From contig DUQQ01000084.1 in the NCBI GenBank assembly GCA_012837705.1, positions 1-46,409 on the forward strand: 46,409 bases of DNA, read 5' to 3'. A program made the position numbers and the translations under genes. The notes beneath the pieces were generated by a model. That model saw only the letters and a list, made by a program, of their open reading frames with translations. It was not told the DNA's origin and made no database searches. How positions within the stretch are numbered: position 1 is the first letter of the stretch; each line of letters starts with the position of its first letter. The stretch comes from Hydrogenispora sp. Its GTDB lineage: Bacteria > Bacillota > UBA4882 > UBA10575. This document shows, piece by piece, positions 1 through 46,409 of the stretch.

Positions 1-18
1 AATTTTTCTAAATTATAG

Positions 19-47
19 TTGATTCTTTCTAACCCCTATAGTATAAT
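19..47 (+). promoter_or_regulatory. Sigma-A-type promoter of metY
   Basis: A -35 hexamer TTGATT (19-24) and a perfect -10 TATAAT (42-47) are separated by 17 bp. They lie about 95 bp upstream of the metY start. The leader between them and the gene shows no T-box or SAM riboswitch signature. Confidence 0.65.
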
Positions 48-98
48 CGTGATAATTTATCTTTACCATGTAACCCGCCCTGAATAATATGATATAAG

Positions 99-116
99 TT
101 TTCGCGACTGCGAAAA
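99..116 (+). promoter_or_regulatory. Small perfect hairpin in the metY leader
   Basis: TTTTCGC (99-105) and GCGAAAA (110-116) form a perfect 7-bp stem around the loop GACT. It sits just ahead of the AGGAGG ribosome-binding site. There is no U-run after it, so it is more likely an mRNA-stabilising or translation-modulating element, or an operator, than a terminator. Confidence 0.35.
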
Positions 117-119
117 TAA

Positions 120-1421
<1,302 letters not shown>

Positions 1422-1503
1422 TTCGCCATAAAACCTATTCGGCTTTTCCGGGTTTATACATACTTTGTTTGGCGATCTTGGTTTTAAGAGAAAAGGGATT
1501 AGA

Positions 1504-1588
1504 TTAAAAGTGTTTTACTCCTTTTAGGGTGGAGTTTGAAACAAATGTGCCCTAAAGGGAGTATTTTTATGGGGAAAAACACTTTTAA
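1504..1588. repeat. Long imperfect inverted repeat (26-bp stem) between metY and azlC
   Basis: TTAAAAGTGTTTT (1504-1516) pairs perfectly with AAAACACTTTTAA (1576-1588). Directly inside, 1517-1529 pairs with 1550-1562 over 13 bp with one G-U. A 13-nt bulge (1563-1575) lies on the right arm and the loop is 20 nt (1530-1549). It lies upstream of the azlC promoter, so it is not in the azlC leader. It may be the metY transcript end, a small RNA or a remnant miniature element. No clean U-tract follows. Confidence 0.6.
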
Positions 1589-1610
1589 CAGAAGAGACCT
1601 GCTCCCTAGC

Positions 1611-1639
1611 TTGCCAAAAGTAGCGGATTAATTTATGAT
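1611..1639 (+). promoter_or_regulatory. Sigma-A-type promoter of azlCD
   Basis: TTGCCA (1611-1616) and TATGAT (1634-1639) are separated by 17 bp, about 54 bp before the azlC GTG. Both hexamers are close to consensus. Confidence 0.6.
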
Positions 1640-1692
1640 AATGACAATGACCAGCGTAAGAAGGTAAATAACTATTACGTTTCGGTGGAGAG

Positions 1693-2415
1693 GTGAGGAC
1701 AGTAAAGCGTCGCGCTTTTTTCGTGGGGATGAAGCATGGTCTGCCGATTGCCTTCGGCTATTTTCCAATCGCGGTCGCCTTTGGTTTGCTGGCGAAGGCA
1801 AATGGTTTGACCGCCGTGACTAGCATCCTGATGTCAGCCCTGGTTTTTGCGGGGGCCAGTCAATTTATCGCTGTTAACCTGTTGGCGACCGGGATCGGTT
1901 GCGGGGAGATTATTATCACTACATTTCTGGTGAATATGCGGCACTTTTTAATGAGCGCCACCTTGGCCCCGCGTCTCGACCCACAACCGGTTAAAGTGAA
2001 ATCGTTGATTGCCTTTGGTATTACGGATGAGACCTTCTCCCTGGTTGCGATGGAGCCAGAGCACAATCGGAACCCCGGGTTTGTAGCGGGCGTCAATACC
2101 GCGGCATATTTAGGCTGGGTTTTGGGGACTGTTGCCGGTGCCATGCTCGTCAACGGGTTACCTGCCATCTTACAGTCTAGTATGGGGTTGGCCCTGTACG
2201 CGATGTTTATCGGATTACTGATTCCTGGGCTTAAAGGTTCCAAAGCTAATTTGGTCATTTTCGGGTTGACCCTGGTCTTGAGTGCGGTTGCCTATTGGGG
2301 GCCGTCGTGGCTGACGACGATCGGCAAAGGATGGAAGATTATGATTATAACAGTGGTCGCCTGTACTTTAGGTGCGCTCCTGTTTCCCGAGGAGGAAAAA
2401 AAAGATGCAAGATAG
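1693..2415 (+). CDS. azlC: Branched-chain amino acid exporter large subunit AzlC
   Basis: AzlC-family permease of 240 residues, a multi-spanning inner-membrane protein. The N-terminal signature GLPIAFGYFPIAVAFG (near residue 16) and the SALVFAGASQF segment (near 48) are typical of AzlC/YgaZ. With its small partner AzlD it exports branched-chain amino acids or their analogues. The GTG start was chosen because the hydrophobic core begins soon after; GGTGGAG is close upstream, and a later ATG (M13) is the alternative. The last codons overlap azlD by 11 bp, so the two are translationally coupled. No Lrp-type regulator is encoded next to it. Confidence 0.9.
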   Translation: MRTVKRRAFFVGMKHGLPIAFGYFPIAVAFGLLAKANGLTAVTSILMSALVFAGASQFIAVNLLATGIGCGEIIITTFLVNMRHFLMSATLAPRLDPQPVKVKSLIAFGITDETFSLVAMEPEHNRNPGFVAGVNTAAYLGWVLGTVAGAMLVNGLPAILQSSMGLALYAMFIGLLIPGLKGSKANLVIFGLTLVLSAVAYWGPSWLTTIGKGWKIMIITVVACTLGALLFPEEEKKDAR

Positions 2416-2713
2416 CCAAGGTCTGTTATTGGTGTTGGGGATGGCGGTCGTGACCTATCTGCCGCGTTTACTGCCGATGCTCCTTTTGTCCACGGACAAG
2501 CTGCCTTCTTTCCTCAAACGGTTCTTTGACTTTGTTCCTTATGCCGTCTTAACAACCCTGATCTTTCCCGAGATTCTTTTTTCCACCGCTCAGCCCGCTT
2601 CGGCTATTGCTGGTGGACTCATTGCTTTTGGTCTCGCCTATTGCGGACAGAACCTTTTTTTTGTAGTTGTCGGGGGGATTGGCGGGGTTTTCCTTTGGGA
2701 ATTGCTCTTTTGA
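2405..2713 (+). CDS. azlD: Branched-chain amino acid exporter small subunit AzlD
   Basis: AzlD family, 102 residues with about three or four membrane helices. It is the obligate partner of AzlC. The sequence has the family pattern VVTYLPRLLPMLLLS near the start, followed by the PYAVLTTLIFPEI segment. The start ATG at 2405 was chosen because it is preceded by GAGGAGG (about 2390-2396); an upstream in-frame start at 2372 would lie deep inside azlC and lacks a ribosome-binding site. The gene overlaps the azlC end, and the DUF89 gene follows 33 bp later, possibly in the same transcript. Confidence 0.88.
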   Translation: MQDSQGLLLVLGMAVVTYLPRLLPMLLLSTDKLPSFLKRFFDFVPYAVLTTLIFPEILFSTAQPASAIAGGLIAFGLAYCGQNLFFVVVGGIGGVFLWELLF

Positions 2714-2746
2714 AAGAGGCGGAGGCCATAGAGAGGAGGATTATTA

Positions 2747-3607
2747 ATGGAAGTTTTTCTTGATTGTTTACCCTGTGTCCTACGGCAGGTCTTGGAAGCC
2801 TCCCGTTTAGCGACGGACCGGTTTGAGGTCCAGGAAGCGATTATGCAAGAAGCCACCGCGCTGCTGGCCGATTACCGTAAGTTCCAGAATGCACCGGAGC
2901 TGGGTGGCAGGATGCATCAGATCGTGAAAAAACATACTGGTGTTGATGATCCTTATCGGGAGGTTAAGGCGAAGAATATCCGTGATGCTTTACAAGTCTA
3001 TCCTTTTCTCCAGCGGTATCTGGCGCCGCAGGTGGAACCGGTGGATCGGCTTTATTGGGCGTTAAAGATCGCCGCGACCGGTAATATTATCGATGCGGCG
3101 ATCGGAAACGGGTCTGAATTTATGAAAAACCTAGAGGAAGAATTGGGTAAACGGTTTGCGGTTTGTGATCTGACCCGCTTTCGGCAGGAGTTAGAACAGG
3201 CCGAAAACCTGTTGATTATCGGTGATAATGCCGGCGAGACTGTCTTTGACCGCCTGTTAATGGATTCCTTGTCGGATCTTGAGATCACCTACGCGGTCCG
3301 TGGCGAACCGATCATCAATGATGCTACTATTGATGATGTCCGTGCTTCCGGCTTTGACCCGCGGATTAAGGTTGTCTCCACCGGAACAACGACCCCCGGG
3401 TTAATCCTGGAGGAGTGTGACGAGGAGTTTGTTGACTTGTTTTACCAGGCGGACCTGGTGATCAGCAAAGGGCAGGGTAATTATGAGGCGCTGATGGAAG
3501 AGAAGGGTCGTGGCCTCTTTTTCCTTTTGAAGGCCAAGTGTTTGCAGGTGGCGAAGATTCTAGGTGTTCAGGTTAATGACTATGTTTTTAAGTGGCATTG
3601 CCGATAA
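2747..3607 (+). CDS. DUF89 / ARMT1-like damage-control phosphatase family protein
   Basis: A 286-residue DUF89 protein of the prokaryotic subfamily carrying an N-terminal CxxC (DCLPCVLRQ, residues 7-15). DUF89 enzymes are metal-dependent phosphatases thought to remove damaged sugar phosphates and related metabolites. Visible motifs are the metal-site loop GDNAGETVFD (near residue 163), the acidic NDAT region (near 193) and KGQGNYEAL (near 245). It follows azlD by 33 bp and has a good GAGGAGG ribosome-binding site. The physiological substrate cannot be read from sequence, and co-transcription with azlCD may be only positional. Confidence 0.82.
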   Translation: MEVFLDCLPCVLRQVLEASRLATDRFEVQEAIMQEATALLADYRKFQNAPELGGRMHQIVKKHTGVDDPYREVKAKNIRDALQVYPFLQRYLAPQVEPVDRLYWALKIAATGNIIDAAIGNGSEFMKNLEEELGKRFAVCDLTRFRQELEQAENLLIIGDNAGETVFDRLLMDSLSDLEITYAVRGEPIINDATIDDVRASGFDPRIKVVSTGTTTPGLILEECDEEFVDLFYQADLVISKGQGNYEALMEEKGRGLFFLLKAKCLQVAKILGVQVNDYVFKWHCR

Positions 3608-3664
3608 ACGGAGACAATCAGGGGAATATTAAACAGGAAGATTAAACAGGAGACGAAAAAGAAA

Positions 3665-4132
3665 GTGTTACAGGATAAATTAATCTTTGGTGCTTTGGCC
3701 GGGGTCGTTGCCGATCTGGTGATGAGCATTCCCGAGCTTGCACTGTGGAAACTGAAGATCTTGCCCCATCCGCTCTTTCATTACGCGGCTAGTTTGTTTT
3801 TGGCACCAGATAATCTGCACGGGAGTTACCTGGGTGAGTTGGTGGGGTTTATTGCTTCGAAAGTATACGGCGCCTTTCTGGGGGTGGTCTTTATCTATCT
3901 TCTGGTTTATACTGGCCGTCGTTACTTCCTATCGAAAGGTCTTATTTACGGTGCCTTTCTCTGGCTAGTATCCTATTGCGGGTTGGCGACTTTACCGGTG
4001 GTTAAATTAGACGCTGTCCACCCGCGGATGCCTTTTGAAGTGCTCCTCTTTTTCTTCCTCCACCTTGTTTTTGGGGCGGCCCTTGGCGTTATAGCCCGCT
4101 CGTTTGACCGGCACCTCAAAGCTCCGGTTTAA
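3665..4132 (+). CDS. Small integral membrane protein of unknown function
   Basis: A 155-residue protein that I do not recognise. The hydrophobicity pattern suggests four membrane helices: residues about 5-24, 62-84, 92-112 and 124-145. It has short charged loops and a basic C-terminus. It starts at GTG with AGGAGA about 10 nt upstream, 57 bp after the DUF89 gene, and may be the last gene of the azlCD-DUF89 unit. It converges on the minus-strand SigY-like operon with only 7 bp between the stop codons, and no clear terminator hairpin separates them. Confidence 0.6.
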   Translation: MLQDKLIFGALAGVVADLVMSIPELALWKLKILPHPLFHYAASLFLAPDNLHGSYLGELVGFIASKVYGAFLGVVFIYLLVYTGRRYFLSKGLIYGAFLWLVSYCGLATLPVVKLDAVHPRMPFEVLLFFFLHLVFGAALGVIARSFDRHLKAPV

Positions 4133-4139
4133 TCCCGGC

Positions 4140-4334
4140 TTAACGCGGATTGTTCTTTCTCCTTCTCGTCACTAACAGGTAGACGATAAGGGACGAAGGG
4201 ACATTTAATAAACCGAGAAGACCCCAAAGCCAAGCGTTTTCACCGCGTTTACGCGCGTCATGAAAGATCCAGAGTGCTTGCGTCAGCAAGAGGATGGCGA
4301 TGAGGGGATAAGCCAACCAAACAAGAGTTTTCAT
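4140..4334 (-). CDS. YxlE-like small membrane protein (PLDc_N-type two-helix domain)
   Basis: A 64-residue protein with two membrane helices (residues about 5-24 and 34-53) separated by the short polar segment HDARKRGENAWLWGLL. This layout is typical of the phospholipase D nuclease N-terminal (PLDc_N) two-helix module found in YxlE of Bacillus. It has a basic tail (RRRKNNPR). It begins directly after the stop of the upstream gene and closes the five-gene minus-strand operon. In B. subtilis YxlE lies in the sigY operon with the regulators YxlC and YxlD, so a role in sigma-factor control or in the ABC system is inferred from position. Confidence 0.65.
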   Translation of the reverse strand: MKTLVWLAYPLIAILLLTQALWIFHDARKRGENAWLWGLLGLLNVPSSLIVYLLVTRRRKNNPR

Positions 4335-4673
4335 CTAATTAACCTCCCTTTTTTCGGCAATTGGTGCCCATAGGATGACAAAAGGCAAGATCCACCCGAT
4401 ACTGGCATAACCAGCGATTACCGGCAACAGATAACCTTTTTGGAGCAGGAAGCCGACCCCGCCTAAAAAGCAGAAAGCGACGAGCAGAAAGAGCAGGCTT
4501 TCTATTACCAACTGCCGCCGGGTGCGGTGACGGGTTTGAGAAATAAGCTTTTGGAAATGGTCCAAAGGGGGAGTTGGGATCGCCGCTGCCATCCTTTCAG
4601 TTTCCTGGCTGAACGTATCCAATGGTTCTTTAAGTTCGTTCATGGCGTTGATTAACTCCCGTTCTTTTTCCAT
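4335..4673 (-). CDS. YxlC-like membrane anti-sigma candidate
   Basis: A 112-residue protein with a soluble N-terminal half (about residues 1-54) that contains PTPPLDHFQKLI, followed by two membrane helices (about 56-76 and 83-105). The 5' end overlaps the sigma gene by 22 bp and has AGGAG eight bases upstream, the arrangement usual for a sigma/anti-sigma pair. Size, topology and position match YxlC, a negative regulator of SigY in B. subtilis. It lacks an HxxxCxxC zinc anti-sigma motif, so the assignment rests on context. Confidence 0.6.
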   Translation of the reverse strand: MEKERELINAMNELKEPLDTFSQETERMAAAIPTPPLDHFQKLISQTRHRTRRQLVIESLLFLLVAFCFLGGVGFLLQKGYLLPVIAGYASIGWILPFVILWAPIAEKREVN

Positions 4674-5215
4674 CGATAGTCACTCCTCTCAACTAAACTG
4701 CTGCGTAACGCGCGCACAGCCGCGTGAAGCCGGGAACGGACCGTGCCCACGGGTACTTTCATTATGGTAGCAATCTCTTCGTAGGAAAAATCATAAAAGT
4801 ACTTCAGGACTAAGGGGGTCCTTTTTTTTAACGGAAGTTTCAGTAAGGCTTGTTTAAGATTGATGTTGTTGACCGGGATGGCTTCCGCTGGGGCGGACCG
4901 GTCGTTGCATTCGAAGAGTGCTTGGTACCGTTTTTCCTGTCTTTTTTGGCGGCGCCAATCATCGCGGTAAAGGTTGACACCGATCGAAATCAACCAGGAA
5001 GCAAAGGAGGCCTCTTGCCGGTACTGAGCGCTATTTTTGATTGCCTTGACCATTGTTTCTTGGGTTAAATCTTGGGCCAAATTGGGGTCTTGGGTGAGTT
5101 TGATAAAATAACCGAGAACATAGCGGTAATTGACTTGGAGTAAAGCAGCTAATGTTTGGTCATCAAGGTTGCCCGTCCTTTTTGCCTTACCGCTTGGGGT
5201 TGAATTATCGCCCAT
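4652..5215 (-). CDS. sigY: ECF RNA polymerase sigma factor, SigY-like
   Basis: A 187-residue extracytoplasmic-function sigma factor. Region 2 is visible as DLTQETMVKAIKN with SFASWLISIGVNLYRDDWRR (residues about 48-92). Region 4 is the helix-turn-helix SYEEIATIMKVPVGTVRSRL (about 145-165). The linker is short, with no extra C-terminal domain. It lies between an ABC transporter and two small membrane proteins, the same gene families as in the B. subtilis sigY operon but with the transporter placed first. The operon start carries a match to the ECF promoter pattern (7006-7031), suggesting autoregulation. The ECF call is firm; the SigY subgroup call rests on neighbours and promoter. Confidence 0.85.
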   Translation of the reverse strand: MGDNSTPSGKAKRTGNLDDQTLAALLQVNYRYVLGYFIKLTQDPNLAQDLTQETMVKAIKNSAQYRQEASFASWLISIGVNLYRDDWRRQKRQEKRYQALFECNDRSAPAEAIPVNNINLKQALLKLPLKKRTPLVLKYFYDFSYEEIATIMKVPVGTVRSRLHAAVRALRSSLVERSDYRWKKNGS

Positions 5216-5243
5216 CCGTGTTGCCTCCTTTCTGTAAGGAAAC

Positions 5244-6077
5244 TTACGAGACCTGACTGGTGAAGAGTTGATTACGGTTTAAGAAACGGCCGCATTTTCT
5301 GACCAAAAGAAAATCGATTAACCATAGAACAGCACCAGACCACCACAGGAAAATACTGTTCACCAGGAGTACTCCCGAGAGCTGTCCGATGAAAAGACCG
5401 AGAACGGGTAGGATCACTAGTCCGCTCAGTTGGAAGGCTTCTTGAAAGCCCTTAACCTTGGCGGAGATAAAGACATTGACAAAGACGGCACCCAAACTAA
5501 GGGCCGGCGTGACCCAAAGCAAGAGGAGGAGCCAGTTTACCTCCGGAAAGATGATCCGACCAAATAGGGGGTAGGCCGCAATATTAACGGTGATGCCGTA
5601 CAAGAAGGAACAGATTAGGGTCAGGAAAGTGGCTGGAAGAAAAGCGGCCAGAATCTTCGCCCAAAGCAGTGTGTTTAGATCAAGGGGGGCGAACAAGAGG
5701 GTTTCCAAGGTTTTACGTTCCTTTTCGCCGGCGAAACTATTGGCCCCGATGATGCTGGCGACCATTAGTGGGATAATGAGGAAAAAGGGCGCAAACAGGT
5801 AATTGACGGTAAAATAAACGATTTGCTGTTGGGCCAAAGGTAGAGCCATAATGGTCTCCTGGAGTGGTCCCGACGATAATTTTGAAAAGAGCTTTACGAT
5901 TTGCTCAATGTTGCCCATTGTGCTCAGATCGGTGAAACGGGCCGGGAGGACCAAAACTAAGGGGAGAACCAAACTAAAGACGAGTGGAACGATGAGCATG
6001 GGTAACCAAAGCTGGATATTACTGCCGATCGCCCTAATATCCTTGTTGATAATGGCTTTTGCTGCTCTTTTGTTCAT
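5244..6077 (-). CDS. ABC-2 type transporter permease (YxlG-like)
   Basis: A 277-residue membrane protein with an ABC-2 permease layout: one helix near the N-terminus (about residues 22-44), a large extracytoplasmic loop, then a cluster of helices in which GANSFAGEKERKTLETLLFAP (about residues 130-150) is the hallmark of ABC-2 / NatB-type permeases. The start ATG overlaps the ATPase stop codon (ATGA), so the two are coupled. With the preceding ATPase it forms an exporter or stress-response transporter. The substrate is unknown; the link to an ECF sigma factor suggests envelope or toxic-compound stress. Confidence 0.82.
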   Translation of the reverse strand: MNKRAAKAIINKDIRAIGSNIQLWLPMLIVPLVFSLVLPLVLVLPARFTDLSTMGNIEQIVKLFSKLSSGPLQETIMALPLAQQQIVYFTVNYLFAPFFLIIPLMVASIIGANSFAGEKERKTLETLLFAPLDLNTLLWAKILAAFLPATFLTLICSFLYGITVNIAAYPLFGRIIFPEVNWLLLLLWVTPALSLGAVFVNVFISAKVKGFQEAFQLSGLVILPVLGLFIGQLSGVLLVNSIFLWWSGAVLWLIDFLLVRKCGRFLNRNQLFTSQVS

Positions 6078-6985
6078 GCTTTTTCCTCCTTGATCCGAAA
6101 ATATAGCGTCTCCAGATCACGGCCGTAGATCTGGGCGGAATAAACGGAACCACTGGCGAGCAGTGCTTTTAAAAGAAAGGGAATCTGTTCCTTTCGTTCC
6201 ACTTTGAACTGGAGGAAACCAGGGGTGTTCTTCTCAAGCGGAAATCCCTGGAATTCGGTGCCGGTGATTTCGAGGTCGGTCTCCACCTGCAAGTTGATGG
6301 CGGTGAGGTATTTTTCTGCTAGTTCCGCAAAAGTTCCATCCGCCAAGAGGCGTCCCTGATCAATGAAGATAAAGCGGTGGCAAAGCGTTTCGACCTGTTT
6401 CAAAAGATGGGTGGCCAGGATGATCGTCACGCCAAAGCGTCGGTTTAGTTCTTGAATGTAGTCGAGGAGTGTACGGGCACCCTCCGGGTCCAAGCCGGTA
6501 GTCGGCTCATCTAAGAAGAGGATCTCCGGTTGGTGGAGAAGGGCTTTAGCGATACCTAACCGTTTTTTCATTCCTGTACTGAATACCGCTACCTTCTTGT
6601 CGGCGTGGGGAGTTAAACCGCAAGCGTGAAGCAGTTCGTCCACCCGACGTGTGGGGGTTGCCACCGCGTAGAGGTCGGCGAAGAAAAGCAGGTTTTCGCG
6701 GGCGGTCATCGGCCCGTAGAAGGCGGCGGATTCGGTGAGAACCCCACATCTTTTCCTTACTTCATCACCGGCGGTAACCGGATTAAAGCCAGCCACCGTT
6801 AATCGGCCGGAATCGGGTGTAATTACCCCGTTTAATAAACGGATGGTTGTGGTTTTACCCGAACCGTTTGGCCCTAAAAACCCCAGGATTTCTCCCTGGT
6901 GGACCATGAAGGAGAGGTTGTTGATTACCGGGACCCCAGAAAAGGATTTATTGATCTTTTCAAGAACGATCATTTCCTGTGTCAA
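6074..6985 (-). CDS. ABC transporter ATP-binding protein (YxlF-like)
   Basis: ATPase subunit of an ABC-2 exporter, first gene of the sigma operon. Walker A is GPNGSGKTT, the signature motif appears as the degenerate VFSTGMKKRLGIAKAL, Walker B is ILFLDEPTTGLDPEG, and the switch histidine is in ILATHLL. The C-terminal 80-90 residues form the extra domain usual in NatA/YxlF proteins. The open frame extends to 7084, but the ECF promoter at 7006-7031 lies inside that extension. I therefore choose the TTG at 6985, preceded by GAGGTGA; the ATG at 6973 is the alternative. The protein is about 303 residues. Confidence 0.83.
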   Translation of the reverse strand: MTQEMIVLEKINKSFSGVPVINNLSFMVHQGEILGFLGPNGSGKTTTIRLLNGVITPDSGRLTVAGFNPVTAGDEVRKRCGVLTESAAFYGPMTARENLLFFADLYAVATPTRRVDELLHACGLTPHADKKVAVFSTGMKKRLGIAKALLHQPEILFLDEPTTGLDPEGARTLLDYIQELNRRFGVTIILATHLLKQVETLCHRFIFIDQGRLLADGTFAELAEKYLTAINLQVETDLEITGTEFQGFPLEKNTPGFLQFKVERKEQIPFLLKALLASGSVYSAQIYGRDLETLYFRIKEEKA

Positions 6986-7005
6986 GCGAATCACCTCGTA
7001 AGTAT

Positions 7006-7031
7006 GACGACTGTGGAAAGGAAAAAGTTCA
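7006..7031 (-). promoter_or_regulatory. ECF (SigY-type) promoter of the ABC/sigma operon
   Basis: On the minus strand TGAAC (7031-7027) is followed by 17 nt and CGTC (7009-7006); counting the sixth -35 base, the spacer is 16 nt. This matches the ECF pattern TGAACx-N16-CGTC described for SigY. The predicted start lies around position 7000, a few bases before the GAGGTGA ribosome-binding site. It implies that the sigma factor transcribes its own operon. Confidence 0.7.
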
Positions 7032-7057
7032 TTTAGTTTGGGTAATTTTATAGTGAA

Positions 7058-8056
7058 ATGGGGGTGGCCAAAATTAGAAAGCAAAGCGGGCGACGCCGGA
7101 CCATTCTGGTTCTGCTGGTATGTATCATGTTCATTTATTTAAACAATAGTTCCTTTTGGGTCAGAACCATGCCTAAACGACCTTTTCTCGTTGCCCATCG
7201 GGGCGTGCATCAAACCTTTCCTCTGGCCGGAATCCAATGGGATACCAATACGGCAGCGCGAATTTACGAGCCGGAACACGGGTATTTAGAGAACACCCTC
7301 CCCTCGATCGCGGCGGCCTTTTCTGCGGGTGCTGATCTGGTGGAGTTTGATCTGCAGTTAACGAAAGACGGAAAGTTTGCTGTTATCCATGATCATCGGC
7401 TGGACTACCGGACCAACGGCCAGGGTGGGGTTGGAGATTATACCATGGCGGAACTTAAAAAACTGGACATTGGTTACGGTTATACCGCCGATGGGGGCAG
7501 AACCTTCCCTTTGCGGGGGACGGGGGTCGGACTGATGCCTTCGCTTGACGAGGTCCTAACGGCCTTTCCTGGGCGGTCGTTTTTGATTCATCTTAAAAGT
7601 AACCAACCGCAGTTGGGACCTTTATTGGTCGAGTATTTGCGTACACTTCCGCCGGAGCAACTTAACCTTCTAACCTTTTACGGTAGCGATGAACCATTGG
7701 ATGCGATCAAACGGGCATTTCCCCACTTGCGAGTGATGTCGAAGCGAACAATTATCCGAGCGGTCCTTTCCTATTTAATGGTCGGCTGGACGGGTTATGT
7801 TCCTCCGGCGATGCAAAACACCCATTTACACCTCCCCTTCCGTTACGCCCGTTGGCTATGGGGATGGCCCCATCGGTTTCTACAACGGATGGAAAAGGTA
7901 AATACCCGCATTATCTTGGTTTTGGGTGATGGACGCTGGTCGGAGGGGTTTGATACGGAAACAGACCTGGCATTGCTTCCTCCCAACTATTCAGGGGGGA
8001 TCTGGACCAACCGGATTGAGCGGATTGGTCCCTTGGTCAAAGGGGAAGGGCAATGA
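7058..8056 (+). CDS. Membrane-anchored glycerophosphodiester phosphodiesterase family protein
   Basis: A 332-residue GDPD-family protein. An N-terminal hydrophobic segment (about residues 15-35) acts as a signal anchor. The TIM-barrel catalytic motifs follow: AHRGVHQT (near 46), the metal-binding VEFDLQLTKDGKFAVIHDHRLD (near 96-117, split here by family convention into E/D and H parts), and LIHLKSN (near 171). It would hydrolyse glycerophosphodiesters or related lipid head groups outside the membrane. It is divergent from the sigma operon and ends before a bidirectional terminator. The ATG has no obvious ribosome-binding site and the GTG at 7064 is an alternative start. The C-terminal half is less conserved, so the substrate is uncertain. 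Confidence 0.78.
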   Translation: MGVAKIRKQSGRRRTILVLLVCIMFIYLNNSSFWVRTMPKRPFLVAHRGVHQTFPLAGIQWDTNTAARIYEPEHGYLENTLPSIAAAFSAGADLVEFDLQLTKDGKFAVIHDHRLDYRTNGQGGVGDYTMAELKKLDIGYGYTADGGRTFPLRGTGVGLMPSLDEVLTAFPGRSFLIHLKSNQPQLGPLLVEYLRTLPPEQLNLLTFYGSDEPLDAIKRAFPHLRVMSKRTIIRAVLSYLMVGWTGYVPPAMQNTHLHLPFRYARWLWGWPHRFLQRMEKVNTRIILVLGDGRWSEGFDTETDLALLPPNYSGGIWTNRIERIGPLVKGEGQ

Positions 8057-8075
8057 AGTCGCCATTAGAGGCGTT

Positions 8076-8108
8076 AAAAAAGCAAGCCGTAAAGGGGCTT
8101 GCTTTTTT
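8076..8108. terminator. Bidirectional intrinsic terminator between the GDPD and VIT1 genes
   Basis: AAAAAAGCAAGCC (8076-8088) pairs perfectly with GGCTTGCTTTTTT (8096-8108) around a 7-nt loop. A-runs and T-runs flank both sides. It serves the two convergent genes. Confidence 0.9.
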
Positions 8109-8138
8109 ATCATGGTGAAATCTTTCGTGCAAATGGGC

Positions 8139-9014
8139 CTAGACTTCAACGCCGAGGAACACGCGGAGCAGAATCCCGATGACAAAACTGAGGCCAGCTA
8201 CACCCAGACTGATCAGAGTCATCTCCAGAAAACGGGGCCAGAAGGGCAAGTCCTTGGCGACGGCAATATAGTAGTTAAAGACCAGAATAATGATGACGCC
8301 GATGAGGAGCGTTAGGGCTAGACTAAGGGAGTAATTGGAAGATAGCAAATAGGGCAAGATTAAAGCAAAGACCGTGACGAGATACGCGACCCAGGTATAA
8401 AGGGCGGATTTAAGAGCCTCTGCTGGCTTACCCCCACCGGCTTTGTTGGAGAGATACTCGGAAGCGCCCATTGAGAAAGAAGCGGCGATCCCGGTGATTA
8501 AACCGGACAAAGCAGTTAAACGGGTATTTTGGAGCGCAAAAGTCAGTCCGGCCAGCGTTCCGGTGAGTTCGACGAGCGCATCATTGAGACCAAGCACGAT
8601 TGAACTAACATAGTTGAGGCTCTCTTCCTCCAGTAAGTCAAGGAGTTTATGTTCGTGCTCTTCCTCGTCCGCAATCACCTGGGCGATTTCGGGGATCCGG
8701 TTGCTAAGTTCTGCGTAGGTCTCTTTCGCTTGTTTTTCGCCCATCTCCATCAGTTTGAGACTGAAGGTGAGTCCGAAGATCCGGGCACTCCAGGTAAAAA
8801 GGAAGATCTTGAAACGGTTTGCTTTGACGTCTTTTTGTGTATATTTCCGGTAAACCCGATAATGGTATAGTTCTTCGCTGGCAATCTTTTTAAGGATTTC
8901 CTGGTTGGTCGGGTTCGGAACCATACGGGCCAGCCGTTGGTAAATATGGTGTTCGGTTAGTTCGTTCTTTTGAAAAGCGATCAGCTTTTTTAAGTGTGCG
9001 TTTTCTAAGTTCAA
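8139..9014 (-). CDS. Ferritin-like domain / VIT1-CCC1 family metal transporter
   Basis: A 291-residue two-part protein. Residues about 1-130 form a rubrerythrin-like four-helix ferritin domain with ligand-like ELTEHHIYQRL, SEELYHYRVY and DEEEHEHKLL motifs. Residues about 140-290 are a VIT1/CCC1 transporter domain with GLNDALVELTGTLAGLTFAL and the GASEYLSNKA motif. Such proteins are thought to move iron or manganese across the membrane, with the ferritin part binding metal. The start is TTG at 9014 with AGGAGG nine bases upstream. It is divergent from the RHH regulator of the zinc locus, so coordinated metal control is possible. The direction of transport is unknown. Confidence 0.85.
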   Translation of the reverse strand: MNLENAHLKKLIAFQKNELTEHHIYQRLARMVPNPTNQEILKKIASEELYHYRVYRKYTQKDVKANRFKIFLFTWSARIFGLTFSLKLMEMGEKQAKETYAELSNRIPEIAQVIADEEEHEHKLLDLLEEESLNYVSSIVLGLNDALVELTGTLAGLTFALQNTRLTALSGLITGIAASFSMGASEYLSNKAGGGKPAEALKSALYTWVAYLVTVFALILPYLLSSNYSLSLALTLLIGVIIILVFNYYIAVAKDLPFWPRFLEMTLISLGVAGLSFVIGILLRVFLGVEV

Positions 9015-9048
9015 AGGGTACAGCCTCCTCTCGCTAATAGTAGTATTA

Positions 9049-9077
9049 ATCTTAGCATAATTTACTGTTCAAGGCAA
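9049..9077 (-). promoter_or_regulatory. Promoter of the ferritin-like/VIT1 gene
   Basis: Minus strand: TTGCCT (9077-9072), 17-bp spacer, TAAGAT (9054-9049), about 35 bp upstream of the TTG start. A half-site-like GTATTA overlaps the -10 region at about 9043-9048, resembling half of the RHH operator at 9141-9157. Confidence 0.5.
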
Positions 9078-9103
9078 TTTCTTGGGAAATTACGGAATCT
9101 GCC

Positions 9104-9132
9104 TTGACAAATGAGAAAAAAAGGAAGATAAT
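9104..9132 (+). promoter_or_regulatory. Sigma-A promoter of the RHH regulator (and possibly znuACB)
   Basis: A perfect -35 TTGACA (9104-9109), a 17-bp spacer and -10 GATAAT (9127-9132). The palindromic operator begins eight bases after the -10, covering the expected transcription start. Confidence 0.78.
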
Positions 9133-9140
9133 CGAGTTGG

Positions 9141-9157
9141 GTATTACAAAGTAATAC
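9141..9157. promoter_or_regulatory. Palindromic operator, probable RHH repressor site
   Basis: GTATTAC (9141-9147) and GTAATAC (9151-9157) are perfect inverted repeats separated by AAA. They lie over the transcription start of the RHH gene. Position and symmetry are those of an autoregulatory repressor site. Binding by the encoded regulator is inferred. Confidence 0.65.
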
Positions 9158-9209
9158 GGGACAGGGCGCGAAAGGAACACAACTCGTAAACCAATCAGGA
9201 GGAAGCAAG

Positions 9210-9476
9210 ATGAGTCATAAAAGGAAACAAGAAGTGATCACCTTTAAGGTGGATGAAACCCTAAGTAAAGCGCTGGATGGGGTCCCTAATCGTTCTGAGT
9301 TTATTCGGACAGCAATCATGGCTGCTTTGCAAAGCACCTGTCCCCTGTGCCGTGGGACAGGAATACTAACTCCGCAGCAACAGAAGCATTGGCAAGAATT
9401 TTCCCAAAACCACCCGTTGATGAAATGTACCGAATGCCATTCTCTGCATCTGGTCTGTGCCGTCCAGCAAAAATAA
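9210..9476 (+). CDS. Ribbon-helix-helix (CopG-type) regulator with C-terminal zinc ribbon
   Basis: An 88-residue protein. Residues about 8-40 form an RHH DNA-binding fold (VITFKVDETLSKALDG, then NRSEFIRTAIMAAL). The C-terminal half carries cysteines C44/C47 (CPLC), C73/C76 (CTEC) and C83 with several histidines, a zinc-ribbon-like site that could sense metal. It lies 134 bp upstream of znuA with no terminator between them, and its own promoter overlaps a perfect palindrome. It therefore probably represses itself and perhaps the zinc transporter according to metal status, playing the part Zur plays elsewhere. AGGAGG precedes the ATG. Metal sensing is inference from the cysteines and the neighbours. 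Confidence 0.78.
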   Translation: MSHKRKQEVITFKVDETLSKALDGVPNRSEFIRTAIMAALQSTCPLCRGTGILTPQQQKHWQEFSQNHPLMKCTECHSLHLVCAVQQK

Positions 9477-9610
9477 GGTTTCGTACCTACCAACAATCCG
9501 GCAAAAATAATGCACAGTTCGCTTTCTTGTAGTCTTTTAATTTTATGAATCTAAGCCAAAGTCTTCGGTGATCCTTAAATGATCCATATTATGGGGGGAG
9601 GGGATTTAAC

Positions 9611-10582
9611 GTGAAACGAAACGGAAGACCGTGGAGAAAGCTTCTGCTTCTCCTTGGTGGCGGTCTGTTACTGGCGGTAGCGGCCAGAGTAGGGAGCAGA
9701 CTGGTCACCGCCGACGCCATTCGTCCTGGAGATAGGGGTAAGATCAATGTTTTTGTCAGTGTTCTCCCGCAGAAGTACTTTGTTGAACGGATTGGGGGGG
9801 AGCGGGTTTCGGTTACGGTGATGGTTGGTCCCGGGCAAAACCCGGCCACATACGAACCCTTACCCCAGCAGATGAGGGCGCTGACCGAAGCTGATCTTTA
9901 TTTCCGGATCGGGGTGCCCTTTGAGACGGCTTGGATCGACCGTTTGCAAGCGCTAAACCGGGAGTTGATTATGGTTGATACCCGGGAAGGGGTTGCTTTA
10001 CGGGAAATGGAGCAGGCCTGTCATGGGTCGGAGGCGGAAACAGCGGATCTGCATGCCCATGGCCACCACGGGGAGGGACTACTCGACCCCCATATCTGGC
10101 TTGACCCGCTCCTGGTCAAAATTCAAGCGGAAACGGTTTACCGGGCCCTGGCGGCCTTTGATCCTGGTGCCCGGGATTATTATCAAGCGAACCTTGCACG
10201 CTTCCACGCCGATCTGGACCAGCTCCATACCGAGCTCCAGGCGACCTTTGACCGTTTAAAAGTGAAGACGTTAATGGTTTATCATCCCGCCTGGGGTTAT
10301 TTAGCCGACCGGTATGGACTCAAGCAGGTGGCGCTTGAAGTGGAAGGTAAAGAACCGGGCCCCCGTAAATTGGCCCAACTGATCGATTACGCGAAAGCAG
10401 AGGGGATCCGCGTGATCTTCATTCAAAGTCAATTCAATTCAGCGGCGGCGGAAGCGGTCGCCCGGGCGGTAAACGGGCAAGTGGTCTCCATTGATCCGCT
10501 GGCTGAAGATTATTTAACCAATATGCGCCGGATTGCCCAGGCGATCAAAGGGAGTTATGATACAAGTGGTGAAAGCAATTGA
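9611..10582 (+). CDS. znuA: Metal ABC transporter substrate-binding protein, ZnuA/TroA-like
   Basis: A 323-residue cluster A-I binding protein with an N-terminal membrane segment (about residues 9-28) and no obvious lipobox cysteine. A metal-site histidine position early in the fold reads PATYEP, where many ZnuA proteins have PHxYEP, so the usual first histidine is replaced by threonine or supplied by another residue. A histidine-rich stretch (HAHGHHGEG, about residues 150-158) followed by DPHIWLDP is typical of zinc binders. YHPAWGYLADRYGL and SIDPLAEDY complete the site. GTG start after GGGGGAGGGG. First of three transporter genes. Zinc is most likely; manganese is possible. Confidence 0.87.
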   Translation: MKRNGRPWRKLLLLLGGGLLLAVAARVGSRLVTADAIRPGDRGKINVFVSVLPQKYFVERIGGERVSVTVMVGPGQNPATYEPLPQQMRALTEADLYFRIGVPFETAWIDRLQALNRELIMVDTREGVALREMEQACHGSEAETADLHAHGHHGEGLLDPHIWLDPLLVKIQAETVYRALAAFDPGARDYYQANLARFHADLDQLHTELQATFDRLKVKTLMVYHPAWGYLADRYGLKQVALEVEGKEPGPRKLAQLIDYAKAEGIRVIFIQSQFNSAAAEAVARAVNGQVVSIDPLAEDYLTNMRRIAQAIKGSYDTSGESN

Positions 10583-11288
10583 ACTTCACCGGGTTAGTTT
10601 TGCCTATGAGGACCGCTTGATCCTCGAGGAGCTGAGCCTTACTGTTGGCGCCGGTGATTTTTTAGCGATTGTCGGACCGAACGGTGGGGGCAAGACGACG
10701 CTCCTCCGGTTACTAATGGGTAGTTTGGAGCCCGGACAAGGAGAGATTAAGATCTTCAACCAACCGCCCCGGAAAGCGCGGCGCTTGATCGGTTATGTCC
10801 CGCAACAGACCGTTTTGGACCGGGATTTCCCCGTTACGGCTTTGGAGGTTGTCCTCATGGGACGGTTGGCGCCAAATAGTCTTTTCCCCGGCTACCAAAA
10901 GAAAGACTACACGGAAGCATATGCGGCCATGCGGGCGGTTGGTATTGAAACGCTGGCCGATACCCGCTTTGGCGACTTATCGGGGGGACAAAAACAACGC
11001 ACTTTGATTGCGCGGGCACTGGTCAGTAAACCCCAATTACTGCTTCTTGACGAACCCACGGCCAGTGTGGATCCGGCGGTGGCGGAGGATATTTATAAAT
11101 TGCTGGCCCGGTTGAACCGGGAAGTTACCATTGTTTTGGTCTCCCATGACCTGGGGTATGTTGCTACCCACTTCCGCCAAGTCGCTTATCTAAATCGCCG
11201 CTTGACTTTGTATCATCCGGGGGGAAATGGTTCCGGTTCGTCTACGGACTGGTTTGGCGATAAATCGACGGTGGTGAGGGGTGGGTAA
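10557..11288 (+). CDS. znuC: Metal ABC transporter ATP-binding protein, ZnuC-like
   Basis: A 243-residue ABC ATPase with Walker A GPNGGGKTT, Q-loop YVPQQ, signature LSGGQKQRTLIARAL, Walker B LLLLDEPTASVDP and switch histidine in VLVSHDLGYV. It energises uptake of Zn (or Mn) with ZnuA and ZnuB. The frame opens upstream at 10533, but the ATG at 10557 (26 bp inside znuA) follows GGGAG and fits family alignments; a GTG at 10566 is also possible. It ends two bases before znuB, so the three genes form one operon. Confidence 0.9.
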   Translation: MIQVVKAIELHRVSFAYEDRLILEELSLTVGAGDFLAIVGPNGGGKTTLLRLLMGSLEPGQGEIKIFNQPPRKARRLIGYVPQQTVLDRDFPVTALEVVLMGRLAPNSLFPGYQKKDYTEAYAAMRAVGIETLADTRFGDLSGGQKQRTLIARALVSKPQLLLLDEPTASVDPAVAEDIYKLLARLNREVTIVLVSHDLGYVATHFRQVAYLNRRLTLYHPGGNGSGSSTDWFGDKSTVVRGG

Positions 11289-11290
11289 TA

Positions 11291-12148
11291 ATGGGTGCTT
11301 TTTTCGCGGCTTTGTTGCAATATAAATTTCTACAAAATGCGGTCATGGCCGGGGTGCTTTCTAGCCTCGCCTGTGGCGTAACCGGTGTTTATGTAGTGGT
11401 GAAACGGATCACCTTTATTAGCGGTGGGATCGCCCACGCGGTTCTGGGCGGAATTGGCATTGCCTATTATCTTGGGCAAGACCCGCTACTCGGGGCGGCA
11501 TTAACGGCGCTGTTTTCCGCTGTTTTGCTCGGCCTGATCAATCTAACCGCCCGTCAACACGAAGACACCATCATCGGCGCTTTATGGGCTGTCGGCATGG
11601 CGGTAGGGATCATTTTTATGGCGCTGACGCCCGGGTACAGCGTGGATCTGATGAGTTTTCTCTTCGGTAATATTCTTATGGTTACGGAGCCGGTGCTCTG
11701 GGCTCTTTTCCTCTTAGATCTGGTTATCCTTTTGGTGGTGGCGGTTTTTTACCGTCAGTTTCTGTTGGTTTGTTATGATGAGGAATATGCCCGTTTGCGT
11801 GGTCTACCGGTTAAGACGCTATACATTTTACTTTTGGCGTTGATCGCTTTAACAGTGGTGATCCTGATTAAAGTGGTTGGTTTAATCATGGTCATTGCTT
11901 TATTGACATTACCGGCGGCGGTAGCCGGTCTTTTTACCCATAAATTACCCCGTATGATGGCTGTGGCCACGGGTTTGAGTTTCCTCTTTATCCTGAGCGG
12001 ACTGGCCTTGTCCTACCAGTTGAACCTTCCGTCCGGGGCGACGATTGTGATCATGGCGAGCATCGGTTATCTGGCTGCCTTGGCTTGGCGTAAGCTTTTG
12101 CCCTTGGCCCGGCGACGGGAAACCACATTTAAGAAGTTGTTTCCGTAA
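11291..12148 (+). CDS. znuB: Metal ABC transporter permease, ZnuB-like
   Basis: A 285-residue ABC-3 family permease with eight or nine predicted helices. Family motifs include GVYVVVKRITFISGGIAHAVLGGIG near residues 28-52 (read in two parts) and the GLIMVIALLTLPAAVA segment near 200. It forms the membrane channel for ZnuA and ZnuC. ATG start, two bases after the znuC stop. No terminator was recognised directly after it, but a new promoter (12137-12165) overlaps its last codons. Confidence 0.9.
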   Translation: MGAFFAALLQYKFLQNAVMAGVLSSLACGVTGVYVVVKRITFISGGIAHAVLGGIGIAYYLGQDPLLGAALTALFSAVLLGLINLTARQHEDTIIGALWAVGMAVGIIFMALTPGYSVDLMSFLFGNILMVTEPVLWALFLLDLVILLVVAVFYRQFLLVCYDEEYARLRGLPVKTLYILLLALIALTVVILIKVVGLIMVIALLTLPAAVAGLFTHKLPRMMAVATGLSFLFILSGLALSYQLNLPSGATIVIMASIGYLAALAWRKLLPLARRRETTFKKLFP

Positions 12149-12165
12149 ACAGGTAATGATATAAT
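12137..12165 (+). promoter_or_regulatory. Promoter of the secA leader transcript
   Basis: TTGTTT (12137-12142), a 17-bp spacer and TATAAT (12160-12165). The predicted start near 12172 gives a leader of about 290 nt before secA. Confidence 0.55.
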
Positions 12166-12171
12166 AATTTA

Positions 12172-12460
12172 TTGGTATGACCGGAGAACAGCAGGGATTG
12201 GATGGTAGGCGCCCACGCTGGCTACCGTTTTGTCGCTTACGCTAGCGAGAATCGGGATTAATTTACGAGGGGAATCAGATTAAAGTGGGGGTGTCGACTA
12301 ACTTTCCTGTCGGATGAGGAGTAAAGCCGGGGGGCTGACAAGCTCCGAAGGCTGGACTTAAGCAAGTCTTGTCAGGGTGCCTCTGGCAACGGGAGAATGA
12401 CATAATAGTATTTTCTTATAGTAGTGAGAAACGGGTTGTGGGGAAGAGAGGGCGAAATTA
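12172..12460 (+). other. Structured, non-coding secA leader or small RNA candidate
   Basis: No convincing open frame lies in this 289-base stretch, but many local stems do. GGTAG and CTACC close a hairpin at 12204-12226; CGCT/AGCG lies at 12233-12246; CGAC/GTCG at about 12295-12312. CTGACAAG (12334-12341) pairs perfectly with CTTGTCAG (12367-12374), enclosing a smaller GACTT/AAGTC hairpin. TGCC/GGCA follows at about 12378-12388. I could not match it to T-box, SAM, cobalamin, SRP, 6S, RNase P or tmRNA consensus sequences. It may be a cis-regulatory leader for secA or an independent RNA. Confidence 0.45.
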
Positions 12461-15094
12461 ATGCTGAAGTTCTTAAAAAACATGTGGGATACCAACCAAA
12501 AGGAATTAAACCGGATTGCGCCGCTGGTGGCGCGGATTAATGAGTTGGAAGCCGAATTTGTGCGCCTGTCTGATCAGGAGTTGAAAAATAAAACCACCGA
12601 GTTTAAGGCCCGTGTCCAAAAGGGGGAATCCCTTGACGCGCTTCTCCCGGAGGCCTTTGCTACGGTCCGGGAAGCGGCCAAGCGTACCCTCGGCCAACGC
12701 CATTATGATGTGCAGTTGATCGGGGGGATCGTTCTGCATCAAGGGAAAATTGCCGAGATGAAAACGGGGGAAGGAAAGACCCTGTCGGCGACACTTCCGG
12801 CCTACCTGAATGCCTTGACGGGCCGGGGGGTACACATCGTAACGGTCAATGATTATCTGGCGAAGCGGGACAGTGAATGGATGGGGCAGATTTACCGTTT
12901 TCTCGGTTTATCGGTGGGCGTGATCTTACATGGTCTGACCCCGGAGGAACGGCGAGCGGCTTATAACGCCGATATCACCTATGGAACGAATAACGAATTC
13001 GGTTTTGACTATCTCCGGGATAACATGGCTATCTCCGAAAAGGAATTGGTCCAAAGGGAATTGCACTTTGCCATCGTCGACGAAGTGGACAGCATTTTAA
13101 TTGACGAAGCCCGGACCCCACTAATTATTTCGGGGCAAGCGGAGGAATCAACTCGGCATTACGCTGATTTTACCCGGATTGCCAACCAGTTGAAGCGGGA
13201 AGTCGACTATACGGTCGATGAAAAAGCCCGGTCGGTGGCGGTAACCGAAGAAGGGGTGGCCAAAGTAGAGAAACGGTTGGGGATTGACAACCTCTATGCC
13301 CCGGAGCGGACCACCCTTGTTCATCATTTGATCCAAGCGTTAAAGGCCAAAGAACTGATGAAGCGCGACCGTGATTATGTGGTCAAAGACGGCCAAGTGA
13401 TCATTGTCGATGAGTTTACGGGGCGTTTAATGTTTGGGCGCCGTTATAGCGAAGGTCTGCACCAGGCGATCGAAGCGAAGGAGAATGTGAAGATCGAGCG
13501 GGAGAGCCAAACGCTGGCGACGATCACCTTTCAGAATTATTTCCGGATGTATGAGAAACTGGCCGGGATGACCGGAACGGCGGAGACCGAAGAGATTGAG
13601 TTTCGCAAGATCTACGGTTTGGATGTGGTGGTGATTCCTACGAATTTACCGATGATCCGGACCGATTATCCCGATGTGGTTTATAAAACAGCAGAAGCCA
13701 AGTTTAAAGCGGTACTTGACGAGATTGAAACGGTGCATAAGACTGGCCGCCCGGTATTGGTCGGGACCATCTCGATCGAAAGTTCGGAGGCTTTATCAAG
13801 GGCTCTGAAAAAAAAGGGCATTAACCATCAGGTCTTAAACGCCAAATACCACGAGCAAGAAGCAGAGATCGTTGCTCAAGCCGGCCGTTTGGGCATGGTG
13901 ACGATCGCTACCAATATGGCGGGACGGGGTACCGATATCATCCTGGGTGGGAACGCGGAAATTTTGGCCCGGGAGCTTTTGAAGAAGAAAGGTAACCCCG
14001 ACACGGCCACCCCCGAAGAGGTTGCGGCGGCGCTGAAGGAAGCCAAAGCCATCACCGAACGGGAACACGAACAAGTCGTAAGCCTCGGAGGGCTTCATAT
14101 TATCGGGACGGAACGGCACGAAAGCCGGCGGATTGACAATCAATTGCGGGGCCGGGCGGGCCGGCAGGGTGATCCCGGTTCTTCCCGGTTCTTTGTGGCC
14201 ATGGATGATGATCTGATGCGTTTGTTTGGCGGCGAGACGATCGTCATGTGGATGGAGCGCTTGGGTTGGGAAGAAGACATGCCGATTGAGCATCCGCGGA
14301 TCGCAAAGGCGATCGAAAACGCCCAACGTCGGGTGGAATCGCGCAACTTTGAAATCCGGCGGCAAGTTCTGGAGTATGATGACGTCCTCAATAAACAGCG
14401 GGAGACTATTTATAGTTTGCGCCGGAAGTTGTTAATGGGCGAAGACCTTAAAGAGCAAGTACTTGAGGCCCTTCGGGACGTCGTTGACCAACTGGTTTTG
14501 GCCCATACCGATGCCCGCATCCCGGAAGAGTGGGAGTATGAGAACATTTTAAAAGAGGCGGAACAGATCTTTCTGCCCGTGAAGACCCACACTGCAGAAG
14601 AGTTGGAAAAGGCGGCGGAGGGCCAGGCCGAACGGCTCAAGGAATTCCTCTTAGACGCCGCGGTTCGATTTTATGCAGCGAAGGAAGAGCGGGTTGGCGC
14701 CCCCAATATGCGGGCGATCGAACGCTATGTTATGCTGCGAACTATTGATAACCTTTGGATCGATCACCTCCAAAACATGGATGATCTGCGTGAAGGCGTT
14801 GGTCTGCGGGCCTATGGCCAGCAAGATCCCTTAGTCGTCTATAAGATCGAATCCTACCAGATGTTCCAGGAATTACTCTACGTTATTAAGGAAGATGTGG
14901 TGCGCTACGTCTTCAAAATGGAATTGACCGAGGAAGCGCCCCGTCCCGAGCGGCGGATCAGTAACATTGTCACCAACCGGGGCGAAGATGGGGCGCCGGT
15001 TGTTCAGCAAAGAAAGACGGGCCAAAAAATCGGACGGAACGATCCTTGCCCGTGCGGCAGTGGGAAAAAGTATAAAAAGTGTTGTGGCGCTTAA
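12461..15094 (+). CDS. secA: Preprotein translocase ATPase SecA
   Basis: An 877-residue motor ATPase that drives proteins through SecYEG. The helicase-type Walker A MKTGEGKT (near residue 105), Walker B region [15 protein letters not shown] (near 210), the preprotein cross-linking domain, the motif [14 protein letters not shown] (near 490) and the R-finger region [13 protein letters not shown] (near 565) are all visible. The C-terminus ends in the zinc-binding SEC-C motif [18 protein letters not shown]. Length is standard. The ATG follows GGGGAAGAGAGGG. prfB starts 37 bp downstream, the usual Firmicutes order; the hpf gene often found upstream is absent here. Confidence 0.98.
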
Positions 15095-15131
15095 TATATA
15101 CCAAATCAACGAAGACAGGGGGCAAAAAGCG

Positions 15132-16242
15132 ATGATTGAACCGGCAGAAGTAAAAAACCAGATCGCCGACTTACAGTCGCGCGTTGCGAAAATGAGGGAA
15201 TTTCTTTGACCTCGACCGGAAAAAGGAACGGGTGCAGGAATTAGAAGCCGAAACGACGGCTCCGGATTTTTGGGCGGATCAACAACAAGCCCAACAGGTT
15301 TTGCAAGAATTAACCCGCTATCGGCAGGAAATTCAGGCGGTTGAAACCCTGGAAAAACAGCTGGCTGACAATGGTGAGCTGCTGGAACTGGCGCTCATGG
15401 AGGACGACGCGGAGGTTGTGGCCGAGGTGGCGCGGGGCGTTAAAGGGTTGACGACTGCGGTGGACCAGCTCGAACTGCGTACCCTTCTGAAGGGGGAGTT
15501 TGACCATAGCAATGCGTACCTGTCTATTCATCCGGGCGCGGGCGGGACTGAATCGCAGGATTGGGCGAGTATGTTGCTGAGGATGTATACCCGCTGGGCG
15601 GAACGGCAGAACTTCAAGGTTGACCTGATTGAGCTTATTCCGGGAGATGAGGCCGGGATTAAAAGCGCAACCCTCTTTATTCAGGGGGAGAATGCCTACG
15701 GTAATTTACGGGGCGAAAAGGGGGTCCACCGTCTGGTGCGGATCTCGCCCTTTGATGCCTCCGGGCGGCGACATACTTCTTTTACGTCAGTGGACATCAC
15801 ACCCGAGTTTAATGACGAATTTGAGATTGAAATCCGCCCTGAGGAGCTAAAGATCGACACTTACCGGGCGGGTGGGGCCGGTGGGCAACACGTTAATAAA
15901 ACCGATTCGGCGGTGCGGATCACCCACCTCCCGACCGGAATTGTCGTTGCCTGTCAGAACGAACGGTCCCAGTTTCAGAATAAGGACACGGCGATGCGGC
16001 TGTTAAAGGCGAAACTGGCTGAGTTGTACCGCAAGGAACAACAGGCCAAGCTTGAACAGATTAAGGGCGAGCAGATGGAGATCGCCTGGGGCAGCCAGAT
16101 CCGTTCTTATATCTTCTGTCCCTATACGATGGTGAAAGATCACCGGACAGAGGTTGAAACGGGGAACCTTCAGGCGGTGATGGATGGTGAAATTGATCCA
16201 TTCATCGAGGCCTTTTTGCGCTCTCCGTTCAATAAAGGATAA
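15132..16242 (+). CDS. prfB: Peptide chain release factor 2, with programmed +1 frameshift
   Basis: RF2 releases nascent chains at UGA and UAA. The first 25 codons (15132-15206) end with CTT followed by an in-frame TGA (15207-15209); translation continues in the +1 frame from GAC at 15208, giving about 369 residues. A GAGGGA sequence (15194-15199) just before the slippery CTTTGAC is the internal Shine-Dalgarno stimulator known for RF2. The tripeptide anticodon SPF appears in RISPFDASGRR, and the catalytic GGQ in AGGAGGQHVNKTDSAVR. A gene caller will report the main part as starting near 15232; that is an artefact of the frameshift. It is co-directional with secA. Confidence 0.96.
15194..15210 (+). 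promoter_or_regulatory. RF2 autoregulatory +1 frameshift site
   Basis: SD-like GAGGGA, five or six spacer bases, then CTT TGA C. This is the conserved RF2 recoding cassette; frameshifting rises when RF2 is scarce and UGA termination is slow. Confidence 0.95.
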
Positions 16243-16260
16243 AGATGAAGGGGGAAGACG

Positions 16261-16968
16261 GTGGGTAAACGCGGTATTGGGGTGGGCTTCCTCCTCTTGG
16301 CTTTAGGGCTTATCAGTACAAGCCCCCTCCTGACGACATCGGTGCAGCAAAAGTTCACCCGTACCTTGATCGAGCAGGCCCGGGTGGCGGAGGGGGTAGA
16401 ACTGAAGTTGGCCCCCCTGCGTCTGGGGGATCTCTTGAACGGACAGGTGGGCGCGGTTGACTTCTCCGCCGCCCGGTTGGGATTTGCCCAGGGGCCGGTC
16501 TTTACCAACATCGCTTTGCACAGCAAAGGAGGGCGTTTTGACCTTAGTGCTTTGTTATGGCAAGGGGAGTTTGTCCTCCAGGAACTTGCGGAGACCCACA
16601 TGCGGCTTGAGCTATCGGAGGAGGAATTAACCGCGCTGATGCGGCGGGATCTGCCGGAGCTTGAACCCACAGTCTTTATAAAAGAGGGCCGGGTCGAACT
16701 GGAAGGGTTTTTGGATCTGTTTGGACAAAACCGTTTACCCTTTAGTGCGGGCGCTTCGCTGGAAAGGGCCTCCGACCGCAGTCTACGTCTGGCACCTTTA
16801 GGTCTAAAAGTAGCCGGCGTTGCGCTTTGGGTGGAACTGTTTAATGAGTACGCCCCCCAAATCAGCTGGGAATTTCCCCTGGATATTCCTTGGCCGGTTC
16901 GGCTTGACCGGTTTACGATTACACCGGGGGTGATCAAAATGGAATGGCGAGAGGAGGCCCGAAGGTGA
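16261..16968 (+). CDS. Secreted or membrane-anchored DUF2993 / LmeA-like protein
   Basis: A 235-residue protein with an N-terminal hydrophobic segment (about residues 5-25) and then a beta-rich domain made of short repeated hydrophobic/charged strands, with LIEQARVAEGVELKLAPLRL near 36 and LKVAGVALWVELFN near 180. The layout resembles DUF2993/LmeA lipid-binding proteins, which act in the cell envelope. It starts at GTG after AAGGGGGAAG, 18 bp behind prfB, and overlaps lpxB by four bases, so it shares translation with an envelope lipid gene. The family call is by fold pattern and context, not by a firm motif. Confidence 0.6.
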   Translation: MGKRGIGVGFLLLALGLISTSPLLTTSVQQKFTRTLIEQARVAEGVELKLAPLRLGDLLNGQVGAVDFSAARLGFAQGPVFTNIALHSKGGRFDLSALLWQGEFVLQELAETHMRLELSEEELTALMRRDLPELEPTVFIKEGRVELEGFLDLFGQNRLPFSAGASLERASDRSLRLAPLGLKVAGVALWVELFNEYAPQISWEFPLDIPWPVRLDRFTITPGVIKMEWREEARR

Positions 16969-18128
16969 AGTATTTTATCTCTGCCGGGGAACATTCCGGT
17001 GATTTACACGCGGCGTCGCTCATTCAGGAAATACGGAAGCAAGACCCAAAGGCCCAGATTTGGGGGATGGGCGGTCCGTTAATGGCGGCGGCCGGGGCCG
17101 AGATTATGTTTGATCCAACCGCGGAGAGTACGATCGGCTTTTGGGAAGCAGCAAAAAAAGTCTGGGTATTCAGACGTCGTTTATCTGAATTTACCTACTT
17201 CTTACGGGAAAACCGACCGGATGTGGTGGTTTGGGTTGACTTTGGCGGGTTCAACCGTCTCTTGGCCGAGCAGGCGGCGGCCCTTTCCATCCCGGTGGTT
17301 TGTCTTTTTCCCCCGGCGGCTTGGGCCTATGGGAAAGGGCGGGCGGATCGCCTCGCCCGTTGTGTGACGCACGTTGCTTCGGTGTTGCCTTTTGAGGCCG
17401 AATATTACCGGCGATATTACAATTTAAAGGTGACTTATGTTGGACATCCCCTTGTCGACAGGGTACGACCGCAGCTGGCACCGGAAGAATGGCGGCAGCG
17501 GCATGGCCTGGCGCCGACGGAGAAGGTGATTCTGCTGATGCCTGGGAGCAGGAAACAGGAAGTACGGAATTTGCTCCCGGTGATGCTTGCGGCGGCGGCG
17601 GAACTGGCCGCATCACGGGAAGACTTACGGTTTTTTCTACCGGTGGCACCAACGATCGACCAAGCATTGGTCCAGAGTCTACTGGAACAACATCCCGGCT
17701 TAGCGGTGGAGACGGAGCCCTCAGCAGAGAACTATAACTTGATGGCGGCGGCTGATTTAGGGATTCTTGCTTCTGGGACGGCCACTTTGGAGGCGGCTTT
17801 GTTAGGTTTACCGATGATCGTAACGTATCGGGTTTCAAGCGTGTCGGCGCTGCTCTATCGCTTTTTGCAGAATAAAGAGAACAACCAGCCCGTGATGGTA
17901 TCGTTGCCTAATTTAATCAAAGGACGAAAGATCGTCCCCGAACTGCTCCAAGACGGGTTGACCGTGGATGATCTAGTGATGCAGGTCCGCCTCTTTTTGG
18001 AATTACCTGAACGGAGCCGTCAAATGCGTAAAGAACTGCAAGGGATCGGTGAAATCCTAGGCCCGCCCGGTGTGATGGAAAGGGTGGCCACCATCGTACG
18101 GGGGGAAGCAACCCAGCATCCTGGATAA
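16965..18128 (+). CDS. lpxB: Lipid-A-disaccharide synthase family glycosyltransferase (LpxB)
   Basis: A 387-residue GT19 enzyme. LpxB joins UDP-2,3-diacylglucosamine and lipid X into the lipid A disaccharide at the inner face of the inner membrane. Family motifs seen are ISAGEHSGDLHAA at the N-terminus, WVDFGGFN near 92, AAWAYGKGRADRL near 122, LPFEAEYYRRYYNLKVTYVGHPL (two adjoining motifs near 147-170), LLMPGSRKQEV near 193 and LASGTATLEAALLGLPM near 273. The GTG at 16965 overlaps the previous stop and has AGGAGG eight bases upstream; a start at 16944 is less likely. The gene is expected only in lipid-A-making, diderm lineages, so it is informative about the envelope. Confidence 0.9.
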   Translation: MKYFISAGEHSGDLHAASLIQEIRKQDPKAQIWGMGGPLMAAAGAEIMFDPTAESTIGFWEAAKKVWVFRRRLSEFTYFLRENRPDVVVWVDFGGFNRLLAEQAAALSIPVVCLFPPAAWAYGKGRADRLARCVTHVASVLPFEAEYYRRYYNLKVTYVGHPLVDRVRPQLAPEEWRQRHGLAPTEKVILLMPGSRKQEVRNLLPVMLAAAAELAASREDLRFFLPVAPTIDQALVQSLLEQHPGLAVETEPSAENYNLMAAADLGILASGTATLEAALLGLPMIVTYRVSSVSALLYRFLQNKENNQPVMVSLPNLIKGRKIVPELLQDGLTVDDLVMQVRLFLELPERSRQMRKELQGIGEILGPPGVMERVATIVRGEATQHPG

Positions 18129-18145
18129 ATAATATTTTTGGTGGT

Positions 18146-18175
18146 AAAGGCTGTTCGTGTTAACGGACAGCCTTT
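18146..18175 (+). terminator. Intrinsic terminator after lpxB
   Basis: AAAGGCTGTTCG (18146-18157) and CGGACAGCCTTT (18164-18175) form a 12-bp stem with one T-G pair and a 6-nt loop, followed by TTCTTTTT. It probably ends the secA-prfB-lpxB transcript. Confidence 0.85.
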
Positions 18176-18190
18176 TTCTTTTTCGGCTGT

Positions 18191-18224
18191 TTTCTTTTCC
18201 AGTTCTATTTCTTTTCCAGTTCTA
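18191..18224. repeat. Perfect 17-bp tandem duplication
   Basis: TTTCTTTTCCAGTTCTA occurs twice head to tail at 18191-18207 and 18208-18224, just behind the lpxB terminator and upstream of the PdaB-like gene. It is probably a replication-slippage repeat and may vary between strains. Confidence 0.9.
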
Positions 18225-18316
18225 GCTTGTGGCTTTTGCACATATTTTTTACCGAATAAAGAGATGGTTTTTGCGTAGTCGCAGGGACATGTAAAAACCA
18301 AGCGAGGGATCGGCCG

Positions 18317-19126
18317 ATGCGAGTCTATTATTTTTCACGCTGGAAAGCGCTGGGGATCGGTTTACTGGCAGCCTTCGTCTTCTGGTGTTTTTCCCATCCG
18401 GTGGTTTTACACCATACGGCAGAGCAAGTCGCGGTTTTGCTTGGACAACGGATCATCCCCATCTATGCGGTGGGAACGGAAGAAAAGAAGATAGCCCTCT
18501 CTTTCGATGCCACTTGGGGAGCGGATCAGACCCCGGATTTATTACGCATTCTCCGGGAAAACCAGGTTCGGACCACCTTTTTCCTTTGTGGTCTATGGGT
18601 AGAGAAATACCCGGAGATGGTGAAAAGGATCGCTGGGGAAGGCCATGAACTGGGCAACCATTCCCATACCCACCCCCATATGAACAGTTTAAGCGAACGG
18701 GAGATCGCCCACGAGTTGAACCGGACCCATCATTTAATTAAGGAACTTACGGGTCAAACTCCCACCTTATTCCGTCCACCCTTTGGCGAATATAACAACA
18801 AAGTGATCGAAACCGCACGGGCCTGCGGTTATACCACGATCATCTGGGACGTGGACTCTTTAGACTGGAAGGATTTGACCGCCGAGGCTATGCTTGACCG
18901 GATCCTCCAGCGGATCAAGCCGGGATCGATTGTGCTCTTTCATAATGCTGGTAAGAACACTCCGCAAGCTTTGGCCAGGCTCCTACCGGTTCTGAAAGGG
19001 CGAGGTTTCTCCATCGTGCCCATTTCGGAGTTGCTCCATAAAGGCGAAACCTATACGGACCATACCGGACGACAGTTTCCAAAACCCCGTGCGGACCAGT
19101 CTAAACCGAAAGAAGGGGGGATTTAG
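18317..19126 (+). CDS. PdaB-like polysaccharide deacetylase (sporulation type)
   Basis: A 269-residue NodB-fold enzyme with an N-terminal membrane segment (about residues 9-28). Motif 1 is SFDATWGAD near 63, motif 2 HSHTHPHM near 117, motif 3 RPPFGEYN near 152, followed by WDVDSLDWKD near 175 and the motif 5 region IVLFHN near 203. The metal-binding Asp and both His are retained, so it should be active on peptidoglycan. The SFDATWG form is typical of PdaB/YbaN-type proteins, a set found in endospore formers and linked to cortex synthesis. The C-terminal tail is polar and disordered-looking. A second deacetylase follows two bases downstream. Confidence 0.84.
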   Translation: MRVYYFSRWKALGIGLLAAFVFWCFSHPVVLHHTAEQVAVLLGQRIIPIYAVGTEEKKIALSFDATWGADQTPDLLRILRENQVRTTFFLCGLWVEKYPEMVKRIAGEGHELGNHSHTHPHMNSLSEREIAHELNRTHHLIKELTGQTPTLFRPPFGEYNNKVIETARACGYTTIIWDVDSLDWKDLTAEAMLDRILQRIKPGSIVLFHNAGKNTPQALARLLPVLKGRGFSIVPISELLHKGETYTDHTGRQFPKPRADQSKPKEGGI

Positions 19127-19127
19127 C

Positions 19128-20117
19128 ATGAAACTCGTTATCCTTGAACGAAAGAAGATCACCTGGTTTTTCTGCTGGGTGTTGTTGGTGGTGATTAGTG
19201 CAGTCGCTGTTACCCAGTGGTCTGTTTTGCAGCGGCGGTGGTACGGGGTTAAAGATGGGGTAATGTTGGAAGGAAGGTCGATGGCCCGTCTTTTGCCGGG
19301 GGAAGTTCGGACCATCGTTACAGAAATGGCAAAGATCTATGCACTTGCGCCGCAAAATGCCGGTTACTTTGTGGAAACCGGTGAGGTCATTCCCGAAAAA
19401 GATGGGCGTGGGGTTGATGTTGAAGCGACGGTTGCGGCGATCTTAGCCGCCGAACCTGGTGCCCGCCTAAATTTGATCACTTATGCCATCCCGGCGACGG
19501 TGAGTAAAGAATATTTTGCGCCGGTTTTTCAAGGACCGACCGACCAAAAAAGAGCAAGTTTAACCATTAATGTGGCCTGGGGGGAAGCGGAACTTCCGGC
19601 GATGCTAAAGATCTTACAAGAAAGGGGAGTGAAAGCCACCTTCTTTTTCGACGGCGCCTGGGTGAAAAAGTTTCCCGAGTTTGTCAAGGAGATCCATGCC
19701 GCCGGACATGAGGTGGCAAACCACGGTCTTTACCACGGACATCCGGCCCAGATGAGCCGGGATGAACTGCGGCGGTTGATTGTGGAGAACAACCAACTTT
19801 TGGGCACGGTGATCGGTACCGAACCAGCAAAGCTTTTTGCCCCGCCTTACGGTGAATTTAACGATCGAATCGTGGCGGTTGCCGGAAATTTAGGATACCG
19901 GACGATTATGTGGACGATCGACACCATTGACTGGCAACGGCCGGCTCCAGAGGTGATTGTTCGCCGGGTAGTCGATAAAATTAAGCCCGGGGCGATCATT
20001 TTGATGCATCCGACGGTCCCAACGGTGCAAGCCCTAGACCGGATCATCCAAACCTTGCAGGGGCAAGGATATTCTTTGGTAACGGTCTCCACATTGTTGG
20101 ATGGTATACGCCCTTAA
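19128..20117 (+). CDS. YlxY-like NodB-fold protein with altered catalytic motif
   Basis: A 329-residue protein with an N-terminal membrane helix (about residues 12-28), a spacer domain, then a NodB fold. Motif 1 reads TINVAWGEAE where the neighbouring paralogue has SFDATWGAD, so the catalytic/metal aspartate is replaced by asparagine. Motif 2 (ANHGLYHGHP) and motif 3 (FAPPYGEFN) are also modified, though IMWTIDTIDWQRP and IILMHPT remain. Such loss suits a YlxY-like sporulation protein with weak or no deacetylase activity. The ATG at 19128 is two bases after the previous stop, with GGGGGGATTT upstream; the longer frame from 19089 lies inside the preceding gene. Confidence 0.8.
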   Translation: MKLVILERKKITWFFCWVLLVVISAVAVTQWSVLQRRWYGVKDGVMLEGRSMARLLPGEVRTIVTEMAKIYALAPQNAGYFVETGEVIPEKDGRGVDVEATVAAILAAEPGARLNLITYAIPATVSKEYFAPVFQGPTDQKRASLTINVAWGEAELPAMLKILQERGVKATFFFDGAWVKKFPEFVKEIHAAGHEVANHGLYHGHPAQMSRDELRRLIVENNQLLGTVIGTEPAKLFAPPYGEFNDRIVAVAGNLGYRTIMWTIDTIDWQRPAPEVIVRRVVDKIKPGAIILMHPTVPTVQALDRIIQTLQGQGYSLVTVSTLLDGIRP

Positions 20118-20210
20118 ACTTGGGTCAATAATTTACTTGAAATAAGCAAAAAAAAGAAGGATTGTCGGTTAAAACAGCGAAACACTAATTTAATTCATTT
20201 GTAAAGCAGT

Positions 20211-20367
20211 CTGACAGCTTGACAAGATTGGAACTTTTTATTATGATCATCTTACCATAATCGATCTGGTTGGTTTTTACATAATTAACCGAAAACAAGA
20301 ATTCAACTCCATTGAGAGATCTATAGATAGATCGTCATATATTTTTTTCACAGAACTTGTCAGACAG
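20211..20367. promoter_or_regulatory. Two opposed TGACAAG-type half-operators flanking the island promoter
   Basis: CTGACAGCTTGACAAG (20211-20226) overlaps the -35 box, and CTTGTCAGACAG (20356-20367) lies 130 bp downstream in inverse orientation. TTGTCAGACAG is one base short of the palindrome TTGTC-A-GACAA, the type bound by FCD-subfamily GntR regulators. The regulator is not encoded nearby, so this is a motif-based suggestion only. Confidence 0.3.
20219..20247 (+). promoter_or_regulatory. Sigma-A promoter of the carbohydrate island
   Basis: A perfect TTGACA (20219-20224), 17-bp spacer and TATGAT (20242-20247). The mRNA leader would be about 275 nt, with GC-rich local stems around 20390-20470. 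Apart from this and the half-operators, the 412-bp gap from 20118 to 20529 shows no gene. Confidence 0.7.
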
Positions 20368-20529
20368 CAAGACAGCAAGACTGGAGCCGCGAAAATCCCG
20401 CGATAAAGCGGAGAAAGCAGGGGAAGACTTGTTGTGGAGGCAGGTTTACCGCTGCGCGAAACGAAAACCAAGGTGCGAAGGGACACTATTTAGCTATTGC
20501 TTGAAATGTTGCAAAGGAGGTTCTCGCGG

Positions 20530-21759
20530 ATGGACCCAACAGTACTACTTATTGCGACCTTGGACACCAAAGAAAAAGAGGCTGCATATCTAAAGCGGAT
20601 CATAGAAGCGAAAGGCGTCAAGACCCTGGTCATGGATACCGGGGTATTGTCGCCTCCCCGTAAACTGACCCCGGATGTTCGCCGGGAAGAGGTGGCGCAG
20701 GCGGGTGGGATGCCCATCGACCAGCTGGTGGCCACGGGAAACAAAGGAAAGTGTATCGATGTGATGATCGCGGGAGCGCAAACCATGGCCCAGAAACTGT
20801 TTGCTGCGGGCAAATTTACCGGGGTGATCAGTTTTGGCGGGGCCCAGGGGACGAACATCGGTACTGCGGTCATGAAGAACCTGCCCTTTGGCGTTCCGAA
20901 GATCATGATCTCTACTGTCGCTTCGGGGACGGCCACCTTTGGCCCCTTTGTGGGGACGAAAGACGTCATGATGATGCACTCCGTGGTCGACGTGCAAGGC
21001 GTGAACACGTTAATCACCCGTCTTTTTGAGAACGCGGCGGCGGCGATTTGTGGAATGGTAAAGAATAATGTTGGTCAGATTAAAGATGTTAAGAGCCAAA
21101 ACGTCATCGCCATGTCCATGTTGGGGACGACGACCCCTGGTGCGCTGCGGGCGCAACAGCTATTGGAGGCTGAAGGCTACGAAGTGATCGCCTTCCACCA
21201 GAACGGGACCGGCGGGATCGCCATGGAGGACCTGATTCGGGAGGGTTTTTTCGGAGGCGTTCTCGACATCAACCTCCACGAACTGGCTGACCGGCTGGTG
21301 GGTGGACTTCACGGTTCGATCAAAGACTACCGATTAGAAGCGGCGGCCCAGGCCGGCCTTCCCCAGATAATTGCACCTGGTAGCATCGAATACACCGTTC
21401 AGGGTCCGGTGGACAGTTTAAGTCCGGAGTACCAAAAACGGCCCTACATCGTCCACAACCCCACTTTAACCTTGGTGAGGCTTACCCCGGAAGAACTGGA
21501 AGCCGTTGCCGAGCTTTTGGCGGCGAAACTCAGCAAAGTACGGGGACCGGTCAAAGTCTTACTGCCGTTAAGAGGGTTTTCCTTCCCTAATCGTGAAGGC
21601 CACGAGCTGTGGGATCCCGTTGGCAATCAGGCCTTTATCAAGACATTCAAAGCCAAGATTGCCCCTTCGATAGATGTAGAGGAGGTGGATGCCCACATCA
21701 ACGACCCAGCATTCATCGACCGGGTGGTAGCAAGCTATCTCGACATGGTAACCAAATAG
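20530..21759 (+). CDS. Tm-1-like (UPF0261) ATP-binding family protein
   Basis: A 409-residue protein of the UPF0261/Tm-1-like family. Typical segments are VLLIATLDTKEKEAAYL at the N-terminus, VISFGGAQGTNIGTAVM near 100, GVPKIMISTVASGTATFGPF (about residues 125-145), and the C-terminal LPLRGFSFPN near 350. The plant Tm-1 homologue binds ATP; bacterial members sit in catabolic clusters but their reaction is not established. The start at 20530 has AAAGGAGG eight bases upstream, while the longer frame from 20497 has none. First gene of the island, 19 bp before the aldolase gene. Confidence 0.85.
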   Translation: MDPTVLLIATLDTKEKEAAYLKRIIEAKGVKTLVMDTGVLSPPRKLTPDVRREEVAQAGGMPIDQLVATGNKGKCIDVMIAGAQTMAQKLFAAGKFTGVISFGGAQGTNIGTAVMKNLPFGVPKIMISTVASGTATFGPFVGTKDVMMMHSVVDVQGVNTLITRLFENAAAAICGMVKNNVGQIKDVKSQNVIAMSMLGTTTPGALRAQQLLEAEGYEVIAFHQNGTGGIAMEDLIREGFFGGVLDINLHELADRLVGGLHGSIKDYRLEAAAQAGLPQIIAPGSIEYTVQGPVDSLSPEYQKRPYIVHNPTLTLVRLTPEELEAVAELLAAKLSKVRGPVKVLLPLRGFSFPNREGHELWDPVGNQAFIKTFKAKIAPSIDVEEVDAHINDPAFIDRVVASYLDMVTK

Positions 21760-21778
21760 GGAGGTGTACTTAAAGAAA

Positions 21779-22672
21779 ATGACAATCAAAGAACAACTAG
21801 CGGGTGTATTCACCCCGATGGTCACCCCATTTAAGAACGACGAAATCCTCTACGACGGGATCGTCGAGAACGTCAAAAAGATGAACCAGACCGGACTGCG
21901 CGGTTACTTCGTACTGGGCACCAACGGCGAATTCAAGTCCCTCTCGGTAGAAGAGCGCCTGAAAGTCCTGCAAACCGTGGTGGACAATGCGGCTCCCGAC
22001 AAGGTGGTCATGGCCGGTACTGCTGCTGAGAGCACCAAAGAAACGATCGATATCACGAAAGAAGCAGCGAAGATCGGTGCCAAAAGCGTCAGTCTTTTGA
22101 TGCCCCACTTTTTCCGGAAATACATGGACGACGACGCCTTAACCGACTACATCGTCAAAGTGGCCGACGCCTCGCCCGTTCCGGTTTTACTATACAACAA
22201 CCCTTCGGTTGCGGCGGACATCCTGATCAGCCCTGAAGTTATCCGGCGCGTGGCCGACCACCCCAACGTGGTCGGGATGAAAGACAGTTCCCGCGGCAAC
22301 TACCAGAAATACTTAGAAGCAGCACAAGGGAAAGACTTCTACCTCTTGGCCGGCTCGGCTGGATTCTTCCTGGAACTGCTGCAAGCCGGTGGTGTTGGAG
22401 GTGTGTTATCCCTGGCCAACGTCTTCCCCGACGCCTGTGCCGAGCTTTACGAAGCCTTTAAGGCCGGCAACCTTGAAGAAGCTGAGAAGCTTAACACCAA
22501 GCTTGTCGACTTAAACAAAAAAGTCTCCGGTTTTGGTGGTGTTGCGGCCGTCAAGAGCGCCATGGACCTGGCGGGCTACACCGGTGGCGACCCGCGGCAT
22601 CCCTTACGTCCGCTGAGCGCCGAGCAGAAAGCCACCCTGGAGGCGAACATCAAAGAGCTAGGGTTTATCTAA
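21779..22672 (+). CDS. DHDPS-family pyruvate-dependent aldolase, HOGA-like
   Basis: A 297-residue class I aldolase or lyase of the dihydrodipicolinate synthase/N-acetylneuraminate lyase family. The Schiff-base lysine is K168 (VVGMKDSS) and the catalytic tyrosine Y139 (LLYNNPS). The TTGE loop is replaced by GTNGE. The segment LAGSAGFFLELLQAGGVGG, the following SLANVF and the C-terminal pattern GGDPRHPLRPLS strongly recall 4-hydroxy-2-oxoglutarate aldolase (HOGA1). I therefore predict cleavage of a 4-hydroxy-2-oxo acid to pyruvate plus an aldehyde rather than lysine synthesis. The ATG at 21779 follows GGGAGGTG; the GTG at 21764 would overlap that site. Codons are rich in C-ending forms, suggesting high expression. 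Confidence 0.82.
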   Translation: MTIKEQLAGVFTPMVTPFKNDEILYDGIVENVKKMNQTGLRGYFVLGTNGEFKSLSVEERLKVLQTVVDNAAPDKVVMAGTAAESTKETIDITKEAAKIGAKSVSLLMPHFFRKYMDDDALTDYIVKVADASPVPVLLYNNPSVAADILISPEVIRRVADHPNVVGMKDSSRGNYQKYLEAAQGKDFYLLAGSAGFFLELLQAGGVGGVLSLANVFPDACAELYEAFKAGNLEEAEKLNTKLVDLNKKVSGFGGVAAVKSAMDLAGYTGGDPRHPLRPLSAEQKATLEANIKELGFI

Positions 22673-22708
22673 AGCAATAAACCAAAAACAAATTAAGGAG
22701 GCAAACAA

Positions 22709-23572
22709 ATGGCAAGAACAGACTTATGGAACATCGCTGAAAAAGGTTATGACGAAGTAGGCGAATACCTCAAGACCAACGACGTAATCATGATCCCAAT
22801 GGGTTCGACCGAAAAACACGGTGCCCACTGTCCGCTCGGGACCGACAGCTTTACCACCATGGGTGTGGTTGAAGCGGCGGCACCGATCGCCAAGACCTGC
22901 TATACACCGCTGATTCCGGTTGGATACTCCCCGCACCACATGGGTGAAGTGAAACAGGGGACCGGAACCATGACCCTGTCGGGCGACACCTACCGGGCAG
23001 TCGTTTACGACCTGGCGATGAGCATGATCTACCATGGTTTCAACAAAATCGTCTTCGTTAGCCACCACGGTAGTAACTCCAAAGTCATCGACGACGTTCT
23101 CCGTCGGATCCGTTACGAGACCGACTGCTTTGTCTGTTGGTACAAGACCCCGACCGAGCGTCAATACTCCCTGGTTGGTGACATCTTTGAGGGTCCGCCG
23201 GAAGAGACTCCGGGCTGGCACGCGGGTGAGGTTGAGACCAGTACCGCTTGGGCTTACAACCCTGCCTCCGTTGACATGAGCAAAGCGAAACAAGACCGCA
23301 CCCATGCTCCGCGCTGGATGGGTCCGGCCTTTAGCAAACACGACGGTTCGGGGATGGTCACCTTCATGGGTGCTGAGAACATCTGGGTTCCCATGGAGCA
23401 CCATGAGTATTCCGACACCGCAACGATTGGTAACCCCTTACGGGCAACCAAGGAGAAGGGTGAGAAATACTTTGCGAAGGCTGGTCAAGCCTTGGCTAAC
23501 TTCCTCGAGGAAGTCAAGAAGTTTGATATCGTTGTGCCGGATGAAAAACGTAAGTTCACCAACAGAGCTTAA
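22709..23572 (+). CDS. Creatininase-family metal-dependent hydrolase
   Basis: A 287-residue creatininase-fold protein. Metal-site motifs are GSTEKHGAHCPLGTD near residues 32-46, FVSHHGSNSKV near 116, and WHAGEVETSTA near 170 holding the conserved Glu. Known members open cyclic amides or C-C bonds of cyclic ketones (creatininase, MftE-type peptidases, the IolN-type inosose hydrolase of Thermotoga), so here it may open a ring or lactam in sugar-derived compounds. It has an AAGGAGG site and follows the aldolase by 36 bp. Strong C-ending codon bias is shared with the aldolase. The substrate is unknown. Confidence 0.85.
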   Translation: MARTDLWNIAEKGYDEVGEYLKTNDVIMIPMGSTEKHGAHCPLGTDSFTTMGVVEAAAPIAKTCYTPLIPVGYSPHHMGEVKQGTGTMTLSGDTYRAVVYDLAMSMIYHGFNKIVFVSHHGSNSKVIDDVLRRIRYETDCFVCWYKTPTERQYSLVGDIFEGPPEETPGWHAGEVETSTAWAYNPASVDMSKAKQDRTHAPRWMGPAFSKHDGSGMVTFMGAENIWVPMEHHEYSDTATIGNPLRATKEKGEKYFAKAGQALANFLEEVKKFDIVVPDEKRKFTNRA

Positions 23573-23594
23573 GTTTGTCCGGTGAATTGATTGG

Positions 23595-23622
23595 GGAGAG
23601 CTGCACTTATTTGCAGCTCTCC
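23595..23622 (+). promoter_or_regulatory. Intercistronic hairpin before the transketolase C-terminal gene
   Basis: GGAGAGCTGCA (23595-23605) pairs perfectly with TGCAGCTCTCC (23612-23622) around a 6-nt loop; CAGCTCTC is then repeated at 23622-23629, offering an alternative pairing. No U-run follows. It probably protects or separates the mRNA segments rather than terminating. Confidence 0.6.
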
Positions 23623-23649
23623 AGCTCTCAGAGGAAGGGGGGTACTCCA

Positions 23650-24603
23650 ATGGCGATTGATCTAACTAGTGACCTTTCGACAAGAAAAGCCTTTAGTGAA
23701 GCCATTACCGAGTTTGGCCTGAAGGATGAGCGGGTCTTTTCGGTGGCAGCTGATTCGGAGTCCCGGTTTGGTGCTTTTCGTAAAGAAGCCGCTGAACGGG
23801 CGATCAATGTTGGGATTGCCGAACAAAACGCAATGAGTATTGCTGCTGGATTGGCTTTTTGCGGTAAGGTCCCATTTATTTCAACCTATGCGACCTTTTT
23901 GACGATGCGGGCCTGTGAGCAAATCCGGACCGATATAGCTTTTGCTAACTTAAACGTACGGATCGTCGGAACTAACGCCGGGTTCAGTTCGGATTGGCTT
24001 GGGATGACCCACCAAGCCCTGGAGGATGTGGCTTTAATGCGGGCAATTCCAAACATGACGGTGTTGATCCCCGCTGATGGTGCCGCCACTTACCGGATGG
24101 TTGAAGCATTGATTGATTACGATGGACCAGCATATTTACGGATCCGGGGAACCGCCAATGAACCGCATATTCGGTGTGACGAGCCGGTGGTGATCGGAAA
24201 GGCCCGCCAAATCAGGGCAGGAAACGACCTGACGATTATTGCCTATGGCCGGTTGGTATACGAGGCGATGCAGGCGGCTGACCAGTTGGCGCAGGAAGGC
24301 ATTAATGCACGGGTTTTGGATATGCACACGGTAAAACCCCTTGATGAAGCGGCGGTGCTTAAGGCCGCGGCCGAAACAAAACGGATTCTCACCGTGGAAG
24401 AACACAATATTATTGGCGGTCTAGGAAGCGCGGTGGCCGAAGTGACCAGCGAACATTACCCGGTTACGGTGCGGCGCATGGGGGTCCGCGACCGCTATGG
24501 TATTCCCGGTACGGAAGAAGATCTCTTCGCGTTCTTTGGCTTGACTTCCGAACACATTATCACTGAAGCGAAAAAGCTTTTAGAAACGGAGGAGTCGAAA
24601 TGA
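23650..24603 (+). CDS. Transketolase, C-terminal subunit
   Basis: A 317-residue subunit containing the pyrimidine-binding and C-terminal domains of a split transketolase. The family motif VGIAEQNAMSIAAGLAFCGK (about residues 57-76) contains the glutamate that activates thiamine diphosphate, followed by STYATFLTMRACEQIR. The C-terminal domain shows RVLDMHTVKPLDE and EEHNIIGGLGSAVAE. Its N-terminal partner lies about 1.8 kb downstream (26364-27200), an unusual separation since the halves are normally adjacent and in N-then-C order. The ATG is preceded by GGAAGGGGGG. It overlaps the isomerase gene by four bases. Confidence 0.92.
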   Translation: MAIDLTSDLSTRKAFSEAITEFGLKDERVFSVAADSESRFGAFRKEAAERAINVGIAEQNAMSIAAGLAFCGKVPFISTYATFLTMRACEQIRTDIAFANLNVRIVGTNAGFSSDWLGMTHQALEDVALMRAIPNMTVLIPADGAATYRMVEALIDYDGPAYLRIRGTANEPHIRCDEPVVIGKARQIRAGNDLTIIAYGRLVYEAMQAADQLAQEGINARVLDMHTVKPLDEAAVLKAAAETKRILTVEEHNIIGGLGSAVAEVTSEHYPVTVRRMGVRDRYGIPGTEEDLFAFFGLTSEHIITEAKKLLETEESK

Positions 24604-25052
24604 GAATAGCAATTGGTTGCGATGAGAACGCATACGAAATGAAAGAGGCGATCAAAGCCCACTTGAAAGAGCGCGGTGTGGAGTTCGAAGATATGGGCTG
24701 TGATAAAGGAGAAACGGTCTTGTATCCGGAGATTGCCCGTCGGGTCGCTGTCAGTATTATGGAAGGGAAGTTTGACCGGGGGATCCTCGTTTGTGGGACC
24801 GGATTGGGGATGGCGATTGTTGCCAATAAGATTCCCGGGGTGCGGGCGGCGACGTGTCATGATGTTCATTCGGCGGAACGGGCGCGTAAAAGTAATAACG
24901 CCCAGATTATTACCTTTGGGGCGCAGGTTATCGGGAATGTCCTCGCCAACAAGCTGGTGGATGTTTGGTTAGATTCCGAGTTTGCCGGTGGCCGTTCTCA
25001 ACCGAAAGTGGATTTAATCGACGAAATCGACCGTGAGTACCGCAAGCAATAA
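24600..25052 (+). CDS. RpiB/LacA/LacB-family sugar-phosphate isomerase
   Basis: A 150-residue isomerase. The catalytic base C65 lies in ILVCGTGLGMAI and the second half of the site is CHDVHSAERARKSNNAQI near residues 86-103. Family members interconvert ribose- and ribulose-5-phosphate, the 6-phosphates of allose/allulose or galactose/tagatose, and erythrulose-4-phosphate isomers. It overlaps the transketolase gene by ATGA, so a transketolase substrate or product is its likely ligand. The substrate cannot be set from sequence, but RpiB-type rather than LacAB-type is suggested by its single-gene form. Confidence 0.88.
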   Translation: MRIAIGCDENAYEMKEAIKAHLKERGVEFEDMGCDKGETVLYPEIARRVAVSIMEGKFDRGILVCGTGLGMAIVANKIPGVRAATCHDVHSAERARKSNNAQIITFGAQVIGNVLANKLVDVWLDSEFAGGRSQPKVDLIDEIDREYRKQ

Positions 25053-25083
25053 CGGATAAAAAGGCAAAGGAGGGGTTGTTTTG

Positions 25084-26055
25084 ATGAGGTCTGGACGCCA
25101 AGAAAGGTATGAATGTGATCTGCATTGTCACACCGATCGCTCCGACGGAAACAACACTCCACAGGAATTAATTGACCGGGCTGTGCGTTTGGGTATGAAG
25201 GCCATCGCCATTACCGATCATGATATTGTGCCCCTAGAGACAGTAACGGTGAACGGCCAAACGGTTGATCTTGATTCCTATGCGAAGCAGAAAGGATTAG
25301 TCCTGCTGCGGGGTTATGAATTTTCTACCGACACCTATGTGAACGATGTTCATATTCTCGGCTATGAACTGGACTGGTCACATCCGGCGGTCCAAGCGGA
25401 GATGGAACGGGCCCGATTGAGTAAGAGCGAGGCCTATCGTAAACTCTGTACCATTCTGACCAGTAAAGGAATGCCCATCGACTATGATCAGGAGATTTTG
25501 CGCTATACGGATGAGCAGGGGGTGACCCACCAGCGGGATCCGGAAGAGGTACAAAGAAAGTTTATCTTCGAGAAGATGGCGGAGAAAGGTTATGCCGAAA
25601 GCTGGGGTGCCGCCAAAATTATGGTGCAGAATGATCCGGCGCTCAATGTACGACGCGAAAAAATCGACCCGCTCCGTGCGATCGAATTAATCCACACCTG
25701 TGGGGGGATGGCGTTCTTGGCGCACCCTCACCTGATTGACGAGGTGGTTGAAGCGCCGGGTTTAGGAAGAATGACCCGGGATGAGTATATCGAGCGCTTG
25801 ATCGAGCACGGGCTCGATGGGATCGAAGCACGGTACACTTACAACAAAACCAGCTACAAAGGGCATAATACGGTGGAAGAAATCGAACAGGAGATCAGAA
25901 AAAAATACGGAGACCGGCTCTATCTTTCTGGTGGCTCCGACTACCATGGCAGTAAGCCAGGGACAGTTGATCCGCGGGAGATTGGGGAAGCCGGGATCAG
26001 TTACGAAGAGTTTTGTCGAATATTTTCACCCCTTTTGCAAAAAGGGGCCAGCTAA
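25084..26055 (+). CDS. PHP-domain metal-dependent phosphoesterase
   Basis: A 323-residue polymerase-and-histidinol-phosphatase family protein. Motif I is DLHCHTDRSDG (near residue 13), motif II AIAITDHD (near 42), with GYEFST near 80, the AFLAHPHLID motif near 210 and the final metal site GGSDYHGS near 288. The layout fits TrpH/YciV-type hydrolases that act on nucleoside bisphosphates or short oligonucleotides, with an insertion of about 80 residues between motifs. The ATG at 25084 was chosen with AAAGGAGGGG upstream; a TTG lies three bases earlier. Within the island it could remove phosphate from a sugar phosphate. Confidence 0.82.
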   Translation: MRSGRQERYECDLHCHTDRSDGNNTPQELIDRAVRLGMKAIAITDHDIVPLETVTVNGQTVDLDSYAKQKGLVLLRGYEFSTDTYVNDVHILGYELDWSHPAVQAEMERARLSKSEAYRKLCTILTSKGMPIDYDQEILRYTDEQGVTHQRDPEEVQRKFIFEKMAEKGYAESWGAAKIMVQNDPALNVRREKIDPLRAIELIHTCGGMAFLAHPHLIDEVVEAPGLGRMTRDEYIERLIEHGLDGIEARYTYNKTSYKGHNTVEEIEQEIRKKYGDRLYLSGGSDYHGSKPGTVDPREIGEAGISYEEFCRIFSPLLQKGAS

Positions 26056-26072
26056 ACTGGGGATGGGTCAGG

Positions 26073-26195
26073 ATGAATGTGAACTGGAAAACTGATCGTA
26101 ACCCACTAGTTTTGAATCTGTCCGGGAACTCCTCCAGAATTTGGGCTAAAGATCTTGCATTAGTTGTTGCAGTAATTGGACCAGGAGAGGGCTGA
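26073..26195 (+). CDS. Possible 40-residue small ORF or gene remnant
   Basis: An open frame that begins with MNVNWKTDRN and ends in LALVVAVIGPGEG. It has a weak AGGA directly before the ATG and no recognised homologue. It could be a remnant of a displaced gene, since the island breaks here between the PHP and transketolase N-terminal genes. The rest of the 26056-26363 gap holds only a weak promoter candidate. Confidence 0.22.
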   Translation: MNVNWKTDRNPLVLNLSGNSSRIWAKDLALVVAVIGPGEG

Positions 26196-26295
26196 TTTTT
26201 ACTATTAGTATATTGTAACATTTCGCAAGCGGACGAGCAGGGTTAACTGTACTAGACAAGAACGATTTACCGCTAATGATGGGGTAGGAGATGCG

Positions 26296-26324
26296 TTGGA
26301 GTTTCCGGCAGTTTTAAATATTTA
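26296..26324 (+). promoter_or_regulatory. Weak promoter candidate for the transketolase N-terminal/transaldolase genes
   Basis: TTGGAG (26296-26301), 17 bp, TATTTA (26319-26324), 39 bp before the gene. The hexamers are poor, so read-through from 20219 may be the main source of transcripts. Confidence 0.3.
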
Positions 26325-26363
26325 TCGGCCGATTTTATACCGACACGAACGGGAGGGTTGCCA

Positions 26364-27200
26364 ATGTTAGCTGCGGAAGAATTGAATCGCCTTCAGGAGG
26401 AAGCAGCTGAGGTTCGGAAAGAAGCGATCAAGATGGCTACCAGGGCGGGAACCGGGCATTTAGGACCGGCATTAGGGATTACAGATGTGATGTGGGTATT
26501 GTACTCCCGCCACATGAAATATGACCCGCAGAATCCTTCCTGGCCGGAACGGGACCGGTTGATCTTAAGTAAAGGCCATAGTTGCTTGGCTTTATATCCA
26601 ATCTTAGCCAAGAAAGGCTTTTTCGATGAGGAGTTACTCAAGACTTATTGTCGCCAGTTGAATACGAAGTTAGGTGGTCATCCCGAACGGGACCTCCCGG
26701 GCGTGGAGGCGAATACCGGTTCGCTTGGCCATGGCTTCAATATCGGGATCGGGATGGCGCTGGCGGCGAAGGTCGATCGGAAGGATTACAAAGTATATAC
26801 CATATTGGGCGATGGCGAGACCCAGGAAGGCTCCATTTGGGAAGGCGCGATGTCAGCCGCCCATTATAAGTTGGACAACCTGGTGGCGATCGTCGACCAG
26901 AACAATCTCCAAGTCAGCAACTTTGTTGATCAAGTGATGAACATCGAGCCGCTCGCCGATAAATGGGCCAGTTTCGGCTGGGGCGTCCGGGAGATTGATG
27001 GTCATGACTATAACCAGATCGATGAGGCGCTAAGTGCCGTACCGTTTATTCCTGGCAAACCATCGGTGATCATCGCGAAGATTGTTAAGGGCAAAGGTTT
27101 ACCGATTGCAGAAAACAAAGTAGAGTGGCACCACAAGGTTCCGACCGCCGAGGAGTATCAAGAGATGGATAAGCTGCTCGGTTTAGGTAGTTTAGATTAA
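26364..27200 (+). CDS. Transketolase, N-terminal (TPP-binding) subunit
   Basis: A 278-residue subunit that binds thiamine diphosphate and metal. Visible are the GTGHLGPALGITDVMWVLY region near residue 30, SKGHSCLALYPIL near 70, and the TPP motif GDGETQEGSIWEGA ending in VDQNN (about residues 152-182). Together with the product of 23650-24603 it would make a complete transketolase moving two-carbon units between ketose and aldose phosphates. Start ATG 26364 follows GGGAGGG. Transaldolase starts 21 bp downstream, so these two are co-transcribed. Being apart from its partner suggests an insertion or rearrangement inside the island. Confidence 0.92.
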   Translation: MLAAEELNRLQEEAAEVRKEAIKMATRAGTGHLGPALGITDVMWVLYSRHMKYDPQNPSWPERDRLILSKGHSCLALYPILAKKGFFDEELLKTYCRQLNTKLGGHPERDLPGVEANTGSLGHGFNIGIGMALAAKVDRKDYKVYTILGDGETQEGSIWEGAMSAAHYKLDNLVAIVDQNNLQVSNFVDQVMNIEPLADKWASFGWGVREIDGHDYNQIDEALSAVPFIPGKPSVIIAKIVKGKGLPIAENKVEWHHKVPTAEEYQEMDKLLGLGSLD

Positions 27201-27221
27201 AACAGATAAGGAGGAATGTAC

Positions 27222-28406
27222 ATGTCTTTTGACAAAAGCCCCCTCGAGCGACTGCAGGCGATCAGTGACGATTTTGAGGTGTGGTGGGATGCTTCGCCCT
27301 TGGTTTATTCGGCTTGGAAAGAAAAGTTCTTGAGTGAACTTCCGGCGGAAAAGAGAGAGAAATTTGCCGGATGGCTGGAAAAACTCTATAATGAGAAAAA
27401 ACCGGAAGATTCCGTGATTCGTGGTGTGACCACTAACCCTCGTCTTACCCGGGAAACCTTGGATTGGATTCCGGAAACCTGCAAGCCGTGGATTAAGGAG
27501 ATTAAAGAGAAACATCCCGGTGCTTCCCTGGAAGAACAGGCCTGGATGACCTATACAAAGATTACAGCTGAGGGCGTTAAGAAATACATGCCCATCTTTG
27601 AGCATTCCAACTACAAATACGGTCACGTAAGTGCCCAGGTCGATCCCAGGCTGATTACCGACACCCAAGAGATGCTACGGCAAGGGATTGGTCTTAAAGC
27701 CCTTTCGCCCAATATTATGGTTAAATCGCCGGCGACCAAGCAAGGCGTTTACAACATTATGCTGCTCACCGCTTTAGGGATCTCGACCAACGCGACCGTT
27801 TGCTTTACCGTACCCCAGATTTTAGCGGTGGCCGAAGCGGTACGGATCGGCAAAGAGCTGGGTGAAGCGAATGGTGTTGACTATTCGCAATGGCGTTCGG
27901 TGATCACCATGATGCTCGGGCGCTTTGAAGAAGCGAAAGAGTTTAAAGAGCAGGCCGCAGCGGCCGGAGTTGATCTGGATGATCTAGCGGTTCGGCACTG
28001 GGCTGGCTTGGCTGTTTGTAAAAAATCCCTCCGTATCCTTGAGCAGAAAGGTTACGAAAGTAAACTGCTGCTGTGTTCGGCCCGGCCCGGTCCGACCGTC
28101 GACAATAAACTCAAAGTCTGGCATATTGAGAAGATGGCCGGCGAACCCATCGTCTATACGATGAATCCCGAAATGATCGGTGATTTCCTCAAGCTCTATG
28201 AAGAAGAGCCGTTGGAAAGCCATAAAGGCGAGGATATTCCGGATGATATCTTAGCCCAGTTGATCAAGATTCCTTATTTCCGGCAAGGCTACTATGCCCA
28301 TGGGCTCACTGCTGACGAGTTTGTGGACTATCCACCAGCTGTCACGACGGCAAAGGGCTTCTCCGGTGATATGCGCCTGTTGGAAGAGTTTGTCGAAAAG
28401 GTCTAA
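27222..28406 (+). CDS. Transaldolase family protein, long form
   Basis: A 394-residue protein of the transaldolase TIM-barrel family. Motifs are IRGVTTNPRLT near residue 66, SAQVDPRLITDT near 137, NIMVKSPATKQG with the expected Schiff-base lysine K168, and GISTNATVCFTVPQI near 186. Most bacterial transaldolases are about 215 or 320 residues. This one carries an N-terminal segment rich in charged residues and a C-terminal region of about 120 residues ending in LLEEFVEKV, so it may differ in substrate. AAGGAGG lies seven bases before the ATG. Its pairing with transketolase suggests non-oxidative pentose phosphate chemistry, or a sugar analogue of it. Confidence 0.83.
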   Translation: MSFDKSPLERLQAISDDFEVWWDASPLVYSAWKEKFLSELPAEKREKFAGWLEKLYNEKKPEDSVIRGVTTNPRLTRETLDWIPETCKPWIKEIKEKHPGASLEEQAWMTYTKITAEGVKKYMPIFEHSNYKYGHVSAQVDPRLITDTQEMLRQGIGLKALSPNIMVKSPATKQGVYNIMLLTALGISTNATVCFTVPQILAVAEAVRIGKELGEANGVDYSQWRSVITMMLGRFEEAKEFKEQAAAAGVDLDDLAVRHWAGLAVCKKSLRILEQKGYESKLLLCSARPGPTVDNKLKVWHIEKMAGEPIVYTMNPEMIGDFLKLYEEEPLESHKGEDIPDDILAQLIKIPYFRQGYYAHGLTADEFVDYPPAVTTAKGFSGDMRLLEEFVEKV

Positions 28407-28487
28407 ACGACCTCATAGCCGATTTAGACTAACTTTTTCGCACCCTTTACCCTATGTGCAACCGGTTATGATACCGAGATGAAAGAG

Positions 28488-28523
28488 GCTTGTTGCGTTG
28501 CCCTTGGCGGCAGCGCAATAAGC
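28488..28523 (+). promoter_or_regulatory. Strong intercistronic hairpin between transaldolase and class II aldolase genes
   Basis: GCTTGTTGCGTTGCC (28488-28502) pairs with GGCAGCGCAATAAGC (28509-28523) over 15 bp with two G-U pairs and a 6-nt loop. There is no U-tract after it. It is likely a processing or stability element, or an attenuator, adjusting aldolase output. Confidence 0.6.
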
Positions 28524-28567
28524 CCGGCTGTTAAAAGGCGATGAGTTGGATAAGGAAGTGATCGAAG

Positions 28568-29482
28568 ATGTCTTTAGTTAGCACCAAGGGTATGTTATTA
28601 GATGCCCGTAGTAAAGGTTACGCGGTCGGCGCTTTTAACGCCAACAATCTGGAAATGGCGCAGGGTATTGTTATGGCGGCGGAAAAAGAGAATGCACCGG
28701 TTATTGTACAGGTTAGTCAAGGCGGCGCTGAACATGGTGGTCTCGAAGAGATGGCGGCGATCGTCAAGAGTTTGGCCGCCAAAGCTTCCGTACCGGTTGC
28801 TTTGCACCTGGACCACGGGGTCGATTTTGTTTATAATATGCGTTGTCTCCGGGCTGGATTTACCTCCTTAATGTATGATGGATCGAAATTAGAGTTTGCC
28901 GAGAACGTGCGGATTACCCGCGAAGTAGTGAAAGCGGCCCATGCCGTTGGGGTTCCGGTTGAAGCGGAACTAGGGCGTGTCCCGAAGGATCCAACCGGAA
29001 TTACGCTGGAAGAACTAAAAAATTACATGACTAGTCCGGAAGAAGCTGTAGCCTTTGTCGAACAGACCAATGTGGATTCGTTGGCGATTGCGGTTGGTAA
29101 CATGCATAAGATGAAGCTGAAAGAGGCCAAGATTGATATTGAACGGATCAAAGCCATTCGTGAACGGGTCTCTGTTCCTCTGGTCTTGCATGGTGCCTCA
29201 GGAGTCCCCGATGAAGCCGTGGTCGAAGCGGTTAAGGCGGGGATCTGCAAGATTAATGTCCACACCCAACTGGGGAAGAGTTTTACCGAGCGGATTCATG
29301 AAGTATTTAAAGCAGATCCGAAAACCGTTGATGTCCGCAAATACCTGGGTGAAGCCCGGGAAGCCCTCATGGAAGAGGTGCGGGCCAAGATGCGGCTTTT
29401 CGGGGCTAGTGGCAAAGCCCCCGGTGTGCCTGAGGTTCCTGTTGAACCGGAAGAATATATTCAACAAGATATTGTGGAGTGA
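28568..29482 (+). CDS. Class II (zinc) fructose/tagatose-bisphosphate aldolase family protein
   Basis: A 304-residue class II aldolase. Zinc ligands are H83 in LHLDHG, E134 in EAELG, H180 in AIAVGNMH and H208 in LHGASG; D82 is the catalytic acid. The usual GTxHG at the third ligand is replaced by GNMHKM, and the phosphate-binding Gly/Ser loops appear at GAFNANN and KINVHT. It would split a ketose bisphosphate (fructose, tagatose or sedoheptulose type) into DHAP plus an aldehyde phosphate. It closes the island before a strong terminator. The sequence does not tell which ketose it prefers. Confidence 0.88.
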   Translation: MSLVSTKGMLLDARSKGYAVGAFNANNLEMAQGIVMAAEKENAPVIVQVSQGGAEHGGLEEMAAIVKSLAAKASVPVALHLDHGVDFVYNMRCLRAGFTSLMYDGSKLEFAENVRITREVVKAAHAVGVPVEAELGRVPKDPTGITLEELKNYMTSPEEAVAFVEQTNVDSLAIAVGNMHKMKLKEAKIDIERIKAIRERVSVPLVLHGASGVPDEAVVEAVKAGICKINVHTQLGKSFTERIHEVFKADPKTVDVRKYLGEAREALMEEVRAKMRLFGASGKAPGVPEVPVEPEEYIQQDIVE

Positions 29483-29496
29483 GATAATATTAAATC

Positions 29497-29529
29497 AAAC
29501 CCCTTTCTTGAAAAAGAAAGGGGTTTTTT
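29497..29529 (+). terminator. Intrinsic terminator of the carbohydrate island
   Basis: AAACCCCTTTCTT (29497-29509) and AAGAAAGGGGTTT (29514-29526) make a perfect 13-bp stem with a 4-nt loop, followed by a T-run. Confidence 0.95.
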
Positions 29530-29612
29530 CCTGTGCCCAGCATGGCACCGTCTATCCGGTGAAAGTCCATAGTCGGCCCTACGCAACACGAATTAGAAGA
29601 CGCGGAGTAAAT
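29530..29612 (+). other. Possible degenerate group II intron 5' fragment
   Basis: The stretch with GTGCCCAGCATGGCAC (29533-29548) and CCGGTGAAAGTCC (29556-29568) is reminiscent of domain I segments preceding bacterial group II intron reverse transcriptases. No reverse transcriptase or domain V follows, so at most it is a remnant. An Rfam group II search would decide. Confidence 0.2.
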
Positions 29613-29741
29613 GATCCGAGTGTTTATTTATTTTATTTAGTGATAAATAGAATATAGTATAATGATAGTAGAAATTATTACCGCAATAAAATATACGGTC
29701 TTCAGATGTCAGCGAAAATATGATATAAGGGGTCGAAAGCA

Positions 29742-31466
29742 GTGACGATCGGTTATGTTTTAAAGAACCTCCTTAGTAATATGAGTCTGCTCTTGCTGAT
29801 CGCCTATTTTCTGTCGAAAACAGAGATCTTTAAGAATTTGGTGACCGGTAGGAATGACGCCTTGGTCAACAAAATAAAAATGGCCACAGTTTTTGGGATG
29901 ATTGGTATCTTAGCGACTTATACAGGCGTTTCTGTAAAAGGCGCCCTAGCCAACTCGAGAATTGTCGGTGTCATGGTCGGCGGGCTTTTTGGCGGGCCTT
30001 TGGTGGGTTTGGTAGCGGGCTGCATCGCGGGGTTGCACCGTTGGGCCATTGATATCGGCGGTTTTACTGCTGTGGCATGTGGCGTGGCAACAGTTGTTGA
30101 AGGGGTGGTTGGTGGAGCAGCTTCACAACGTTTTAAGAAAATGAAAAATAACTGGCTTTATGCCTATTTGGCCGGAATGTTTGCCGAAATTCTGCAAATG
30201 GGGATCATTCTGGTTTTGGCTAAACCTTCTTCTGAAGCCTGGGAGCTGGTGAAGATCCTATGGGTCCCGATGGTAGTCTTTAATCCGTTAGGAATTTCTT
30301 TGTTTGTAAGATTTATTGATGGGATTTACAAGGAAAAGGAAAGAGAGGCTGCTCTCCAAACTAAACTGGCTTTGGACATCGCCGAACGGTGTCTTGGCTA
30401 TTTACGTAAAGGGCTTGACAATCCGGAAATTAATGAAGTGGTGAAGATTATTCTGCAAATGTCCGGTGCTTCTGCAGTAGCGATTACCGACTGTAAGCAG
30501 ATTTTAGCCCATACCGGTGTCGGCGCGGATCATCATCTGGCGCAGACTCCGATCCGGACCGATTTGACGAAAAAAGCTATTAAAACAGGGGCGATGGTTG
30601 TCGCCAACACCAAAACGGAGATTGCCTGTTCCGACCAGAAGTGCAAGCTAAAGTCGGCGGTGATCGTTCCTTTATGGAAGCGGGAAGAAGTGAAAGGCGT
30701 GCTCAAAATATACTTGGACCGGGAAAATGCCGTTTCTGATGTTCATATCACATTAGCCCAAGGATTGGCCAGGCTCTTTTCTACCCAATTGGAATTGGCG
30801 GAGATCGAATATCATAAAAAATTGCGGCAGAAAGCAGAGTTAAAGGCCTTACAATCTCAGATTAACCCGCATTTTTTATTTAATGCGTTGAATACGATTA
30901 TTTCCGCCTGCCGGGACAAACCGCAGCGGGCGAGAGAATTGTTGATTAGTCTTAGTACTTATTTTCGGAATACCTTGGCCCATACGGACCGTTTTATCCG
31001 TTTGGATGAGGAGTTAAAGATGATCAAGGCCTATTTGGAATTGGAAAGGGCCAGATTCGAAGAGAGACTGAAAGTGATTGTCGATGTCCCCGACGAGGTT
31101 AGAGGCTTCTTAGTGCCGCCCTTTATTTTACAGCCATTGGTGGAAAATGCGGTTAAACATGGAGTCTTACCAATAGAGAATGGCGGCGTAGTATCGATTG
31201 TTGCCCGGAAGACCAATGCCGAACTTCAGATCTTCATTGAAGATACGGGTGTTGGAATCAGCGAGGAGATGATCACGAGGCTAAATAGGGATCAAATGCC
31301 CGAAAAATGTGTGGGCTTAATTAATGTGCAGAAACGCCTACAAAAACTGTATGGTGAAGAATACGGATTAAGAATTCGCCGGAAAGAGCATGGAACTGAG
31401 GTCATGCTAATAATTCCAGACTGGGTGGAGGTGGATTTTCTCAATGCTGAAACTGCTAATCGTTGA
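29742..31466 (+). CDS. LytS-family sensor histidine kinase
   Basis: A 574-residue membrane sensor kinase. Residues about 1-195 are a 5TM-5TMR_LYT sensor domain with NSRIVGVMVGGLFGGPLVG and AGCIAGLHRW. Residues about 215-360 form a GAF-like domain. Then come the His_kinase region LQSQINPHFLFNALNTII with phosphoacceptor H377 and an ATPase domain with PPFILQPLVENAVKHGVLP and DTGVGIS. Same family as LytS, BtsS and YpdA. The start is GTG with AAGGGG upstream. The response regulator overlaps its 3' end by 23 bp and a CstA transporter follows, suggesting pyruvate or peptide/carbon-starvation sensing like BtsSR. Confidence 0.9.
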   Translation: MTIGYVLKNLLSNMSLLLLIAYFLSKTEIFKNLVTGRNDALVNKIKMATVFGMIGILATYTGVSVKGALANSRIVGVMVGGLFGGPLVGLVAGCIAGLHRWAIDIGGFTAVACGVATVVEGVVGGAASQRFKKMKNNWLYAYLAGMFAEILQMGIILVLAKPSSEAWELVKILWVPMVVFNPLGISLFVRFIDGIYKEKEREAALQTKLALDIAERCLGYLRKGLDNPEINEVVKIILQMSGASAVAITDCKQILAHTGVGADHHLAQTPIRTDLTKKAIKTGAMVVANTKTEIACSDQKCKLKSAVIVPLWKREEVKGVLKIYLDRENAVSDVHITLAQGLARLFSTQLELAEIEYHKKLRQKAELKALQSQINPHFLFNALNTIISACRDKPQRARELLISLSTYFRNTLAHTDRFIRLDEELKMIKAYLELERARFEERLKVIVDVPDEVRGFLVPPFILQPLVENAVKHGVLPIENGGVVSIVARKTNAELQIFIEDTGVGISEEMITRLNRDQMPEKCVGLINVQKRLQKLYGEEYGLRIRRKEHGTEVMLIIPDWVEVDFLNAETANR

Positions 31467-32208
31467 TGATGAGACGCCGGCCAGAAAGGAGTTGCGCTAT
31501 TTAATCGAGGAGGCATCGTCGCCGCGCGAGGCTTTGCAAATCCGGGAAGCAAAAAACGGGCGGGAGGCGCTGGAGACTGTTGCTGTCCATGAATTTGATG
31601 CCGCTTTTATCGATATAAACCTCGGTGATATTGAAGGAATCAGTTTAGCCCGAGAGCTCTTACGGCTGCGAAAGAATCTAAAGATCGTGTTCGCCACGGC
31701 CTATGATGAATACGCTATTGAGGCTTTTAAACTTAATGCTTTGGATTATGTATTGAAGCCCTTCGAGGCGGAGCGGGTACGTACAGCCCTCACTCGAATT
31801 CGGAATCAGATCGAGAGTTCGCGCCGTTACGCTTCGGATGATACCCGTAATAAAGTCGCGCGGATCGCCGGTGAAATACGAAAGCTTTCCATTTGGAACG
31901 GTGATCGGGTGATCCTGGTTGAAATAGATCAGATCGTCTTTATCACCACTGCTGATCGAAACAGCCGAGTTTGTACCCTAAGCGAAACTTACCTAACTAA
32001 TCACCCCCTATCCTATTTTGAACAGAAGTTTTCCGATGATAAGTTCATGCGGGTGAACCGGAGTTATCTTGTTAATCTTGAACATATTAAGGAGATATTA
32101 CCCTGGTTTAACCATTCTTATCTTTTAAAGATGAAGGGTTATGAAAAAGAAGAGATTGTAATCAGTAGAAACAAGATCAAAGAATTTCGGGTGTTATTCG
32201 ATTTCTAA
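31444..32208 (+). CDS. LytTR-family response regulator
   Basis: A 254-residue two-domain regulator. The receiver (about residues 1-120) has the acidic pair in LLIVDDETPARKE, phosphoacceptor D57 (AFIDINLGD), and K107 region YVLKPFEAERV. The LytTR DNA-binding domain (about 150-250) has DQIVFITTADRNSRVC and FMRVNRSYLVNLEHIKEI. It overlaps the kinase gene, so the pair is translationally coupled. The likely target is the cstA gene 127 bp downstream, whose upstream region has LytTR-like direct repeats. Confidence 0.92.
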   Translation: MLKLLIVDDETPARKELRYLIEEASSPREALQIREAKNGREALETVAVHEFDAAFIDINLGDIEGISLARELLRLRKNLKIVFATAYDEYAIEAFKLNALDYVLKPFEAERVRTALTRIRNQIESSRRYASDDTRNKVARIAGEIRKLSIWNGDRVILVEIDQIVFITTADRNSRVCTLSETYLTNHPLSYFEQKFSDDKFMRVNRSYLVNLEHIKEILPWFNHSYLLKMKGYEKEEIVISRNKIKEFRVLFDF

Positions 32209-32229
32209 CAAATTAGAACATTATTTTAT

Positions 32230-32259
32230 ACAGATTGGACATCAATTTTAACATTTTGG
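32230..32259 (+). promoter_or_regulatory. LytTR-type direct repeats upstream of cstA
   Basis: ACAGATTGG (32230-32238) and ACATTTTGG (32251-32259) are direct repeats 21 bp apart start to start, the two-turn spacing of LytTR sites. A -10-like TATGCT lies at 32292-32297 without a good -35, as expected for an activated promoter. Confidence 0.5.
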
Positions 32260-32335
32260 CCCAAAACTCCTCCCTTTTTTGGTTCCAGGTTTATGCTTAT
32301 ATCTGGCAGTTCTTATAAATTAAGGAGGGGTTAGA

Positions 32336-33766
32336 TTGTTTACTTTTTTACTATCATTGGTCCTACTGCTTGCCGGGTATTTTACTTATGGGGCATTAGT
32401 AGAAAGGATTTTCAAACCTGATCCGGCCAGAACTACTCCGGCGCTGGCCAACAATGACGGGGTTGATTATGTCCCGCTTGATTGGAAAAAGATTTTTCTG
32501 ATTCAACTGCTGAATATTGCGGGTTTGGGACCGATCTTCGGCGCTATTTCCGGGGCTTTATGGGGCCCGGTAGCTTTTCTCTGGATTGTCTTTGGTTGTA
32601 TCTTTGCCGGTGCAGTCCACGATTACTTCTCAGGCATGCTTTCGGTGAGAAATAATGGTGCCAGTGTCTCTGAGATTACCGGAACGTACCTGGGTTCGAC
32701 GATGAAAAATGTGATGCGGGTCTTCTCCGTGATCCTTCTAGTCTTAGTTGGAACGGTGTTTATGACTGGTCCTGCCCAATTATTGGCCAACCTTACTCCC
32801 GAGTCTTTAACGATGAATTTCTGGCTGGTTGTGGTGCTGGCTTATTACTTTTTCGCGACCATTTTGCCGATTGATAAGATCATCGGCCGCTTTTATCCGC
32901 TCTTTGGCATTATCCTGATTATTATGGCCGTAGGCATTACTGGTGGGATTCTCATGCAAGGATACAAAATCCCCGAATTGACCCTGGCCAACCTTCATCC
33001 GAATGGACTACCGATTTGGCCACTGATGTTTGTGACCATTGCTTGCGGCGCGATCAGTGGTTTCCATGCCACCCAATCGCCGATGATGGCGAGGTGTATT
33101 CAGAATGAAAAATACGGACGGCGAGTCTTTTATGGGGCGATGATTGCTGAAGGAGTAATCGCTTTAATCTGGGCTGCAGCTGGGTTAGCTTTTTATAATG
33201 GAACCGCCGGGTTGTCCGCCGCTTTGGGGAAAGGCGGACCGGGTGGAGTGGTTCATGAGATCTCCATCACCCTCTTGGGTGGCGTCGGCGGTGTCTTGGC
33301 CATCCTTGGTGTTATTGTCTGCCCAATTACTTCGGGAGATACGGCTTTTCGAAGCGCTAGGTTGACCATTGCCGATTGGTTCAACATTGACCAAAAGCCT
33401 GTTTCTACCAGGTTATATGTGGCCGTGCCGTTATTTGCCGTTGGTGCTGTTCTCTCGCAGATTGATTTTAATATTATCTGGCGGTATTTTGCCTGGTCCA
33501 ATCAGACTTTAGCCATGATCGCTCTGTGGGCGTCCGGGGTTTATCTTGCGAAGAGTAAAATTGCCCATTGGATTGTAACGATCCCGGCCACTTTTATGAG
33601 TGCCGTTTCTGTCACATATATCCTCCAGGCGCCGGAAGGTTTTAAACTGCCGGTGTCAATCTCTTATCCCATCGGTATAGTTGTGGCTCTGGTCCTTCTA
33701 GGAGTCTTTTTGAACTTTACCAAGAAACACGAGAATCTCTCCTCTGGCGAGCAAATCGCGGGATAA
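32336..33766 (+). CDS. cstA: CstA/BtsT-family carbon starvation transporter
   Basis: A 476-residue polytopic membrane protein of the carbon starvation CstA family. It shows NNDGVDYVPLDWKKIFLIQ near residue 42, NIAGLGPIFGAISGALWGPVAF near 61 (one helix), SVSEITGTYLG near 108, FHATQSPMMARC near 243 and GDTAFRSARL near 334. Enterobacterial relatives BtsT and CstA take up pyruvate, and others peptides. This form is shorter than the approximately 700-residue E. coli proteins, as usual in Clostridia. TTG start with AAGGAGGGG upstream. Directly behind the LytSR pair that probably controls it. Confidence 0.9.
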   Translation: MFTFLLSLVLLLAGYFTYGALVERIFKPDPARTTPALANNDGVDYVPLDWKKIFLIQLLNIAGLGPIFGAISGALWGPVAFLWIVFGCIFAGAVHDYFSGMLSVRNNGASVSEITGTYLGSTMKNVMRVFSVILLVLVGTVFMTGPAQLLANLTPESLTMNFWLVVVLAYYFFATILPIDKIIGRFYPLFGIILIIMAVGITGGILMQGYKIPELTLANLHPNGLPIWPLMFVTIACGAISGFHATQSPMMARCIQNEKYGRRVFYGAMIAEGVIALIWAAAGLAFYNGTAGLSAALGKGGPGGVVHEISITLLGGVGGVLAILGVIVCPITSGDTAFRSARLTIADWFNIDQKPVSTRLYVAVPLFAVGAVLSQIDFNIIWRYFAWSNQTLAMIALWASGVYLAKSKIAHWIVTIPATFMSAVSVTYILQAPEGFKLPVSISYPIGIVVALVLLGVFLNFTKKHENLSSGEQIAG

Positions 33767-33803
33767 AAAAGACTAATTTCTTATACTGTTCTATGTAAAG
33801 AAG

Positions 33804-33840
33804 AGGCGCTGGTCGAAATTTTTTGACCAGCGCCTTTTTT
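33804..33840 (+). terminator. Intrinsic terminator after cstA
   Basis: AGGCGCTGGTC (33804-33814) and GACCAGCGCCT (33825-33835) form a perfect 11-bp stem followed by TTTTT. Confidence 0.93.
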
Positions 33841-33912
33841 GGGGTACGTCAGACAGAGATGCGATTGATCAGGCGAAGCGGCTGCCCAATAAAACTTCGG
33901 GGAGGGTAGACG

Positions 33913-33996
33913 ATGAAGAATAGTGATATCACCGGAGTGAGCCGCGGTTTATGGATGTGCTTTACCCGTAACATACTTAGACCGGCATATTGGTGA
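33913..33996 (+). CDS. Possible 27-residue small protein
   Basis: ATG at 33913 has GGGGAGGG seven bases upstream and runs 27 codons to TGA. The peptide starts MKNSDITGVSRGLWMC and is weakly amphipathic. No homologue is recognised. It is the only candidate gene in the 33841-34073 gap. Confidence 0.28.
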   Translation: MKNSDITGVSRGLWMCFTRNILRPAYW

Positions 33997-34073
33997 AGAT
34001 AAAACAGAAGGAAAAAACAGGGAAACATAGAAGAGAATAGTAAATCTTTCCAGACCCATGTGGGGGTGGGAAT

Positions 34074-35195
34074 TTGAAACCAAGAGCCAATGTTTTCCGG
34101 GTGTTAGTAGTATTAATCTTTTTGGCCTTACCCTTGCCTGTTGATGGAAAATGGCGTCTTGACCCGTTGGCGATAAAGTATAAATGGGCAGAGGAGCAAG
34201 CGCAGATCCTGGTTGGTGGCGGATGGGGTTATTATACTCCGGCTTTTCGTTGGACCAATGACCTGCGGTGGCGAAACAATGCGGCGCCGACCCAACCTGT
34301 TTATTTTAAGACGCAATTCAGACGGAGAATCGAGCGTGACTGGTGGTGGGACCTGGCTGGACGGTATGCGGTGGCACCGACCTGTGATTTTCGTTGGACG
34401 GAGGTGGCGCTGGAGAAAACACTGGCGCAGCCGTGGGCTTTGCGGATTTGGGGCACGGGCGAATGGCGCCGGGTAAATAGCGGTGGTACTCTGGAGGATT
34501 ATGACTGGCAGCTGATTGGTTCAAGGTTGCGGTGGCGGTTGCTGCCATCTCTCCAATGGAAAGGTGAACTAACGCGAGAGGCAAAAACTTATCCCTCCCC
34601 GCAGAGATCCTCTGTCAAAACCGCCGTCAGTAACGAGGTGATGCTGCGGTATGCGCCCCATACTATTCTTGGCCGTTGGGCGGAGAGTGTCCGGGTTTAT
34701 CCGGACAACGCCTGGAAAAACTATTATTACCGGTCTCTTCGCCTGGAATGGAAGTGGAAGATTGGTAATAATGCTCATTTTGAAGGGAACTGCGGTTATA
34801 ATCAGCAAAACCACGGTAGTGGGGAAACCGGCGGTAAATTGCAGATGACCGGAATCTTTGATTACCCTTCCACCCGGGAATACAAGCTTAGTTGGCTGTG
34901 TTCCGCGGCCAAGACGGTTGTGGCCGAGATTCCTTTACCGGAAGAAGAGGAGGATGAATTACCGGCGGCCGATTGGCGCTTTGGCCTGCGGTGGCAGGAT
35001 TTAACCCCACCTTATATCCTCCGGATGGAGTTGTTTGGGAAATGGAATGAAGGAAAACTAACCGGCGGATGGGCCGCCCGCCTCCAGGGGCATCAGCGTC
35101 GGTTCCGTTGGACCATAGGGCTGGCCCCCTGGGGAGGATTCTATCCATCGGCGGAGAAAGGATACTGGATAGAAGTAAAGTACTACCTGGATTAA
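34074..35195 (+). CDS. Predicted outer-membrane beta-barrel protein
   Basis: A 373-residue protein with a signal peptide (about residues 1-25, hydrophobic core VLVVLIFLALPLPVDG). The rest is a run of alternating aromatic/polar strands such as RWTNDLRWRNN, PWALRIWGTGEWRRV, YYYRSLRLEWKWKIG and, last, KGYWIEVKYYLD. Charged turns separate them and there is no long hydrophobic helix. This is the look of a 14-16-stranded outer-membrane barrel or transport porin. The C-terminal residue is not the usual F/Y/W. It starts at TTG behind GGGGGTGGG and is followed 12 bp later by the AmmeMemoRadiSam gene. No enzyme family is recognised; a secreted polysaccharide-binding protein is an alternative. Confidence 0.6.
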   Translation: MKPRANVFRVLVVLIFLALPLPVDGKWRLDPLAIKYKWAEEQAQILVGGGWGYYTPAFRWTNDLRWRNNAAPTQPVYFKTQFRRRIERDWWWDLAGRYAVAPTCDFRWTEVALEKTLAQPWALRIWGTGEWRRVNSGGTLEDYDWQLIGSRLRWRLLPSLQWKGELTREAKTYPSPQRSSVKTAVSNEVMLRYAPHTILGRWAESVRVYPDNAWKNYYYRSLRLEWKWKIGNNAHFEGNCGYNQQNHGSGETGGKLQMTGIFDYPSTREYKLSWLCSAAKTVVAEIPLPEEEEDELPAADWRFGLRWQDLTPPYILRMELFGKWNEGKLTGGWAARLQGHQRRFRWTIGLAPWGGFYPSAEKGYWIEVKYYLD

Positions 35196-35207
35196 GGGGG
35201 GAGCTTT

Positions 35208-36605
35208 GTGTTAATCTACGGTGCTTTGGTTCCGCACCCGCCGATTATTCGGGCCGAGATCGGTAGGGAAGAGACGAAAAAAGCGCGCCAAACGGTTACA
35301 GCCATGGAGCACCTGGCGGAGCGTCTGGCGGCGCTGAAACTAGAGACGATCCTGATTTTTTCGCCGCACGGGCCGGTTTTCCAGGATGGGCTGGCGATCC
35401 GGGGCGGACAGCGGTTAAAGGGGGATTTGGCCCGTTTCGGTTCGGATCGGAACTGGGAATGGGAGGTTGATCAGGAACTGGCCGTCGCGATCACCAGCGA
35501 AGCCCAAAAGGAGAAGATTCCCTGTCTGCAACTGACGGCGGAGGATCTTTCCGGTTACGGGTTGGGCGCGGATTTGGACCATGGCGTGGTGGTTCCCCTC
35601 TCCTTTTTAGCCGATGATGATGCGATCAAACTGGTGGCGACCGGGATGTCGCTCTTACCCTGGTTAGAACAGTATCAGTTGGGAGTGGCGATCGGGCGGG
35701 CGGTGCAGAAGTCACCGCGGCGGATTGGGGTGATTGCCAGTGGTGATCTTTCCCACTGTCTACAACCAGGGGCACCGGCGGGCTATGACCCACGGGGGAA
35801 AGAGTTCGATGAGACGCTGATGGCGTTATTACAGGCGCAAAACCGTGCAGCCCTCTTTGACCTTGATCCAGTCATGGTGGAGAAAGCAGCCGAATGTGGA
35901 TTCCGGACCCTCCTGATGTTACTGGGTGTCTTTGACGGATGGCAGGTGGAGACGGAAGTGTTAAGTTACGAAGGACCCTTTGGGGTTGGTTATGGCGTGG
36001 TCAGCTTTGAACCAAAAGGCGAAGATGAGCCCAAATCCAGCCTCCTTTCGGTCCTTCGCCAGCGGCGGCAAGAAAAGCTTCGCACTCGCCGGGCGGCCGA
36101 ATCGCCCTTTGTGCGTCTGGCCCGCCAAACGGTGGAGAACCATCTTTTAGGGAACGCATTCGCAACCGATAAGTGGGACTTACCCCCCGAAGCACTGCAG
36201 CCGGCGGGCGCTTTCGTTTCGATTAAAAAACATGGTACGCTGCGGGGATGTATTGGGACTGTCTTTCCGACCCAGCCGACATTTCTTGAGGAGATCAGGC
36301 ATAATGCCATCGCGGCGGCGCTGCACGATTCCCGGTTTGATCCGGTTCAAGCCGATGAGCTCTCGGATTTGGTATATTCGGTCGACCGGATTCACCCCCC
36401 CGAACCAGTGGCGGGACCCGCGGAACTTGATCCGCGAAAGTATGGGGTTATTGTGCGCAGCGGAGGGAAAATGGGGCTACTCTTACCCAATTTAGAGGGG
36501 GTCGAAACCGTCGAAGAGCAACTGGCCATTGCGAAACGGAAAGCAGGAATTGGTCCGCGCGAACCGGTGGAATTGGAACGGTTTGAAGTGGTTAGATACG
36601 TTTAG
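35208..36605 (+). CDS. Fused AmmeMemoRadiSam protein B (MEMO/LigB-like) and protein A (AMMECR1)
   Basis: A 465-residue two-domain protein. Residues about 1-265 are a class III extradiol-dioxygenase-like (LigB/MEMO1) domain with GALVPHPPII at the start, LIFSPHGPVF near 48, LDHGVVVPLSFL near 124 and ASGDLSHCL near 178; several metal-ligand His are present. Residues about 290-460 form an AMMECR1 domain with GAFVSIKKHGTLRGCIGT near 335. The radical SAM partner follows by 41 bp. This is the conserved AmmeMemoRadiSam module, whose reaction is unknown. GTG start after AAGGGGGGAG. Confidence 0.88.
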   Translation: MLIYGALVPHPPIIRAEIGREETKKARQTVTAMEHLAERLAALKLETILIFSPHGPVFQDGLAIRGGQRLKGDLARFGSDRNWEWEVDQELAVAITSEAQKEKIPCLQLTAEDLSGYGLGADLDHGVVVPLSFLADDDAIKLVATGMSLLPWLEQYQLGVAIGRAVQKSPRRIGVIASGDLSHCLQPGAPAGYDPRGKEFDETLMALLQAQNRAALFDLDPVMVEKAAECGFRTLLMLLGVFDGWQVETEVLSYEGPFGVGYGVVSFEPKGEDEPKSSLLSVLRQRRQEKLRTRRAAESPFVRLARQTVENHLLGNAFATDKWDLPPEALQPAGAFVSIKKHGTLRGCIGTVFPTQPTFLEEIRHNAIAAALHDSRFDPVQADELSDLVYSVDRIHPPEPVAGPAELDPRKYGVIVRSGGKMGLLLPNLEGVETVEEQLAIAKRKAGIGPREPVELERFEVVRYV

Positions 36606-36646
36606 TCGAAACTGGTTCCGGAAGGTACCGGGGAAGGAGTGGTCTG

Positions 36647-37642
36647 ATGACGGAAAGAAAAGCCACTTATTACCGGGTATTGGCCGACGGGAAAGTCCTT
36701 TGCACCCTTTGTCCCCAGGCTTGCCGCCTGGATGAAGGGGAGAGCGGCCGTTGCCGGGGCCGGGTCGCCCGTGGGAAAGAGCTGTATACAGTGAATTACG
36801 GCCAAGTTTCCGCCTTAGCGCTGGACCCGATCGAGAAAAAGCCGCTCTACCATTTTCACCCGGGAAGCCTCGTCTTATCCGTGGGAACGGTCGGGTGTAA
36901 TCTACGCTGTCAATTCTGCCAAAACTGGCGAATTGCCCACGACGAAGCGGACACGGAGTTCATTTCTCCGGAAAAACTGGTTGCGCTGGCCGTGGGGGCG
37001 AAGGTGCAAGGGAATATCGGCCTTGCTTATACCTATTCTGAACCACTGGTCTGGTTTGAGTATATATTTGACACGGCTCGTCTCGCGCGCAGGCAGGGGT
37101 TGAAAAATGTCCTGGTGACCAACGGGTACCTCAATCCTGAACCGTTAAAAGAATTACTGCCCTATCTTGATGGGGTCAACCTCGACTTGAAAGGGCCGGA
37201 TGCTTTTTACCAAAAACATTGCGAGGGTCGGCTCGCGCCGGTCAGAAAAACCGCTGAACAACTGGTCGGCCGGGTCCACCTGGAAGTAACCAGTCTTTTA
37301 ATTCCGGGGGAGAATGATGGCCCCGACGCCATCGAGGATTTGGTCGGTTTTTTGGCTGATCTGGATGGGAAGATTCCCCTCCATTTTTCCCGGTATTTTC
37401 CCCAATACCGCCTGAATATTCCGCCGACTCCGCTCTCGACCCTGGAACAAGCCTATCGTCTTGCCCGGGAAAAACTGGACTATGTCTATATTGGCAATGT
37501 TGGTGATCCCGTGTATAGTAGGACGGATTGTCCCCGGTGCGGAGCGGTATTGGTAGAGCGGTCAGCTTACGGGGTGAAACTTGATGGAGTCAAAAACCGG
37601 CACTGCGCCGGGTGTGGAGAAGAGGTTGATTTGATCTTATGA
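36647..37642 (+). CDS. AmmeMemoRadiSam system radical SAM enzyme
   Basis: A 331-residue radical SAM protein. The 4Fe-4S cluster cysteines are C84, C88 and C91 (GCNLRCQFCQNW). N-terminal cysteines C19, C22, C26 and C36 (TLCPQACRL and GRCRGR) and a C-terminal CPRCG...CAGCGEE pair are extra metal-binding sites. It resembles PflA-type activases but belongs to the AmmeMemoRadiSam family by context and by the YTVNYGQVSALALDPIEKKP segment near 47-66. It probably modifies or activates the MEMO/AMMECR1 partner or a shared substrate. It overlaps the corrinoid adenosyltransferase gene by four bases. Confidence 0.9.
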   Translation: MTERKATYYRVLADGKVLCTLCPQACRLDEGESGRCRGRVARGKELYTVNYGQVSALALDPIEKKPLYHFHPGSLVLSVGTVGCNLRCQFCQNWRIAHDEADTEFISPEKLVALAVGAKVQGNIGLAYTYSEPLVWFEYIFDTARLARRQGLKNVLVTNGYLNPEPLKELLPYLDGVNLDLKGPDAFYQKHCEGRLAPVRKTAEQLVGRVHLEVTSLLIPGENDGPDAIEDLVGFLADLDGKIPLHFSRYFPQYRLNIPPTPLSTLEQAYRLAREKLDYVYIGNVGDPVYSRTDCPRCGAVLVERSAYGVKLDGVKNRHCAGCGEEVDLIL

Positions 37643-38142
37643 TCCAAGTTTATACGGGAGATGGAAAAGGAAAAACCACGGCCGCGGTTGGCCTGGCGGT
37701 CCGTGCCCATGGGCACGGTCTTCGCGTCGCTGTTTTTCAATTTTTGAAGACCGAGCAGGATAATGGTGAAGCCCGGATCCTACAGCAGCTTGGAATTGCC
37801 TGTCGGCAATACGGCTCGGGTCGTTGGCTGATTGACCGGGCACCGGATGCGGAGGAGCTGGCCCTGGCCGCGCAAGGGTGGGCTGATGTGAAAAAAGCAG
37901 TCCATGGGGGGGATCAGTTGGTGGTGGTCGATGAGATCAGCCATGCGGTGAACCTGGGCTTGTTGCCTCTTGAACAAGTCCGGTCATTGGCAGTAAACTT
38001 ACCCGCCCATGTTGAACTGGTCCTTACCGGCCGGGCGATGCCGGCGGAACTGGTGGCCCTGGCTGATCTAGTCACCGAGATGCGGGCGGTGAAACACCCC
38101 TACGCGCAGGGCATCAGCGCCCGTCGGGGGATTGAATACTAA
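37639..38142 (+). CDS. cobO: Corrinoid adenosyltransferase CobO/CobA/BtuR type
   Basis: A 167-residue P-loop protein. Walker A is GDGKGKTTAA (residues 7-16), followed by AVFQFLK, a Walker B-type VVVDEISHAVNLGLL, and ELVLTGRAMP. CobO-type enzymes attach the 5'-deoxyadenosyl group to cob(I)alamin or its precursors. The overlap with the AmmeMemoRadiSam radical SAM gene (ATGA) suggests a shared transcript. No other cobalamin gene is nearby, so it may serve cobinamide salvage. Confidence 0.9.
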   Translation: MIQVYTGDGKGKTTAAVGLAVRAHGHGLRVAVFQFLKTEQDNGEARILQQLGIACRQYGSGRWLIDRAPDAEELALAAQGWADVKKAVHGGDQLVVVDEISHAVNLGLLPLEQVRSLAVNLPAHVELVLTGRAMPAELVALADLVTEMRAVKHPYAQGISARRGIEY

Positions 38143-38265
38143 GACTGTTATCACCAGCCATTACCAGCAGGAAAAAGAGACCAATATCATATCGGTCGCC
38201 ACGGATTGCCGCTGGTGCGTTAAGCGTCGACCAGCTTGGAACAGGTGGGAAACGGTAAATATTTT

Positions 38266-38292
38266 AAAAGCCCAAAAAGAGCGGGCTTTTTT
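38266..38292 (+). terminator. Intrinsic terminator after cobO
   Basis: AAAAGCCC (38266-38273) and GGGCTTTT (38283-38290) form an 8-bp stem with a 9-nt loop, followed by TT and AT-rich DNA. The rest of the 38143-38374 gap holds nothing recognisable. Confidence 0.8.
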
Positions 38293-38374
38293 ATATTTTC
38301 GGTCTTAATTTTACCGCAATGATTTTGGAAATAGCCAGCTAAAAACATGGAAATAAAATTATTTCATGGAAAAC

Positions 38375-38404
38375 TTACCAGGAATGCCAAGTCTTTGGTA
38401 TAAT
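38375..38404 (+). promoter_or_regulatory. Promoter of the LacI-type regulator
   Basis: TTACCA (38375-38380), 18 bp, TATAAT (38399-38404). The operator at 38458-38467 lies in the transcribed leader before the start codon. Confidence 0.5.
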
Positions 38405-38457
38405 AAGGGCGAAAAACTATTGATTATGTGGTAAAAAAATGCTACGCTATAAGCGGA

Positions 38458-38467
38458 CAAACGTTTG
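38458..38467. promoter_or_regulatory. LacI-family operator in front of the repressor gene
   Basis: CAAACGTTTG is a perfect 10-bp palindrome with the central CG of LacI-family sites. The stretch AACGTTTGCA (38460-38469) is identical to 41491-41500 upstream of the amylase/phosphorylase genes. Confidence 0.6.
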
Positions 38468-38484
38468 CATTGAGGGTGATTGGA

Positions 38485-39495
38485 ATGCGTGTAACCATTA
38501 CTGATATTGCGAAAAGAGCCAAAGTCTCTCCCTCAACGGTCTCACGGGTGATTGCCGATAACCCCCGGATCAGTGCGGCGACCAAAGAGAAAGTGTTGAG
38601 GATTATGAAAGAGATGAACTATCATCCGAACATAATCGCCCGGTCGCTGGTGAATCAGACCACAAAGATTATCGGAGTGGTTATGCCGGGGATGGCGGAA
38701 CAATCTTTGCAGCACCCCTTTTACCCGGAATTGTTAGGGGGGATCGCCTCGATGGCCAATAACCAGGGATATAAGATCTTACTGGCCAACGTTTCGACGG
38801 TCGATGAGGAAAGGGAGATGGTCAAAGAACTAACTTTTGGTGGGATTACCGAGGGGATTATCCTTCTAACATCACGGGATGATAATCCGACGGTGGACCA
38901 GTTAGTCAAGAACGGGTTTCCCTTTGTCGTGATTGGACGGACGGAAAACCCTTACGTGAACTGGGTTGACAACGATAACTTTTTAATCGGCTATCAGCTG
39001 GCGACCCATTTTATTGAGCAGGGTCACCAGGAGATTGCTTTCCTTGGTTATTCGCCCGGTTACATGGTGACGCGGGACCGGTTGAATGGGTACAAAAAGG
39101 CGCTACAAGAGCACAATATTCCGTTCGATCCCGCGCTGGTGATCGAAAGTAAGTTTATCTCCGACAATGGTTATGACTTAATGAAGCAAATATTAGTGAA
39201 AGAAAAAAGACCCACCGGCGTGATTGCATGTGACGATCTGTTGGCTTTTGGGGCAATTCGTGCCATTCATGAAGCCGGGCTCCGTGTTCCGGAAGATATT
39301 GCCGTTGCGGGCATCAACAACGTACCGCTGGCCGATTACTATAATCCGCCCTTGACCTCGGTGAAGATTAATGCGTTTTCTTTGGGGACGAAAGCCTTTG
39401 AAATGCTCCGTACGATCATGGGCAGCGAAATTCAGAGTTACAACCGGGCCATTATCCCTGCCGAACTAGTTGTGCGTAGTTCAACGCAGCGTTGA
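38485..39495 (+). CDS. LacI-family transcriptional regulator (MalR-like)
   Basis: A 336-residue repressor. The N-terminal helix-turn-helix and hinge are VTITDIAKRAKVSPSTVSRV and RSLVNQTTKIIGVVMP; the rest is a periplasmic-binding-protein fold for a sugar effector (GGITEGIILLTSR, GVIACDDLLAFGAIRAI). ATG 38485 was chosen because GAGGGTGATTGG precedes it; the open frame from 38428 includes the operator. It is followed by the amylase gene 40 bp later and the operator is repeated at the next unit, so it probably controls maltodextrin/glycogen use, as MalR does. Confidence 0.86.
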   Translation: MRVTITDIAKRAKVSPSTVSRVIADNPRISAATKEKVLRIMKEMNYHPNIIARSLVNQTTKIIGVVMPGMAEQSLQHPFYPELLGGIASMANNQGYKILLANVSTVDEEREMVKELTFGGITEGIILLTSRDDNPTVDQLVKNGFPFVVIGRTENPYVNWVDNDNFLIGYQLATHFIEQGHQEIAFLGYSPGYMVTRDRLNGYKKALQEHNIPFDPALVIESKFISDNGYDLMKQILVKEKRPTGVIACDDLLAFGAIRAIHEAGLRVPEDIAVAGINNVPLADYYNPPLTSVKINAFSLGTKAFEMLRTIMGSEIQSYNRAIIPAELVVRSSTQR

Positions 39496-39535
39496 TGATT
39501 TCGGTAAAAATACATCTAAAAGTGAGGTTGAAACA

Positions 39536-41275
39536 TTGTTTAAAGAAGCGGTGTACCATCAGCCATCTCCTCCTTACCTTTACGGCTTAGATGAGGAGAG
39601 AATTGCCGTCCGGTTAAGAGCAAAAAAGGGCGATCTTAAGCAGTGTGTGCTTTTCTACGGTGACCGTTATGCTTCGAACGATCCGGTTCCGTTAAAACGG
39701 GCTTCCATGACGAAGGTCGCTTCAGATTTGCATTTCGATTATTTTGAGGTGGAATTGGCGGTCGCATTCAAACGTATCTGCTATCTGTTTTGGCTGCATG
39801 ATGGGAAGGACAGTACTTATTACTTTGGGCATCAATTTGCTTCTTCTTTACCGGTGAACCGTAATGTCTATTTTATCCTGCCTTATCTCCGCCGGGAAGA
39901 AATTTATCAGCCGGTACCGTGGGCTTCGGAAGCGGTGATTTATCAGATCTTCCCCGATAGTTTTGCCACCGGACCGCAAGAGATCGTTGTCGCCCCAAAA
40001 ACCATTCGCAACCAAACGGGGGGAGAAAGCCAGGCCCGTTGCGGAGGGGATTTACCAGGCATCATTGCTAATCTACCCTACCTGGCTGACTTGGGGATCA
40101 ACTGTCTGTATTTGACCCCGATTTTTACGGCGCTTTCGTATCATAAATACGATACCGCGGATTATTTTACGATTGACCCCTGTTTTGGTGATCTGGAGAC
40201 CTTTAAGGAAATGGTGCGAAAAGCCCATGAACTTGGGATCAAGGTGATCCTTGATGGAGTTTTCAACCATTGTGGGCCGCATTTCTTTGCCTTCCAGGAT
40301 GTGCTGGAAAAAGGCGAAAAATCAGCCTATCGAAACTGGTTCTATGAGCTAGAGTTTCCGGTTCGTTTTGAGGATCCGCCTAATTACGAATGCTTTGCTT
40401 ATACCCGCTTTATGCCGAAACTGAATACGGGCGATCCGGAAGTGCGAAAATACCTTCTGGAGGTGGGTACATACTGGATTAAGGAAGCGGATATTGATGG
40501 TTGGCGTTTGGATGTGGCCAACGAAGTTGACCACTATTTTTGGAAGTGTTTTCGCCGGGCAGTGAAGGCCGTCAAGCCCGAGGCGATTTTGGTCGGTGAA
40601 ATTTGGGGTGATGCCGAGCCCTGGTTGCTTGGGGACGAATTTGATTCGACGATGAACTATCGTTTTGCCGATCTCTGCCGCGACTTTTTTGCCGAAAGAA
40701 AGATCGGGGTTTATGAGTTTGATGCCGGTATGCACCAGTTGATGATGCGTTATATGCGGCCAATCACCAATTTACAGATGAATCTGTTGGATAGTCATGA
40801 TGTACCCCGTTTCATCTCGTGGTGCCAAGGGGATCAACGCCGTTATAAACTGGCGGTTTTATACCAAATGACTGCCCCGGGGATTCCGTCGGTTTTTTAC
40901 GGTGATGAGGTTGGTCTGGAGGGGATTGATGAAAATGATTACCGCCAACCAATGCGCTGGGATCTGGTGGGGGGAGACCTGACCGCTTATTACCGCACGG
41001 TAATAGGTTTACGGCGTCGTTTATCTGCTTTGACGACTGGTAATTACCGGACTATTCTGGTCGATCAGGTTAAGGATATATATGGTTTTATGCGCGAAAA
41101 TGGGGAGGAACGGGTTTATGTGCTTCTAAATAATAGTGAAATAGGGCAAACGATTGAACTAGCATGCACCGGCAAACAATCCTTAGCTGACCTCCTGAAT
41201 AACCGGGAGCACCCGGTTACCAACGGGATGGTTAAGATCGAGTTACCGCCGGTCAGCGGTGCAGTTCTTGCATAA
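39536..41275 (+). CDS. GH13_20 cyclomaltodextrinase / neopullulanase / maltogenic amylase
   Basis: A 579-residue alpha-amylase-family enzyme with an N-terminal starch-binding-like domain (residues about 1-120, FKEAVYHQPSPPYLYGLDEE) followed by the (beta/alpha)8 barrel. Catalytic residues are D326 in DGWRLDVANEVD, E355 in VGEIWGD and D422 in LLDSHDVPRF. It hydrolyses cyclomaltodextrins, pullulan or maltodextrins. No signal peptide is seen, so it is cytoplasmic and acts on imported dextrins. TTG at 39536 follows GAGGTTGAAACA; the open frame from 39470 overlaps the repressor gene. Second gene of the LacI transcription unit. Confidence 0.9.
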   Translation: MFKEAVYHQPSPPYLYGLDEERIAVRLRAKKGDLKQCVLFYGDRYASNDPVPLKRASMTKVASDLHFDYFEVELAVAFKRICYLFWLHDGKDSTYYFGHQFASSLPVNRNVYFILPYLRREEIYQPVPWASEAVIYQIFPDSFATGPQEIVVAPKTIRNQTGGESQARCGGDLPGIIANLPYLADLGINCLYLTPIFTALSYHKYDTADYFTIDPCFGDLETFKEMVRKAHELGIKVILDGVFNHCGPHFFAFQDVLEKGEKSAYRNWFYELEFPVRFEDPPNYECFAYTRFMPKLNTGDPEVRKYLLEVGTYWIKEADIDGWRLDVANEVDHYFWKCFRRAVKAVKPEAILVGEIWGDAEPWLLGDEFDSTMNYRFADLCRDFFAERKIGVYEFDAGMHQLMMRYMRPITNLQMNLLDSHDVPRFISWCQGDQRRYKLAVLYQMTAPGIPSVFYGDEVGLEGIDENDYRQPMRWDLVGGDLTAYYRTVIGLRRRLSALTTGNYRTILVDQVKDIYGFMRENGEERVYVLLNNSEIGQTIELACTGKQSLADLLNNREHPVTNGMVKIELPPVSGAVLA

Positions 41276-41343
41276 GGATAAAAACTGATAATACCCATAT
41301 AGCTAAAAAGTTATGGCCAGAAGGTGGCTAAATTAGTGCAAAA

Positions 41344-41366
41344 AAAGTCCGCGTTTTGCGGCCTTT
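41344..41366 (+). terminator. Weak terminator candidate after the GH13_20 gene
   Basis: AAAG-T-CCGC (41344-41352) and GCGG-C-CTTT (41358-41366) form a stem with one internal T-C mismatch and a 5-nt loop. The U-tract is short, so termination may be partial. Confidence 0.35.
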
Positions 41367-41452
41367 GTGTTACGTTACGAATGGTGTGGGGACTTGGCTC
41401 AACCGTTATGGGCACTTTAACTACCTTGAATTACTAATATGTTGCCAAAAGG

Positions 41453-41481
41453 TTGACACCCTACCAGTTCTAGGATATAAT
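41453..41481 (+). promoter_or_regulatory. Consensus sigma-A promoter of the GH13/phosphorylase unit
   Basis: TTGACA (41453-41458), 17 bp, TATAAT (41476-41481): a perfect consensus. The leader of about 230 nt to 41720 has one modest stem (GTCT/AGAC near 41591-41610) and no recognised riboswitch. Confidence 0.85.
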
Positions 41482-41486
41482 TTTAT

Positions 41487-41500
41487 TGCTAACGTTTGCA
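41487..41500. promoter_or_regulatory. LacI-family operator over the transcription start
   Basis: TGCTAACGTTTGCA is a 14-bp palindrome with one mismatched pair (T41490/T41497). It lies six bases after the -10 box, so bound repressor would block transcription. Shared core with 38458-38469. A CcpA cre site is an alternative reading. Confidence 0.6.
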
Positions 41501-41720
41501 CAAACATCACGAAGACATAAAACCACAAGGAAGCGGTGAAACTTTGAGATGGTTTAAGTCCATTCCGTAGTACCCAAAAGGAGGTGGGTCTGAGCTTAAA
41601 AGCAGACGAAACCAACTCGGATCTGGTTGAGAGCAGAGTTTGGATGTTTGGAACCGGGCTGAATCGAGGAGTAGAAAAGGCACGGCCAACAGATAATAAC
41701 CTTGATACGTTGGAGGATCG

Positions 41721-43769
41721 ATGGATACTATAGTACGAATTACGAACATCCTAAAGTCCGGAGAGCGCACTGCCCGGCAGAAATATTATATACCGGAAGC
41801 ATGGAATTATTTCGGCTATACCGACTACGAGCGGAATCCGGCCAGACCGAAGGAGATTCTGGTCTGTCCTTTTCATTTTTTTCGCTCCTGTTTGGAACGG
41901 CAGATCCTGGGGCCAATGGAAACTACCGGTTTTCAAACCGACACTACGGAAAAGGGGAACGTGACCGAACAGATTATCTACGGTATGTTTCCGCGTAGCT
42001 TTACCGCCTGGACCCACGGCCACAGTAGCCAGGTTTATGCGGGTTCTTTCCTCAAATCCATGGCTTTGCTTCCTCTCTTAAAGAAGTTGGGGGTGGACGT
42101 TGTTTACCTCCTTCCTGTTTTGGAAAGAGGAACTAAATACCACAAGGGAGAGTTGGGGAGCCCTTATGCGATCCGCAACCATTACCGTCTTGATTCCACG
42201 CTAAATGATCCACTGCTGCGCAAGGCCGGAATTGGGGCAGAGGAAGAGTTTAAAGCCTTTGTGGAAGCATGCCATTGTTTAGGGATGAAGGTGATGCTGG
42301 ATTTCGTGTTCCGGACGGCGAGCCGTGATCATGATTTGATCATGACCCATCCCGAGTGGTTTTACTGGATCGAACACCGTTATAATGCGGATTTCACCAT
42401 GCCGCATGTGGAAAATGCCCCCGACCTAAGTGCTGCCCAGGGAAAAAACCTCAAAAAACTCTACAGCGCCGACGGGGTAGAAACCCATTTGCGGAAATTC
42501 ACCTTTCCACCGTCGGTCTTGGACCCGAGGCTTTGGGAAGAAGTAAAGGAGCGGCAAAAGCATACCGGAGAGAATATTCTGACGTTGATTGAAGAAGCAT
42601 TCGGCATCACGACTGTGCCCGGCTTTTCCAATGTCATTAACGACCCCCAACCGCCGTGGCTTGATGTTACATATTTAAAGCTCTATTATGATCTGCATTC
42701 TGAAGCCCGGACCTGCCTCGGGCGTAAGCGGGGTCCCCATCCCGATGATGATTTCCATGGTTATGCCCCGTTTATTATGCAAGATGGGGCCTGTGCCAAT
42801 GTGCACTGGGGAAAGGTTCCCAATAAAGAGCTATGGGATTATTTGATCGGTGTTGTTCCGCACTACCAGAAAACCTACGGGATCGATGGGGCGCGCATTG
42901 ATATGGGGCACGCCCTACCGCCCGAGTTACTCCGTGCGATCATCAAAGCGATCAAGGCGGTTAATCCCGAATTTCTGTTATGGTCTGAAGAGTTTAATTA
43001 CCGCAACGCGCCAAGGTTAAAGCAAGATGGCTTCCACTTTATCACCGGGAGCCTTTGGGCACACTATAAACACTTTGCGGAAAAGGACTTTTTGGCGGAA
43101 GCACTTCGGCGGACTTGCCATTCGCAGTTGCCGGTCACAGCGGCGCTGGAAATGCCCGATACCCCAAGGCTGGCCTTTTATTATCAGGATAAACGGCGGA
43201 TTGAAGCTTTGGTCCTTTTAAATTACCTAATACCGAATAGCGTTCCTTTCCTCAATAACGGGTTGGAATTATTAGAACGGCAACCGATGAATTTAGGCCT
43301 GGACAATACCGAAGCGGGAAGGTACGTTCTGGATAAGGATGATCCAATGTATGGCAAACTTGCCTTCTTTGACAATTACTGCCTGCACTGGTTAGACGAA
43401 GATTATGAATGGATGAGCGCGCTGCTGCGCAAAGCTAAGCACGTACGTACTCACTTTATCAGCCTGATTAAGGAGAAAGGCAGTTTTTTGAAGTCCCTGG
43501 CGAAGCAGAAGCGGGATGACCTGCTGAAATTGGGCTATTATTCACCGAGGGAGAAAAGGGGCTTTATCTTACTGGTTAATAAGGATTTGGTGGAAGCGAC
43601 CGAAGTTGTGTTAAAAAAAGAATTACCCCGGCCGTTCCGGGCTGGAGAAATCAATGTCTTCTATCGGTTGGGAGAATTAACCGATATCAACTGGCCGGTG
43701 ACGAAAACAGTTAAGTTAGAACCCGGGGAAGTAATAATTTTGCAAACGGGAAAAGAGGAGGCGATGTAA
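41721..43769 (+). CDS. GH13-family protein with non-standard region IV
   Basis: A 682-residue alpha-amylase-superfamily protein. After an unrecognised N-terminal part (about 85 residues), the barrel begins at TEQIIYGMFPRSFTAW. Catalytic nucleophile D394 (GIDGARIDMGH) and acid/base E423 (LLWSEEFNY) are present, but the conserved NHD of region IV appears as EMPDTPR, keeping Asp while replacing His by Pro. An insertion of about 130 residues separates the second and third strand regions. It may act as a glucan transferase or a limited amylase. It shares a transcript with the phosphorylase directly downstream. GGAGG lies five bases before the ATG. No signal peptide. Confidence 0.8.
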   Translation: MDTIVRITNILKSGERTARQKYYIPEAWNYFGYTDYERNPARPKEILVCPFHFFRSCLERQILGPMETTGFQTDTTEKGNVTEQIIYGMFPRSFTAWTHGHSSQVYAGSFLKSMALLPLLKKLGVDVVYLLPVLERGTKYHKGELGSPYAIRNHYRLDSTLNDPLLRKAGIGAEEEFKAFVEACHCLGMKVMLDFVFRTASRDHDLIMTHPEWFYWIEHRYNADFTMPHVENAPDLSAAQGKNLKKLYSADGVETHLRKFTFPPSVLDPRLWEEVKERQKHTGENILTLIEEAFGITTVPGFSNVINDPQPPWLDVTYLKLYYDLHSEARTCLGRKRGPHPDDDFHGYAPFIMQDGACANVHWGKVPNKELWDYLIGVVPHYQKTYGIDGARIDMGHALPPELLRAIIKAIKAVNPEFLLWSEEFNYRNAPRLKQDGFHFITGSLWAHYKHFAEKDFLAEALRRTCHSQLPVTAALEMPDTPRLAFYYQDKRRIEALVLLNYLIPNSVPFLNNGLELLERQPMNLGLDNTEAGRYVLDKDDPMYGKLAFFDNYCLHWLDEDYEWMSALLRKAKHVRTHFISLIKEKGSFLKSLAKQKRDDLLKLGYYSPREKRGFILLVNKDLVEATEVVLKKELPRPFRAGEINVFYRLGELTDINWPVTKTVKLEPGEVIILQTGKEEAM

Positions 43770-45380
43770 TTGAAAAAAACCCAGCAAGGTCTACCTACTG
43801 TTGCGTATTTTTGTATGGAATTTGGTTTACATGAAAGTTTTCCAATTTATTCCGGGGGACTTGGTATTCTCGCGGGAGATATTCTGAAAGAAGCCAAGGC
43901 CAGTAATTTACCTATGGTCGGGGTCGGTATTTTGTGGCGGCAGGGTTATACCTCACAGCGGATCGACGATAAGGGCTACCCGTATGACTCCTATTATGAG
44001 CAACGCTATGATTTTCTTGAGGATACTGGCGTAACGGTTCAAGTCCGGATCCGCGGGCGACAGGTCAAGTGTAAAATATGGAAATGTACGCAGTTTGATA
44101 ATGTCCCGCTCTACCTGTTGGATGCGAACTTACCGGAAAATGATGACCGTCTCATCACCGGTCAGTTGTACGGCTGGTTTTCGGAAGAACGGATTGCGCA
44201 GGAAATGATCTTGGGTATTGCCGGGTATCGGGCGCTTAAGGCTTTAAAGATCCCGGTGGATATCTACCATTTTAACGATAGCCATCCAGTGTTTGCCGGA
44301 ACCGAGATCATCCGGGAGATGATGGATGAACAGGGTCTTAGCTTTGATGAGGCATGGAAAAAGGCCCGGGAAAAGATCGTGTTCACCACCCATACTCCAG
44401 TTAAAGCGGGTAATGAGGAACATGACCACGAGTTGCTACAATACATGGGTGCCTACAACGGGTTAACTTTTGGGCAGATGTTGCGTTTAGGGGGAGAGCC
44501 GTTCTCCATGACGGTTGCCGGTTTAAGACTGGCGAAAAAAGCGAACGCCGTTGCCCAGCTCCACGGGGAGACCGCCCGCCGGATGTGGGGTGGTGTTTCC
44601 GGAGCGGCTGAGATTATCGCCATTACCAACGGAGTTTTCCCGGGGGCTTGGCAGGACCCGAATATCGCCAAGGCCTACGCCAGCAATGGTGATCTATGGG
44701 CCCCGCACCAGCAGGCGAAACGGGAGATGATTGACGAGATTTACCGGCGAAATGGTGTTAAGCTCGACGAGGAAGTTTTGACCTTTGGTTTTGCCCGCCG
44801 CGCGGCACCCTATAAGCGGGGGAATCTAATCTTCAGTAAGCCGGAAGTGATCGGGGAATACTTGGAAAAAGGGAAACTGCAGATAATTCTCTCTGGGAAA
44901 GCCCACCCCAATGACCTGACGGGAAAAGATATCGTGGCCGAGATGTACCGGATGTCCAAACGGTACCCGCAAAGTGTGGTCTTCATCGAAGACTATGATA
45001 TAAAGATCGGGCGGCTGCTCACCAGAGGGTGTGATGTCTGGTTGAACAACCCGCGGCGCCCCCAAGAGGCCAGTGGGACTTCGGGGATGAAGGCCGCGAT
45101 GAACGGGGTGTTGAACTTCAGTGTTCTTGACGGCTGGTGGCCGGAAGGTTGCGTCCACGGGGTGAACGGCTGGCAGATTGGCGATGGCTACGAAGGGAAG
45201 GACCAGGACGAGAAAGACCGCGATTCGCTCTATAAAGTTCTGGAGTCCGAAGTGATCCCCACCTATTATCGGAAACACGAGAAGTGGCTCGAGATGATGC
45301 GGGCCTCAATTGACATGTCGCACCAGCAGTTTTCGACCGCCCGGATGTTGAAGGAGTATTACGACAAGTTATACTGCTAG
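43770..45380 (+). CDS. GT35 alpha-glucan phosphorylase, short form
   Basis: A 536-residue PLP-dependent phosphorylase of the shorter alpha-glucan family. It releases glucose-1-phosphate from glycogen or maltodextrin ends. The N-terminus AYFCMEFGLHESFPIYSGGL is characteristic, as are THTPVKAGNEEHD near 210 and the C-terminal PLP-lysine motif NPRRPQEASGTSGMKAAMNG (about residues 427-446). TTG start, immediately after the GH13 stop, with GAGGAG about ten bases upstream. With the GH13 proteins it forms an intracellular alpha-glucan degradation set. Confidence 0.93.
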   Translation: MKKTQQGLPTVAYFCMEFGLHESFPIYSGGLGILAGDILKEAKASNLPMVGVGILWRQGYTSQRIDDKGYPYDSYYEQRYDFLEDTGVTVQVRIRGRQVKCKIWKCTQFDNVPLYLLDANLPENDDRLITGQLYGWFSEERIAQEMILGIAGYRALKALKIPVDIYHFNDSHPVFAGTEIIREMMDEQGLSFDEAWKKAREKIVFTTHTPVKAGNEEHDHELLQYMGAYNGLTFGQMLRLGGEPFSMTVAGLRLAKKANAVAQLHGETARRMWGGVSGAAEIIAITNGVFPGAWQDPNIAKAYASNGDLWAPHQQAKREMIDEIYRRNGVKLDEEVLTFGFARRAAPYKRGNLIFSKPEVIGEYLEKGKLQIILSGKAHPNDLTGKDIVAEMYRMSKRYPQSVVFIEDYDIKIGRLLTRGCDVWLNNPRRPQEASGTSGMKAAMNGVLNFSVLDGWWPEGCVHGVNGWQIGDGYEGKDQDEKDRDSLYKVLESEVIPTYYRKHEKWLEMMRASIDMSHQQFSTARMLKEYYDKLYC

Positions 45381-45413
45381 CACGGAAAAACGTTGGTTTT
45401 CATCGTAATTATG

Positions 45414-45450
45414 AAAGGCTGTTCCTTAAAGAGGAACGGCCTTTTTTTCA
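45414..45450 (+). terminator. Intrinsic terminator after the phosphorylase gene
   Basis: AAAGGCTGTTCCT (45414-45426) and AGGAACGGCCTTT (45432-45444) form a 13-bp stem with one G-U pair and a 5-nt loop, followed by a T-run. Confidence 0.95.
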
Positions 45451-45651
45451 TAGCAACGCCATTTATAGTCTTAGTCAAAACTACGTTTGGAGAAAACTTA
45501 CAAATCAATCCATTATGGCTTAAATGCCAATATAAAAAAGTTATTAAAGAAAAAAGGAGAAATCTGCAAAAACTATATAGAAAGCCGGTTTTACAATTAT
45601 GGTAAAAAATAGTATATTAATAAATGAGTTGCTAATTTACCAAACTGGTAG

Positions 45652-46409
45652 ATCGGCAACAAACTATCGTTAAGTGATAATCCTGATAGACTTCTTGTTA
45701 AAAATGATAATAAACCTTATTTTAAAATTTCCAAATGTAGTGCAGAAGGACAAATTGTCGGTACATATGTTGAACATAGTTTTATGGGTGCATCAACACA
45801 AGGAAGTTTTATTCTTGAAAGAGACTATGGCCTTAGTATTACTATAAATACTGGGAAATGGTTCGATCACGGAGGGAAATTTGCCAGAGGTTACAAATGC
45901 TGGTACAAAATAACTTACCAATTGGATGCCACCCCGCCTGATGCACCTTCGGTGGAAAGCATTAATATTAAAGGGGTCAGCGGTAATGTAAAGGTTGGTA
46001 ACAGGATATATACAAACAATGATCCAGTTGTCCTGAGTTGGAACGTTTCAAAGGATTATGGTACAGAATATAAAGGTTTCCTGTCCGGTCCTAGTGGAGT
46101 CAAGGACTATTTGGTGTATCAAAACGGAAAACTCATGAATAGCGCTGGGGTTACAAAACCCGAATACCAATTATACCTGCCGGAAGGGGAATACAAAATA
46201 CAAATCCAAGCACGGGATCATGAAAACAATGATAGTGAATTGAGCCTACCGCTGACGTTGATCGTGGACCGGACGGTAAAGCCGGTTAAAACAAAACCAA
46301 TTGAATTTAGTGAAACCGACGGAAAGAAAGATGTTATTGCCCGCTGGGATGAGACCACGGACACCAGCGGTATCTACGAATACCAAGTAGAATTGCTACG
46401 CCGGATAAA
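45652..46409 (+). pseudogene. 5'-broken or truncated gene for an extracellular Ig/FnIII-like repeat protein, running off the window end
   Basis: An open frame runs from 45652 to the end of the window, preceded by an in-frame TAG (45649-45651). The first in-frame ATG is only at 45784 and lacks a ribosome-binding site. The translation has beta-sandwich character: a jelly-roll-like part with GSFILERDYGLSITINTG, then two fibronectin/Ig-like repeats (DATPPDAPSVESI; LPEGEYKIQIQARDHENN; VIARWDETTDTSGIYEYQV). No start, signal peptide or cell-wall anchor is present in the window. The DNA from 45450 to about 45900 is much richer in A+T than its neighbours. A short frame from ATG 45599 to TAA 45673 ends just in front and could be part of the same gene split by a frameshift. 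Acquired and decayed DNA is likely. Confidence 0.45.

Follow-up and report, generated by a model that had tools for sequence, protein, structure and literature searches.

A ribbon-helix-helix protein with a zinc-knuckle domain, encoded before znuACB, as a probable zinc-responsive repressor independent of Zur

The zinc-import sensors listed in a 2018 review are Zur, of the Fur family, and AdcR, of the MarR family (PMC6103462), and a 2019 review gives NikR as the sole metal-regulated ribbon-helix-helix (RHH) protein (PMC7055735). The 88-residue protein described here, encoded in a window of 46,409 nucleotides from Hydrogenispora sp. (the whole stretch of DNA that was analysed), resembles Zur in its inferred target genes (znuABC and COG0523), in an operator that lies over the promoter and, by inference, in zinc corepression; multiple Zur dimers on DNA are known in E. 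coli (PMC6103462). Zur, however, is a winged-helix protein with a different operator, and the RHH protein is not homologous to it. With NikR the protein shares the fusion of an RHH domain to a C-terminal domain that binds metal (by inference here), a mix of His and Cys ligands and the inferred repression of a metal importer, but its ligands sit in a knuckle domain, its genes are zinc and not nickel genes, and where NikR has the operator GTATGA-N16-TCATAC before nik it has GTAWTAC-N3-GTAWTAC before znu (PMC7055735 for NikR). AdcR, the streptococcal repressor of zinc uptake, is likewise a non-Fur regulator of zinc import, but is unrelated in sequence. No match to the Fur domain (PF01475) or the MarR winged-helix domain was found in the 88-residue protein, nor any Pfam match, at E up to 1, to the NikR C-terminal domain (PF08753). 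The best reading is of a counterpart of Zur that is related neither to Zur itself nor to AdcR or NikR. From sequence comparison we conclude that it is very probably a one-component zinc-responsive RHH protein that represses zinc uptake; both its binding to DNA and its dependence on zinc are inferred. The gene and its domains are as follows.

9210-9476, plus strand: regulator gene (proposed zinc-uptake repressor), an 88-residue open reading frame, RHH plus zinc-knuckle.
9237..9326, plus strand: RHH DNA-binding domain, residues 10-39, with aCcr1_fam and RHH_1 matches and a predicted strand-helix-helix.
9339..9458, plus strand: zinc-knuckle domain, C44PLC47/H60/H68/C73xxC76/C83, seven residues invariant in 54/54 homologues.

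A sequence-only reading of this DNA had described an RHH protein with two CxxC knuckles and extra Cys and His residues, and the open reading frame, the profile matches and the invariance of H60, H68 and C83 bear this out. Residues 9-37 match the NCBIfam aCcr1 RHH model (E 4e-6), with a weak match to Pfam RHH_1 (14.8 bits, below the curated cut-off of 20.5); among 24 relatives, aCcr1_fam matches all 24 and RHH_1 matches 22 (both with E up to 0.1). The domain motif ITFKVD...L...NRSEFIR.A is invariant or near-invariant among relatives, and one AlphaFold model of the monomer places a strand at 9-12 and helices at 16-23 and 30-39. The criterion for membership of the ribbon-helix-helix (CopG/MetJ/Arc) superfamily, a predicted beta-alpha-alpha arrangement with the RHH signature, is met. 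Confidence in the AlphaFold monomer models is only moderate (pLDDT 62.6 and 73.5), fold searches with the two of them gave no useful match, and hhalign against an approximate CopG sequence found no similarity. The closest RHH profile by sequence is that of the archaeal cell-cycle regulators aCcr1/CdrS, which differ in having no zinc domain and other targets; the score against the aCcr1 family (NF053762) is 26.5 bits, and the curated equivalog cut-off of 60 is not met.

The seven potential metal ligands, comprising the knuckle pairs C44/C47 and C73/C76 together with H60, H68 and C83, are observed in all 54 homologues, and we regard them as candidate zinc ligands, zinc binding itself being inferred. 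The earlier label of a zinc ribbon needs amending, as this C-terminal domain is nearer to DnaJ/treble-clef knuckles than to a classical zinc ribbon. It has a CPxCxGxG-type knuckle in common with the DnaJ cysteine-rich domain and anti-TRAP (RtpA), with profile matches below cut-offs (PF00684, 21.8 against 32.7 bits; PF15777, 12.3 against 32) and with anti-TRAP as the sole, weak match in a PDB sequence search. Unlike either, it pairs a CxGxG knuckle with a CxxC lacking GxG, adds H60, H68 and C83, and is fused to an RHH domain. An Rfam search gave no match.

The putative control region lies directly upstream.

9104..9132, plus strand: sigma-70-type promoter of the regulator-znu operon, TTGACA-17-GATAAT, from a consensus scan (11/12 bases).
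9141..9147, plus strand: operator box 1, GTATTAC, one of two GTAWTAC boxes kept in relatives.
9151..9157, plus strand: operator box 2, GTAATAC, 10 bp from box 1.

The sequence GTATTAC-AAA-GTAATAC at 9141-9157 is, as had been noted, a perfect palindrome. With the promoter at 9104-9132 it begins 8 bp past the -10 element and so covers the expected transcription start, but not the -35/-10 core; the proposed overlap with the promoter holds only in the former sense. Within the window alone, one match with up to 3 mismatches was found against 1.06 expected, so that its occurrence here could be chance, and the case for it rests on its conservation in the znu promoters of relatives. The search for further copies that had been suggested was run, and the palindrome is the sole perfect copy in the 2.4 Mb host genome; at up to 3 mismatches there are 65 sites against 54 in the control, few enough that the host regulator looks like a one-promoter regulator. 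A literature search for GTAATAC found nothing useful.

Downstream are the zinc-uptake genes, which follow the regulator in the order znuA, znuC, znuB (9611-12148) as the sequence-only reading had it.

9611-10582, plus strand: znuA, zinc-type substrate-binding protein with the His-rich loop HAHGHH (PF01297, E 2e-71); the only ZnuA in the host genome.
10557..11288, plus strand (open reading frame 10533-11288): znuC, ATPase (PF00005; best NCBIfam AztA/MntA).
11291-12148, plus strand: znuB, permease (PF00950, E 1e-76).

For znuC, inspection favours the ATG at 10557 as the more likely start over that of the open reading frame at 10533.

Relatives of the regulator were found in Bacillota, Spirochaetota, GN15, Hydrogenedentes and Lentisphaerae. 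In genome contigs 26 loci were confirmed by tblastn, with full-length relatives at 23, representing five phyla according to the sequence records. On the available contig stretch, znu genes adjoin the regulator in 20 of these 23, and the remaining three (L025, L027 and L033) are close to the ends of their contigs. Small RHH proteins are mostly antitoxins, and an antitoxin-like autoregulator might have come to lie before znu by chance; but there is no toxin-like gene between regulator and znu in the window or in znu-linked relatives, znu is the partner across phyla, and the motif occurs in trans at znuA. We reject this reading, to which we give almost no weight.

At 43 of 44 loci the znu promoter carries the operator with no more than one mismatch (perfectly in 30), compared with 0 of 4400 shuffles, so that the promoter association is well conserved. 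The palindrome itself does not survive as the operator unit. What is conserved is two GTAWTAC boxes, spaced by 10 bp, that may face the same way or opposite ways: direct repeats occur as often as inverted ones, and the central bases of the first and second box read TA in 14 loci, AA in 14, TT in 12 and AT in 4. A -35 sequence TTGAC is found within 60 bp 5' of the motif in 43 of the 44, exactly 9 bp before it in 17. The operator tracks the znu promoter and not the regulator gene, standing before znuA where the regulator gene closes the operon (G067, G108) and at the znu promoter where the regulator is convergent (L037, L038, L041). Across 30 whole genomes (~84 Mb), all perfect sites are at znu or regulator promoters; additional sites with one mismatch in related genomes are mostly inside coding regions and were set aside as chance.

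The Spirochaetota provided a fresh test set for the association of operator and regulator. Where the regulator adjoins znu, the motif is present in 18 of 18 cases; where it does not, the motif is beside the regulator in only 1 of 10 genomes, and in 9 of the same 10 it lies 120-375 bp before a distant ZnuA domain. A perfect motif occurs in 21 of 32 regulator-positive spirochaete genomes but in 12 of 361 that are regulator-negative (Fisher p 9e-19). The motif also stands immediately before each of three COG0523 GTPase genes, and one further COG0523 gene sits directly after a regulator gene. This class is largely tied to zinc limitation (PMC2770081), and znu and COG0523 genes, both of them known targets of Zur, carry the operator, their repression by the regulator being inferred. 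An operator found across five phyla, which moves with znuA and reaches it in trans, and which recurs at COG0523 genes, gives comparative support to the zinc-sensing repressor that had been proposed, with zinc dependence still an inference.

Could the motif belong instead to a Fur-family, Zur-like protein, the RHH protein being a passenger of the operon or serving as an accessory in zinc storage? GTAAT and ATTAC are found in Bacillus-type Zur boxes too, and each of the 19 related genomes checked encodes Fur-family proteins. The geometry is different, however (GTAWTAC-N3-GTAWTAC as opposed to GTAAT-N-ATTAC), no Bacillus-type Zur box, the sequence feature named beforehand as a refutation, was found at znu in the window, and of the two Fur-family proteins in the host one is classified as Fur and the other as PerR, neither being Zur, all of which agrees with the independence from Zur first suggested. 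Fur homologues occur with or without the motif, whereas the motif goes with the RHH gene, as the spirochaete association attests. In the sister genus (G010), which has no RHH regulator, a Fur-family gene lies directly before znuA, and the GTAWTAC motif is absent there. We reject Fur-family ownership of the motif as very unlikely and retain the RHH protein as its probable reader.

What, then, is the effector? That a metal other than zinc (manganese, iron, nickel or cobalt) is sensed, or that the cargo of the ABC transporter is not zinc, is improbable but has some support. The best NCBIfam matches of ZnuA, ZnuB and ZnuC include both manganese (MntC, MntA) and zinc (Azt) models, none above cut-off, and some regulator-adjoining ZnuA proteins (L032, L034, L190) have few loop histidines, so that for some lineages manganese or a different metal stays possible. 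One distant locus (L186) adjoins a DUF1007 gene, and such genes are often found with nickel/cobalt transporters. Against this are the zinc-type His-rich loop in the ZnuA of the window and in most others, the Cys-rich ligand set, which favours zinc, and the COG0523 genes of the regulon. It is also conceivable, though we think it very doubtful, that the knuckles hold structural zinc and the protein is a thiol switch sensing oxidation or disulfide stress, with zinc uptake as part of the response. CxxC pairs can be redox-active, and in the window's family the neighbouring gene on the divergent side is VIT/rubrerythrin-like, a type associated with iron and oxidative stress. This neighbour is limited to that one family, however, elsewhere zinc genes and no redox genes are the targets, and invariant H60 and H68 would not be expected in a thiol switch. 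Zinc remains the inferred effector.

For the zinc-responsive repressor we propose that the N-terminal RHH forms a dimer that recognises the nearly symmetric 7-mer GTAWTAC. Two dimers, a stoichiometry that is inferred, would lie next to each other on boxes separated by a helical turn (10 bp). Bound between -35 and about +20, they would block RNA polymerase. Zinc would be held by C44/C47/C73/C76, probably in a structural knuckle, and by H60/H68/C83, the proposed sensing site, an assignment that is itself inferred. On the further inference that the zinc-bound form is the repressing one, occupancy would stabilise the dimer-dimer, DNA-competent state, and a drop in zinc would cause the regulator to leave the DNA, allowing transcription of its own gene and znuACB. 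As the regulator gene lies in the same released transcription unit as znuACB, the circuit would be autoregulated.

No description of this RHH regulator family was found in the literature searched. With somewhat less assurance than for the repressor itself, we consider it likely that these proteins form an undescribed family of zinc-uptake repressors (RHH plus zinc-knuckle sensor) that control znu and COG0523 genes through GTAWTAC pairs in at least five phyla, replacing Zur and standing as a second metal-sensing RHH type beside NikR. If so, there is a third fold for control of zinc import, in addition to those of Zur and AdcR, with a defined operator from which the regulon can be predicted by pattern search. 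Zinc sensing would be filled in for Spirochaetota, uncultured Bacillota and other phyla, and at 88 residues the protein would offer a very small system for dissecting the metal allostery of an RHH protein.

Finally, some perfect sites in regulator-positive spirochaetes are within coding regions or away from zinc genes, among them those on G527 C46, in an S-adenosylmethionine-synthetase-like open reading frame, and on G499 C1; all such sites were treated as chance. An observation that tells against the model comes from another genome (G584), where the motif is absent at the ZnuA genes but marks COG0523 genes and an operon containing a Peripla_BP_2 gene.

The regulator, an 88-residue protein that joins a ribbon-helix-helix (RHH) N-terminus to C-terminal zinc knuckles, lies ahead of the zinc uptake genes, as the sequence-only reading had proposed, and its perfect palindrome stands where that reading placed it:

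9104-9132, promoter TTGACA-17-GATAAT, upstream of the regulator ORF
9141-9157, perfect palindrome GTATTAC-AAA-GTAATAC, upstream of the regulator ORF
9210-9476, RHH/knuckle regulator ORF, 88 codons, same strand as znuA, znuC and znuB

The ORF has a good ribosome-binding site, judged by eye, and is followed on its own strand by znuA and then znuC and znuB, with no terminator-like site between it and znuA in a scan of the window. The host assembly (2.4 Mb, 97% complete, the window being its contig C82) encodes a single ZnuA and no second copy of the regulator. Facing the regulator is a divergent MbfA-like gene (8139-9014, minus strand), with a rubrerythrin-like N-terminus and a VIT1-type membrane domain, whose position is kept across the window's family, not in other phyla. 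The znuB-secA gap (12149-12460) exceeds that of three close relatives by about 200 bp, contains short inverted repeats and has no Rfam match; the extra length is a small insertion of unknown kind.

Close homologues come from the genus and family of the window as well as from Spirochaetota, GN15, Hydrogenedentes and Lentisphaerae. Profile searches found the regulator in 32 of 393 Spirochaetota genomes and, within the phylum to which the window belongs, at full length in 9 of 398; five further matches in that phylum are short and knuckle-only, four of them within open frames of about 390 codons. Among the 23 full-length loci of a first set, znu genes adjoin the regulator in all 20 that have sufficient flanking sequence, the other three being close to contig ends.

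The palindrome recurs ahead of regulator-znu operons as a broader element, a pair of GTAWTAC boxes with a 10-bp step. This motif is found with at most one mismatch in 43 of 44 promoters (perfect in 30), and in none of 4400 dinucleotide shuffles. A TTGAC -35 element lies upstream of it in 43 of the 44 loci, exactly 9 bp before it in 17, so that the motif spans the region between -35 and about +20; this position would suit a repressor. Since GTAATAC is the reverse complement of GTATTAC, the central base fixes only the orientation of a box, and the central-base pairs vary over the 44 loci (TA 14, AA 14, TT 12, AT 4). For this reason one GTAWTAC box, a near-palindrome by itself, is likely to be the binding unit for one RHH dimer, an inference from sequence alone; two dimers would then sit one helical turn apart on the box pair. 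Several promoters have additional boxes (loci L024, L029, L030, L031 and L035).

Judged from sequence comparison alone, the motif belongs both to the znu promoter and to the RHH regulator. Where the regulator is the operon's last gene (genomes G067 and G108) the motif lies ahead of znuA, and where it is convergent with znuACB (loci L037, L038 and L041) the motif is again ahead of znuA and absent ahead of the regulator. As a test, 28 further spirochaete loci were split by whether znu lies beside the regulator: the motif is present in 18/18 loci where it does, and beside the regulator in 1/10 where it does not. In nine of ten genomes with the two apart, the motif lies 120-375 bp upstream of the ZnuA domain of the unlinked locus. 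The first scan of whole genomes covered 30, and every perfect motif in them is at a znu or regulator promoter. Among 393 spirochaete genomes, 32 have the regulator and 21 of these contain a perfect motif; of the 361 without the regulator, 12 do (p 9e-19). Ten loci from these 12 genomes were examined, and one is beside znuA. At L273, in genome G567, a perfect motif lies near a ZnuA gene and the search detected no regulator; an incomplete assembly or too great a divergence of the regulator could account for this. In genome G012 a one-mismatch motif, GTATTACAAAGTAATAT, near three contig ends (L083, L084, L085) suggests a repeated element carrying the motif.

When the palindrome was sought elsewhere, no second site stood out genome-wide in the host, and sites were found in relatives. 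In spirochaetes the motif lies directly ahead of COG0523 GTPase genes (L241, L244 and L253; at C4:9977 and C49:5988 in genome G584 and C9:11337 in G499), and in G584 a COG0523 gene is directly 3' of the regulator gene (L180). COG0523 proteins are classical Zur-regulon members (PMC2770081), and these sites are the best sequence evidence for zinc as the signal, zinc control itself being inferred. The motif also precedes a second metal ABC operon in genome G410 and a two-gene operon in G584 whose last gene is Peripla_BP_2. Elsewhere in G410 it lies ahead of a regulator gene that znu does not adjoin, with a convergent DUF1007 gene alongside (L186), and at another motif a gene with an RcnA/HupE-like stretch, recognised by eye, is across from znuA.

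For control of zinc import one review lists Zur and AdcR (PMC6103462), and NikR is described as the sole metal-regulated RHH protein (PMC7055735). The regulator would work as Zur does, yet it is outside the Zur family, and outside those of AdcR and NikR. No prior description was found in the open-access literature searched; subscription papers and RegPrecise were outside the search, and one is possible. Sequence anatomy, conservation, cis and trans association, promoter placement and target genes are established from sequence comparison; binding of the boxes by the RHH protein, zinc control and the direction of control are not shown and remain inferences.

The RHH profile of archaeal aCcr1 hits the N-terminus (E 4e-6), and the C-terminus carries a DnaJ/treble-clef-like knuckle pair. 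Predicted monomer structures are middling models, in which the helices fit an RHH and the tail forms a helix and two strands; fold searches with them were uninformative. Residues C44, C47, H60, H68, C73, C76 and C83 are present in every one of 54 aligned homologues, and the RHH-type residues K13, L18, S29, F31, I32, R33 and A35 are likewise kept. Four cysteines suffice for a structural knuckle, and by inference this leaves H60, H68 and C83 as natural candidates for a sensing site.

The proposed independence from Zur holds as far as the box is concerned: no Bacillus-type Zur box was found at znu in the window. The host has two Fur-family proteins, best classed as Fur and PerR, the PerR-class gene coming after a peroxiredoxin gene; neither passes curated cut-offs. 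Within the window's family, genomes G009, G014 and G015 have neither ZnuA nor the regulator. G010, from a sister genus, has znuACB without the regulator, and a Fur-family gene directly upstream of znuA (L200, contig C24, 3800-4231, minus strand), probably a Zur in place of the RHH regulator. With this gene ahead of znuA and no RHH regulator in G010, it looks as if one zinc regulator has been swapped for another at the same operon.
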